A program made the position numbers and the translations under genes. From the NCBI GenBank assembly GCA_945902755.1, contig CAMDNC010000009.1, positions 1 through 43,142 of the forward strand: a stretch of 43,142 nt of DNA. Reading direction: 5' to 3'. The notes under the pieces are model-generated. The model was not told the origin of the DNA and did no database searches. It worked only from the letters and a program-made list of their open reading frames with translations. Shown here piece by piece: positions 1-43,142 of the stretch; position 1 is the first letter of the stretch, and every line of letters begins with the position of its first letter. Source of the DNA: Flavipsychrobacter stenotrophus (GTDB lineage Bacteria; Bacteroidota; Bacteroidia; Chitinophagales; Chitinophagaceae).

Positions 1-540
1 TCATGCAAAATGGAATAGTATTGATAATCAATCACTTATCCCCAAAACCATAGGAAACAACCGGAAACAAACCGGAAAACCAGATACACACATACAAAAA
101 ATATTCGCACTAATATTTTCTCAAACAACCCCAAAACCATAAAAAATCATGATACCACCCACTCACTATCCACTATACAAAATACACATAAATAAAATGC
201 GCAACATCAACACTCCACCTGCAATTTCATGCATAATGGAATACCATTGATTATCAATCACTTATATCCAAAACCACTGGAAACAACCGGAAACAAATCG
301 GAAAATTGGTAAGACACATACCAAAAATATCTGTACTAATAATTTTCCTAAATGCCCTAAATACCTCAAATGTCATGACACTAACTACCCATCATCCACC
401 ACAAAAAATACACATCAATAAATACCTCTACATCACTCATTCCACCCATCACAACCGGAAAAGTGAATAGCATTGATTATCAACTACTTAAGTGTCAAAA
501 CCCATGAAAATACCGGAAACAAACCGGAAATACCAGCAAC
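1..540. repeat. Diverged tandem repeat, exact 226-base period
   Basis: Two full units (1-226 and 227-452) and part of a third (453 to about 540) align without indels. Landmarks recur at exactly 226 bases: the ATTGATNATCAAT-like palindrome at 20, 246 and 472, and CCGGAAACAA at 61, 287 and 513. ACTAAT occurs at 109 and 335, and AATACACAT at 181 and 407. The period is not a multiple of three and the units contain stops, so the repeat is non-coding. The array may continue beyond the left edge. It ends just before the stop codon of the leftward gene at 553. No gene is visible in this stretch. Confidence 0.85.
20..32. promoter_or_regulatory. Palindrome ATTGATAATCAAT, repeat copy 1
   Basis: A 13-base palindrome with a free central base. 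It recurs at the same place in each 226-base unit: 246-258 (ATTGATTATCAAT) and 472-484 (ATTGATTATCAAC, last base degenerate). It is one of the best conserved parts of the repeat, so it may be a protein-binding site. The function is unknown. Confidence 0.4.
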
Positions 541-552
541 CCCACTATAGCC

Positions 553-1842
553 CTAAAACAGCTTCCCAAACCGCTCAAAAAATGCTTTTTCTAGCATTTC
601 TCTGTGCATCGGAGCCGCAATGCCTGTCAGCAGCCGTGCACGTTGCTCCATGTTTTTTCCATATAGGTTCACCACACCATGTTCCGTAGCCACATACTGT
701 ATGTGCCCTCTCGTGGTCACCACACCCGCACCTGGTTTTAGTTGTGGCACTATCCTCGATATACCCTTGCCCGTCATTGATGGCAGCGCTATTATGGGCT
801 TTCCGCCATCGCTCAGCGCTGCACCCCTCATAAAATCCATCTGCCCACCTATACCCGAGTATTGGTAGGTCCCTATCGAGTCTGCACACACCTGCCCCGT
901 CAGGTCTATCTCTATAGCACTGTTTATGGCAGCTACCCTTGGGTTTTTGCGTATGATGTGGGTATCATTCACAAACGACACATTCATACAATTCACATAC
1001 GGATTATCATGCACAAAATCGTACACCTTTCTAGTCCCCAGCACAAACGAACTCACTATTTTGCCCGGCTCCACCTTCTTCAGGCTATTGTTTATCGCCC
1101 CGCATTGCACCAGGGGTATCACCCCATCCGAGAACATCTCTGTATGCACACCCAGGTTCTTGTGGTGCACCAGTTGTCGCAGCACAGCATCTGGTATAGC
1201 ACCTATACCCATTTGCAGCGTAGCACCATCCTCTATCAGCGATGCCACCTGCCTGCCTATACTGTCAGTCACAGCGTCAGTTTTGGCACTGTAGTCTACC
1301 TCAGGCAGTGGGGTGTCTTCCCATATCGCCGCCGCAAACCTCGACACATGCACAAAACCCTCACCCAGCACTCTGGGCATTTGGGGGTTCACCTGGGCTA
1401 TCACTATTCGTGCATTTTTTACCGCACTTATAGCCACATCTGCCGATGTGCCCAGCGTGCAGTATCCATGCTTATCTGGCGGCGACACCTGCACCATAGC
1501 CACATCCAGCGGCAGTATTCCTCTATCAAACAGTTGGGGTATCTCACTCAAAAACACAGGTACATACCCCCCATGTCCGCTATTCGCCCACCCCCGCACA
1601 TTATCCGATACAAACAACGAATTCAGGTAAAAGCTATCCAATACCTCAGCATGATTCCAGTCTATAGCCCCGTAGGTAGATATTGCCACTATCTCCACAT
1701 TGTTGATGTCATTCGCCCTTTTCAGCAGCGCATTTATGAGTGCTGTGGGGGTGGCAGCACTGCCATGCATAAACACTCTATTTCCTGTTTGTATGAGCTT
1801 CACTGCCTCATGGGCAGTAGTGTATTCTAGTATTGCAGACAT
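553..1842 (-). CDS. Acetyl-CoA hydrolase / 4-hydroxybutyrate CoA-transferase family protein
   Basis: A 429-residue cytosolic enzyme of the acetyl-CoA hydrolase/transferase family, which moves CoA between acyl-CoA and a free acid (often acetate) or hydrolyses acyl-CoA. Visible family marks are the glycine-rich GIGAIPDAV (212-220), the HTEMFSDG segment with the expected catalytic glutamate E235, and the C-terminal stretch GIGGQMDF...RGAALSDGGK. Length and the full run of motifs fit 4-hydroxybutyrate CoA-transferase-like proteins, but the true acyl substrate cannot be read. It stands alone, divergent from the mla operon. Sampled lines have about 47-58% GC, clearly above most of the window. The stop lies next to the 226-base repeats. 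Confidence 0.88.
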   Translation of the reverse strand: MSAILEYTTAHEAVKLIQTGNRVFMHGSAATPTALINALLKRANDINNVEIVAISTYGAIDWNHAEVLDSFYLNSLFVSDNVRGWANSGHGGYVPVFLSEIPQLFDRGILPLDVAMVQVSPPDKHGYCTLGTSADVAISAVKNARIVIAQVNPQMPRVLGEGFVHVSRFAAAIWEDTPLPEVDYSAKTDAVTDSIGRQVASLIEDGATLQMGIGAIPDAVLRQLVHHKNLGVHTEMFSDGVIPLVQCGAINNSLKKVEPGKIVSSFVLGTRKVYDFVHDNPYVNCMNVSFVNDTHIIRKNPRVAAINSAIEIDLTGQVCADSIGTYQYSGIGGQMDFMRGAALSDGGKPIIALPSMTGKGISRIVPQLKPGAGVVTTRGHIQYVATEHGVVNLYGKNMEQRARLLTGIAAPMHREMLEKAFFERFGKLF

Positions 1843-2088
1843 GATGGTTCTTACTTTGTTACTTCGGTTCTAGTGTAAAGTTATCTGTTTTGTAACGGCG
1901 CTCATGTTAATGTTAGGGCACATATTGGTTGTAAATGTTGTATTTTGTGTAGCTATTGGGTACTTGCACAATCAGGTACCAAAAATAGACATTCACTTAG
2001 GTGCAATGCCTGACGGTAGTCACTCGGCACATTGTCCCGATTACTTACCTTCGTTCGTTACACCCACTACAACGCTCAAAGCCACTAT

Positions 2089-2859
2089 ATGAAGTTACCC
2101 GTTAATCTTTCAGACTTTCTGCGCGAGGCGGGCTCCTTGTCTTTGTTCGTATCCCGTTTTGTCACAGAGCTTTTTCATCCACGTCAGGAGTGGCGTCAGT
2201 TTGTTAGGCAGTGTTTTGTCATAGGTGTTCAGTCGTTTGCGCTTATTGGCATCACTGGGTTTATAATGGGTTTGGTACTCACTATGCAGCTGCGTCCCTC
2301 GCTCATGTCTTATGGTGTTGAGGCTCAGTTGCCCGTTATGGTGGGGCTTGCCATCGTACGTGAGATAGGACCAGTCATCACAGCACTCATTTTTGCAGGC
2401 AAGATAAGCTCTGGTATTGGTGCCGAGCTGGGTTCTATGAAGGTCACAGAGCAGATAGATGCTATGGAGGTCTCAGGCACCAATCCTTTCAGATACTTGG
2501 TTGTTACGCGCGTATTAGCTACTACTGTCATGCTGCCCATACTCACCGTCCTTTCCGATGCCATCTCGCTTTATGGCTCTTATTTGGGGGTCAATATAAA
2601 GGGGCACACTAGCCTTACGCTGTTTTTCTTTCAGGTATTCCAAACATTGACTTACAGCGATGTATTGCCAGCTATGATAAAAACCTTGTTTTTCGGCTTT
2701 GCCATAGGTATCATAGGGTGCTATAAAGGCTACAACTCGCAGAAGGGTACAGAGGGTGTTGGCAAGTCTGCAAATGCCGCTGTTGTTATTTCATCATTGC
2801 TTATTTTTATTATAGATCTTATAACCGTACAAATCACAGACCTATTAGGGCTCAACTAA
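2089..2859 (+). CDS. mlaE: MlaE-family ABC transporter permease
   Basis: Inner-membrane permease of the Mla-type (MCE-linked) ABC transporter that moves phospholipids between outer and inner membrane. The 256-residue protein starts at the ATG reading MKLPVNLSDF. An in-frame upstream ATG at 2032 would add 19 poor-looking residues, so the shorter start is preferred. The family core GLAIVREIGPV followed by AGKISSGIGAELGSMKVTEQ and the sequence EVSGTNP are present, with about five hydrophobic segments. It is followed 22 bases later by the ATPase and then by the MCE protein, an mlaE-mlaF-mlaD order usual in Bacteroidota. Confidence 0.93.
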   Translation: MKLPVNLSDFLREAGSLSLFVSRFVTELFHPRQEWRQFVRQCFVIGVQSFALIGITGFIMGLVLTMQLRPSLMSYGVEAQLPVMVGLAIVREIGPVITALIFAGKISSGIGAELGSMKVTEQIDAMEVSGTNPFRYLVVTRVLATTVMLPILTVLSDAISLYGSYLGVNIKGHTSLTLFFFQVFQTLTYSDVLPAMIKTLFFGFAIGIIGCYKGYNSQKGTEGVGKSANAAVVISSLLIFIIDLITVQITDLLGLN

Positions 2860-2881
2860 CAAAAAGTAGCATAACATAATT

Positions 2882-3637
2882 TTGGATAACAACACTTCAC
2901 ATATCCCCACCGATCCGGTTATTCGTATCTCCCACCTGCACAAGCAGTTTGGAAGCAGGGTAGTGCTCAACGATTTCTCCCTCGATCTTCGTCGTGGCGA
3001 AAGCATGGTAGTGTTAGGTCGCTCTGGTAGTGGAAAATCTGTATTGATAAAATGCCTCATTGGGTTGTACATGCCCGATGGGGGTAGTATTACCATCCTA
3101 GGTAAAGACACCAGCCAGCTAGATCATGAAGGATTAGATGTAATGAGGGCACATGTAGGTTTTCTATTTCAAAGCAATGCCCTTTACGACTCAATGACAG
3201 TGCGCGAAAATCTGGAATTTCCTATGAGGCATCACCTCAAAAATATCAGCAAAGAGGAGGCCAATAAGCGGGTTATGGAGGCATTGACCAATGTAGGTTT
3301 GGCACATACCGTAGATATGATGCCGTCGGAGTTATCAGGGGGTATGCAAAAACGAGTAGCCTTGGCCCGCACCCTAATTCTCAATCCTGAGATTATGTTA
3401 TACGACGAACCCACAACTGGGCTAGACCCCGTTACTGGTAAAGAAATAAGCACCCTAATGACAGAAATACAGCGCATTTACAATACATCCTCCATCATCA
3501 TTTCGCATGATATGAAGTGTGTAGAGCGCACTGCCGATAGAATAGCAGTTTTAATTGATGGCAACTGTTATGCGCTGGGTACTTTCGACGAATTACAACA
3601 ATCGAACGATCAAAACATTAAACAATTTTTTGAATAA
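2882..3637 (+). CDS. mlaF: MlaF-like ABC transporter ATP-binding protein
   Basis: The ATPase subunit of the Mla phospholipid transporter, 251 residues. Walker A is GRSGSGKS (46-53), the signature is LSGGMQKR, and Walker B is IMLYDEPTTGLDP, followed by the H-loop ISHD. The start is TTG at 2882. A TAG stop lies 15 bases upstream in frame, and the first in-frame ATG falls inside the Walker A region, so no ATG start is possible. The gene is 22 bases after mlaE and 6 bases before the MCE gene and is surely co-transcribed with them. Confidence 0.93.
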   Translation: MDNNTSHIPTDPVIRISHLHKQFGSRVVLNDFSLDLRRGESMVVLGRSGSGKSVLIKCLIGLYMPDGGSITILGKDTSQLDHEGLDVMRAHVGFLFQSNALYDSMTVRENLEFPMRHHLKNISKEEANKRVMEALTNVGLAHTVDMMPSELSGGMQKRVALARTLILNPEIMLYDEPTTGLDPVTGKEISTLMTEIQRIYNTSSIIISHDMKCVERTADRIAVLIDGNCYALGTFDELQQSNDQNIKQFFE

Positions 3638-3643
3638 AGACTT

Positions 3644-4654
3644 ATGGCAAACAAATCTGCTGATAACATAAAACTAGGATTGTTAGTTACTGCTGGTGTG
3701 TTCATACTAGTGGTATCATTATATCTTATTGGCAAAAACCAAAGTTTATTTGGTTCAACCTTTCATTTAAGGGCTCGGTTCACAAATGTAAACGGACTCA
3801 TGGCGGGCAACAACATCCGCTATTCAGGCATACAAGCAGGTACAGTTAATAAAATTACCATTATCAACGATACCTCTATTGAAGTAGACTTACTGATAGA
3901 AGATGAGATGAAACCCTTTATAAAGAAAAATGCACTAGTAAGTATAGGTAATGAAGGGCTTATGGGCAATAAAGTAATCAACATCACTCCATCTCGTTTT
4001 CCCGCCGATCCTGTAGATGAAGGTGAACTATTAATGACTAAAACGCAAATGATAACCGATGATATGCTCAGTACGCTATCTAACACCAACGATAATGTAG
4101 AGGTAATATCTGGAAATCTCATTACTACTGTCAATCGGATAAATGAAAGTAAAGCACTGTGGCGAATACTGAATGACACCACACTTTCAGATGGGTTGCG
4201 CATATCTATGCACAACCTACAAATAGCTACAGAAAACATTAATGAAATGTCTGTATCGCTGCTAGCCGTGATTAAAGATGCAAAAGCTGGCAATGGCGCT
4301 GCAGGTGCCATAATAGCCAACGACACCGTAGCCCGAAATCTAAAAGCAGCAGTAGCCAATATCAATGCAGCATCTAAAGAATCGGTAGAGGTACTGGCTA
4401 AGCTGGATAGTATAGCATCAGTAACACATCGTAGTATAGAAAATGGCAATGGGGTTGTACATGCATTACTGAAAGACCCTGCAATGGTCAAATCTGTAAA
4501 TACTAGCCTTAATAATGTGGAAAAGGGTACAGCGGCATTTGAAGAAAGCATGCAAGCATTAAAAAATAATTTTCTATTCAGGGGCTACTTCCGAAAATTA
4601 GAGAAACGTAAAAGCAGAGCCCGAAAATCAACAACTGACACTACTCATAAATAG
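3644..4654 (+). CDS. mlaD: MlaD / MCE family lipid-binding protein
   Basis: The periplasmic substrate-binding subunit of the Mla system, 336 residues. One N-terminal membrane anchor (about residues 9-28, LGLLVTAGVFILVVSLYLIG) is followed by a single MCE domain (about 38-120, with GLMAGNNIRYSGIQAG). A long helical region to about 310 should form the hexameric lipid channel or stalk. The C-terminus is very basic (KLEKRKSRARKS). It is longer than E. coli MlaD (about 180 residues), as is common in this phylum. Last gene of the mlaE-mlaF-mlaD operon. No MlaA, MlaB or MlaC homologue lies nearby. Confidence 0.9.
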   Translation: MANKSADNIKLGLLVTAGVFILVVSLYLIGKNQSLFGSTFHLRARFTNVNGLMAGNNIRYSGIQAGTVNKITIINDTSIEVDLLIEDEMKPFIKKNALVSIGNEGLMGNKVINITPSRFPADPVDEGELLMTKTQMITDDMLSTLSNTNDNVEVISGNLITTVNRINESKALWRILNDTTLSDGLRISMHNLQIATENINEMSVSLLAVIKDAKAGNGAAGAIIANDTVARNLKAAVANINAASKESVEVLAKLDSIASVTHRSIENGNGVVHALLKDPAMVKSVNTSLNNVEKGTAAFEESMQALKNNFLFRGYFRKLEKRKSRARKSTTDTTHK

Positions 4655-4739
4655 AACTGATTACAGTCACTATAAATGGTATATAATGTGAATAACATTG
4701 CGGTGTCAGAGTTAATCACTAATAGCAAAATCAAATACC

Positions 4740-5588
4740 ATGAAAAGAATAGTACAGATTTTTGATGCACAGCATTTTACGCCTGAGGCGCTTGCTTTTT
4801 CTGCTGATATAGTTCGCCACACAGGCGCTACACTGATAGGGCTGTTTGTTCAAGATACCAGTTTCATAAATGATCCGGGTATGAATATCATAGCCGGTCA
4901 GTTCTATGTGGAGGAAATAGTGCTGACTGCCGAAGAAAAACAGAAAATTCAGGATGCCACAGATGCTAGTGTGGCTGCATTTATGCAAGGTTGCGCCCAG
5001 CACAACATTAATGGCAACGCAATAGTAAAACAAGGTATTCCGGCTGAAATTCTAAAAGCCGAAAGTCGTTATTGCGACATGATGATAGTATCTCCTCTTC
5101 TTTGCTTCGACGGTGAGCAGGCAGTGCCTACTGTATTTATTTATAATTTGTTGGCAGCGGCTGAATGTCCGGTTTTGTTGTCACCTGAGCAGTTTCAGCG
5201 CATAGATGAGGTCATATTTGCATTTGATGGCAGTAAATCTGCATCTTTTGCTATCAGGCAGTTTGCATACATGTTGCCATCATTTTGTGCAGCAAAGGTT
5301 ATTGTTATCAATATATCTGAAGAAGGCGGCAAAGATACCTCTATTGCTGCTCACCATCCATCATTTACCCAATGGATGGAGCTACATTGTCCAAATTACC
5401 GTCAAATAACACTGGTAGGAAACGCTAGAGATGTGCTCTTCAATTACTTTATGGAGAATGATAATAATAACAAGCTCTTAGTAGCTGGTTCGTTTGGTAG
5501 GAGTGCAGTTTCTCGTTTCTTTAAGCCTGGCACTACCGAACTGGTACTTAAAACTGCTGATGTGCCAGTATTTATAGTGCATAATTAA
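4740..5588 (+). CDS. Universal stress protein, tandem UspA type
   Basis: A 282-residue cytosolic protein made of two UspA-like halves, the usual Bacteroidota arrangement. The first half (1 to about 140) opens with KRIVQIFDA. The second half (about 155-282) opens with EVIFAFDGSKSASFAIRQF and ends with LLVAGSFGRSAVSRFF...ELVLKTADVPVFIV. The GSFGRS segment followed by a later glycine matches the ATP-binding loop of UspA proteins. Such proteins respond to stress, redox or energy state, but the target cannot be named. It starts 85 bases after mlaD and is followed by a strong hairpin, so it is probably its own unit or the end of the mla transcript. Confidence 0.85.
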   Translation: MKRIVQIFDAQHFTPEALAFSADIVRHTGATLIGLFVQDTSFINDPGMNIIAGQFYVEEIVLTAEEKQKIQDATDASVAAFMQGCAQHNINGNAIVKQGIPAEILKAESRYCDMMIVSPLLCFDGEQAVPTVFIYNLLAAAECPVLLSPEQFQRIDEVIFAFDGSKSASFAIRQFAYMLPSFCAAKVIVINISEEGGKDTSIAAHHPSFTQWMELHCPNYRQITLVGNARDVLFNYFMENDNNNKLLVAGSFGRSAVSRFFKPGTTELVLKTADVPVFIVHN

Positions 5589-5695
5589 ATGTAGTTAGGA
5601 GTAGTGCAATTAGTTGGTTGATAATGAGTTTTTTAGCTTTTTAGGTCTAATAACTTCACGATCAAACTAAAATATTACGAAAGTTCTAACCTAGA

Positions 5696-5744
5696 ATAAA
5701 TAACGATGGGGCTATTTGTAAGAGATAGCCCCATCGTTATTTAT
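5696..5744. terminator. Bidirectional rho-independent terminator between usp and pgk
   Basis: A perfect 20-base-pair stem (5696-5715 with 5725-5744) encloses a 9-base loop, TTGTAAGAG. The outer stem is A/T rich, so each strand carries a short U-rich 3' side. It lies between the convergent ends of the usp gene (+) and pgk (-) and can serve both. Confidence 0.85.
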
Positions 5745-5761
5745 GAATAGTTGATTGATTT

Positions 5762-6970
5762 TTATCCTTTTATCGCAGCGATCCCTGGTAATGTTTTACC
5801 CTCAAAAAACTCGAGCATAGCACCACCACCAGTAGAAACATAACTTACTTTATTTGCCAAATTGAACTTGTTTACAGCAGCAACACTGTCACCACCACCC
5901 ACTAGTGAGAAAGCTCCATTTTCAGTAGCAGCAACCACCGCCATAGCTATTGCCTTGGTGCCATGCTGAAATTTGTCCATTTCAAACACACCCATAGGGC
6001 CATTCCATAATATGGTTTTTGATTCGCTCACGATCTTCGAAAACTGTGCTATAGCCATTTGACCAATATCTAGTCCCATCCAGCCGGTAGGTATTTCATT
6101 GCTCAGTGATGATGAAGTAGCAGCATCCGCTGCAAATTTGTCGGCCAGAATACTATCTCCGGGCAGGTGTATACATACTCCTTTATCGGCTGCTTTTTTT
6201 AGCAGGTCTAGTGCCATATCTAGTCTATCATCTTCACATAGCGAATTACCGATATGACCACCTTGCGCCTTAAAGAAGGTATAAGCCATACCACCACCTA
6301 TAATAATATCTGTGGCTTTTTCTAACAAATTTTCAATAATCAGTATTTTGTCCGATACCTTAGCACCACCTATAATAGCTGTAAATGGTTTCCTATTATT
6401 GTGCATCACTTCCTCAGCTGCTTTTACTTCACCTTCCATCAGCAATCCAAACATTTTTTTATCGCCAGGGAAAAACTCAGCTATTACCGCAGTAGAAGCG
6501 TGTGCCCTATGTGCAGTACCAAAAGCGTCATTTACATATACATCGCCCAGTTTGGCTAGTTTCTCTGCGAATTCCTTGTCGCCTTTTTCTTCCTGTTTGT
6601 AGTAGCGCAAGTTTTCTAGTAATAGCACTTCACCTGACTTTAGGCTAGCAGCCATGTTGGCGGCGTCATCACTTATACAGTCTGTAGCAAACTGTACAGG
6701 TAAGCCCAGTAGGGTAGACAAGTGAGCTGCAACCGGACTAAGCGTGAAGTCGGCAAGGGTAAGGTGTGGTTTTTTCTCTATATCCTTAAGCGGACGACCC
6801 CAATGGCTCATTAATACTACGCTGCCACCGTCTGCCAGTACTTTGGTGATAGTAGGCAATGCAGCACGCATACGAGTATCGTCAGTAATAACGCCATTTT
6901 TTATAGGTACATTAAAATCTACGCGTATCAATGCACGCTGATTAGCAAAATTGTGTGTGGAGAAATTCAT
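5762..6970 (-). CDS. pgk: Phosphoglycerate kinase
   Basis: Glycolytic enzyme that transfers phosphate from 1,3-bisphosphoglycerate to ADP; 402 residues, the normal bacterial length. Visible marks are RVDFNVP near residue 17, [15 protein letters not shown], and the C-terminal nucleotide-binding GGGDSVAA with [13 protein letters not shown]. It is last in a minus-strand run after gap, the ATPase gene and the nuclease gene. Only 25 bases separate it from the nuclease gene, so its promoter must lie within or before that cassette, or it depends on read-through from it. That is odd for a core glycolytic gene. Confidence 0.97.
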
Positions 6971-6995
6971 ATTGTGATTTATTATTAGTCTCTGA

Positions 6996-7526
6996 TTAAA
7001 ATTCGATTTTATTTCCTTCTTCTAAACTAACCTGATATTTTTCTGCAAATATAGCTTGCTGTGTTTTCTTAGATGCCTGAATTGGATAATCATTGTTGCT
7101 ATTAAAGCAAATTATTGCTTTGGTGATAATATGAGAGAAATTTATACCATTTCCTTTAAAATTTATGATAGTTGCTTCTAATTGCTCAATAGCCTTTGCT
7201 CGTTGAGTACTTCTACTACTAGATTTACTATTTTTTATTTCTACAAAACAGAATATTTCATCACTGAATAACAGACAGTCACATTTAGATTTATCATTTT
7301 CTAAAAGACATTTATCGGTTTTGACAAACCATATATTATGTCCATTGTTGTTAATGACAGTAAGTTGATATTCGTCAATATCTGATACTATTTTCGCTGG
7401 TTTATTGTGTTCTGGTGGAGGATCGCAGACATGGAATTTGAACAGGTTAGTATTTTCAAATGAACCGTTGCAATCAGTATCAGGGAACTTACAATCTCCG
7501 AATATGTCTTGAATCAGTTGCTTCAT
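6996..7526 (-). CDS. Putative PD-(D/E)XK nuclease, partner of the adjacent ATPase
   Basis: A 176-residue protein that I cannot place in a named family. The region at 80-101 reads as a beta-hairpin with D83 (KCDCLLF) followed by FVEIKNSK, giving E96 and K98. This D...ExK pattern is the catalytic core expected of PD-(D/E)XK nucleases. A helix with Q115 (AIEQLEAT) follows, as in many such folds. There is no signal peptide or membrane segment. Its ATG overlaps the TGA of the ATPase gene by four bases (ATGA), which points to translational coupling and a joint function. Its base composition is AT-rich (about 33% GC in one sampled line). The nuclease call is inference from the motif. A non-nucleolytic accessory protein is possible. 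Confidence 0.6.
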
Positions 7527-8800
7527 TTCTTCATCAATTCCGTTAATGCATCAAAATCATCAGACATTTTATCTGAAGCTTCATCAATATAATTACCTAC
7601 TATCAGCCCAGCTTCTCTATCAAAAATTGAAGAAGCCGTGCCGTCTTTTATCTGATATGCAGTGAAAGTATTAGGATTTATCGTTGTGGTAGTTATCGTT
7701 TTTACATCTTTTGATTTGTTATTGCCTAATACATTCAGAACCTTATTGGCATATAATAGATTGTTGAAAGCAGAAATAATGTAAGGGCTATGAGTGGTAT
7801 AAGTATGAATTGCACCATCATCTTCCCATAATGGTTCAATCCGTTTAGATTCAATGAGCTTTATTAATTCATATTGTGCGGTAGGGAATAAGTTTAACTC
7901 AGGTTCTTCAATTACCAACGATCTATGTTTGGAGAGTATGTTATGAGATAAAACAATTAATAATACAGGCACTATGCTTTGAATTCCTGAAGCTGATTCG
8001 GATAATTTTATACTATCTCGGTTTATAAATATCCTATCTTCTCCATTAATGTTTCTATAAGACAACGAATTACTTAAAAAGCTAAGATCAATAGATTTCA
8101 TCTTCACTTTCTCTAGTTCTGCTCCAAATATTAAAATATGCTTTGGAATTGGCACGTTATTTAGAAGTAAGTTAAGAGATGAATTTTTGATAATATTAAT
8201 AAAGCTCCTTTCAGCGGGTATGTATAATGATGAATTACTGCTTAGGTCAATTTCAATTTTATTTATTATTTGGAGTGCTTTTAGTACTTCTTTCGAAGTT
8301 ACATCGTTAAATTCAGTATATTCATTTATTTCACTATTATTTAATTCTATACCTAATAGCTCTGAAAATTGTTCTTCAAATTGATAATAATCGTTACAAA
8401 GCTTTATTATATAATCTTGTATGAGATCTTTGTTAAGTGTAAACTCTTCGTTTAAACGCTCTAATCCTGTAATTTTATTGTACAGCTTTGGTTCGTATGC
8501 GATTTTACCACCATTAAATGACAATCTATGTAAAACAGAATCATAGATAATTTCAGTATTTAGCTTTAGGAATGAAACAATGTTGTATTCTTCCAGTACG
8601 TTTTTAAATGCAGCAATTCGGTCATTAGAACTTTGATTTTCTAGACTCAAAAACTTTCGTGGTGCTTTAAATATGGTAAATAATTTTGCCAATGCACTTT
8701 TGCCACTCGCTTGGGGACCTATGAAAACGTTTACGTTTCGTAGGTCGAGATCAACAAAATCTATAGGTCCGAAATTTTTTACTATTAAACGAGATTGCAT
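7523..8800 (-). CDS. AAA_15/OLD/RecF-like ATPase, probable defence protein
   Basis: A 425-residue ABC-type (SMC/RecF/OLD-like) ATPase. Walker A is GPQASGKS (28-35), the ABC-like signature is SESASGIQS (267-275), Walker B is LVIEEPELNLFP (295-306) and the switch histidine is in TTHSP (H337). Between them lies a long helical insertion (about 60-250). There is no C-terminal Toprim domain, unlike OLD or GajA, so nuclease activity would have to come from the partner gene that overlaps it by four bases. Such ATPases pair with effector nucleases in many anti-phage modules (for example Septu and PARIS), but this pair matches none I can name. It is strongly AT-rich (23% GC in one sampled line). A terminator separates it from gap upstream. 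Confidence 0.75.
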   Translation of the reverse strand: MQSRLIVKNFGPIDFVDLDLRNVNVFIGPQASGKSALAKLFTIFKAPRKFLSLENQSSNDRIAAFKNVLEEYNIVSFLKLNTEIIYDSVLHRLSFNGGKIAYEPKLYNKITGLERLNEEFTLNKDLIQDYIIKLCNDYYQFEEQFSELLGIELNNSEINEYTEFNDVTSKEVLKALQIINKIEIDLSSNSSLYIPAERSFINIIKNSSLNLLLNNVPIPKHILIFGAELEKVKMKSIDLSFLSNSLSYRNINGEDRIFINRDSIKLSESASGIQSIVPVLLIVLSHNILSKHRSLVIEEPELNLFPTAQYELIKLIESKRIEPLWEDDGAIHTYTTHSPYIISAFNNLLYANKVLNVLGNNKSKDVKTITTTTINPNTFTAYQIKDGTASSIFDREAGLIVGNYIDEASDKMSDDFDALTELMKK

Positions 8801-8877
8801 AGTATGATTATAAACAGAAACGAAAATACAGAACTTATATAGAATAGTATACTGTGCTGCTGTGTTTTAATATTTAC

Positions 8878-8910
8878 TATAAAACCCGCATTGTTGATGC
8901 GGGTTTTATA
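8878..8910 (-). terminator. Rho-independent terminator of gap
   Basis: A perfect 14-base-pair stem (8878-8891 with 8897-8910) with a 5-base loop and a TTTTATA 3' side when read on the minus strand. It lies 31 bases past the gap stop and shields the ATPase gene from gap transcription. Confidence 0.82.
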
Positions 8911-8941
8911 ATAAAGTGATTTGTATTGTATTGCTATGCTA

Positions 8942-9952
8942 TTATTTTATCAATCCAGCGAAATACTTCACTGTACGAACTAGTTGGCTAACATAACTCA
9001 TTTCGTTGTCGTACCAGCTAATGGTTTTTACCATTTGTGTGTCGCCTACAGTTATTACTTTAGTTTGTGTAGCATCGAACAAAGAACCGAAAGATGTACC
9101 TATGATATCGCTGCTTACTATTTCGTCTTCGTTATATCCGAAGCTTTCGTTAGCCGCGGCTTTCATTGCTGCGTTTACTTCTTCTACACTTGTCTTTTTG
9201 CCTAGTACAGTTACCAATTCAGTAAGTGAACCTGTAATCGTAGGTACGCGTTGTGCAGAACCGTCCAGTTTGCCTTTCAGTTCTGGCAATACCAAGCCTA
9301 TAGCTTTTGCAGCACCAGTAGAATTTGGTACAATGTTTTCGGCAGCAGCACGAGCACGGCGAAGGTCGCCTTTTGCGTGTGGAGCATCGAGTGTATTTTG
9401 GTCATTGGTATAAGCGTGTACTGTAGTCATAAGACCAGTAACTATGCCATAGCTATCATTCAATACTTTAGCCATAGGCGCCAAGCAGTTGGTAGTGCAA
9501 GATGCACAACTGATAACTGTTTCGCTACCGTCTAGTATGCTATGGTTAACGTTGAACACTACAGTTTTCATTTCGCCGGTAGCCGGTGCAGATATTACAA
9601 CACGCTTAGCACCAGCAGTTATGTGAGCTTCAGCCTTTTCTCTGTCGGTAAAGAAACCAGTGCACTCCAATACTACATCTACTTCGTGTGTGCCCCATGG
9701 TATCTGAGCCGGGTCTTTTTGGGCATAGATATTTATTTCTTTGCCATTTACCACGATTGATGTGTCTGTGTGTGAAACTGTCTGACCGAAACGACCTTGA
9801 GCAGTATCGTATTTCAGTAGGTGAGCCAGTACATTAGGCTTCGTAAGGTCATTGATTGCTACTACTTCTATACCTTCCATGTTGTATATCTGACGGAAGG
9901 CAAGACGACCTATACGGCCAAAACCATTAATGGCAACTTTTACTTTATTCAT
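8942..9952 (-). CDS. gap: Glyceraldehyde-3-phosphate dehydrogenase
   Basis: A 336-residue NAD-dependent GAPDH that makes 1,3-bisphosphoglycerate, the substrate of Pgk. The NAD fold starts with INGFGRIGR, the catalytic loop is SCASCTTNC with nucleophile C152, and the C-terminal SWYDNEMSY is intact. D35 in the INDL segment follows the NAD-preferring pattern. A -7 box lies 41 bases upstream and a terminator follows the gene. In this window gap and pgk are split by the ATPase-nuclease pair. Confidence 0.97.
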
Positions 9953-9993
9953 TGTTAGAACGGATTAAAAAGAACGTTTTCTTAAATGTGGCG

Positions 9994-10001
9994 CAAAGGT
10001 A
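9994..10001 (-). promoter_or_regulatory. -7 box TACCTTTG upstream of gap
   Basis: Exact match to the Bacteroidota -7 consensus TAnnTTTG, 41 bases before the gap start codon. No clear TTTG -33 element was found at the right distance. Confidence 0.45.
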
Positions 10002-10098
10002 AGGAAATAAAAAATTAATACTGTTTGGTGATAAAAAAAATGTAAACCAATAGACTTCTAAATGCAGTTTAGTTTTAGCGAATAGATGACAAGCCAAC

Positions 10099-11406
10099 CT
10101 AAATCACATCTCCCTCCAAATCATAATCAAATGCTTTTGTGATTTTTACATTTACAAAGTCACCAATAGGCAGAGGTTTTTTGCTATGAATTACTACTTC
10201 ATTATCTACCTCTACACTATCAAACTCTGTTCGAGCCAGATATCTGCCAGCTTCTTTCTTGTCAATAAGAACCTTGTAGGTATTTCCTATTTTTTCTTGA
10301 TTGATTTCGTAGGAGATTTCCTGTTGTACCTCCATTATTTCTTGCGCTCTAGCTTCCTTTTCTTCGGAGCTAAGGGTATCTTCCAGTTCGTATGCAGTAG
10401 TGTTTTCCTCATGCGAATAAGTGAAGATGCCAACTCTGTCTAGTCGGGTATCGGTAAGGAACTGCTTTAGATCTTCCACATCATCTCTTGTTTCGCCGGG
10501 GAAACCAGCAATAAGAGTTGTGCGAATACAAATGCCAGGTACTCGGTCGCGAATGCCTGCAATAAGGTCGGTTATTTCATTTCGGGTAATCTGCCTTTTC
10601 ATGGCCTTCAGCATATTGTCTGAAATATGCTGAAGTGGCATATCCAGATAGTTGCAGATATTGTCCCTTTCTTTCATTACATCCAATATTTCCATCGGGA
10701 ATTTGGATGGATATGCATAGTGTAACCTGATCCAATGCAGCCCTTCAATATCAGATAGGTGTTTGAGTAAGTCGGGTAGGGCGCGTTTTTTGTAGATATC
10801 TAAGCCATAATAAGTAAGCTCTTGTGCTATCAGCATTATTTCTTTCACGCCCATTTTCACCAAGCGTTTTGCTTCGGCAATTACTTCTTCAATAGTTTTA
10901 GAAACGTGGTTGCCACGCATGAGCGGGATAGCACAGAAAGAACAGGTACGGTTGCAACCTTCTGCTATTTTCAAATAAGCATAGTGTTTGGGAGTACTCA
11001 GCAGTCTTTCTCCTATCAGCTCAGCTTTGTAATCTGCATCAAACTGCTTGAGCATTAACGGCAGTTCCATAGTACCAAACCAAGCATCAACTTCTGGTAT
11101 TTCCTGTAATAGGTTTTCTCTATAGCGTTCGCTAAGGCACCCCGTGACATATACTTTATCCAGTTTTCCCCGGCGTTTCAGTTCTACCTGTTGAAGAATA
11201 GTGTTAACGCTCTCTTCTTTTGCTTTGTCTATAAAACCACAAGTATTGACCACTACTATGTTGTGGTCAGTTTTTTTGTTTTCGTGTATTACATCAATAC
11301 CGTTGGCAGATAGCTGCCCACCAAGTGCCTCGCTGTCGACCATGTTTTTGGAGCAGCCTAAAGTGATGATATTGACTTTGTCGTTTTTAAGAGTTCTTGT
11401 TTTCAA
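10099..11406 (-). CDS. rimO: Ribosomal protein S12 methylthiotransferase RimO
   Basis: Radical-SAM enzyme that adds a methylthio group to the conserved aspartate of ribosomal protein S12; 435 residues. The N-terminal UPF0004 domain has cysteines C18 (in TLGCSKNMVDSE, diagnostic for RimO over MiaB), C56 and C90. The radical-SAM cluster motif is C151-x3-C155-x2-C158. A C-terminal TRAM domain follows (about 370-430). The start is TTG at 11406, directly preceded in frame by TGA-TTT. The first in-frame ATG lies after C18, so no ATG start can give a complete enzyme. It is downstream of der on the same strand with an 84-base gap. Confidence 0.95.
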   Translation of the reverse strand: MKTRTLKNDKVNIITLGCSKNMVDSEALGGQLSANGIDVIHENKKTDHNIVVVNTCGFIDKAKEESVNTILQQVELKRRGKLDKVYVTGCLSERYRENLLQEIPEVDAWFGTMELPLMLKQFDADYKAELIGERLLSTPKHYAYLKIAEGCNRTCSFCAIPLMRGNHVSKTIEEVIAEAKRLVKMGVKEIMLIAQELTYYGLDIYKKRALPDLLKHLSDIEGLHWIRLHYAYPSKFPMEILDVMKERDNICNYLDMPLQHISDNMLKAMKRQITRNEITDLIAGIRDRVPGICIRTTLIAGFPGETRDDVEDLKQFLTDTRLDRVGIFTYSHEENTTAYELEDTLSSEEKEARAQEIMEVQQEISYEINQEKIGNTYKVLIDKKEAGRYLARTEFDSVEVDNEVVIHSKKPLPIGDFVNVKITKAFDYDLEGDVI

Positions 11407-11490
11407 AAATCAGAAAGTATAAATTGGTTATTACAAGTCGTTGATTTTCAATTATTTATCACTTCGATCTAAAGTGTATATTCTAATTTA

Positions 11491-12816
11491 TTATTTCTTT
11501 CTCATGAAAATACGCACTGGCACACCACTAAAATTGAAGTGGCTACGTATCTTGTTTTCCAAGAAGTTTTTATAGGCTTCTTTGATAGACTCTGGGTGAT
11601 TAGAGAAAAAAGCAAAAGAAGGAACGACAGTGGGAACTTGTTGTACAAATTTGATTTTAACAGCATACCCTCTAGCCATTGGTGGTGGATAGTGTTCTAT
11701 TTCTTTCAGCATCACTTCGTTGAGCACTGAAGTAGTAATACGTTTACTTCTGTTTTCATACACTTCCAATGCTTTTTCCATGCCTTGGAATATCCTTGTT
11801 TTTTCACTGGCCGATATAAATACTATCGGCACATCAGTAAAAGGTTCCAATTTTTCTTTTACATCCTTTTCGTAATCACGAGCACTATTAGTGTTTTTTT
11901 CAGGTATGAGATCCCATTTGTTTACCAAAATAACTACACCCTTGCCTTTGCGGGTAGCAAGGCTAAAAATACTAACGTCCTGTGCCGTAAGTCCATTCTG
12001 AGCATCGACCAACAGCATACATACGTCTGATTCGTCCATTGCTTTGATAGCTCGAATGACAGAATAGAACTCAAGGTCTTCGTGTACATTCTTTTTCTTT
12101 CTGATACCGGCAGTATCTATAAGTACAAATTCCTTACCAAAAAGTTTGTAATGCGTGTGTATGGTGTCGCGGGTTGTACCTGCTACATCTGACACAATGG
12201 TTCGTTCTTGATTAATTAAAGCATTCAGCAATGTAGATTTACCAGCGTTAGGTTGCCCAATTATTGCGAACTTAGGTATTGGGTTGCCCTCTTTATCTCT
12301 CAGTTCTGTATCGGCTTCTTCAACGATGTGTGTAACAACTTCATCCAGCAACTCTCCTGAACCACTTCCTGATATAGAAGAAATCATGAATGTTTTTTCG
12401 AAGCCTAAACCGTAAAATTCTGTACCATAAAGTGCCCTTTCGCTATTATCAACTTTGTTTACTACTAATAATACGGGTTTTGCCGACTTTCTGAGCACAT
12501 CAGCCATATCTTCATCTTGAGCAGTAATACCTGTTGTAGTATCGCAAACAAACAGAATCAAGTCGGCTTCATCAACTGCAATATGCACCTGTTTGCGAAT
12601 TTCGCGTTCAAAAACATCTTCAGATCTTGATACAAAACCACCTGTATCTATAACGTTGAATACCTTGCCGTTCCAGTCGGCTATGCCATATTGGCGATCG
12701 CGGGTAACACCGCTTTGGTCATCAACTATAGCCTTGCGCTGCTCAAGCAGGCGGTTGAATAAAGTTGATTTTCCTACATTTGGTCTTCCCACTATGGCTA
12801 CCGTAAAACCGGACAT
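11491..12816 (-). CDS. der: Ribosome biogenesis GTPase Der (EngA)
   Basis: A double-GTPase needed for maturation of the 50S subunit; 441 residues. Two tandem G domains are visible, with P-loops GRPNVGKS (10-17) and GQPNAGKS (187-194). Each has a DTxG motif (IDTGG; IDTAGI) and an NKxD motif (NKVD; NKWD). A C-terminal KH-like domain ends in a basic tail (RIFMRKK). Length and layout are standard. A -7 box lies 26 bases before the start. Confidence 0.97.
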   Translation of the reverse strand: MSGFTVAIVGRPNVGKSTLFNRLLEQRKAIVDDQSGVTRDRQYGIADWNGKVFNVIDTGGFVSRSEDVFEREIRKQVHIAVDEADLILFVCDTTTGITAQDEDMADVLRKSAKPVLLVVNKVDNSERALYGTEFYGLGFEKTFMISSISGSGSGELLDEVVTHIVEEADTELRDKEGNPIPKFAIIGQPNAGKSTLLNALINQERTIVSDVAGTTRDTIHTHYKLFGKEFVLIDTAGIRKKKNVHEDLEFYSVIRAIKAMDESDVCMLLVDAQNGLTAQDVSIFSLATRKGKGVVILVNKWDLIPEKNTNSARDYEKDVKEKLEPFTDVPIVFISASEKTRIFQGMEKALEVYENRSKRITTSVLNEVMLKEIEHYPPPMARGYAVKIKFVQQVPTVVPSFAFFSNHPESIKEAYKNFLENKIRSHFNFSGVPVRIFMRKK

Positions 12817-12841
12817 GATAATATTTTTTATTTTGAGTGTG

Positions 12842-12849
12842 CAAAGGTA
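12842..12849 (-). promoter_or_regulatory. -7 box TACCTTTG upstream of der
   Basis: Exact TAnnTTTG match 26 bases before the der start, with the same TACCTTTGC sequence as the gap promoter. The -33 element is not clear. Confidence 0.45.
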
Positions 12850-13016
12850 CTCCTAAAATCGTTCCTAAAGGCCATTTTCTAATATTAATGTTGTTAAAAA
12901 TATATCTGTTGCGTAGGGTCTTACTGTTTTAACCAAACTCAAGTAAAATGCAATCTATAAATGGACTACCCACAGCTTGTGTATAAATGGTAGAAAAGGA
13001 TTGAGGTAAAATCAGG

Positions 13017-13024
13017 TATTTTTG
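13017..13024 (+). promoter_or_regulatory. -7 box TATTTTTG upstream of recR
   Basis: TAnnTTTG match 35 bases before the recR start. The der-recR intergenic region shows no other clear element. Confidence 0.35.
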
Positions 13025-13059
13025 CTGTCGCATACAGCACATGATGCGGCAAACCAATC

Positions 13060-13689
13060 ATGATATTTTCGTCTAAGTTAATAGAAGAAGCAGTACAAGA
13101 ATTCTCTAAATTGCCAGGGATAGGCAAAAAAACTGCATTACGCATGGTATTGCAGTTGCTTCGTACCAGCAAAAATGAGGTTGATGGGTTTACAGGAGCC
13201 ATATCCAGAATGCGGCATGGTATACGTTTTTGTGTAGATTGTCATAATGTGGCTGATGCAGAAAGGTGTGATATATGTGCTAACCCTGGTAGAAACCGCA
13301 ATCAGATATGCGTAGTGGAAACGATAAGAGATGTGATAGCGATAGAAAGTACGCAACAGTACAGTGGTTTGTATCATGTACTAGGCGGTATATTATCGCC
13401 ACTAGATGGGATAGGGCCGGAGCAGCTAAACATTACTAGCTTACATGCCAGAGTAAAGGATACAGGGGTATCGGAAATCATAATGGCGCTAAGTCCGACC
13501 ATAGAGGGTGACACAACGGTGTACTACATAGCTCGTCAGTTGGCAGATTCAGGAGTGAGCATTACTACTATCGCTAGGGGAATTGCTTTTGGAGGAGAAC
13601 TGGAGTATGCAGATGAAATGACTCTCGCAAGATCTATAGCCAAGCGATTACCCATAGATAATTACGTAAAGGTGGCTAGTAGTTCTTGA
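13060..13689 (+). CDS. recR: Recombination mediator protein RecR
   Basis: Works with RecO and RecF to load RecA at gaps and stalled forks; 209 residues. A helix-hairpin-helix (LPGIGKKTA, about 18-26) is followed by a C4 zinc finger (C58, C61, C70, C73) and a Toprim domain (about 81-175, starting ICVVE and including GGILSPLDGIGPE). Its TGA touches the stop codon of the convergent oxidoreductase gene with no base between them. Confidence 0.96.
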   Translation: MIFSSKLIEEAVQEFSKLPGIGKKTALRMVLQLLRTSKNEVDGFTGAISRMRHGIRFCVDCHNVADAERCDICANPGRNRNQICVVETIRDVIAIESTQQYSGLYHVLGGILSPLDGIGPEQLNITSLHARVKDTGVSEIIMALSPTIEGDTTVYYIARQLADSGVSITTIARGIAFGGELEYADEMTLARSIAKRLPIDNYVKVASSS

Positions 13690-14751
13690 TTAGCCAAGGT
13701 TGAGCATACGCCGATACCTACTTACATCTGCGTGAGGCATGATAGGTGTTCCGTTTAAGAGATTGTTAGCTAATTGTGTAGCAAAATAAGGAGCCATTGT
13801 GAAGCCTTTGCCACCCATACCGTTGAGTATGCCAATATTGTTGTGTGTAGGATGTAGTCCCACAAAAGGTTTTCTGTCGATATTGGCTGGGCGAAGTGCA
13901 GCGATGTGGTCTACTATTTTGTAGGGTATTATTAGCCAATCATTCAATTGTGCAATCGTTTGCCGTTTGAAAGCATCAGATGGATGAGGGGAGGTGTATT
14001 TCCAGTCGTGAGCAGCACCGACCCAGAATAACCCATTTTGCCAAGGCGCTATGGTGAGGCTACCTTGTTTGTATAGTTCTGTAGGTGCAAGGTTAGGAAT
14101 GTCGACAATCAGGGCTTCCCCTTTATCTTTAGACCAAGGCAACATGTGGAACCATGGATTGTGAGCAGCTGTAACCCCATCGCAAAAAATGATTTTTTCT
14201 GCATTTATGTCCTTATATCGTATACCCTCGATATCTAGCTTTATCTCTGCAATGTCTAAAGTTTCGGTTATTAGGAGGTCGTTAGAGAGCATTTTTAGTC
14301 GCCAGTCGGCAAGTAGCGGAGCTACTTTAAGGTGGTAGCTACCAGTAATGCTGCCTACACCATAGGAGTAGTTAAAGAATTTTTGCCACAATGAACCGTC
14401 GGCAACGGTTTGGATATATTCAGATTCGGTATTTAGTTTTGTGGCATATAATTCTTGATGTTCTCTACTATGCAAGAACTCCGTTATTGGCATTGGCGTA
14501 ATGTAATGGCCCCCCAACTCTTGTCCGGCAGCAATGTACTCTGAAACGGCGGTGGGTATTAGCTCCTCTGCCAACCAACTACGCACCATACGCATGCCAG
14601 TAATAGGATTAAGAATACCCCCAGCACATCGGCTGGCAGTGGTAGGGCTTCCGTTGTCGATAATCAATAGACTTTTGCCTGCTTGCAAGAGTTTTCGGCT
14701 AAGCAGCGTGCCACAGATACCCTGGCCGACAATTATATAGTCACAGTGCAT
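13690..14751 (-). CDS. FAD-dependent oxidoreductase, DAO family
   Basis: A 353-residue flavoprotein of the D-amino-acid oxidase (DAO) superfamily, possibly oxidising an amine or amino acid. The dinucleotide-binding motif VGQGICGTLLS lies near the N-terminus, and the C-terminal FAD contact reads GILNGMGGKGFTMAP. The MnmC/ThiO-like segment SRCAGGILNPITG is typical of DAO proteins. The start MHCDYIIVG is chosen because the family fold begins there. A longer frame reaches further into dapF. With this start it overlaps the dapF end by 11 bases, so the two are co-transcribed. The substrate is unknown. Confidence 0.85.
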   Translation of the reverse strand: MHCDYIIVGQGICGTLLSRKLLQAGKSLLIIDNGSPTTASRCAGGILNPITGMRMVRSWLAEELIPTAVSEYIAAGQELGGHYITPMPITEFLHSREHQELYATKLNTESEYIQTVADGSLWQKFFNYSYGVGSITGSYHLKVAPLLADWRLKMLSNDLLITETLDIAEIKLDIEGIRYKDINAEKIIFCDGVTAAHNPWFHMLPWSKDKGEALIVDIPNLAPTELYKQGSLTIAPWQNGLFWVGAAHDWKYTSPHPSDAFKRQTIAQLNDWLIIPYKIVDHIAALRPANIDRKPFVGLHPTHNNIGILNGMGGKGFTMAPYFATQLANNLLNGTPIMPHADVSRYRRMLNLG

Positions 14752-15517
14752 GGATATGACCTTTGAACACGAATACAGCAGGCCCAGTAAGCACAATGTC
14801 TCTAGCGCTGGTAGCAGTGTCTTTTTGGAACGAAACAGTTAGTTGCCCACCAGGAGTATCAATGTGGGTGGTATAATGACCCAAGCTATGACAAGTAGCC
14901 GCAATAGCAGCAGCAGTAACTCCAGTGCCGCAACTCAAGGTTTCGTCTTCCACGCCCCGCTCATAAGTGCGAACGGAGAGTCTGTCGCCAGAAAAAGCTA
15001 CAAAGTTGACGTTAATTCCTTTGCTGCCAAATTCTGGGAGGTTTCTTATTCTTCTTCCTTCTGACACCACATCCATATTGTCGACGCTATTTTGCCACCT
15101 AATATAGTGAGGTGAACCAGTATTGAGCACTGTATATCCATCATGTACCTCCATAGTTGGTACATCTTGCATGTGCAGGCTTACTGTTCCATCAGGGTTA
15201 ATTTTGGCATCATGTACACCATCTATTGCCAGAAAACTTGCTTTTTCGGTAACAATATTTAGTGAACGTGCAAAAGCGACTATACATCTGCCGCCATTAC
15301 CACACATGGTGCTCTCGTTGCCATCGGCATTGTAGTATACCATTTTGAAGTCATTCCCTTGCGCACTTTCAAGCAACATAAGTCCATCGGCACCTATACC
15401 GGTGCGCCTTTGGCATAGGGCAGCCACTTGTGCGGTAGTTAATTGTATTTGCCCATCACGGTTGTCTATAATTACAAAGTCGTTACCGGTTCCATGATAT
15501 TTGTAAAAGGGTATCAT
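14741..15517 (-). CDS. dapF: Diaminopimelate epimerase
   Basis: Converts LL- to meso-diaminopimelate for lysine and peptidoglycan synthesis; 258 residues. The two catalytic cysteines are C72 (MCGNGGRC) and C196 (SCGTGVTA), and the N-terminal KYHGTGNDFV is diagnostic. It is the first gene of a two-gene unit with the oxidoreductase that overlaps its end. A TAATTTTG -7 box lies 17 bases upstream. Confidence 0.96.
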   Translation of the reverse strand: MIPFYKYHGTGNDFVIIDNRDGQIQLTTAQVAALCQRRTGIGADGLMLLESAQGNDFKMVYYNADGNESTMCGNGGRCIVAFARSLNIVTEKASFLAIDGVHDAKINPDGTVSLHMQDVPTMEVHDGYTVLNTGSPHYIRWQNSVDNMDVVSEGRRIRNLPEFGSKGINVNFVAFSGDRLSVRTYERGVEDETLSCGTGVTAAAIAATCHSLGHYTTHIDTPGGQLTVSFQKDTATSARDIVLTGPAVFVFKGHIHAL

Positions 15518-15534
15518 TGGGTAAAATTTGAGTG

Positions 15535-15542
15535 CAAAATTA
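15535..15542 (-). promoter_or_regulatory. -7 box TAATTTTG upstream of dapF
   Basis: TAnnTTTG match 17 bases before the dapF start. It implies a short leader. No convincing -33 element. Confidence 0.38.
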
Positions 15543-15761
15543 GTTTATTTACTACTACCGATTATAGGTCAATGTTGGTACAAATAATGTAAGATTAACA
15601 CGCTGTTTGTGCATTGGCATGGTATTTGATTTACTTTTACCATAGCATTAGTGCTACAAGAAATTGCCCCAATGGCGCTGTCGGACAGTGAACTGTTGGG
15701 GGATTTTCATTTTAATACCTATGTGTATGAAGTTCCGTCCGGCTTGTTTACTTTTGTTATT

Positions 15762-16250
15762 GTGGCAATAACTCATACTGCATACCTGTCGTTAGGTAGT
15801 AACCAAGGCAATAGTTTTCAAATACTAACACAAGCTACAGCTGATATAGGTGAAAACTGTGGTGAAGTATTTGCTGTGTCGAAAATGTATAGAACAGCGG
15901 CATGGGGAATGGAAGAACAGCCAGATTTTTTGAATATGGTGTTGGGAATATCGACTGCACAAGTTCCGTTGTCATTGCTGAATGCAATACAGGAAATAGA
16001 GCACCAACATCAAAGAATAAGAACAACTAAGTGGGGAAAGCGTACGCTAGATATAGATATTCTGTATTATGATGATTTGGTATTAGATATGCCTGACCTG
16101 GTAGTACCCCATCCATATCTTCATGAGCGAGGGTTTGTATTGGTGCCATTAGCTAAGGTAGCTCCTTGTTTTGTACACCCTATTTTGAAGTTAACTACAC
16201 AGCAACTTTTGGATAAATGTGAGGATAAATTGGCAGTAGTGGAGATTTGA
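15762..16250 (+). CDS. folK: 2-amino-4-hydroxy-6-hydroxymethyldihydropteridine pyrophosphokinase
   Basis: HPPK of folate synthesis transfers pyrophosphate from ATP to the pterin. The family core starts with AYLSLGSNQG and includes the P-loop-like TTKWGKRTLDIDILYY with the Mg-binding DIDIL, then VPHPYLHERGFVLVPL. From the GTG chosen here the protein is 162 residues, close to the usual 160. The frame stays open to an ATG at 15672 and a GTG at 15651, which would add 30 or 37 residues not needed by the family. A TACTTTTG box at 15749-15756 just before this GTG slightly favours the short form. The start is uncertain, the identity is not. Confidence 0.9.
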   Translation: MAITHTAYLSLGSNQGNSFQILTQATADIGENCGEVFAVSKMYRTAAWGMEEQPDFLNMVLGISTAQVPLSLLNAIQEIEHQHQRIRTTKWGKRTLDIDILYYDDLVLDMPDLVVPHPYLHERGFVLVPLAKVAPCFVHPILKLTTQQLLDKCEDKLAVVEI

Positions 16251-16293
16251 TTTTAAAGTTATGGGCTAGAATAATGTTTTAATTTGGAGATTT

Positions 16294-16301
16294 TAGCTTT
16301 G
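16294..16301 (+). promoter_or_regulatory. -7 box TAGCTTTG upstream of the serine hydrolase
   Basis: TAnnTTTG match 127 bases before the start at 16429. A 12-base palindrome begins 8 bases after it, where an initiating polymerase would sit. No clear -33 element. Confidence 0.35.
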
Positions 16302-16309
16302 TGATTGCT

Positions 16310-16321
16310 TGTGATATCACA
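16310..16321. promoter_or_regulatory. Palindrome TGTGATATCACA, possible operator
   Basis: A perfect 12-base palindrome, flanked by the outer inverted arms GTGATTG (16301-16307) and CAATCAC (16328-16334). It lies directly after a -7 box in the 178-base leader region of the serine hydrolase gene, where a repressor could act. The binding protein is unknown. Confidence 0.4.
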
Positions 16322-16428
16322 GCATTTCAATCACTATTACGGGCAGTTGGTTCACTAGTTAGATGCTAATACAGTGCTCTAGATTAGCTAAGGAATCAAA
16401 TCGGATTTTACGAAATAATTTAAGAAAT

Positions 16429-17856
16429 ATGAAAGCACTATTAAAGTACGGCCTCACAACAATTGTATTCATGGCTTACTCTTGTACATCTATGGCGCAA
16501 AATAAAGAATTCGTTATCAATGCCTTGGCTGATAAGTACAATACAGGTAAGTATACAGATATATACGGTATGCTGACTGATGATTTCAAAAAACAAGCTA
16601 GAGAAGAGCAAATCACCGGTTTTTTTAGCAATAATCTGAAAGCGCAATTGGGAAACATAATATCATGGAAGGCTGATGGGGCTGATAACGCAAATTATGT
16701 AGTGAGATTTGAGAATGGTAAACTATTGTTGAAACTTTATGTAGACAAGGATAATAATATCTCTGGCATGCAATGGTTGCCTTACAAAGAGAAGATTGTA
16801 GCAATTGAAAAAAGTACAAGAGCGTCCATGACAGATAATCCGATGAAGACTGAATTGCAGTTGTATGTGGATTCTGAGGTAGTGGCTTATTTGAATGATA
16901 CAGTTAATAGTGGGCTAAGTATTGGAGTAATATCAGGTAAAAAGATTGAAAGTTACCATTATGGAGAGGTGGAAAAGGGTAGTGGTAAGCTGGCAACAAA
17001 CGAGACTATCTATGAAATAGGGTCACTGACTAAAACATTTACTGGAATTCTGCTGGCCCATGCAGTGAATGAAGGTAAAATGAAACTTGATGATGATATT
17101 CGAAAGTATTTGAATGGTAGTTACACAAAGTTGGAATATGCTGGAAAACCAATTTTGATAAAACATCTAGCCAATCACACATCAGGATTACCAAGGATAC
17201 CTGACAATCTGGAGGTACAGCAATCGTATGATGAAAATGATCCTTATCGTAACTACAATAAAGCTATGATACTGGAATACCTTAAAAACTTAACCGTAGC
17301 TACTGAACCAGGTGGCAAAATGGAGTATTCGAACCTAGGTGTAGGACTGTTGGGGGTAATCTTAGAGAACGTATATAAAAAATCATTGCAGGAATTGGTA
17401 AATTTATACATCAACAGACCTGCTGGAATGAAAAATACATATTTTGCTAAAGCAGGAGATAAGAATTTTAATGTTGCAAAAGGATATAGAGAAAAAGATG
17501 GGCAATTGACACCGTACTGGCACTTAGGTGATATGAAGGCTGCTGGTGGTTTGAGAAGTAATTTGGTGGATATGATTTCTTTTCTGAAGGCGAATATGGA
17601 TGATATCAATAAGGACTTTTCATTGTCTCATACTCCTGTGCCTAGTAAAAATGATGGTAACGTAGGTTTTTGCTGGATGCTGGCTAAGGCTCCCCAACAA
17701 CGAACACTGGTGTGGCACAATGGTGCTACTTTTGGGTTTACATCTTTCTGCGGCTACATACCTGAAAAGAAAATTGGGATAGTAGTTTTATCTAACTCGG
17801 GCAATAGCGTTGATGAGGTAGCCATGCAACTACTTAAGCAACTATCGGAAAAATAG
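16429..17856 (+). CDS. Secreted DUF3887-like + beta-lactamase-fold serine hydrolase
   Basis: A 475-residue exported protein. The signal peptide (1 to about 23, ending SMAQ) decides the start; an upstream in-frame ATG at 16363 would bury it. Residues about 25-120 resemble a DUF3887 domain (FKKQAREEQITGFF). Residues about 145-475 form a class C beta-lactamase/penicillin-binding fold with SLTK (S199, K202), YSN (Y300, N302) and a WHNGATFG third motif. Such proteins act as esterases, D-aminopeptidases or PBP-like enzymes. Real beta-lactam resistance is not implied. The domain pair is known in Bacteroidota. Confidence 0.85.
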   Translation: MKALLKYGLTTIVFMAYSCTSMAQNKEFVINALADKYNTGKYTDIYGMLTDDFKKQAREEQITGFFSNNLKAQLGNIISWKADGADNANYVVRFENGKLLLKLYVDKDNNISGMQWLPYKEKIVAIEKSTRASMTDNPMKTELQLYVDSEVVAYLNDTVNSGLSIGVISGKKIESYHYGEVEKGSGKLATNETIYEIGSLTKTFTGILLAHAVNEGKMKLDDDIRKYLNGSYTKLEYAGKPILIKHLANHTSGLPRIPDNLEVQQSYDENDPYRNYNKAMILEYLKNLTVATEPGGKMEYSNLGVGLLGVILENVYKKSLQELVNLYINRPAGMKNTYFAKAGDKNFNVAKGYREKDGQLTPYWHLGDMKAAGGLRSNLVDMISFLKANMDDINKDFSLSHTPVPSKNDGNVGFCWMLAKAPQQRTLVWHNGATFGFTSFCGYIPEKKIGIVVLSNSGNSVDEVAMQLLKQLSEK

Positions 17857-17917
17857 TAATGTCGCAAATTTCCTGATGTTTGTCGTATTGCCACCGTAAG
17901 CAAATTAATAAAGAAAG

Positions 17918-17925
17918 TAGATTTG
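17918..17925 (+). promoter_or_regulatory. -7 box TAGATTTG upstream of the VOC gene
   Basis: TAnnTTTG match 22 bases before the start of the VOC gene. Confidence 0.38.
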
Positions 17926-17947
17926 TATAAATAATTTAAAAGACGGT

Positions 17948-18397
17948 ATGCAAAAAATAACACCTTATTTATGGTTTAATGGCAGAGCGGAAGAGGCAAT
18001 GAACTTCTATGTATCTGTGTTTGAAGATGCTGTAGTGGTGAATGTGAATAGAATAGGTGACAATATCGTAACTGGTTCGTTTAGGCTGTTTGGTCAGGAA
18101 TTCATGGTGCTGGATGGAGGTCCTATGTTTTCTTTTTCGCCAGCCATTTCGTTTTTCGTTAATTGTGCAACACAGGAAGAAGTAGACAAATTGTGGACGA
18201 GGTTAGTTGATGGTGGGGAAGAACAAAGTTGTGGCTGGCTGACCGATAAGTTTGGTCTGTCGTGGCAAATAATACCGTCAGCACTGGGTAAAATGATGAA
18301 TAGTAATGATGCAAGTGCGGCTCACCGAGTAATGCAGGCAATGCTAAAAATGAAAAAAATTATCATTTCAGACTTGGAAGCTGCATATGCTGGATAG
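17948..18397 (+). CDS. VOC family protein, PhnB/3-dmu-9_3-mt type
   Basis: A 149-residue single-domain protein of the vicinal-oxygen-chelate (glyoxalase-like) superfamily, PhnB-like subgroup. The marks are ITPYLWFNGRAEEAMNFY at the start, then GQEFMVLDGGP, FFVNCATQEEVD and CGWLTDKFGLSWQIIP. Members are often annotated as PhnB or as a methyltransferase-like domain, but their substrate is usually unknown. Its stop codon is one base from that of the convergent mtgA. Confidence 0.85.
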   Translation: MQKITPYLWFNGRAEEAMNFYVSVFEDAVVVNVNRIGDNIVTGSFRLFGQEFMVLDGGPMFSFSPAISFFVNCATQEEVDKLWTRLVDGGEEQSCGWLTDKFGLSWQIIPSALGKMMNSNDASAAHRVMQAMLKMKKIIISDLEAAYAG

Positions 18398-18398
18398 A

Positions 18399-19127
18399 TT
18401 ATTTGCGATGTACTAAATCGTAGGTAAGTGGGTCGCTGTTGAGATTGTTCATTTGAGAGACAATATTTGGAAAGCGCCATTTTACACGGCGGCTTATGGG
18501 TTTTACGGTGAATTTTTTAGGGTTGGGAAGACATGCGATAATCATAGCTGCCTCGCTTTGGGTTAGTTTGCTGGCTGGTTTGTGAAAATATTCTTGCGCA
18601 GCAGCTTCGATGCCGAAAATGCCTGGTCCCATTTCGATAACATTCAGGTATACTTCCAAGATTCGTTGTTTACCCCAAGTCCACTCAATGAGTTGTGTGA
18701 AGTAAAATTCAGGCACTTTTCTTACGTATCTGCCAAAGCCACTGCCCTGCCATAAGAAAACATTCTTTGCAGTCTGCTGGCTAATAGTACTGGCACCGCC
18801 GCCTTTTACTTTCTTTTTTCGCTTTTTCTTTTGGGGTCCATTAATGCTTTTGTCTAGTGCTTTCCAGTCGAACCCATTGTGTCTAGGGAACAACTGATCT
18901 TCGCTGGCTATGGCAGCTAGCTTAACATTAGTCGATATTTCGTTCCAGCTTACGTAATCTCGTTTTAGTCCGTAACCTTCAACAAGGGCTCCTATTTGAG
19001 TAAAAGTAATTACTGGCATCATCCACTTACATAGTGCCAAATAAATAGTAGATGAAAGAAATAGAACTAACAATCCTTTAAGGAAATAGGTTAGGAATTT
19101 TTTTCTGGCAGTGCCATTTTTGCTCAT
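18399..19127 (-). CDS. mtgA: Monofunctional peptidoglycan transglycosylase
   Basis: GT51 enzyme that polymerises lipid II into glycan strands at the inner membrane; 242 residues from the ATG of MSKNGTARKK. One N-terminal membrane segment (about 14-34) is followed by the GT51 domain. The catalytic glutamate is in ASEDQLFPRHNGFDW, and GGASTISQQTAKN follows, then NVIEMGPGIFGIEAAA. A basic insert (QKKKRKKKVKGGG) precedes the second motif. The frame is open 26 residues further upstream, but a TACTTTTG box lies in that extension and the added residues are unlike a membrane protein start. Confidence 0.94.
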   Translation of the reverse strand: MSKNGTARKKFLTYFLKGLLVLFLSSTIYLALCKWMMPVITFTQIGALVEGYGLKRDYVSWNEISTNVKLAAIASEDQLFPRHNGFDWKALDKSINGPQKKKRKKKVKGGGASTISQQTAKNVFLWQGSGFGRYVRKVPEFYFTQLIEWTWGKQRILEVYLNVIEMGPGIFGIEAAAQEYFHKPASKLTQSEAAMIIACLPNPKKFTVKPISRRVKWRFPNIVSQMNNLNSDPLTYDLVHRK

Positions 19128-19134
19128 AGATGTA

Positions 19135-19142
19135 CAAAAGTA
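19135..19142 (-). promoter_or_regulatory. -7 box TACTTTTG upstream of mtgA
   Basis: Exact TAnnTTTG match only 7 bases before the chosen mtgA ATG. If used, the transcript would be nearly leaderless. No TTTG -33 element at the right distance. Confidence 0.35.
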
Positions 19143-19196
19143 GTTTCTTTTAGGTATGTTTTTGTCGATTTTGTTGTAAATACATCTGTTATTGTG

Positions 19197-19228
19197 TTTG
19201 CACAATACAGTTCAAAAGTTTACTTTTG
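19197..19228 (+). promoter_or_regulatory. Canonical Bacteroidota promoter of the His-rich membrane protein gene
   Basis: TTTG (19197-19200), a 20-base spacer, then TACTTTTG (19221-19228). This is the full TTTG-N19-21-TAnnTTTG pattern and the best promoter in the window. The start codon follows 20 bases later, implying a leader of roughly 13-15 bases. Confidence 0.72.
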
Positions 19229-19248
19229 CTAACAAAACAAACACGTAA

Positions 19249-19584
19249 ATGAGCCACGATACACATCACTCACACGGTACAGAAAACAAGGCCATCATAT
19301 CTTTCAAAAATTCTTTTTGGCTAGTTATTATTCTTGTAGGGCTTTTTGTAGCAGCACTCAACTTTGTACAAGTAGAAAGTGCTGGTAGCGAGGAAGGTCA
19401 TGGCGGACATGGTGCTGCTGCTGGTCATGGTGCACACGGTGCTGCAGGTGGACATGAAGCACACGGTGCTGGTGCTAAATCTGAAAAGCACGAAGCAGCA
19501 GGTCATGAAGCTAATGGTCATGAAGCCGCTACGTCTACTGAGGCTGCTAAGCCAGCAGAAGCAGATCATAAAGCTGGCCATTAA
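19249..19584 (+). CDS. Small His/Ala/Gly-rich membrane protein of unknown function
   Basis: A 111-residue protein I do not recognise as a named family. The N-terminus has four histidines (MSHDTHHSHG), then one membrane segment (about 22-39, FWLVIILVGLFVAALNF). The tail (45-111) is low complexity, built from GHG, AHG and HEA units with 11 histidines (15 in the whole protein), alanine, glycine and acidic residues. A tail of this kind could bind transition metals such as Cu, Zn or Ni, which is inference only. It has a canonical promoter and lies 15 bases before hldD, so the two are probably co-transcribed. Confidence 0.75.
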   Translation: MSHDTHHSHGTENKAIISFKNSFWLVIILVGLFVAALNFVQVESAGSEEGHGGHGAAAGHGAHGAAGGHEAHGAGAKSEKHEAAGHEANGHEAATSTEAAKPAEADHKAGH

Positions 19585-19599
19585 TAAATCGACTATTTA

Positions 19600-20580
19600 A
19601 TGCTTCGAAATAATGTAATTGTAGTAACCGGTGCTGCTGGTTTTATTGCCAGCTATTTGGCGGGCTATCTTAATGCTATGGGATTCAATCAGTTGATTCT
19701 GGTTGATGATTTTTCTGCTGAAAATAAGTTGCCAAATCTTGTTGGTAAGCAATACTTGGAGCAGGTAAACAGGGACAATTTCTTTGAATGGCAGAAGACC
19801 TGTAACTATAATATTGATTACATTTTTCATTTAGGAGCACGTACAGATACTACTGAAATGGATTATGCTGTACACAAAAAACTCAATCTCGATTATTCTA
19901 TCAAGATTTGGCAGCTGTGTACAGCATCAAATATTCCACTGGTTTATGCGTCATCAGCTGCTACCTATGGCAATGGGGAGCACGGCTATGATGACAGGCA
20001 TGACATTGTGAGTAGTTTAGCCCCCCTCAATCCATATGGGGTGTCGAAAAATGAGTTTGATATCTGGGCATTGGCGCAAGTGAAACACCCACCTTTCTGG
20101 GCTGGTATGAAATTCTTTAATGTTTTCGGACCGAACGAATATCATAAAGGCAGAATGGCCTCTGTGATATTTCATGCTTACAATAGTATTAAAAATACTG
20201 GGGAGGTAAAGCTGTTTCGCTCACATCATCCTGATTATCGGGACGGGGAGCAAATACGTGATTTTATATATGTAAAAGATATTGTGCAGCTTTGTGTGTG
20301 GTTAATGCAATATCAACCTACAAGTGGCTTGTATAATGCAGGCACTGGAACTGCTAGAACTTTTAATGATTTGGTGACAGCTATATTCAGTGCCTTGGCA
20401 ATGGAGCCTAAAATTGAGTATGTAGATACGCCATTAGACATTCGTGACAAGTATCAGTATTTTACTGAGGCTAATATGACCAAAGTGAAAAAAGCGGGTT
20501 ATGATGCACCTTTTTACTCCCTAGAAGAAGGTGTGAGAGAATATGTATCTGAATTTCTTACTGAAGGTAAGTATTTCTAA
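19600..20580 (+). CDS. hldD: ADP-L-glycero-D-manno-heptose 6-epimerase
   Basis: Epimerase that makes the heptose donor for the LPS inner core; 326 residues. The NAD(P)-binding motif is VTGAAGFIAS and the short-chain dehydrogenase triad is visible as SSAATYG and YGVSK. HldD-specific segments include FHLGARTDTTE, KFFNVFGPNEYHKG and GEQIRDFIYVKD. It follows the His-rich membrane protein by 15 bases and ends 23 bases from the convergent T9SS protease. Confidence 0.95.
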   Translation: MLRNNVIVVTGAAGFIASYLAGYLNAMGFNQLILVDDFSAENKLPNLVGKQYLEQVNRDNFFEWQKTCNYNIDYIFHLGARTDTTEMDYAVHKKLNLDYSIKIWQLCTASNIPLVYASSAATYGNGEHGYDDRHDIVSSLAPLNPYGVSKNEFDIWALAQVKHPPFWAGMKFFNVFGPNEYHKGRMASVIFHAYNSIKNTGEVKLFRSHHPDYRDGEQIRDFIYVKDIVQLCVWLMQYQPTSGLYNAGTGTARTFNDLVTAIFSALAMEPKIEYVDTPLDIRDKYQYFTEANMTKVKKAGYDAPFYSLEEGVREYVSEFLTEGKYF

Positions 20581-20603
20581 CGTATTGGTTATTAGCAGTT
20601 TAG

Positions 20604-23600
20604 CTATTTGAATATTACTTTGAAAGTATTTGTGTAATTGCTGGATGTAGCTTTTACAAAATATACACTTTTCGTTTTTGGTATTGTGGTGAGCGTAGTT
20701 GTGTTATCCCATTCTGTTGCTGTTAGTGTGTACTGTTCTATAAATCTTCCAGTTATATCATAAATTGAAACTTTCATTTCAGTGCCAGGGTCTGCAAACC
20801 AGTGGATAGAAATTTTATCATTTGAAGTAGGGTTGGGGTAGATTTCAGAAAGGGCAATGCGATCTATCCACTTAACTTTTTGTACAGGTAGGGTTACTTT
20901 GGAGTTATCGTTAAGTACTGCTGTGAGTTTATAACTCAAAACCGCCCCAGGGTGTATGTTGGCTGGTGCATCAGTGATGTAGTAAAGTTGTCCGTAATTT
21001 TTTTCGGAGGATACATTGGCTATTTCAGTGTAACTATCGTCGTTAATGGCACGTTCTAGGAGGTAGTTTTTTACCATGCCGTCAATAAACGACTGCCATT
21101 TGGTGAGAACATGGTTGCTACTGGCCATCGAAGCGTTGAATTTCACCCCACCTTCCGTCTCTTCATTCTGTTCTATTTTTCTTACTGGCGAGTAATGAAG
21201 CGTAGTGCTATTTTTCATTGTCCACTTCAGTCTGAAGTACACGGTACTAGATAGTTCTTCAGTAGCAGTGACTGTGTATTCGCCAGGATTGTCATTGCGA
21301 GCAATGATTGTGGCGACCTCAGTGAACATAATATTGTCGATACTGGATTCTAATACATATTGATTAACAGCAGTATCGATTAGCGAATGCCAAAATGCAG
21401 TTGCGTAAGCCCCTTTTTTGAAAGCAATAAAGTTGAGGTAGTCGTCGCCAGCCACAAAAGCATTAGTTGGGCCACCGTTGTTGAACCATAATTCGCCCAA
21501 ATCTTTAATTCTGGCTTCGGCGCGATACCCACTCATGTAGGGAACCCAATTTACTTTTTCACTGTTGTAATATCGGGTGGTTCCGGTGAAATTATCATTT
21601 AGTGTTCCATTTACAGTATTGTTTTTTTGGTTATCGACGTATTGAGTAATACCCAATGTGTATGCATCTTCAATTCTGGTGCAAGATGGACAGGTAGTAT
21701 CGGTGGTGATTTTCAAGATGTCTTGTTCAGTAAGAAATAACCTAACTACAAAACTATCTGAAGATTCTTGTTCTGTATATAGAGCGTAGCTTCTTGGTAT
21801 CAAATATTGTGTTTGGCCATGATTGTAGAGCGTATCAATTTGATACAAAGAAATGGATATGTTATTGAAATATTGTGTTGGTTGTACTTCAGCAGCTAAT
21901 AGATTGTTGGTTGCAAAAACATTCCAAGTATTGGCAGATTGGTCGTTTTGAATTGTTGTTTGGCCATTAGCGGCTAATATGTCTTTGTTTTTGTCATAAA
22001 TATGAATGTCGTCTATGGCTACACCTTCATAGGCTACTGCTGGGTCGGAGAAAAAAACGAATCTAAGGTGTAGCACTTTTGAGGCTGGAGGTACGGGTAA
22101 TGGAACAGAGACAACATGCCATCTACTAAATCCAGCAGTATTCCAGATGTGGTGAGTGCTGTCATACCAGTTTGTAGTGTTACTATTAGCATCTATTTTA
22201 GTCCACAAATTTCCATCATAGGAATATTCCAAATAAGCGCCGTCGCAGAGTATACTGCCGCAGTTTTCGATATCTTCAGCCATACTGAAACTAAGCATCG
22301 GCTGACTCATTGCAGAAAGATCGAAACAAGGAGAGTATAGGTAGGACTCTTCTAAATCGTTGTGATTCCCGGTAAGATTAGTTTTCCATGCTTTTTTGCC
22401 GCTTGCAGCTTTGTTTATTCTGGTGGATGATGGAGCACCATATTGCCACGAACTCATAAAACCGTCGGTATAAAATCCGCCATTATCTTTTTCGAACTGC
22501 TCGAGATATGGATAATCTGTAATGATTTTACTATTTAAGAATTGATAGTTTATAATACTATCATTGTCACTGTAAGTGTCACTGGCAGCACTTATCCATA
22601 TTTTTATAGAGTGCTTACTGCCGGTAGTGATATCCATTGATTGCGTAAAAGTGTAGTTTATTGAATCTTTAGATTTCAGGGAGTCGATTGTACCCTGATA
22701 TACTATTCCGTTATCTAGTGCGTAATACACCGATATGTTTTTTATAGTGTAATTAACACCGTTTTTTACTTTAACAGTTAGTGGAATTGAAGAAGGGAGG
22801 CCGCAATTGTTTGGGATTGGAGCTACAACATCTGCTAACACAGCATCGTTAGCTACAGTATACATTCTGAAGTTATCAATAGTGATACCTGTACCAAAGT
22901 TAGTGGAAGCTATGATGGTAGTGTCATTTTGACCAAAAGCTATTTGTGTGCTCGTAGAGAAATTTTGATTGCTGTGACGAACAATGTCTGTTATTGAAAT
23001 TGATTTTACTTGTTTCAGTGTGCCAGGATAGCTGTTGGAGTCATAATTATAGATTGTTTTCCAGGCAGAAGTATCAGTAGCACGAGCAAAAACAGCATTG
23101 CCGTTTTTGTTGTTAGGAATGCTATGCAAAATGTAATCATAATCGATTCTTATTTCATGTAACCCAGTATCGTAACTAGATAAATTGAAAGTGCCAGAGA
23201 ATAAATTATTACTACCGCTCCTCATTGGCATAAATTGATCCATACTTACAGATCTGTTTCCTTTAATTACAATTTTATCGTAGATATAGGATCTAATTCT
23301 TCCAGAGTCATCTTCGTTGAAATAGTCCCAATGACCGTTTGGTGAAATACCGATGGAGTCGTGCGTGGTATTAAACAACAGCATATCTTCAAAACCATCT
23401 TCGTACAGGTGGGTTAGGTCCATTGGGTCGTTTGGAAGGCATTTTATATTTTTAATAACAGTATCGTTGGATGAATGTGGGTCGGGAACAGAAGTATTAT
23501 GGATGGCAATTTTGAGTGTATAATTGCCTGCTAGTGAGAAATCTAATCCAGGTAAATCAAGATATGTGGTTGAGTTAGCACGTATTGTATAACCAGGATT

Positions 23601-26222
23601 AATTAGTTGTTGCCATGTGCCATTGTTTATTTGCCATGATAGTGTGTAACTACCGCAGTCGGTGTTGTATAGGTTCCTGATGCCAACTTTTATAGTTTTT
23701 CCAGCTTGGATAGCAGAGCTTGTGAACATTCTGCCACTTTCAGGACCGGAAATAGTATCGATCATCAAATCTCCACTGGTAGCAGCAAGTTGGCAATCGC
23801 CATTATTAGCAATGCCTGATAGTGCAATACTTCTGTAACCACTTAAGCCATTCATTATAGGTTGGACTGCAACATAGGTGCGATTGTGTAAGGATAAGCC
23901 CACAAATACGTAATTGGTGTCGGTAGTGGTGTCTATCACTAACATTTCGGCACCAATTTTTTTAAGTACTGCATAAGCATTTGCTCCAGGAATTGGCGAC
24001 CAATGAACATTCATGTAACCTGGGCACTGGGTGATAGCAAGCGACAGTTTGGGTTTGGGGTTGATGACGAATCGCTGCGATGTGGAAACTTGTGTAGTAT
24101 TGTTTCTGCTTACTCTAACCAAACAATTTCCTGAGCTCACTCCTTCTGGTATCCAACTGAAGTATCTTTTTTCTGCAGGAACTGCATTTGCCATGGTAAC
24201 CCAGGTGCTGCCGTTATCTTTACTAAATTCTACTTTGCAGGTATTACCATCTGTAATTGCTTGCCAAAAAACTCTAAACGAGTCAACATCCGTAGCTTGT
24301 TCGCCACCTAGTGGGAACGTTAGCGATAAGCTCACTGGTGCTAGGTCGTAAGCAATAACAAAAGGTTGTGGTCCTAATGATACATCATACCCTCTAACAG
24401 TTACAGTATAGTTGCCTGATTCTGGATTGTTGATTGTTATTTGTTCAACATTGTTCAGATGGTCTGCTTGTTCAATAGCTGGTTTTTGAGCATTAGCAGG
24501 AGTGGCATCTGGAACTAATGGTAATTTTATTTGACCATTTGGCAGCTTGAGAACAACATCTAAGTCATTCACCAGTTGTTTTGCAGCAGATGGACTTGCT
24601 GGTGCGTCATTCCAATACAACATTATTTTAGCTTGAGCTGTTCCAGTTGGTATGTTAATGACGTACGATTGTGAGTCGCTGTGGTTTAAAATGCCAGATC
24701 TGTACCAGTTGTTTTCTAAAGTCTTTAGTGCGCGACCGATATCCATCATGCCGAAGCCAAAGCTGAAGTCGGGACCAGCAACACCTAGATCGGTGGAAGA
24801 GTTAAGTAATACTGTTTTTAGAAGGTCGGCTCTGGGTTGTGTACCATTATGCAACTGTTTGTAACGCTGGGTAAGAATGGCCAATCCGCTGGCTACTTGT
24901 GGTGAAGCCATGCTAGTGCCTCCAGCCCATCCATAGGTGTTGTTTCGCAACCCTGAGTAGACGCTTGCGCCAACAGCCACAATATCTGGTTTGATTCTTC
25001 CGTCTTTAACAGGGCCACGAGATTGGTCCCATGCCTGTACCAAATTATGACTAGTGCTACCAACCACGATTATGTTTTTGGAAGGCTGATATCCACCGCC
25101 CACAGTTGCATAGCCTGGGGCATGAGGAGCACAAGTCAACTCGCCATCATTACCAGCTGCAAACACGTGCTGAACAGTGGGGTATTGTATGGCCATTGTA
25201 TCGAGAAAACGAGAATAAAGGTCGTAAGTCCCAAAATATGGACAATTATCTTCTGCGATGGTGTATGAGTTGTTGGTGATAGTCATGTTGTGTTGCGCAA
25301 GCATAGTACCAGTAGCAGGAAGAAGACTACTAAAGAAGAAATTCAACAGTTTGACTTTGGGCGTCATACTAATAGCTAGTGGATCTAATATGGCGGCACC
25401 ACCAGCAATCCCATTTATATGGATGCCATGATTGGTCATCGGCGCTGGGTTGTAGTTAGTGATACGATCTACCATATCTGTGTGGAAAATTCCTGATGTG
25501 TTATCGCCAACACCAATCGTAACACTATCTCCATTAAGGTTGTAACCACCTAATAGAAAAGGTGCGATAGCATTGTTTCCCTTAACGGCAGGTATTGATT
25601 GACGGTCTAGTAACACTGGCTTTGTCCTCATCGATATACTGCGAATACCATACCATCCTGCTAGGTTTCGTAGCTTCTGAGCAGCTATATCTATGTTGTA
25701 ATAACCATAATCCTCCATGTCTCCAGCTAGCAATTGTCCATCCAAACTTCTGACAAGGTCTTGCAATTCTTGTTTGCCTACTACGCTATAAATAGATACT
25801 ACAAGTTTGAGGTTGCCAGTCGTAACTGATTGCCAAAGATATTTGTCAGCTTTCCATTCTGGCAACATAGGTGTGATGCTATATGAAAGAGATAGTGCTC
25901 GTTTAGCTCGATCTGATAACTGACTTACAATTGCGACATATGTATTGTCGGGTATGTAATCGAGTACAGTAATGCCTGCTCTAGAGAGGCTGTCGAGCGA
26001 AGTGCTATTGGGTTTTTTATCGAAATGCAACAAAACTTGTTCGGCGCTGGTTTTGTTGCCTCTATTATTTATCCATTCAGCTGAGTTGCTGATGGTGGAG
26101 ATAACTCCACTTTTTAAATGTATAGTGTGAGAAGGTAATGAGCTTTGCGCATGTGCAATGGTAATACACAGTAAGTATGCACTTAGTAGAATTGAACTGA
26201 ATTTATAGGCTTTCCTGATCAT
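20604..26222 (-). CDS. Giant secreted subtilisin-like (S8) serine protease with T9SS sorting domain
   Basis: A 1872-residue exported protein. The start at MIRKAYKFSS gives a clean signal peptide ending AHAQ; 35 upstream residues in frame do not. A propeptide-like region (about 30-210) precedes the S8 domain (about 225-540). The triad is D240 (GVGDN), H265 (NHGIHINGIAGG) and S437 (GGTSMASP), with oxyanion N358 (AAGNDG). Next come a proprotein-convertase-like beta domain, Ig/CARDB-like beta modules and MAM/jelly-roll-like segments. The final 80 residues (EIYPNPTSNDKISI ... YFVKATS) are a type A T9SS C-terminal sorting domain. The protein should be secreted through T9SS and attached to the cell surface or released. 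Confidence 0.92.
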   Translation of the reverse strand: MIRKAYKFSSILLSAYLLCITIAHAQSSLPSHTIHLKSGVISTISNSAEWINNRGNKTSAEQVLLHFDKKPNSTSLDSLSRAGITVLDYIPDNTYVAIVSQLSDRAKRALSLSYSITPMLPEWKADKYLWQSVTTGNLKLVVSIYSVVGKQELQDLVRSLDGQLLAGDMEDYGYYNIDIAAQKLRNLAGWYGIRSISMRTKPVLLDRQSIPAVKGNNAIAPFLLGGYNLNGDSVTIGVGDNTSGIFHTDMVDRITNYNPAPMTNHGIHINGIAGGAAILDPLAISMTPKVKLLNFFFSSLLPATGTMLAQHNMTITNNSYTIAEDNCPYFGTYDLYSRFLDTMAIQYPTVQHVFAAGNDGELTCAPHAPGYATVGGGYQPSKNIIVVGSTSHNLVQAWDQSRGPVKDGRIKPDIVAVGASVYSGLRNNTYGWAGGTSMASPQVASGLAILTQRYKQLHNGTQPRADLLKTVLLNSSTDLGVAGPDFSFGFGMMDIGRALKTLENNWYRSGILNHSDSQSYVINIPTGTAQAKIMLYWNDAPASPSAAKQLVNDLDVVLKLPNGQIKLPLVPDATPANAQKPAIEQADHLNNVEQITINNPESGNYTVTVRGYDVSLGPQPFVIAYDLAPVSLSLTFPLGGEQATDVDSFRVFWQAITDGNTCKVEFSKDNGSTWVTMANAVPAEKRYFSWIPEGVSSGNCLVRVSRNNTTQVSTSQRFVINPKPKLSLAITQCPGYMNVHWSPIPGANAYAVLKKIGAEMLVIDTTTDTNYVFVGLSLHNRTYVAVQPIMNGLSGYRSIALSGIANNGDCQLAATSGDLMIDTISGPESGRMFTSSAIQAGKTIKVGIRNLYNTDCGSYTLSWQINNGTWQQLINPGYTIRANSTTYLDLPGLDFSLAGNYTLKIAIHNTSVPDPHSSNDTVIKNIKCLPNDPMDLTHLYEDGFEDMLLFNTTHDSIGISPNGHWDYFNEDDSGRIRSYIYDKIVIKGNRSVSMDQFMPMRSGSNNLFSGTFNLSSYDTGLHEIRIDYDYILHSIPNNKNGNAVFARATDTSAWKTIYNYDSNSYPGTLKQVKSISITDIVRHSNQNFSTSTQIAFGQNDTTIIASTNFGTGITIDNFRMYTVANDAVLADVVAPIPNNCGLPSSIPLTVKVKNGVNYTIKNISVYYALDNGIVYQGTIDSLKSKDSINYTFTQSMDITTGSKHSIKIWISAASDTYSDNDSIINYQFLNSKIITDYPYLEQFEKDNGGFYTDGFMSSWQYGAPSSTRINKAASGKKAWKTNLTGNHNDLEESYLYSPCFDLSAMSQPMLSFSMAEDIENCGSILCDGAYLEYSYDGNLWTKIDANSNTTNWYDSTHHIWNTAGFSRWHVVSVPLPVPPASKVLHLRFVFFSDPAVAYEGVAIDDIHIYDKNKDILAANGQTTIQNDQSANTWNVFATNNLLAAEVQPTQYFNNISISLYQIDTLYNHGQTQYLIPRSYALYTEQESSDSFVVRLFLTEQDILKITTDTTCPSCTRIEDAYTLGITQYVDNQKNNTVNGTLNDNFTGTTRYYNSEKVNWVPYMSGYRAEARIKDLGELWFNNGGPTNAFVAGDDYLNFIAFKKGAYATAFWHSLIDTAVNQYVLESSIDNIMFTEVATIIARNDNPGEYTVTATEELSSTVYFRLKWTMKNSTTLHYSPVRKIEQNEETEGGVKFNASMASSNHVLTKWQSFIDGMVKNYLLERAINDDSYTEIANVSSEKNYGQLYYITDAPANIHPGAVLSYKLTAVLNDNSKVTLPVQKVKWIDRIALSEIYPNPTSNDKISIHWFADPGTEMKVSIYDITGRFIEQYTLTATEWDNTTTLTTIPKTKSVYFVKATSSNYTNTFKVIFK

Positions 26223-26450
26223 AATAATTTCATCTGTATACACGAGGTCAATCAATACATAAATATCACAAATTTTGGGGTAATAGCCTAAAAAACTACA
26301 TTTATTAACTATTGAGTTTGGTTTCAAAACTATAGTACATCGATTGTCATTTTATCATTGCACTTCTTCATTTTAACATTATAAAACAAGCTTCACACTC
26401 TCATTTTGTTATCTTTATCGCATTCATAAAACTGTATGATGTAATGTAAT

Positions 26451-28748
26451 ATGCTTAATTTGTTTTTAATGTCTGCTCTGCCACCACTTATTTCAGACCT
26501 TGGATTGATAATGGGCGCAGCAGCGGTAACAACTTTATTGTTCAAGAAACTGAAGCAGCCTACCGTGCTAGGATACATATTAGTAGGGATACTAGTAGGT
26601 CCTCATTTTCCATTGTTTCCAAGTGTTGCAGATACTAAAAGTGTAGAGATATGGGCGCAGATCGGAGTAATTATTTTGCTTTTCTGTCTTGGGTTAGAAT
26701 TTAGTTTCAAGAAGTTGTTGAGGGTAGGGGGTACCGCCTCTATTATGGCCATAACCGAAATTGTAGCCATGTTATTGATCGGTTTTGGTATTGGTAAAAT
26801 GCTCAATTGGACGACGACAGATAGTATATTTCTGGGTGCTATGATATCGATTTCATCGACCACCATTATCTTCAGAGCATTTGAGGAGTCGGGAGTAAAA
26901 GAGAAAAAATTTGCAGGTTTAGTATTTGGTGTCTTAGTAGTACAAGATTTGGCAGCTATATTGATGTTGGTTTTGCTTCCTACATTAGCTATTAGCACTA
27001 GTTTGACAGGGCCAGCATTATTGTTTCCGGTAGGAAAGCTTATATTTTTTCTTGTGCTATGGTTTGTCTCTGGGATTTTTTTCTTGCCGACGATGCTAAG
27101 GAGGTTGGAAAAATCTATGAACAATGAGATGTTACTTATTGTTTCACTAGCGCTGTGTTTCATTATGGTTATTCTTGCAGCCGGCGCAGGGTTCTCGCCA
27201 GCATTGGGTGCATTTATTATGGGATCTATACTAGCAGAAACACCGGTAGGCGGAAAAATTGAGCATCTTACGATGTCTATCAAAGAGATGTTTGGTGCAG
27301 TATTTTTTGTGTCTGTTGGGATGATGATAGACCCTGCAATGATACCCACCTATTGGCAGCCTATTTTGCTTATTAGCATGGTAGTACTTATCGGCCAGCC
27401 CATTACGGCAATCATAGGCGGTCTATTATCTAGACAACCATTAAAAATAGCCGTACAAGCTGGTATGAGTCTATCGCAGATAGGTGAGTTTTCCTTTATT
27501 ATTGCCACTGCAGGATTGTCTATGGGGCTCATTAGCCTTTACTTATACCCCATAGCCGTGGCAGTTTCTGCACTTACTACGTTTACTACCCCATATATGA
27601 TTCGTTTTTCTACGCCATTGTATTTGATGTTGCAGAAAAAGCTCCCCCCCAACTGGATAAATGCAATAGATAAATACAGCTTAGAGGGGCAAACTGTAAA
27701 ACCTACCAGTGACTGGAAGGAGTATATTACATCTTTTGCTGTACAAACAGTTATCTATGCAATATTGGTAATTGGAGTAGTGCTGATCATGTCAAATGTG
27801 ATGCTACCAGCTGTTTTGCATGGGACGCAGTCGCAGTTGATACGACTGGCAATGGCGGCAGTAACTATATTGTTGGCAACTCCTTTTTTATGGGCCTTGA
27901 CATTGAGGCGAATAGCTCCGAAAGTAGCGAAAAATTTGTGGCAAAACCGGTCGTTCAGAGGTCCAATGATTGTTTTGCAAGTGTTTAGGTTCGTGATTGG
28001 GTTTATCATTATTGGTTTTCTTATAGACAATATAGTTTCGTCAGAGTGGGCATTTGCTTTGTTTATTTTGTCGGTCTTTTTGTTAGTGATTAATTATAAG
28101 AAGCTACAAACCATCAATTACTTTATAGAAAAACGATTTATCACCAATTTGAATGAAAAAGAACAAAATGACAAAAAAGTGAGTGGTTCTCATCTTACAC
28201 CTTGGGACGCGCATATCACTAGTTTCTTGATTTCCCCTGACTTTCGCGGTGTTGGATTAACACTCTGGGAGCTGAAACTAAGAGAAGAATATGGGGTGAA
28301 TATTGCGATGATAAAAAGAGGGGCTTTTACGATACAGGCACCTGATAGACAGGAGCGGATATATCCGGATGACACATTGTACGTAATAGGCACAGATGAC
28401 CAAGTAGTGGCATTCAAAAAATATCTTGATTTTTGTAGCCCGGTACGGTCAAAAAATATATTACCAGAAGATGAACTTACTCTGCAGCGTATAGAGGTAA
28501 CACCCTATTCTGTATTGGCAGGGAAAACAATTAAGGAATCCTCTATCAGAGAGCGTACTAAGGGGTTGGTGGTAGGTATTGAGCGCAATGGTGAACGTAT
28601 TTTGAATCCTGAATCGACAGCTTTGATTCAAGCTGGTGACTTGTTGTGGATTGTAGGTAATACCCGAAGAATAATGGTCTTGGAAAAGATGATGGTAAAA
28701 ACATCGTCACAAAGTGAGCGTACGTTGAATCTAGTATCACAATCATAA
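26451..28748 (+). CDS. CPA2 cation:proton antiporter with two TrkA-C domains
   Basis: A 765-residue inner-membrane antiporter of the KefB/CPA2 type. About 12-13 membrane segments fill residues 5-400, including GYILVGILVGP and the ion-site region VLVVQDLAAI, whose QD is the expected family motif. A second group of hydrophobic segments follows (about 425-550). The C-terminus has two RCK_C/TrkA-C regulatory domains (about 590-660 and 675-750; GVGLTLWELKLREEYGVN and LAGKTIKESSIRE). It lacks the Rossmann RCK_N domain of KefB/KefC. It probably exchanges K+ or Na+ for H+. A second in-frame ATG lies 18 bases inside. Confidence 0.9.
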   Translation: MLNLFLMSALPPLISDLGLIMGAAAVTTLLFKKLKQPTVLGYILVGILVGPHFPLFPSVADTKSVEIWAQIGVIILLFCLGLEFSFKKLLRVGGTASIMAITEIVAMLLIGFGIGKMLNWTTTDSIFLGAMISISSTTIIFRAFEESGVKEKKFAGLVFGVLVVQDLAAILMLVLLPTLAISTSLTGPALLFPVGKLIFFLVLWFVSGIFFLPTMLRRLEKSMNNEMLLIVSLALCFIMVILAAGAGFSPALGAFIMGSILAETPVGGKIEHLTMSIKEMFGAVFFVSVGMMIDPAMIPTYWQPILLISMVVLIGQPITAIIGGLLSRQPLKIAVQAGMSLSQIGEFSFIIATAGLSMGLISLYLYPIAVAVSALTTFTTPYMIRFSTPLYLMLQKKLPPNWINAIDKYSLEGQTVKPTSDWKEYITSFAVQTVIYAILVIGVVLIMSNVMLPAVLHGTQSQLIRLAMAAVTILLATPFLWALTLRRIAPKVAKNLWQNRSFRGPMIVLQVFRFVIGFIIIGFLIDNIVSSEWAFALFILSVFLLVINYKKLQTINYFIEKRFITNLNEKEQNDKKVSGSHLTPWDAHITSFLISPDFRGVGLTLWELKLREEYGVNIAMIKRGAFTIQAPDRQERIYPDDTLYVIGTDDQVVAFKKYLDFCSPVRSKNILPEDELTLQRIEVTPYSVLAGKTIKESSIRERTKGLVVGIERNGERILNPESTALIQAGDLLWIVGNTRRIMVLEKMMVKTSSQSERTLNLVSQS

Positions 28749-28758
28749 AATTGAACAG

Positions 28759-29337
28759 ATGAATATAATTTTGGTTAATCGTTTTTTGCTGTTGTTCGTT
28801 AGCATGTTGGTGGTTACGGGGCTCAATAGCTGTTTTCATAGATTGGCGCCCGCCTCTAAAACTGAAGCGCAGTATGATGCGAAAGCTAATAGCACTACCT
28901 ATACGGTGTTGCCACATGGCAATGTGATACTGCCAGGCAAGTGGGAAGCCGGCAAATACGCTAAAACGAGCAGACAACAGTATTTTTATAGAGCCGACAC
29001 CACGACAATGATAGTATCGGTGGGCCTGTGTAGCAGTTATGAGTTTGGTAAAGGAAAAGTGGCAGATGCAGATTTTATAAATAGCTATTATAACATGGAA
29101 GCTAATTATCAGATTAAATTACAAGAACAGACACCAGTAATTTTGGAATCCGATAGCGCTGCGCGATATAAAATATGGATGGTGAGAGCAGATGGGATAG
29201 ACCAATACTACTTGTGTGGTACCAAAGATTGTGCCTGTAAGGAATGTAGTTATAGAACACTGATACTTAAAAACCGCAAAATCAATCAAGCGGATGCTAT
29301 TGCACTACTGAAGCAAGTTTTTGCGTCGGGCAAATAA
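28759..29337 (+). CDS. Putative lipoprotein of unknown function
   Basis: A 192-residue protein. The N-terminal hydrophobic segment ends in LNSC, a plausible lipobox with C25, so it is likely a lipoprotein in the outer or inner membrane. The mature part has no family I recognise. It is beta-rich and contains CGTKDCACKEC (a cysteine cluster at about 152-163) that could bind metal or form disulfides. It starts 10 bases after the antiporter gene and is probably co-transcribed with it. Confidence 0.75.
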   Translation: MNIILVNRFLLLFVSMLVVTGLNSCFHRLAPASKTEAQYDAKANSTTYTVLPHGNVILPGKWEAGKYAKTSRQQYFYRADTTTMIVSVGLCSSYEFGKGKVADADFINSYYNMEANYQIKLQEQTPVILESDSAARYKIWMVRADGIDQYYLCGTKDCACKECSYRTLILKNRKINQADAIALLKQVFASGK

Positions 29338-29442
29338 GACTTGTTAACTTTTAAGTTGTTTGCTCAGGTTGTTGTGAGCATATGTTCCCAATTCCAAAAA
29401 GAACAACTATCTTGCACAGCAATTATAACAATACTAATAAAC

Positions 29443-30456
29443 ATGGAATTATATCTCGATTCGGCTAACCTGAAAGAAATAGAAGAAGGTTTTAAACTCG
29501 GTTTTCTTACCGGACTCACTACTACACCCACCTTTATGCAGCGTGAAGGTATCACAGATATAGACGGCACGATTGTAAAGTTGTCTAAAATGGTGCCAGT
29601 GCTGCAAATAGAAGCGCTGGGCAATACTGCAGAAGAAGTTGTGGCAGAAGCAGTTCGTCAGTTGAATCTGGGATTAGATCCTAAAACGACAGTTTTTAAA
29701 ATACCTGTTTCTTTGGAAGGTCTTAGAGCTTGCAAGATGCTGCGCAATCAGGGATTGTTAGTGAATGTACACCTAGTATATACACTACAGCAAGCGTACA
29801 TGGCTATGCAAGCAGGTGCAAGTTATGTATGTCCATTGGTAGGGCGTTTGCAAGATCAGGGTCATGATGCAGTGGCGCTGGTGGAACAATGTGTGAAGGC
29901 TGTGAAGCAGTATGGCTACGATACTAAAATCATGTTTAGTTCTGTGCGTAATTCTGAGCATGTGCGCAACGCACTTACAGCAGGAGCGCACACGATTACT
30001 GTACCACTTAAAATATTGAAATCTCTTACAGAGAATAATTTTACTACTATAGGAACAGAACAGTTTTTGAGCGATACTCGCCTAATGACTGTGCGCGTAA
30101 AAGATGCTATCAATAGTATCAATCCACTTGTGAATGCTGATACAAACCTTAAAGATGCTATTGTAAAGATGACTGAATATGGATTTGGTTGTATAACAGT
30201 GGTAAATGATAACGGAGAAGTTGCTGGTGTGTTTACGGACGGTGATTTGCGGAGATTGTTGCAAAATGATGGAGAACACATTTTGGACAAAAAAATAGGT
30301 AGTTTGGAGTACAAAACACCGATAAGTATAGATGTAAATGCACTGTTGAATGATGCAGCAGCGATATTTAAGAAAATGAAAGTAGACACTATACTGGCTA
30401 CTGACAATAACAAACCTGTAGGTATGCTAGACATACAGGATTTGAAAGCATATTAA
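29443..30456 (+). CDS. Transaldolase/FSA-family barrel fused to KdsD-type CBS domain pair
   Basis: A 337-residue fusion. Residues 1 to about 212 are a TalC/fructose-6-phosphate-aldolase type barrel: MELYLDSANLKEIEEG, D6, Glu57 at the transaldolase Glu / FSA Gln59 position, Schiff-base K86 (FKIPVSLEGL), and GIEQF-like TIGTEQFLSD at the end. Residues about 215-337 are two CBS domains, with GVFTDGDLRRLL and KPVGMLDIQDL. These match the C-terminal pair of arabinose-5-phosphate isomerase KdsD/KpsF far better than generic CBS domains. The SIS isomerase domain is absent. Downstream are a KdsC-like phosphatase and kdsB. Active-site changes are T28 for Asn, H110 for Thr and L132 for Phe/Tyr. The start MELYL is the conserved family start; 34 upstream residues in frame are rejected. 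The function in Kdo-type sugar supply is inference. Confidence 0.85.
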   Translation: MELYLDSANLKEIEEGFKLGFLTGLTTTPTFMQREGITDIDGTIVKLSKMVPVLQIEALGNTAEEVVAEAVRQLNLGLDPKTTVFKIPVSLEGLRACKMLRNQGLLVNVHLVYTLQQAYMAMQAGASYVCPLVGRLQDQGHDAVALVEQCVKAVKQYGYDTKIMFSSVRNSEHVRNALTAGAHTITVPLKILKSLTENNFTTIGTEQFLSDTRLMTVRVKDAINSINPLVNADTNLKDAIVKMTEYGFGCITVVNDNGEVAGVFTDGDLRRLLQNDGEHILDKKIGSLEYKTPISIDVNALLNDAAAIFKKMKVDTILATDNNKPVGMLDIQDLKAY

Positions 30457-30483
30457 TCTATTATTGTTAAGCACTTATTTTTG

Positions 30484-30533
30484 CAAATGGTATGATGGTC
30501 CTCTCAGGAACTTTATGCCATTTGTTTTTATTA
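30484..30533 (+). terminator. Hairpin with U-tract between transaldolase-CBS and HAD genes
   Basis: A 12-base-pair stem with two wobble pairs (30484-30495 with 30513-30524) followed by TTTTTATTA. An inner TCCT/AGGA stem sits in the loop. It lies 27 bases after the fusion gene and 38 before the next gene, so it is either a terminator or an attenuator that lowers expression of the phosphatase and kdsB. Confidence 0.5.
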
Positions 30534-30570
30534 CTAGTATTCACCTTCTCTGCAAGTATAGTTTTTGATT

Positions 30571-31287
30571 ATGACTAATATATATACAGATTTTATTCAA
30601 AATGCATTTTCTGGAACATTTGTGACAGGGGCAAGTGAACTAGGTATGAAACTGGACCGAATAAATGCCTATATTTTTGATTGGGATGGTGTATTTAATA
30701 ATGGCTCGAAGGGTGCTGATGGTTCAAGTCCGTTTAACGAGGTAGACTCAATGGGCATAAATATGCTTAGGTACAATCACTACATTCGCAAATCGCTCAA
30801 TCCCATAGCAGGTATTATAACTGGCGAAAAAAATCCTGTAGCATTTACTTTTTCTAGACGAGAGCATTTTCATGCGGTATATTATGGTATAAAAAACAAA
30901 AAAGATGCATTAATGCATCTTTGTGAAGCGCACGATATACAACCAGACGAAGTGGCCTATTTTTTTGATGATATCACGGATCTGGAAGTTGCATCTATGT
31001 GTGGGATAAGGATAATGGTAGGTAGAAACTGCAACCCAATGTTGGTGAATATGGCAAAAGAAAAACACCTTGCCGACTATATAACATCAAAAGATGGTGG
31101 TAACAATGCGATACGAGAAGCCACTGAATTGCTAAAAGCACTAAGCGGAAAATATGACGAAACGATAATGCAGCGGTCTATTTACTCAGAACACTATCGC
31201 GATTACCTCAATAGCAGAAATATTCCTTCTCCAGCATTTTATACAGTGACAGATTCTAAGATTTCAGAAACCAATCCATTAATATGA
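30571..31287 (+). CDS. KdsC-like HAD phosphatase, divergent and extended
   Basis: A 238-residue HAD-superfamily hydrolase of the KdsC (Kdo-8-phosphate phosphatase) group. The nucleophile motif is FDWDGVFNNG (D37, D39). FNEVDSMGI matches the KdsC FNVRDGYGI segment. The late acidic motif is FFDDITD (D133, D134, D137), and DGGNNAIREATELL matches the KdsC end. It differs from standard KdsC by about 30 extra residues at the start and 45 at the end, by GE instead of GR after the second motif (IITGEK), and by F for G in the GDDxxD motif. The substrate may therefore differ from Kdo-8-phosphate. Its ATG follows an in-frame TTG by two codons. It overlaps kdsB by four bases (ATGA). Confidence 0.8.
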   Translation: MTNIYTDFIQNAFSGTFVTGASELGMKLDRINAYIFDWDGVFNNGSKGADGSSPFNEVDSMGINMLRYNHYIRKSLNPIAGIITGEKNPVAFTFSRREHFHAVYYGIKNKKDALMHLCEAHDIQPDEVAYFFDDITDLEVASMCGIRIMVGRNCNPMLVNMAKEKHLADYITSKDGGNNAIREATELLKALSGKYDETIMQRSIYSEHYRDYLNSRNIPSPAFYTVTDSKISETNPLI

Positions 31288-32024
31288 TAGCAGGTATAAT
31301 ACCAGCAAGATTTGCATCTTCTCGTTTTCCCGGTAAACCGCTAGCTGATATAAACGGTAAAACCATGATCCAGTGTGTGTATGAGCAGGCTGCGATGAGC
31401 CAACATTTGGACATAGTGGTGGTAGCGACTGATGACGATAGAATATATAACCATGTACTTTCTTTTGGAGGTAAGGTGGTAATGACCGCTACTGAACATC
31501 CTAGTGGAACTGACAGGTGCTATGAAGCGCTTACGCAACTGGGCGATGGCTATGAGTATGTTATTAATATACAGGGAGACGAACCATTTATAGTACCCGC
31601 ACAAATTGATGAACTAGCCGTGGTTCTACAACAGGGAGGTGTGGAAATCGCAACTCAAATGATAGCTGTAACTGATCATGATTCACTGTTTGACAAGGGA
31701 GAGGTAAAAATAGTGCTTAATGATAATATGGAAGGTATGTACTTCAGTAGAATGGTAATACCTTTTATAAAGGGCGTAGATGAAAAAGAATGGCATCTGC
31801 ACCATACCTATTACAGGCATGTGGGTATGTATGCTTATAGGAGTGACATCCTAGCCCAATTAATTAAGCTTCCAGTATCGAAGCTAGAAAAAGCTGAATC
31901 GCTGGAGCAACTGAGGTGGGTAGAAAGTGGATATAAGATAAAGTGTGTGCTAACAACATACGAAAGTCATTGTATAGATACCCCTGAAGACTTGGAACGG
32001 CTAAAGTATAATGCTGGTGTGTAG
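31284..32024 (+). CDS. kdsB: 3-deoxy-manno-octulosonate cytidylyltransferase
   Basis: CMP-Kdo synthetase, which activates Kdo for LPS or capsule assembly; 246 residues, normal length. Family marks are IPARFASSRFPGKPLADI, EHPSGTDRC, NIQGDEPF, and RHVGMYAYR with KLEKAESLEQLRWVE. Its start overlaps the KdsC-like gene by four bases. Together with the transaldolase-CBS gene upstream it forms a compact sugar-activation cluster. No kdsA or classical kdsD is in the window. Confidence 0.95.
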   Translation: MIAGIIPARFASSRFPGKPLADINGKTMIQCVYEQAAMSQHLDIVVVATDDDRIYNHVLSFGGKVVMTATEHPSGTDRCYEALTQLGDGYEYVINIQGDEPFIVPAQIDELAVVLQQGGVEIATQMIAVTDHDSLFDKGEVKIVLNDNMEGMYFSRMVIPFIKGVDEKEWHLHHTYYRHVGMYAYRSDILAQLIKLPVSKLEKAESLEQLRWVESGYKIKCVLTTYESHCIDTPEDLERLKYNAGV

Positions 32025-32051
32025 CATGGCGTTCACTGGTTTCATTTTGAT

Positions 32052-32059
32052 TATTTTTG
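32052..32059 (+). promoter_or_regulatory. -7 box TATTTTTG before the small secreted protein gene
   Basis: TAnnTTTG match 16 bases before the ATG at 32076. It supports that ATG over the in-frame TTG at 32067. Confidence 0.35.
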
Positions 32060-32075
32060 ACAAAACTTGTTTTTC

Positions 32076-32474
32076 ATGCATAGGCTGCTACTATTGTTTT
32101 TATTTGTTTTCAGTTTCGCTTTAGGTGCTTTGGGGCAAAACAAAGCTAGATATAGCGATGTGAAAGCAAGCATGAAAAAGCCTCAATTAGAAGCACATGC
32201 ACTCTATGTGGCTAATAAAAGAGCTGCCGCCCTAAGATGTAGGGAAGAATTCAAGATTGCAAAAATAGTGTCTGATGACTGGGAAGTGATGCGCACTGAC
32301 GATGGTATGATAATAGCAAGATACATACACATGGAACTTTACGGAGAAACTGCAGATGGTAGATGTGGTATGTCGCACTGTATATTCAGGCAAAATATGC
32401 TGGCAGATAACACTTATTCTCCCAGACTTAAGGTAGAAAATCTTGGTGCTTTTTATGACCTAGAATGCGAGTAG
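32076..32474 (+). CDS. Small secreted protein of unknown function
   Basis: A 132-residue protein with a clear signal peptide (MHRLLLLFLFVFSFALGALG, cleavage near GQ). No lipobox is seen. The mature part is about 110 residues, with cysteines in AALRCREEF, DGRCGMSHC and DLECE, enough for two disulfides. I do not recognise the family. It has its own possible -7 box and follows kdsB by 51 bases. Its TAG stop touches the stop of the convergent dehydrogenase gene. Confidence 0.7.
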   Translation: MHRLLLLFLFVFSFALGALGQNKARYSDVKASMKKPQLEAHALYVANKRAAALRCREEFKIAKIVSDDWEVMRTDDGMIIARYIHMELYGETADGRCGMSHCIFRQNMLADNTYSPRLKVENLGAFYDLECE

Positions 32475-33557
32475 TTAGCTGAGAAAATCTACCTCTAATT
32501 TTTCCGCCAGTTCTTTTAGCTCGTTTATCACACTATCTACTATCGGAATTCCTTCTATAGTCCTAATTTTCTCCATTTCGCGCTCAGGGTCGCCAGGTAT
32601 TAGTACTTTTTCGTGCCCTGGAGCTGGCGTAGCTGTGCGGAAACGGGCAATCCAGTTGTCCATGTGTTCCTTAAACTCCTCCGATGTGCGAAAAGCATCA
32701 ATACGCATAGCACCAAAAAAATGACCTAAACCTTGCCCGGGCATATCAGGAGGCATTGGCACATAAGCTGGGAAGGGTGGAGCCCATGGTCCATAGCTGG
32801 CTCCACTTAGCACTGCCGAAAATATGTCGACAATGCTGCCTAATGCATACCCTTTGTGGCTACCATGCTCACGGTCGCTACCTAGCGGCAGTAAAGCACC
32901 TTGTTTTTTGAGTGCATGCGCATCAGTAGTGCTGTTGCCCACTTGGTCTTGCACCCAACCTTCGGGTGTAGGGGAATTTTTGCGTTGTAAGATTTCTAGC
33001 TTTCCATTTGCAGCAGTAGTAGTGGCAAAATCTGCTACGAAAGATGGTTGATTGCCGGCAGGTATAGCTACTGCTATAGGGTTGGTGCCCAACATACGCT
33101 CTATAGAAAAAGTAGGGGCGACCAGCGCGCTGGCATTGGTCATGGCTATACCAATCATATCATGGTCTAGTGCCATCATGGCATGATACCCTGCGATGCC
33201 AAAATGGTTACTATTCTTTACGCTTACCCAGCCAGTACCCGCTATTTTAGCTTTCTCTATAGCGACATTCATAGCATATGGTGCTACGACAAGGCCAAGA
33301 CCGGAACCCCCATCGACAACCGCAGTAGAGGGAGTTTGGTGAGTAATACAAATTTTTGGAGTTGCGTTGATTCTTCCTGCTTCCCAAAGCCTAACATAAC
33401 CTATTAGCCTTGCGATACCATGGCTATCAATTCCACGCATATCGGCTGATAACAGCACCTTTGTAGCGAGTGCAGCAGCCTGTTCATCACAACCTATTCT
33501 TGTAAAGACTGAGCTCGTGAATGAGTATAAGCTTTGGTAGGAGTAAGTATGCTGCAT
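32475..33557 (-). CDS. Ldh family (malate/L-lactate/ureidoglycolate-type) NAD(P) dehydrogenase
   Basis: A 360-residue enzyme of the Ldh_2 family, distinct from classical LDH/MDH, oxidising a 2-hydroxy acid with NAD(P). Marks are SADMRGIDSHGIARL near the N-terminus (catalytic His region), VKNSNHFGIAGYHAM, MTNASALVAPT and LGSDREHGSHKGYALG. The exact substrate (malate, L-lactate, sulfolactate, ureidoglycolate) cannot be read from the sequence. It stands downstream of the GH3 gene on the same strand with a 55-base gap. Confidence 0.9.
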   Translation of the reverse strand: MQHTYSYQSLYSFTSSVFTRIGCDEQAAALATKVLLSADMRGIDSHGIARLIGYVRLWEAGRINATPKICITHQTPSTAVVDGGSGLGLVVAPYAMNVAIEKAKIAGTGWVSVKNSNHFGIAGYHAMMALDHDMIGIAMTNASALVAPTFSIERMLGTNPIAVAIPAGNQPSFVADFATTTAANGKLEILQRKNSPTPEGWVQDQVGNSTTDAHALKKQGALLPLGSDREHGSHKGYALGSIVDIFSAVLSGASYGPWAPPFPAYVPMPPDMPGQGLGHFFGAMRIDAFRTSEEFKEHMDNWIARFRTATPAPGHEKVLIPGDPEREMEKIRTIEGIPIVDSVINELKELAEKLEVDFLS

Positions 33558-33612
33558 GGGTTGCTGGCTTAATTAGTTGAAAATGGTTGTACTTAAAGAG
33601 ACAGTAATCCTT

Positions 33613-35133
33613 TTAAATGCTTTGCTGCAAATAGGGTAGCAATTCTTCAATGTATTTACGTTCATTGCTCAATCGTGGTACTTTGTGCTGACCTCCAAGT
33701 TTACCTTTGTCTTTCAACCAACGTTTGAAACCATCCTTGGGCATTTGATGAACTATTGGCATTCTCAACGCCATATCTTTGTGGCGTTTCGCTTCGTAGT
33801 CTGAATTGATAGCTTGAAGCGATTTATCGAGCAAGGAGGTGAATACCTCAATTGGTACAGGTAGATGCTCAAATTCTATAATCCATTCGTGGGCGCCATT
33901 GGTAGCACCAGTCATATACACTGGGGCGGCAGTATAATCGGCAACAATAGCTCCAGTTTCAGCGGATGCTATAGCAATAGCATTGTCTGCATTGTCTACA
34001 ATTAGTTCTTCGCCAAATGCATTAATAAAGTGTTTGAGCCTGCCAGTTACCTTGATTCGATATGGAACCAAAGATGTGAACTGTATGGTATCGCCAACCA
34101 GATATCGCCATAAGCCACCGTTAGTACTAATAACAATTGCGTAATTGGTATATAGTTCTACATTTTTGAGGGTGAGCGTCTTGGGGTTTTCTTTTCCATA
34201 TTCATCCATTGGCATAAATTCATAGAAAATACCATGGTTCAAGAATAGTAACATCCCTTCCTCATCTTCTCTGTCTTGTGCAGCAAAAAATCCTTCTGAC
34301 GCATTGTATGTTTCTCGATAAAACATTTTGGGAGAAGGTATAAACTGTTCGAACTGACGCCGATATGGGGTGAAATTTACGCCACCATGTATGTAAAGCT
34401 CCAGGTTGGGCCAAATATCTAATAGGTTATTAGCGCCAGTAATTTCGAAAATTCTTTTGATAAGTACAATAGTCCAAGTAGGAACACCTGCTATATATGT
34501 AACATTCTCGCGTATGGTGCTGTGTGCCATACGCTCTATTTTTTCTTCCCATTCGGTCATCAGTGCGATGGAGAGCTCTGGTAAGCGAAACATTTGACCT
34601 GCGAATGGCATGTTTTGCAACATAACGGCAGATAGATCTCCAAAAAATGAAGCAGCATTTAATTGGTTGATTTGGTGACTACCACCCATCACAACACATT
34701 TTCCAGATGTAAGATCAGAGTTTGGATTCTCTCTGAGGTAGAGTGCTAGCACATCTCTAGCACCTCTAAAATGAGTATCGTCTAATGATTCTTTACTAAC
34801 GGGGATAAACTTGCTTTTATCGCTTGTGGTGCCACTTGATTTAGCAAACCATGTAATTGGGGAGGGCCACAGTACATTTTGAGTGCCTTCTAGTATGCGT
34901 TGGATATATGGCTTCAGGGTTTCGTAGTCATTGATAGGCACTTTTTTTTGGAAATCGGTAATGTTGTCGATATTCTCGAATCTATATTTTTTACCGTATT
35001 CAGTAAATTGAGCTGACCCTATTAGATGATTGAACACTTGTTGTTGTGTATCTATGGGGTTGTGCGTGAAATTATCAATTGCACTTTGGCGCAACTTGAT
35101 AAATCCTCTGAATGCCGGACTAATTATGCTCAT
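33613..35133 (-). CDS. GH3 family acyl-acid-amido synthetase-like protein
   Basis: A 506-residue protein of the GH3 family (ANL-type adenylating enzymes, named after plant auxin-responsive GH3). The ATP-binding motif is AKSSGTTSDKSKFIPVS, followed by PRLSNE near the C-terminus and WRYLVGDTIQFTS in the middle. In plants these enzymes join an acyl acid to an amino acid. The bacterial substrate is not known. In Bacteroidota the gene is common, and here it follows lptB by 54 bases, so the two may share a transcript. Confidence 0.88.
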   Translation of the reverse strand: MSIISPAFRGFIKLRQSAIDNFTHNPIDTQQQVFNHLIGSAQFTEYGKKYRFENIDNITDFQKKVPINDYETLKPYIQRILEGTQNVLWPSPITWFAKSSGTTSDKSKFIPVSKESLDDTHFRGARDVLALYLRENPNSDLTSGKCVVMGGSHQINQLNAASFFGDLSAVMLQNMPFAGQMFRLPELSIALMTEWEEKIERMAHSTIRENVTYIAGVPTWTIVLIKRIFEITGANNLLDIWPNLELYIHGGVNFTPYRRQFEQFIPSPKMFYRETYNASEGFFAAQDREDEEGMLLFLNHGIFYEFMPMDEYGKENPKTLTLKNVELYTNYAIVISTNGGLWRYLVGDTIQFTSLVPYRIKVTGRLKHFINAFGEELIVDNADNAIAIASAETGAIVADYTAAPVYMTGATNGAHEWIIEFEHLPVPIEVFTSLLDKSLQAINSDYEAKRHKDMALRMPIVHQMPKDGFKRWLKDKGKLGGQHKVPRLSNERKYIEELLPYLQQSI

Positions 35134-35187
35134 GTTTGTAGTTGGTCTGCTACTTTGTTAATTACTAATATTGATGAACTGAGGCTT

Positions 35188-35952
35188 TTATTTTACAGAA
35201 TTTTCGTAGCCAAGTTTCAAATAATCTTTTCTTTTGAGCTCAAAATTCTGACCAAGATACACTTTTCTTACTTGTTCATCGGCGGCCAGTTCTTCAGCAC
35301 TACCAGCTTTCAATATTCTACCTTCGAATAGTAGATATGCCCTATCTGTGATAGATAGTGTTTCCTGTACGTTGTGGTCTGTAATGAGTATGCCTATGTT
35401 TTTGTATTTGAGGGTGGCAACAATACTTTGTATGTCTTCTACAGCAATTGGGTCGATACCAGCAAAAGGTTCATCTAGTAGAATGAACTTTGGATTAACA
35501 GCCAATGCACGAGCAATTTCGGTTCGTCTGCGTTCGCCACCACTTAGCACATCACCGGGGCTTTTGCGTACATGTTGCAATCTGAATTCGTCTAAAAGCT
35601 CTTCCAACTTTTTTTGTTGCTCGGCACGGGTAAGTTTGGTCATTTCCAGCACTGCAGCTATGTTATCAGCTACTGATAGCTTCCGGAAAATAGAGGCTTC
35701 TTGAGGAAGATAACCAATTCCCATTTGGGCACGTTTGTACATTGGAAGCTTAGTAATGTCTTCTTCGTTTAGAAAAACCTGCCCTTTATCTGGTTTTACC
35801 AAACCCACAACCATGTAAAAAGAAGTGGTTTTACCAGCTCCGTTGGGACCTAGTAGACCAACAATTTCGCCTTGGCTTACCTCGAAAGATACATTGTTAA
35901 CGACGGTGCGTTTGCCGTATTGCTTTACGAGGTTTTGAGTGTAAATTTTCAA
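35188..35952 (-). CDS. lptB: LPS export ABC transporter ATP-binding protein
   Basis: The cytosolic ATPase that powers the Lpt machine carrying LPS to the outer membrane; 254 residues. Walker A is GPNGAGKTT (35-43), the signature is LSGGERRR (from 136), Walker B is [20 protein letters not shown] (from 157) and the switch is ITDHN. The start is TTG at 35952, giving [13 protein letters not shown]. The frame runs 13 residues further to another TTG, but a TATTTTTG -7 box (35970-35977) lies in that stretch. The first in-frame ATG lies after Walker A. The C-terminal extension contains [12 protein letters not shown]. Confidence 0.95.
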
Positions 35953-35969
35953 AAGAAGTTGTTTATTGA

Positions 35970-35977
35970 CAAAAATA
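35970..35977 (-). promoter_or_regulatory. -7 box TATTTTTG upstream of lptB
   Basis: TAnnTTTG match 17 bases before the TTG start at 35952. It helps to choose that start. Confidence 0.38.
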
Positions 35978-36044
35978 ACAAACAGTGTCAAGTAACAGAC
36001 TGTGTCTGATGTATATTTAACACTTTGACTTAGAGTATGTTTTG

Positions 36045-36980
36045 CTAGTTTTCGTATGTTTTTGGCACCTTAGGGTCTGTGATGATGATGTAATTGCCCA
36101 GCTTTTCGTAATCACTCCATTTTATGTTTGGGAAAGATTCATCGCTGGAAGTAGAAACGATCATTCTTTTAATCTTGGAGTTGTAATTGTAAAGCTGTGT
36201 AGCTACAGCAAACCCTTCATCGCTATGAAATCTACCATTGACATGCAAAACCTTTTTACCCTTGTTTTTTTTCATGTATTTGGTAATTGAATGTGCCATG
36301 GTAGCATCCCATAATGACTGAGCCATTACCATATTAAATCCACCCATCATAGCTGCCATTGAAGGTGCTGCTTTAGCCTTGGAAGTATCATTGGGGGCTG
36401 CTGCTGGGGTATGATCTAGTCCCATGAGCTTTTTATAATATTTCCCACTGGCAGTATCGTAAGGTATGGGTGCGAAGAATTCTTTGTTAGCGGATGGTAG
36501 CATATCTAACGCGTCTTGTCCTTTGCGGCCAGCCAAATTGGTGTAACGTGTAGGTGCATTTGCGCAAATAACATTTAATTTTTTCTGACGGGCAAACTCT
36601 ACCATAGGGCGATAATCGCGGTAGTTACTCCATACTCTTGCATCTTTTTTGAAGTGTTTTTCCTTAATAAACCCTTGAAGGTATTCGTCCATAACAGGTT
36701 GTACATCCCGGTCGAACATCTCGAGAGATAATGCTATTTCATTGCCAAATTTTAGATGAAGCAGTTCGAATATTGAATTTTCAAGATAGTGTGTAACACT
36801 GTCGTTATGCTCCTCTCCAAAGAGTAAAACATCGTAATTGTCCATATCTGATACAATTTCTTTGAGTGATACTTCCTTGCCTAGTTTAACTGAATATATT
36901 TTGTAGTTGCTTTCGGATAATCTATCTTGTGCAGACACCACTATAGGAAATAAGAATAATGATAATATTAATTTCTTCAT
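36045..36980 (-). CDS. ChaN / DUF399-like exported protein
   Basis: A 311-residue exported protein of the ChaN-like (DUF399) family, whose studied member binds haem and is iron-regulated. The start [10 protein letters not shown] gives a signal peptide ending VVSAQD. A longer frame adds 20 residues and loses the signal. Family marks are [16 protein letters not shown] (like GExHx), [18 protein letters not shown] and [13 protein letters not shown]. An Ala/Met-rich segment ([20 protein letters not shown]) precedes [10 protein letters not shown]. It is exported, with no lipobox seen. It starts 10 bases after the cutC stop and is probably translated from the same mRNA. Confidence 0.85.
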
Positions 36981-36990
36981 GTTATTTATA

Positions 36991-37674
36991 TTAGTATTGA
37001 TTTTTATGTAGTGTATTTGCCATTGAATAAACCTCTTCATGGTTGGCGTATTGTGATTCTGTAATGTTTATGATGCCTGAACTATGATATTCTTTTGCGC
37101 CTGTACTAGCTATTAAGGTGTGTAAGTTGGAAGACCTCACTCCACCTCCTGGCATTATAATAATACGATTTCCTGCTTGTTCTATTAAAGCATTTAGTGT
37201 TGCAGCACCATCGGTAGCTGTTTTCTGGAGTCCGGATGTTAGTATTCGTGAGCAGCCGGATTGAATAACGTCTTCTAAAGCTTGAAATGCATCGGGAGTG
37301 CGATCGAAGACCTTGTGGCATGTAACCTGCATTGGATAAGCCCATTCCACTAAGCGCTTTAGATTTTCGGTGTCAATGGCGCTATCAGTTAGTTGAATTC
37401 CTGTAGCTATTCCAACGCACCCCATTTGTTTGAACACCAAAATATCTTGCTTCATAATATCCAGCTCGTGAGTATTGTATACAAAATTACCTCCTCGCGG
37501 CCGAACCATAGGGAAAACGGGTATGGATATGTGTTGTAAAGAGTAAGAGACCAATCCATGAGAGGGAGTAACTCCACCGTCTGCAGGGCTACTACATAGT
37601 TCTATTCTGCCGGCACCTGCATGCATGGCGGTGAAACAAGACTGAATGTTGTATGCGCAAAGTTCTAGTAGCAA
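36991..37674 (-). CDS. cutC: CutC family protein
   Basis: A 227-residue TIM-barrel protein of the CutC family, first linked to copper tolerance, with a molecular role that is still unclear. Marks are GAGRIELCSSPADGGVTPSHGL, VFPMVRPRGGNFVY, CHKVFDRTPDAFQALE and RIIIMPGGGVRSSNL. The start is TTG at 37674 (MLLELCAYN), with a TAG codon directly upstream in frame. The first in-frame ATG would remove the first beta strand. It lies 10 bases before the ChaN-like gene. Confidence 0.93.
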   Translation of the reverse strand: MLLELCAYNIQSCFTAMHAGAGRIELCSSPADGGVTPSHGLVSYSLQHISIPVFPMVRPRGGNFVYNTHELDIMKQDILVFKQMGCVGIATGIQLTDSAIDTENLKRLVEWAYPMQVTCHKVFDRTPDAFQALEDVIQSGCSRILTSGLQKTATDGAATLNALIEQAGNRIIIMPGGGVRSSNLHTLIASTGAKEYHSSGIINITESQYANHEEVYSMANTLHKNQY

Positions 37675-37750
37675 CTAATGGTCATTATAATTTGAGTTAA
37701 AAGTAATGTTATAGTAGTTCATTATCAAGTAAGAAGATAGGGTATTAGGT

Positions 37751-39562
37751 TTATTTTTTTTCAGAGTTAAAGTAATCCCAAACGATTTTTGCTTTGGAAG
37801 CACCGATGACCCTTGTCAATTCTCTTTCTGTAAGAGTTTTTATGTTTTTTACAGATCTGAATTCTTTTAGCAAATCGGTGGCAGTTTTATCACCAATACC
37901 TTGTATGGCTTCTAACTCGTTTTTTATGGTGCCTTTGCTTCTGGTTTGTCTATGAAATGTAATACCGAACCGATGCACTTCATCTCGAATGCGGCGGACT
38001 AACAAATGGGGGGCACTATCATAAGGTAGTTGTAATGGCTCGCTGTCGCCTGGGAAAAATATAGATTCCTCGCGCTTTGCTAAACCGACGATTGTCATTC
38101 GTCCAATCAAACCTAGTTTTTCAATACTTTCCAGAGCCGCACCCAATTGACCTTTGCCTCCGTCTATGATTACTAATTGGGGTAGTGGTTTTTTTTCATC
38201 TGTTAGTCGCTTATATCTCCGGTATACGACTTCACTCATAGATGCAAAGTCGTTGATCCCTTCTACTGTTTTGATGTGGAAATGGCGATATTCTTTGTTA
38301 GCAGCTTGACCATTTTTGAAACATACCATAGCAGCAACTGGGTATGACCCTTGAAAATTTGAGTTGTCGAAGCATTCTATATGAACAGGTAGATCTGGTA
38401 ATTGTAATGCATCTTGCAGCTCCTCAAGCACCTGCATGTATTGTTCGTCAGACTGCTCAGTAAGCATCAGTGATTTTTTCCTTCTTATATCTTCCTTGAA
38501 TATTTCAGCATTTTTAAAACTCAAATCCAGTAACTTTCTTTTGTCGCCAACCTTTGGTATGGTCACTTTTACGTTACTATTGGTGACTTGTACTGGTATT
38601 GGTACTATTACCTCCTCTGCATTACTCTGAAACGTATTTCGTAGACTTTCTAATGCAAGCGACAACACATCGCTTTCCTCTTCGTCCAATATTTTTTCAA
38701 CTACTAGTGTCTTGACGTGTATAATGCTACCCATACAAACCATCATATAATTGACGTAGAAACTATTGTCGTCTGTAAGGATGGTAGCTACATCGAGGTT
38801 GTCGAGTCTAGGATTAACAACTGTTGACTTGCTACTATAGTTTTGTAACGAATCTATTTTAGATTTTAGCACTTGAGCCTTTTCGAATTCTAGTTTTTCG
38901 GCATGTTGCATCATTTCGCTCTTGAGGTAGCGTATGACATCTGCAATGTTGCCCTTTAGAATATGTCTTACCTGCTGTAAATTATTATCATAGTCGGTAG
39001 CAGATTGAAATCCTTGACAAGGACCTTTGCAATTGCCGATATGGTATTCGAGACAAACTTTATACTTTGACTTAGCAAGATTGGCAGGAGATAGATTAAG
39101 GCTACAAGTACGTAAAGGAATGTTTTGTTTAACCATCTCCAACAAATCCTTGACTTGAAGTACACCTGTAAATGGACCTAAGTATTCGGACCCATCTCTT
39201 ATCAGTCTGCGTGTGAGAAAAACTCTAGGGAAAGCTTCTTTTTTGATGACAATATATGGATATGTTTTATCGTCTTTGAGGGCGATGTTGAACCTTGGTT
39301 GAAAATGTTTAATCAGAGAGTTCTCTAGTAAAAAAGCATCGTGTTCAGAGTCTGTCACAGTAAAGTCGAGACTACGGATAAGAGAAACCAATCTTCTGGT
39401 TTTGGTGCTTTCAACGGTTTTATTGAAATAAGAACTCACTCTCTTGCGTAGATCCTTAGCTTTTCCTACGTATAACAGTTCGTTGGAAGCACTATAGTAT
39501 TTATAACAACCAGGATTGTGGGGTATTGTTTTTGAGATTTCGCTAAACTCCTCTTTAGTCAT
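37751..39562 (-). CDS. uvrC: Excinuclease ABC subunit C
   Basis: The nuclease of nucleotide excision repair, 603 residues. The N-terminal GIY-YIG domain (about 14-92: GCYKYYS, LLYVGKAKDLRKRV) makes the 3' cut. A UVR helix for UvrB binding follows (about 205-240, LEFEKAQVLKSKI). The RNase-H-like domain (IECFDNSNFQGSYPVAAMVC; LVIIDGGKGQL) makes the 5' cut. C-terminal helix-hairpin-helix motifs read LEAIQGIGDKTA. It lies 22 bases after the upstream lipoprotein gene. Confidence 0.97.
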   Translation of the reverse strand: MTKEEFSEISKTIPHNPGCYKYYSASNELLYVGKAKDLRKRVSSYFNKTVESTKTRRLVSLIRSLDFTVTDSEHDAFLLENSLIKHFQPRFNIALKDDKTYPYIVIKKEAFPRVFLTRRLIRDGSEYLGPFTGVLQVKDLLEMVKQNIPLRTCSLNLSPANLAKSKYKVCLEYHIGNCKGPCQGFQSATDYDNNLQQVRHILKGNIADVIRYLKSEMMQHAEKLEFEKAQVLKSKIDSLQNYSSKSTVVNPRLDNLDVATILTDDNSFYVNYMMVCMGSIIHVKTLVVEKILDEEESDVLSLALESLRNTFQSNAEEVIVPIPVQVTNSNVKVTIPKVGDKRKLLDLSFKNAEIFKEDIRRKKSLMLTEQSDEQYMQVLEELQDALQLPDLPVHIECFDNSNFQGSYPVAAMVCFKNGQAANKEYRHFHIKTVEGINDFASMSEVVYRRYKRLTDEKKPLPQLVIIDGGKGQLGAALESIEKLGLIGRMTIVGLAKREESIFFPGDSEPLQLPYDSAPHLLVRRIRDEVHRFGITFHRQTRSKGTIKNELEAIQGIGDKTATDLLKEFRSVKNIKTLTERELTRVIGASKAKIVWDYFNSEKK

Positions 39563-39584
39563 TCTGTCACTAAAATTTAAAACC

Positions 39585-40175
39585 TCATCTTATAAATTCA
39601 TATTCTGTAACAGTATGTTTTTTTTCACCAAACATAGGTGTTTCTATTTCCTGTATTTGAATACGCTTCATAGGTTTGTAGTACAGCTTTACTACTTTTT
39701 CATCAAAAATAGTTTTATCGATTGCCTCGATGTAAATACCCCTTACCATTTGATTGTATTGGTCGATAGTGATGAGTAGTTTTCTGGTATAAAGGTCTTC
39801 ATCTAACGCTTCATAGAAAAAGTTTCGAGTATCGTCTTGATTGTCATCAAACTGAGTGAATTTATATTTTCCAAGATTGCTACGGTCGCTAATATCAGTT
39901 TTGAAAAATACTTTGAAAATGCCTCCCCAATTTAGGGTGTCAGAGGTAGTATAACTACTGTCATATTTCCCACTATTGATTCTTACAGTTTTGACAATTA
40001 GAAACGGTTCATTGCTGAAAGTATTCCATTGGTCCAATGCATATTGTCTTACAGAAAAGTAGGTGCCCTGCACTTTGGCATATTCATCGGATATCTCGTC
40101 TTCTTTGCAAGAAGATAAGGCAAGAACAAAAAAAGATAATAATATGGTGAGCGAAAGTTTGTATTTGTGTTTCAC
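39585..40175 (-). CDS. Putative lipoprotein of unknown function
   Basis: A 196-residue protein with a signal segment ending LALSSC, a clear lipobox (lipidated C23). The rest is a beta-rich domain without a family I can name. It contains KFTQFDDNQDDTRNFFYEALDED and WGGIFKVFFK patterns. The start is GTG at 40175, since the next in-frame ATG is far inside. It is 22 bases upstream of uvrC and may be co-transcribed with it. Confidence 0.75.
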   Translation of the reverse strand: MKHKYKLSLTILLSFFVLALSSCKEDEISDEYAKVQGTYFSVRQYALDQWNTFSNEPFLIVKTVRINSGKYDSSYTTSDTLNWGGIFKVFFKTDISDRSNLGKYKFTQFDDNQDDTRNFFYEALDEDLYTRKLLITIDQYNQMVRGIYIEAIDKTIFDEKVVKLYYKPMKRIQIQEIETPMFGEKKHTVTEYEFIR

Positions 40176-40331
40176 GCCCTAAAATTAATAAAGTTGAAGC
40201 TATTTGTGCCAAAGGTTTTGTACATGTTGTGAATACTATTTGAAAAGTAGGTTTTTAATAGATTTATTGGCACTTATACTAATTTATAGATGGTCTACAA
40301 GTGTGCTTGTCAGCACTGTTCAATGGATGTA

Positions 40332-40370
40332 TTATAAAAAAAGCCTTGGCAACAAGGTTGCCAAGGCTAA
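40332..40370 (-). terminator. Rho-independent terminator of the metalloprotease gene
   Basis: A perfect 12-base-pair stem (40342-40353 with 40357-40368) with a 3-base loop. On the minus strand it is followed by an uninterrupted run of T. It lies 23 bases after the stop of the metalloprotease gene. The rest of the 216-base gap (40176-40391) shows nothing else. Confidence 0.88.
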
Positions 40371-40391
40371 TGAAAATCGCGATAATTTCAA

Positions 40392-42935
40392 CTATCCGTT
40401 GGGATCGAGAGATTTTTTAATTCTGTCTGATATGTCCATCAGGTGGTATTTGCTTAGTTTGTCCGAAGTAGCTGGAATGGCGCTGTCTACTTGACGTTTT
40501 AACGCTACAAGCTGAGCTCTAGCTACAGAAACAGCATCAGTGTTCCAAGTATTGTTTTTTATTGTTTGCACAGGTTGGCCGGGTGTAGGTGGTCCGGGAT
40601 TAATGATGCCATCAAGTGCATCAATATATGCTTTTTGTAAGTTCCTACGATAACCATCTATTGTTTTATGAGTTGTCAATTCGCTCCAAACACCATTTTT
40701 TAGGTCATCCATCATTACTTCTAGCGGATAAACGTTTGCAGCACCAAAGCGAGTGGCGCTAATTGACATTCTGTTCAATCTGTTTACAGATAGAAGACTA
40801 TTCAAAATGTTTACCTGCACATTAGTGACCATGTCACTGCTTACAGGGTTATTTATCATGTTGAGGATGTCTTTGTTAACTAGCCATTCTGGTGTTTCGA
40901 AAAGTTGTTTGTTCAGAAAGTCTAAAGCTTCTTTTTGTTTTGCTTTTGGTGTTGGTTCGTACACCACTTCTCCGACTTGTTCCACACTTTTTGGTGACTC
41001 ATATACACCGCCTACATTTTTAAGAACGTGCCCCATATATCTGGTGTACTGCGATACTGCTGCATTATACATCACAGATAAATTTTCATATTTGTCTGCT
41101 TCCTCTTGTGTCCAATCTTTTAGTTTGGGTAGGATGCGCTTTAGATTAAGTATGCCATAGTGGCTTGCGCGAACGTTATTATCACCTAGATCTTCTGTTT
41201 GGGAACGAGGGTCAAATGGATTAGTTTCGGTGCCAAACCACAATCTTGGGTTAGCCTTTAGACTATCATTAACCCATTTATTCACGATAGCCCTATCTGC
41301 TTTCTCGTCAGCCGAAAATGTTGATTTATAGCCCCATTGTATAGCCCATTTGTCATAGTCGCCAATTCTGGGGAACATACCAGGGTCAGTAATTCCGTCT
41401 CCCGGTTGTGCTACGTAGTTGAATCGGGCATAATCCATTATGGATGCTGTATGCCCATGAGCTTCTACCCAAGCTTTATCTCTTAGCAATTCAACTGGAG
41501 TTCTGCTGCTGCTACCCATGTTGTGTCTTAAACCAAGCGTGTGACCCACCTCGTGTGAAGAAACAAATCTTATTAGTTGCCCCATTAATTCATCGTCAAA
41601 CTCCATCCCTCTAGCACGATCGTCAACTGCTGCAGCCTGAACAAAATACCAGTCGTGTACCAGTTTCATTACATTGTGATACCAGCCAATATGACTTTCA
41701 ATAATTTCGCCGCTACGTGGATCATGTACATTTGGGCCGTATGCGTTAGGGATATCAGATGGTAGGTATCTAACAACTGAATACCTAGCATCTTCAAGAT
41801 TCATTGTAGAGTCAGCCTCATTCCACTCTTTACCCATGATAGCGTTTTTAAAACCCGCTCTTTCGAAAGCAACTTGCCAGTCGTTTATACCTTGGATAAG
41901 GAATCTACGCCATTTTTTAGGAGTTGCTGGGTCTATATAATATACAATTGGGTGTTTTGGTTCTACTAATTCGCCACGTTTCCATTTTTCCATGTCTTCG
42001 TCTTTGGCTTCTAGACGCCAACGAACAGCAAAAACCTGTTCTTCAGTTTTTTGTTGTTTATCGTCAAATTTCACGAAATCATCAGCAAAGAAACCAACTC
42101 TAGGATCAAATAGTCTTTTCACCATGGGTACTTTGGGTAAGAGTACAAATGAATTGTTCATTTCGAGGGTGACTGCGCCTGCTACATATGCTGCTGGTAA
42201 AGTAACAGAGGAACCTCTGCCTTGTGGTCCACCGGTAGGTGCAGCAGGTGGAGCAGAGGTAAAAGTGCGAACCACTTTGACCTCGGTATTGATTGGGAAA
42301 GTACTAACAGAAGAAATATAGGTTCTATCTGATACTTGATTGCCCAAATTGAATCTTCGTTTTGTATTGGTGTTGAGACTTACTGGTTGGTTATCACCTT
42401 CGAAGAAGTCACTCACTTCAATAACAACCGTACCTTCATTTTTACCAAAGGCCTTAATATCGAAAGAACGAGCTATAGGATTGAGGTTAGAATTGCTTAC
42501 GGCTTTAAAAATGTCGGTGGTAGAGTCTGCTACACTAATTACCGTAACTACTCGCAAAAAGACTTTATTGTTTGGTCCTTTTTCCCAAATTACGGTGTTA
42601 CGATTTTCCATTTCACCTGCGTAAACACCACCGCCACCAGCTACTTTGCTGTAACGAGTGGTAACTATCATTTCTCTGTTGAGAATAGAGTCTGGTATTT
42701 CGAAATACCATTTATCATCTACTTTATGGATGGTGAACAGGCCTTGCTTAGATATTGCCTTTTCGGTTATTACCTTATTGTATGGTTTTGGGCCTTTTTT
42801 AGAGCTACTACTATCTGATTTGGTAGCTGGGCTAGATGTAATAACACCCCCATTTTCTTTTTTCTTTTTTTTGTTTTTAGCAGTAGCCGAAAGTGCCAAA
42901 CAAGCTACTAATGGCAACACAATGTATCTCTTCAT
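40392..42935 (-). CDS. Exported zinc-dependent metalloprotease (DUF5117-type zincin)
   Basis: An 847-residue exported protein with a signal peptide (1 to about 19). A Lys/Ser-rich linker (20-50) precedes N-terminal DUF5118/DUF5117-like domains (about 50-300). The zincin centre is HEVGHTLGLRH, with H461, H465, H471 as zinc ligands and E462 as base. A metzincin-type Met-turn lies at SIMDY (M500). A helical DUF4953-like C-terminus follows. Bacteroidota carry several of these proteins of unknown substrate. No T9SS sorting domain is seen at the C-terminus, so it is probably periplasmic or outer-membrane associated. It is followed by its own terminator. Confidence 0.9.
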   Translation of the reverse strand: MKRYIVLPLVACLALSATAKNKKKKKENGGVITSSPATKSDSSSSKKGPKPYNKVITEKAISKQGLFTIHKVDDKWYFEIPDSILNREMIVTTRYSKVAGGGGVYAGEMENRNTVIWEKGPNNKVFLRVVTVISVADSTTDIFKAVSNSNLNPIARSFDIKAFGKNEGTVVIEVSDFFEGDNQPVSLNTNTKRRFNLGNQVSDRTYISSVSTFPINTEVKVVRTFTSAPPAAPTGGPQGRGSSVTLPAAYVAGAVTLEMNNSFVLLPKVPMVKRLFDPRVGFFADDFVKFDDKQQKTEEQVFAVRWRLEAKDEDMEKWKRGELVEPKHPIVYYIDPATPKKWRRFLIQGINDWQVAFERAGFKNAIMGKEWNEADSTMNLEDARYSVVRYLPSDIPNAYGPNVHDPRSGEIIESHIGWYHNVMKLVHDWYFVQAAAVDDRARGMEFDDELMGQLIRFVSSHEVGHTLGLRHNMGSSSRTPVELLRDKAWVEAHGHTASIMDYARFNYVAQPGDGITDPGMFPRIGDYDKWAIQWGYKSTFSADEKADRAIVNKWVNDSLKANPRLWFGTETNPFDPRSQTEDLGDNNVRASHYGILNLKRILPKLKDWTQEEADKYENLSVMYNAAVSQYTRYMGHVLKNVGGVYESPKSVEQVGEVVYEPTPKAKQKEALDFLNKQLFETPEWLVNKDILNMINNPVSSDMVTNVQVNILNSLLSVNRLNRMSISATRFGAANVYPLEVMMDDLKNGVWSELTTHKTIDGYRRNLQKAYIDALDGIINPGPPTPGQPVQTIKNNTWNTDAVSVARAQLVALKRQVDSAIPATSDKLSKYHLMDISDRIKKSLDPNG

Positions 42936-43142
42936 GTTAGAATTGCTGTAAGTTAGGCATGTAATATAATAATGAATACCGATTTTTCAACCAATATTCA
43001 CCAACTACTACTCAAAATCACCTTATTATCATAAATGGCAATAAATGAGAACAGACACAGTTGTAGGTCTGAGATGGTAAGATGTATTGATACTTATGGG
43101 TGGGCAAAAATGATATTATGAAAGTGTAACTGCTGTTTAGTC

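Follow-up and report, generated by a model that had tools for sequence, protein, structure and literature searches.

Most Gram-negative bacteria depend on Kdo synthesis, and KdsD, whose CBS pairs bind CMP-Kdo, is regarded as the standard entry enzyme of the pathway. D-arabinose 5-phosphate (A5P), the compound at issue here, is equivalent to fructose 6-phosphate minus C1, with the remaining centres in the same configuration. According to the portions of PMC6298115 available to us, the donor favoured by FsaA and FsaB is glycolaldehyde and the favoured acceptor glyceraldehyde 3-phosphate (G3P), the product being A5P, and FsaA makes A5P from these two substrates with a KM of 0.2 mM and a kcat of 16 per s. 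From the same substrates the TalB variant F178Y gives both A5P and ribose 5-phosphate (R5P), with FsaA giving A5P only (PMC9947464, in excerpt). In this work we describe a gene which joins a barrel of this kind to a CBS pair of the KdsD type, located in a stretch of 43,142 nucleotides from Flavipsychrobacter stenotrophus (the window, by which we mean the whole stretch analysed). On balance, we consider the encoded protein likely to be an A5P synthase that heads the pathway to Kdo or 8-amino-Kdo and stands in for the SIS-type KdsD.

Architecture of the fusion and descent of its CBS pair

The reading frame is genuine, running from an ATG at 29443 to a stop codon that ends at 30456 on the forward strand, and the open reading frame, its profile matches and its relatives together define a fusion gene (29443..30456, + strand, stop included) for a protein of 337 aa. 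Residues 1-212 (29443..30078, +) constitute a transaldolase/FSA barrel, to which Pfam assigns TAL_FSA (PF00923, residues 3-201, E 3.5e-37, above cut-off) and for which the nearest NCBIfam model is fsa_talC_mipB (TIGR00875, E 4.1e-48), at 163.6 bits and thus below its cut-off of 245.95. The solved structures nearest to the barrel are the transaldolases 3r8r of B. subtilis and 1vpx of T. maritima, and Foldseek, run with the AlphaFold2 model, places the T. acidophilum transaldolase 4xz9 on top (3.6e-19). This model, computed from 55 window and locus sequences, has a mean pLDDT of 87 and a pTM of 0.59, so that each domain appears to be well predicted while the orientation between the domains is uncertain. 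Residues 214-334 (30082..30444, +) form the CBS pair, with a Pfam CBS match at residues 228-274 (E 2.4e-16), the motifs GVFTDGDLRR (residues 262-271) and KPVGMLDIQDL (residues 324-334), and a match of residues 213-329 to kpsF (TIGR00393, E 1.5e-18) at 67.4 bits, below the cut-off of 203.7. Only this CBS half matches TIGR00393, and Pfam finds no SIS domain in the protein. Relatives of full length number 85 distinct sequences of 334-340 aa, which rules out a chance fusion or an artefact of frame. The first-pass annotation had described a TalC/FSA barrel with a catalytic K86 followed by KdsD-like CBS motifs, and profiles, alignment and PDB match all agree with that description.

The same annotation had matched the CBS motifs to those of KdsD. 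Their top PDB match is 4o9k, an arabinose-5-phosphate isomerase (E 7.4e-13). BLAST and the CBS tree were based on 12 rows from fusions (11 distinct), 11 from KdsD (9 distinct) and 14 from stand-alone CBS proteins. Of 19 stand-alone stretches fetched, five (L176, L180, L183, L190 and L193) yielded no row able to pass the filter and are not included; the IMPDH stretch L002 is likewise excluded. A KdsD CBS pair is the top BLAST hit for 12/12 fusion rows, and in the tree a 100/100 branch separates fusion and KdsD sequences from the stand-alone ones, although the program warns of long branches; KdsD as a clade is without support (38/0). Against the kpsF model, stand-alone CBS proteins from this order come near the window's protein (8.5e-18 in G120 and 2.2e-17 in G072, compared with 1.4e-18), and in G466 one of them (2.4e-17) beats the fusion's own CBS pair (2.2e-15); as such, the HMM score by itself is no proof of KdsD descent. 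We nevertheless find that BLAST and tree favour such a descent, consistent with the earlier assignment, and a generic CBS module was rejected as the source, given that the 14 stand-alone rows group apart in the tree in spite of their nearly equal scores. Since the fusion CBS pairs are not nested within the family's own KdsD, the join would appear to be old, or to have been acquired by transfer. As to ligands of such CBS pairs, no paper was found in the PMC literature (subscription papers and preprints lie outside this scope).

Genomic context and alternation with KdsD

Two genes lie 3' of the fusion on the same strand and overlap each other by 4 bases: a KdsC-like HAD phosphatase (30571..31287, +; NF007019 KdsC at E 1.3e-16, below cut-off, and no Pfam match) and kdsB, a Kdo-type cytidylyltransferase (31284..32024, +; NF003952 at E 6.5e-90, above cut-off). 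These neighbours had been put forward in the earlier annotation as backing for a pathway link, and the relatives bear this out. A scan of contigs gave 456 relatives, from which we retained the best 80. Each of these is full length, with 77-100% identity, and their titles are those of Bacteroidota except for L071, L109 and L115, where they are uninformative or odd. Among these best 80 of 456, tblastn places kdsA, a kdsC-like gene or kdsB near the fusion in 73 loci and none of them in 7. Counted singly, kdsA is near the fusion in 56/80, the KdsC-like gene in 63/80 and kdsB in 57/80; all three occur together in 37/80, many of the contigs being short. Where present, the genes share one strand and follow the order kdsA - fusion - kdsC-like - kdsB, extra ORFs being interposed in some cases. 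Homologues of kdnA and kdnB precede kdsA in 48 of the same 80 loci, and the products of the G220 copies have as top PDB matches 5k8b (KdnA, 2.4e-136) and 5k8c (KdnB, 1.4e-126), which we take to be KdnA and KdnB of Shewanella. As kdnA and kdnB are frequent in the operon, 8-amino-Kdo is probably its end product in many cases. In the window's own genome the set is split between contig C88, which carries waaA-kdnA-kdnB-kdsA, and the window, which carries fusion-kdsC-kdsB; on C88, WaaA scores above the Pfam and below the NCBIfam cut-off, KdnA is named by its Pfam family (DegT) and position, and KdnB shares 77% identity with the G220 copy. The fusion is matched by 58 plasmid records, none spanning 80% of the query among the matches listed.

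In 13 loci we inspected the gaps of the operon by eye. These gaps hold small ORFs in L066, L077, L091 and L093 and ORFs of 213-229 aa in L094 and L100, with further ORFs 3' of the fusion in L067 and L094; L071 has no ORF in its gaps, and L067 is almost gapless 5' of the fusion. No glycolaldehyde-producing gene was recognised in these gaps, and a gene of this type concealed in the operon was accordingly discarded as a candidate. Between kdsA and the fusion, L045 carries at 5309-5973 a DUF6364/PIN pair (Pfam) with the look of a toxin-antitoxin system, and ORFs resembling this pair by eye occur in L053, L054, L060 and L061. Elsewhere in the window are an ORF that by eye resembles ADP-heptose 6-epimerase of the LPS core (19600-20580, +), a subtilase of 1907 aa with a C-terminal Por secretion sorting domain (20604-26327, -) and a GH3-family protein (33613-35133, -), GH3 being the family of plant auxin-conjugating enzymes, here in a Bacteroidota genome.

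A separate SIS-type kdsD, for which the first-pass annotation had suggested a search, was not found in the window's own genome (95% complete), where the sole KpsF hits are CBS regions. In a sample of 149 genomes of the order the fusion occurs in four, all of family f1; these four have no KpsF above cut-off, whereas every other one of the 18 f1 genomes does. The family sample of 157 genomes, in which KpsF was counted at E up to 1e-30, divides into 12 genomes with the fusion only, 2 with both (G220 and G260), 133 with KdsD only and 10 with neither, such that KdsD is absent from 12/14 fusion genomes as against 10/143 others. For genomes at least 90% complete the corresponding numbers are 12, 2, 116 and 3 (Fisher p = 1.0e-12, and 1.7e-10 for all 157, both values ignoring relatedness). 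Switches between fusion and KdsD are seen within genera g5, g91 and g102. Across 395 genomes of the phylum the fusion is found in six, three of which lie beyond the order (G426, G466 and G656) and have no KpsF/KdsD above cut-off. KdsA accompanies the fusion in 17/17 fusion genomes searched, 16 times above cut-off and once in two pieces.

One pair of genomes from family f30 is particularly informative in this regard. G525, a single contig, carries the operon kdnA-kdnB-kdsA-kdsC-kdsB, in which no fusion separates kdsA from kdsC, and encodes a SIS KdsD at another site; G466 has the fusion and no KdsD, its fusion and kdsA being on different contigs. The most straightforward interpretation of this converse is that the two enzymes provide one and the same compound, A5P. 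The argument consists of one pair outside the home family, and G525 may possess a second, classical KdsA. Counting against a replacement are the two fusion genomes that keep KdsD and the 10 family genomes that have neither. In G260 the KdsD and the fusion accompany a single KdsA, of the fusion-operon type. G220 (L130, L125) has two KdsA types and KdsD, in addition to kdnA-kdnB-kdsA-fusion-kdsC at a contig end, and apparently runs two parallel lines of Kdo supply. Taken together, the genomics supports well a role of the fusion in A5P supply in place of KdsD, and we regard this role as highly probable.

A further question is raised by KdsA itself. We defined operon-type KdsA as at least 76% identical to the KdsA of the window's own genome, and aligned 71 such sequences (62 distinct) with the 26 of 30 fetched KdsD-type stretches that passed the filter and with the E. 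coli enzyme. The substitutions A61D, S68Y, F117Y, R120M, K139H and Q205R are found in 62/62, at six positions which are invariant in the 26 KdsD-type sequences and E. coli. This KdsA type, with D in KDNRSS, is exemplified by L201 (G525) at 7822-8670 and L139 at 4997-5830. R120 presumably helps to bind the phosphate of A5P. On residue roles in KdsA, the accessible parts of PMC6650799 and PMC3052366 contain nothing that settles R120. With such changes at invariant positions the acceptor might not be plain A5P, and the fusion could then be making a different acceptor for the altered KdsA, with a final product that is neither Kdo nor Kdo8N. The two genes do co-occur closely: operon-type KdsA is present in 7/395 phylum genomes, namely the six fusion genomes and G525, so that the fusion is found in 6/7 genomes with this KdsA and in 0/388 without it. 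G525, however, pairs the same KdsA type with KdsD in a genome devoid of the fusion, which indicates that the change in KdsA is independent of the fusion, and the KdnA and KdnB of G220 match the solved 8-amino-Kdo enzymes at the values given above. A different acceptor was set aside on the strength of G525, and we consider a different sugar very improbable.

Nor is KdnB a convincing cause of the replacement of KdsD, as it occurs in 100 of the 157 family genomes and the fusion is absent from 89 of these; 8-amino-Kdo therefore does not require the fusion, and this candidate was rejected. By identity to the window genome's own copy, KdnB in the family sample forms two groups, at 77-100% and 45-53% (cf. 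L139 5881-8221). The close group is represented in 11/14 family fusion genomes, and G113, G135 and G168, which are fusion genomes, give no match to KdnB with E up to 1e-60.

The barrel active site and candidate chemistry

The active-site alignment comprised 85 distinct fusions, FsaA and TalB of E. coli, and 26 stand-alone TAL/FSA proteins of the order, taken from genomes other than the four in the order sample that carry the fusion. Lys86 (codon 29698..29700, +), the predicted Schiff-base lysine, corresponds to K85 of FsaA and K132 of TalB and is kept in 85/85 fusions, as are Asp6, Glu57, Asn108, Arg135, Ser167 and Arg169. The PF00923 signature of a Schiff-base Lys, an Asp and phosphate-binding Arg and Ser is thus present throughout (K86, D6, R135, S167, R169). 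Predicted phosphate ligands are Arg135 (29845..29847, +; R134 of FsaA, R181 of TalB; role from excerpts of PMC3962226) and, within Ser167-Val168-Arg169 (29941..29949, +), the Ser and Arg that correspond to S226 and R228 of TalB. In the sections of PMC3962226 and PMC3962088 available, the acceptor phosphate is bound by two Arg and one Ser.

The remainder of the site is altered, uniformly so in 85/85 fusions. Thr28 (29524..29526, +) replaces Asn28 of FsaA and Asn35 of TalB at what we take to be a functional position of fructose-6-phosphate aldolase and transaldolase, with Asn in 26/26 stand-alone proteins and FsaA; Thr likewise replaces Ser30/37 (FsaA/TalB numbering). His110 (29770..29772, +) takes the place of Thr109/156, which is Thr in 26/26 stand-alone proteins and FsaA. 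Within Cys130-Pro131-Leu132 (29830..29838, +), Cys replaces Ala129/Ser176 and Leu replaces Tyr131/Phe178, where 26/26 stand-alone genes have Ser and Phe and FsaA has Ala and Tyr. Phe and Ser stand for Ala164 and Ala165 of FsaA. The signature of a fructose-6-phosphate aldolase or transaldolase (Asn28/35, Ala/Ser at 129/176, Tyr131/Phe178) consequently fails, with T, C and L in 85/85. In a tree of barrels with 17 fusion rows, those of the fusions make up one clade on a very long stem.

Ser at position 129/176 hydrogen-bonds the C1-OH of dihydroxyacetone (PMC3962226 and PMC3962088, both in part). A5P has no counterpart of this hydroxyl. Altered C1-OH contacts next to retained phosphate ligands are suggestive, and would be compatible with an A5P-forming aldolase. 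FsaA makes A5P with Asn28, Ala129 and Tyr131 in place, so the changes in the fusion are not required for this product; as far as sequence can indicate, the donor-site changes speak for a loss of dihydroxyacetone use, short of proving the product. Sedoheptulose 7-phosphate chemistry would seem unlikely with a donor site altered in this manner.

These observations bear on whether the fusion is simply a normal transaldolase or fructose-6-phosphate aldolase, its flux tuned through the CBS pair by nucleotides of the Kdo pathway and A5P coming from elsewhere, such as the isomerase domain of GlmS. The fold is indeed that of TAL/FSA, and the isomerase domain of GFAT has been proposed as a eukaryotic source of A5P (PMC11301363, in part). 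All four fusion genomes in the order sample, however, possess a further, stand-alone TAL/FSA gene (33-36% identical), on which ground a house-keeping transaldolase was rejected; the donor site is altered in every fusion, and the usual absence of KdsD beside the fusion would be left unexplained. We consequently find this explanation quite improbable.

Somewhat better placed, and still doubtful in our estimation, is an isomerase, in which the barrel would convert ribulose 5-phosphate (Ru5P) to A5P by proton transfer and without C-C cleavage, His110, Glu57 and Lys86 serving as acid and base. Such an enzyme would explain why the fusion alternates with an isomerase gene and would need no glycolaldehyde; furthermore, H110 and E57 are invariant, and T109H and Y131L alter what we assume to be the usual catalytic-water site in the 109/131 region. 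It fits poorly with the retention of Lys86, Asp6, Asn108 and both phosphate Arg as in Schiff-base transaldolases, and no isomerase of the TAL fold is known to us.

We thus return to an A5P-forming aldolase. T109 and Y131 are presumably residues used by canonical aldol chemistry, and their removal by T109H and Y131L means that the chemistry may be non-classical. The first-pass annotation had proposed A5P supply by an aldol or a transaldol step. The A5P role is supported by the absence of KdsD and the link to kds genes; the transaldol alternative is not, since transfer of dihydroxyacetone gives only ketoses and cannot make A5P, an aldose, leaving an aldol branch of the glycolaldehyde type as the only viable one. 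From the computed architecture, operon, alternation with KdsD and altered active site we infer a substrate, mechanism, product and allosteric control as follows. Lys86 would hold the two-carbon glycolaldehyde unit as an enamine, which would add to G3P, bound through Arg135, Ser167 and Arg169, and so form A5P. The subsequent steps would fall, in this order, to KdsA, the KdsC-like phosphatase, KdnB and KdnA (where present), KdsB and WaaA. The two carbons might derive from free glycolaldehyde or, more economically, from R5P via retro-aldol cleavage on Lys86, a route that would amount to net epimerisation at C2 of R5P to A5P. The CBS pair may sense a nucleotide sugar of the pathway, as in KdsD. 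It is reasonable to suppose that the A5P-supply role and aldol chemistry on Lys86 hold jointly, and we think this probable.

The formation of both A5P and R5P by TalB F178Y implies that one barrel can form the two, and a barrel of this sort working from R5P would be a C2 epimerase. Because inspection of the gaps in 13 loci revealed no recognisable glycolaldehyde-forming gene, we retain this mode, and tentatively entertain the fusion as a ribose-5-phosphate 2-epimerase that breaks and remakes the C2-C3 bond on Lys86. Were this true, it would constitute a third route to A5P beside SIS isomerisation and GFAT (the latter proposed for eukaryotes), and a new aldolase-type epimerase controlled by the end product of its pathway.

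Comparison with known systems

No paper naming a transaldolase-CBS fusion was found in the PMC literature, subscription papers and preprints being outside this scope. If the proposed role is correct, the fusion is a non-homologous replacement of KdsD that has been swapped in and out across Bacteroidota, and it fills an annotation gap for genomes which look A5P-less when judged by KdsD. It would also represent a natural use of aldol chemistry for A5P, which in the portions of PMC6298115 and PMC9947464 consulted is otherwise in vitro or engineered, and would offer a candidate enzyme for A5P formation in synthetic pathways that assimilate glycolaldehyde.

With FsaA/FsaB and the TalC-type transaldolases the fusion shares the barrel, the Schiff-base Lys, Asp6 and the Arg/Ser phosphate ligands. 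It differs from FsaA and TalC in N28T, S30T, T109H, A129/S176 to C, Y131/F178 to L, A164F and A165S, in scoring below the FSA model cut-off, and in its added CBS pair and Kdo operon. The sulfofructose transaldolase BmSF-TAL (8bc3, 8c4i) is comparable as an enzyme of TalC fold turned to another pathway; that pathway differs from the one of the fusion, and a CBS pair is lacking in its solved chains (218-226 aa). The Kdo8N enzymes KdnA (5k8b) and KdnB (5k8c) have homologues in the 48 fusion loci noted above and in the window's own genome, with the difference that the fusion is added between kdsA and the kdsC-like gene. Shewanella, for its part, presumably uses an ordinary KdsD. To KdsD/KpsF/GutQ (SIS-CBS-CBS) the fusion is alike in the type of CBS pair, in its inferred position in the pathway and in alternating presence; unlike these enzymes it has no SIS domain, its catalytic half being a TAL/FSA barrel, and the KdsD-type CBS pair is in this way found on a second kind of catalytic domain.
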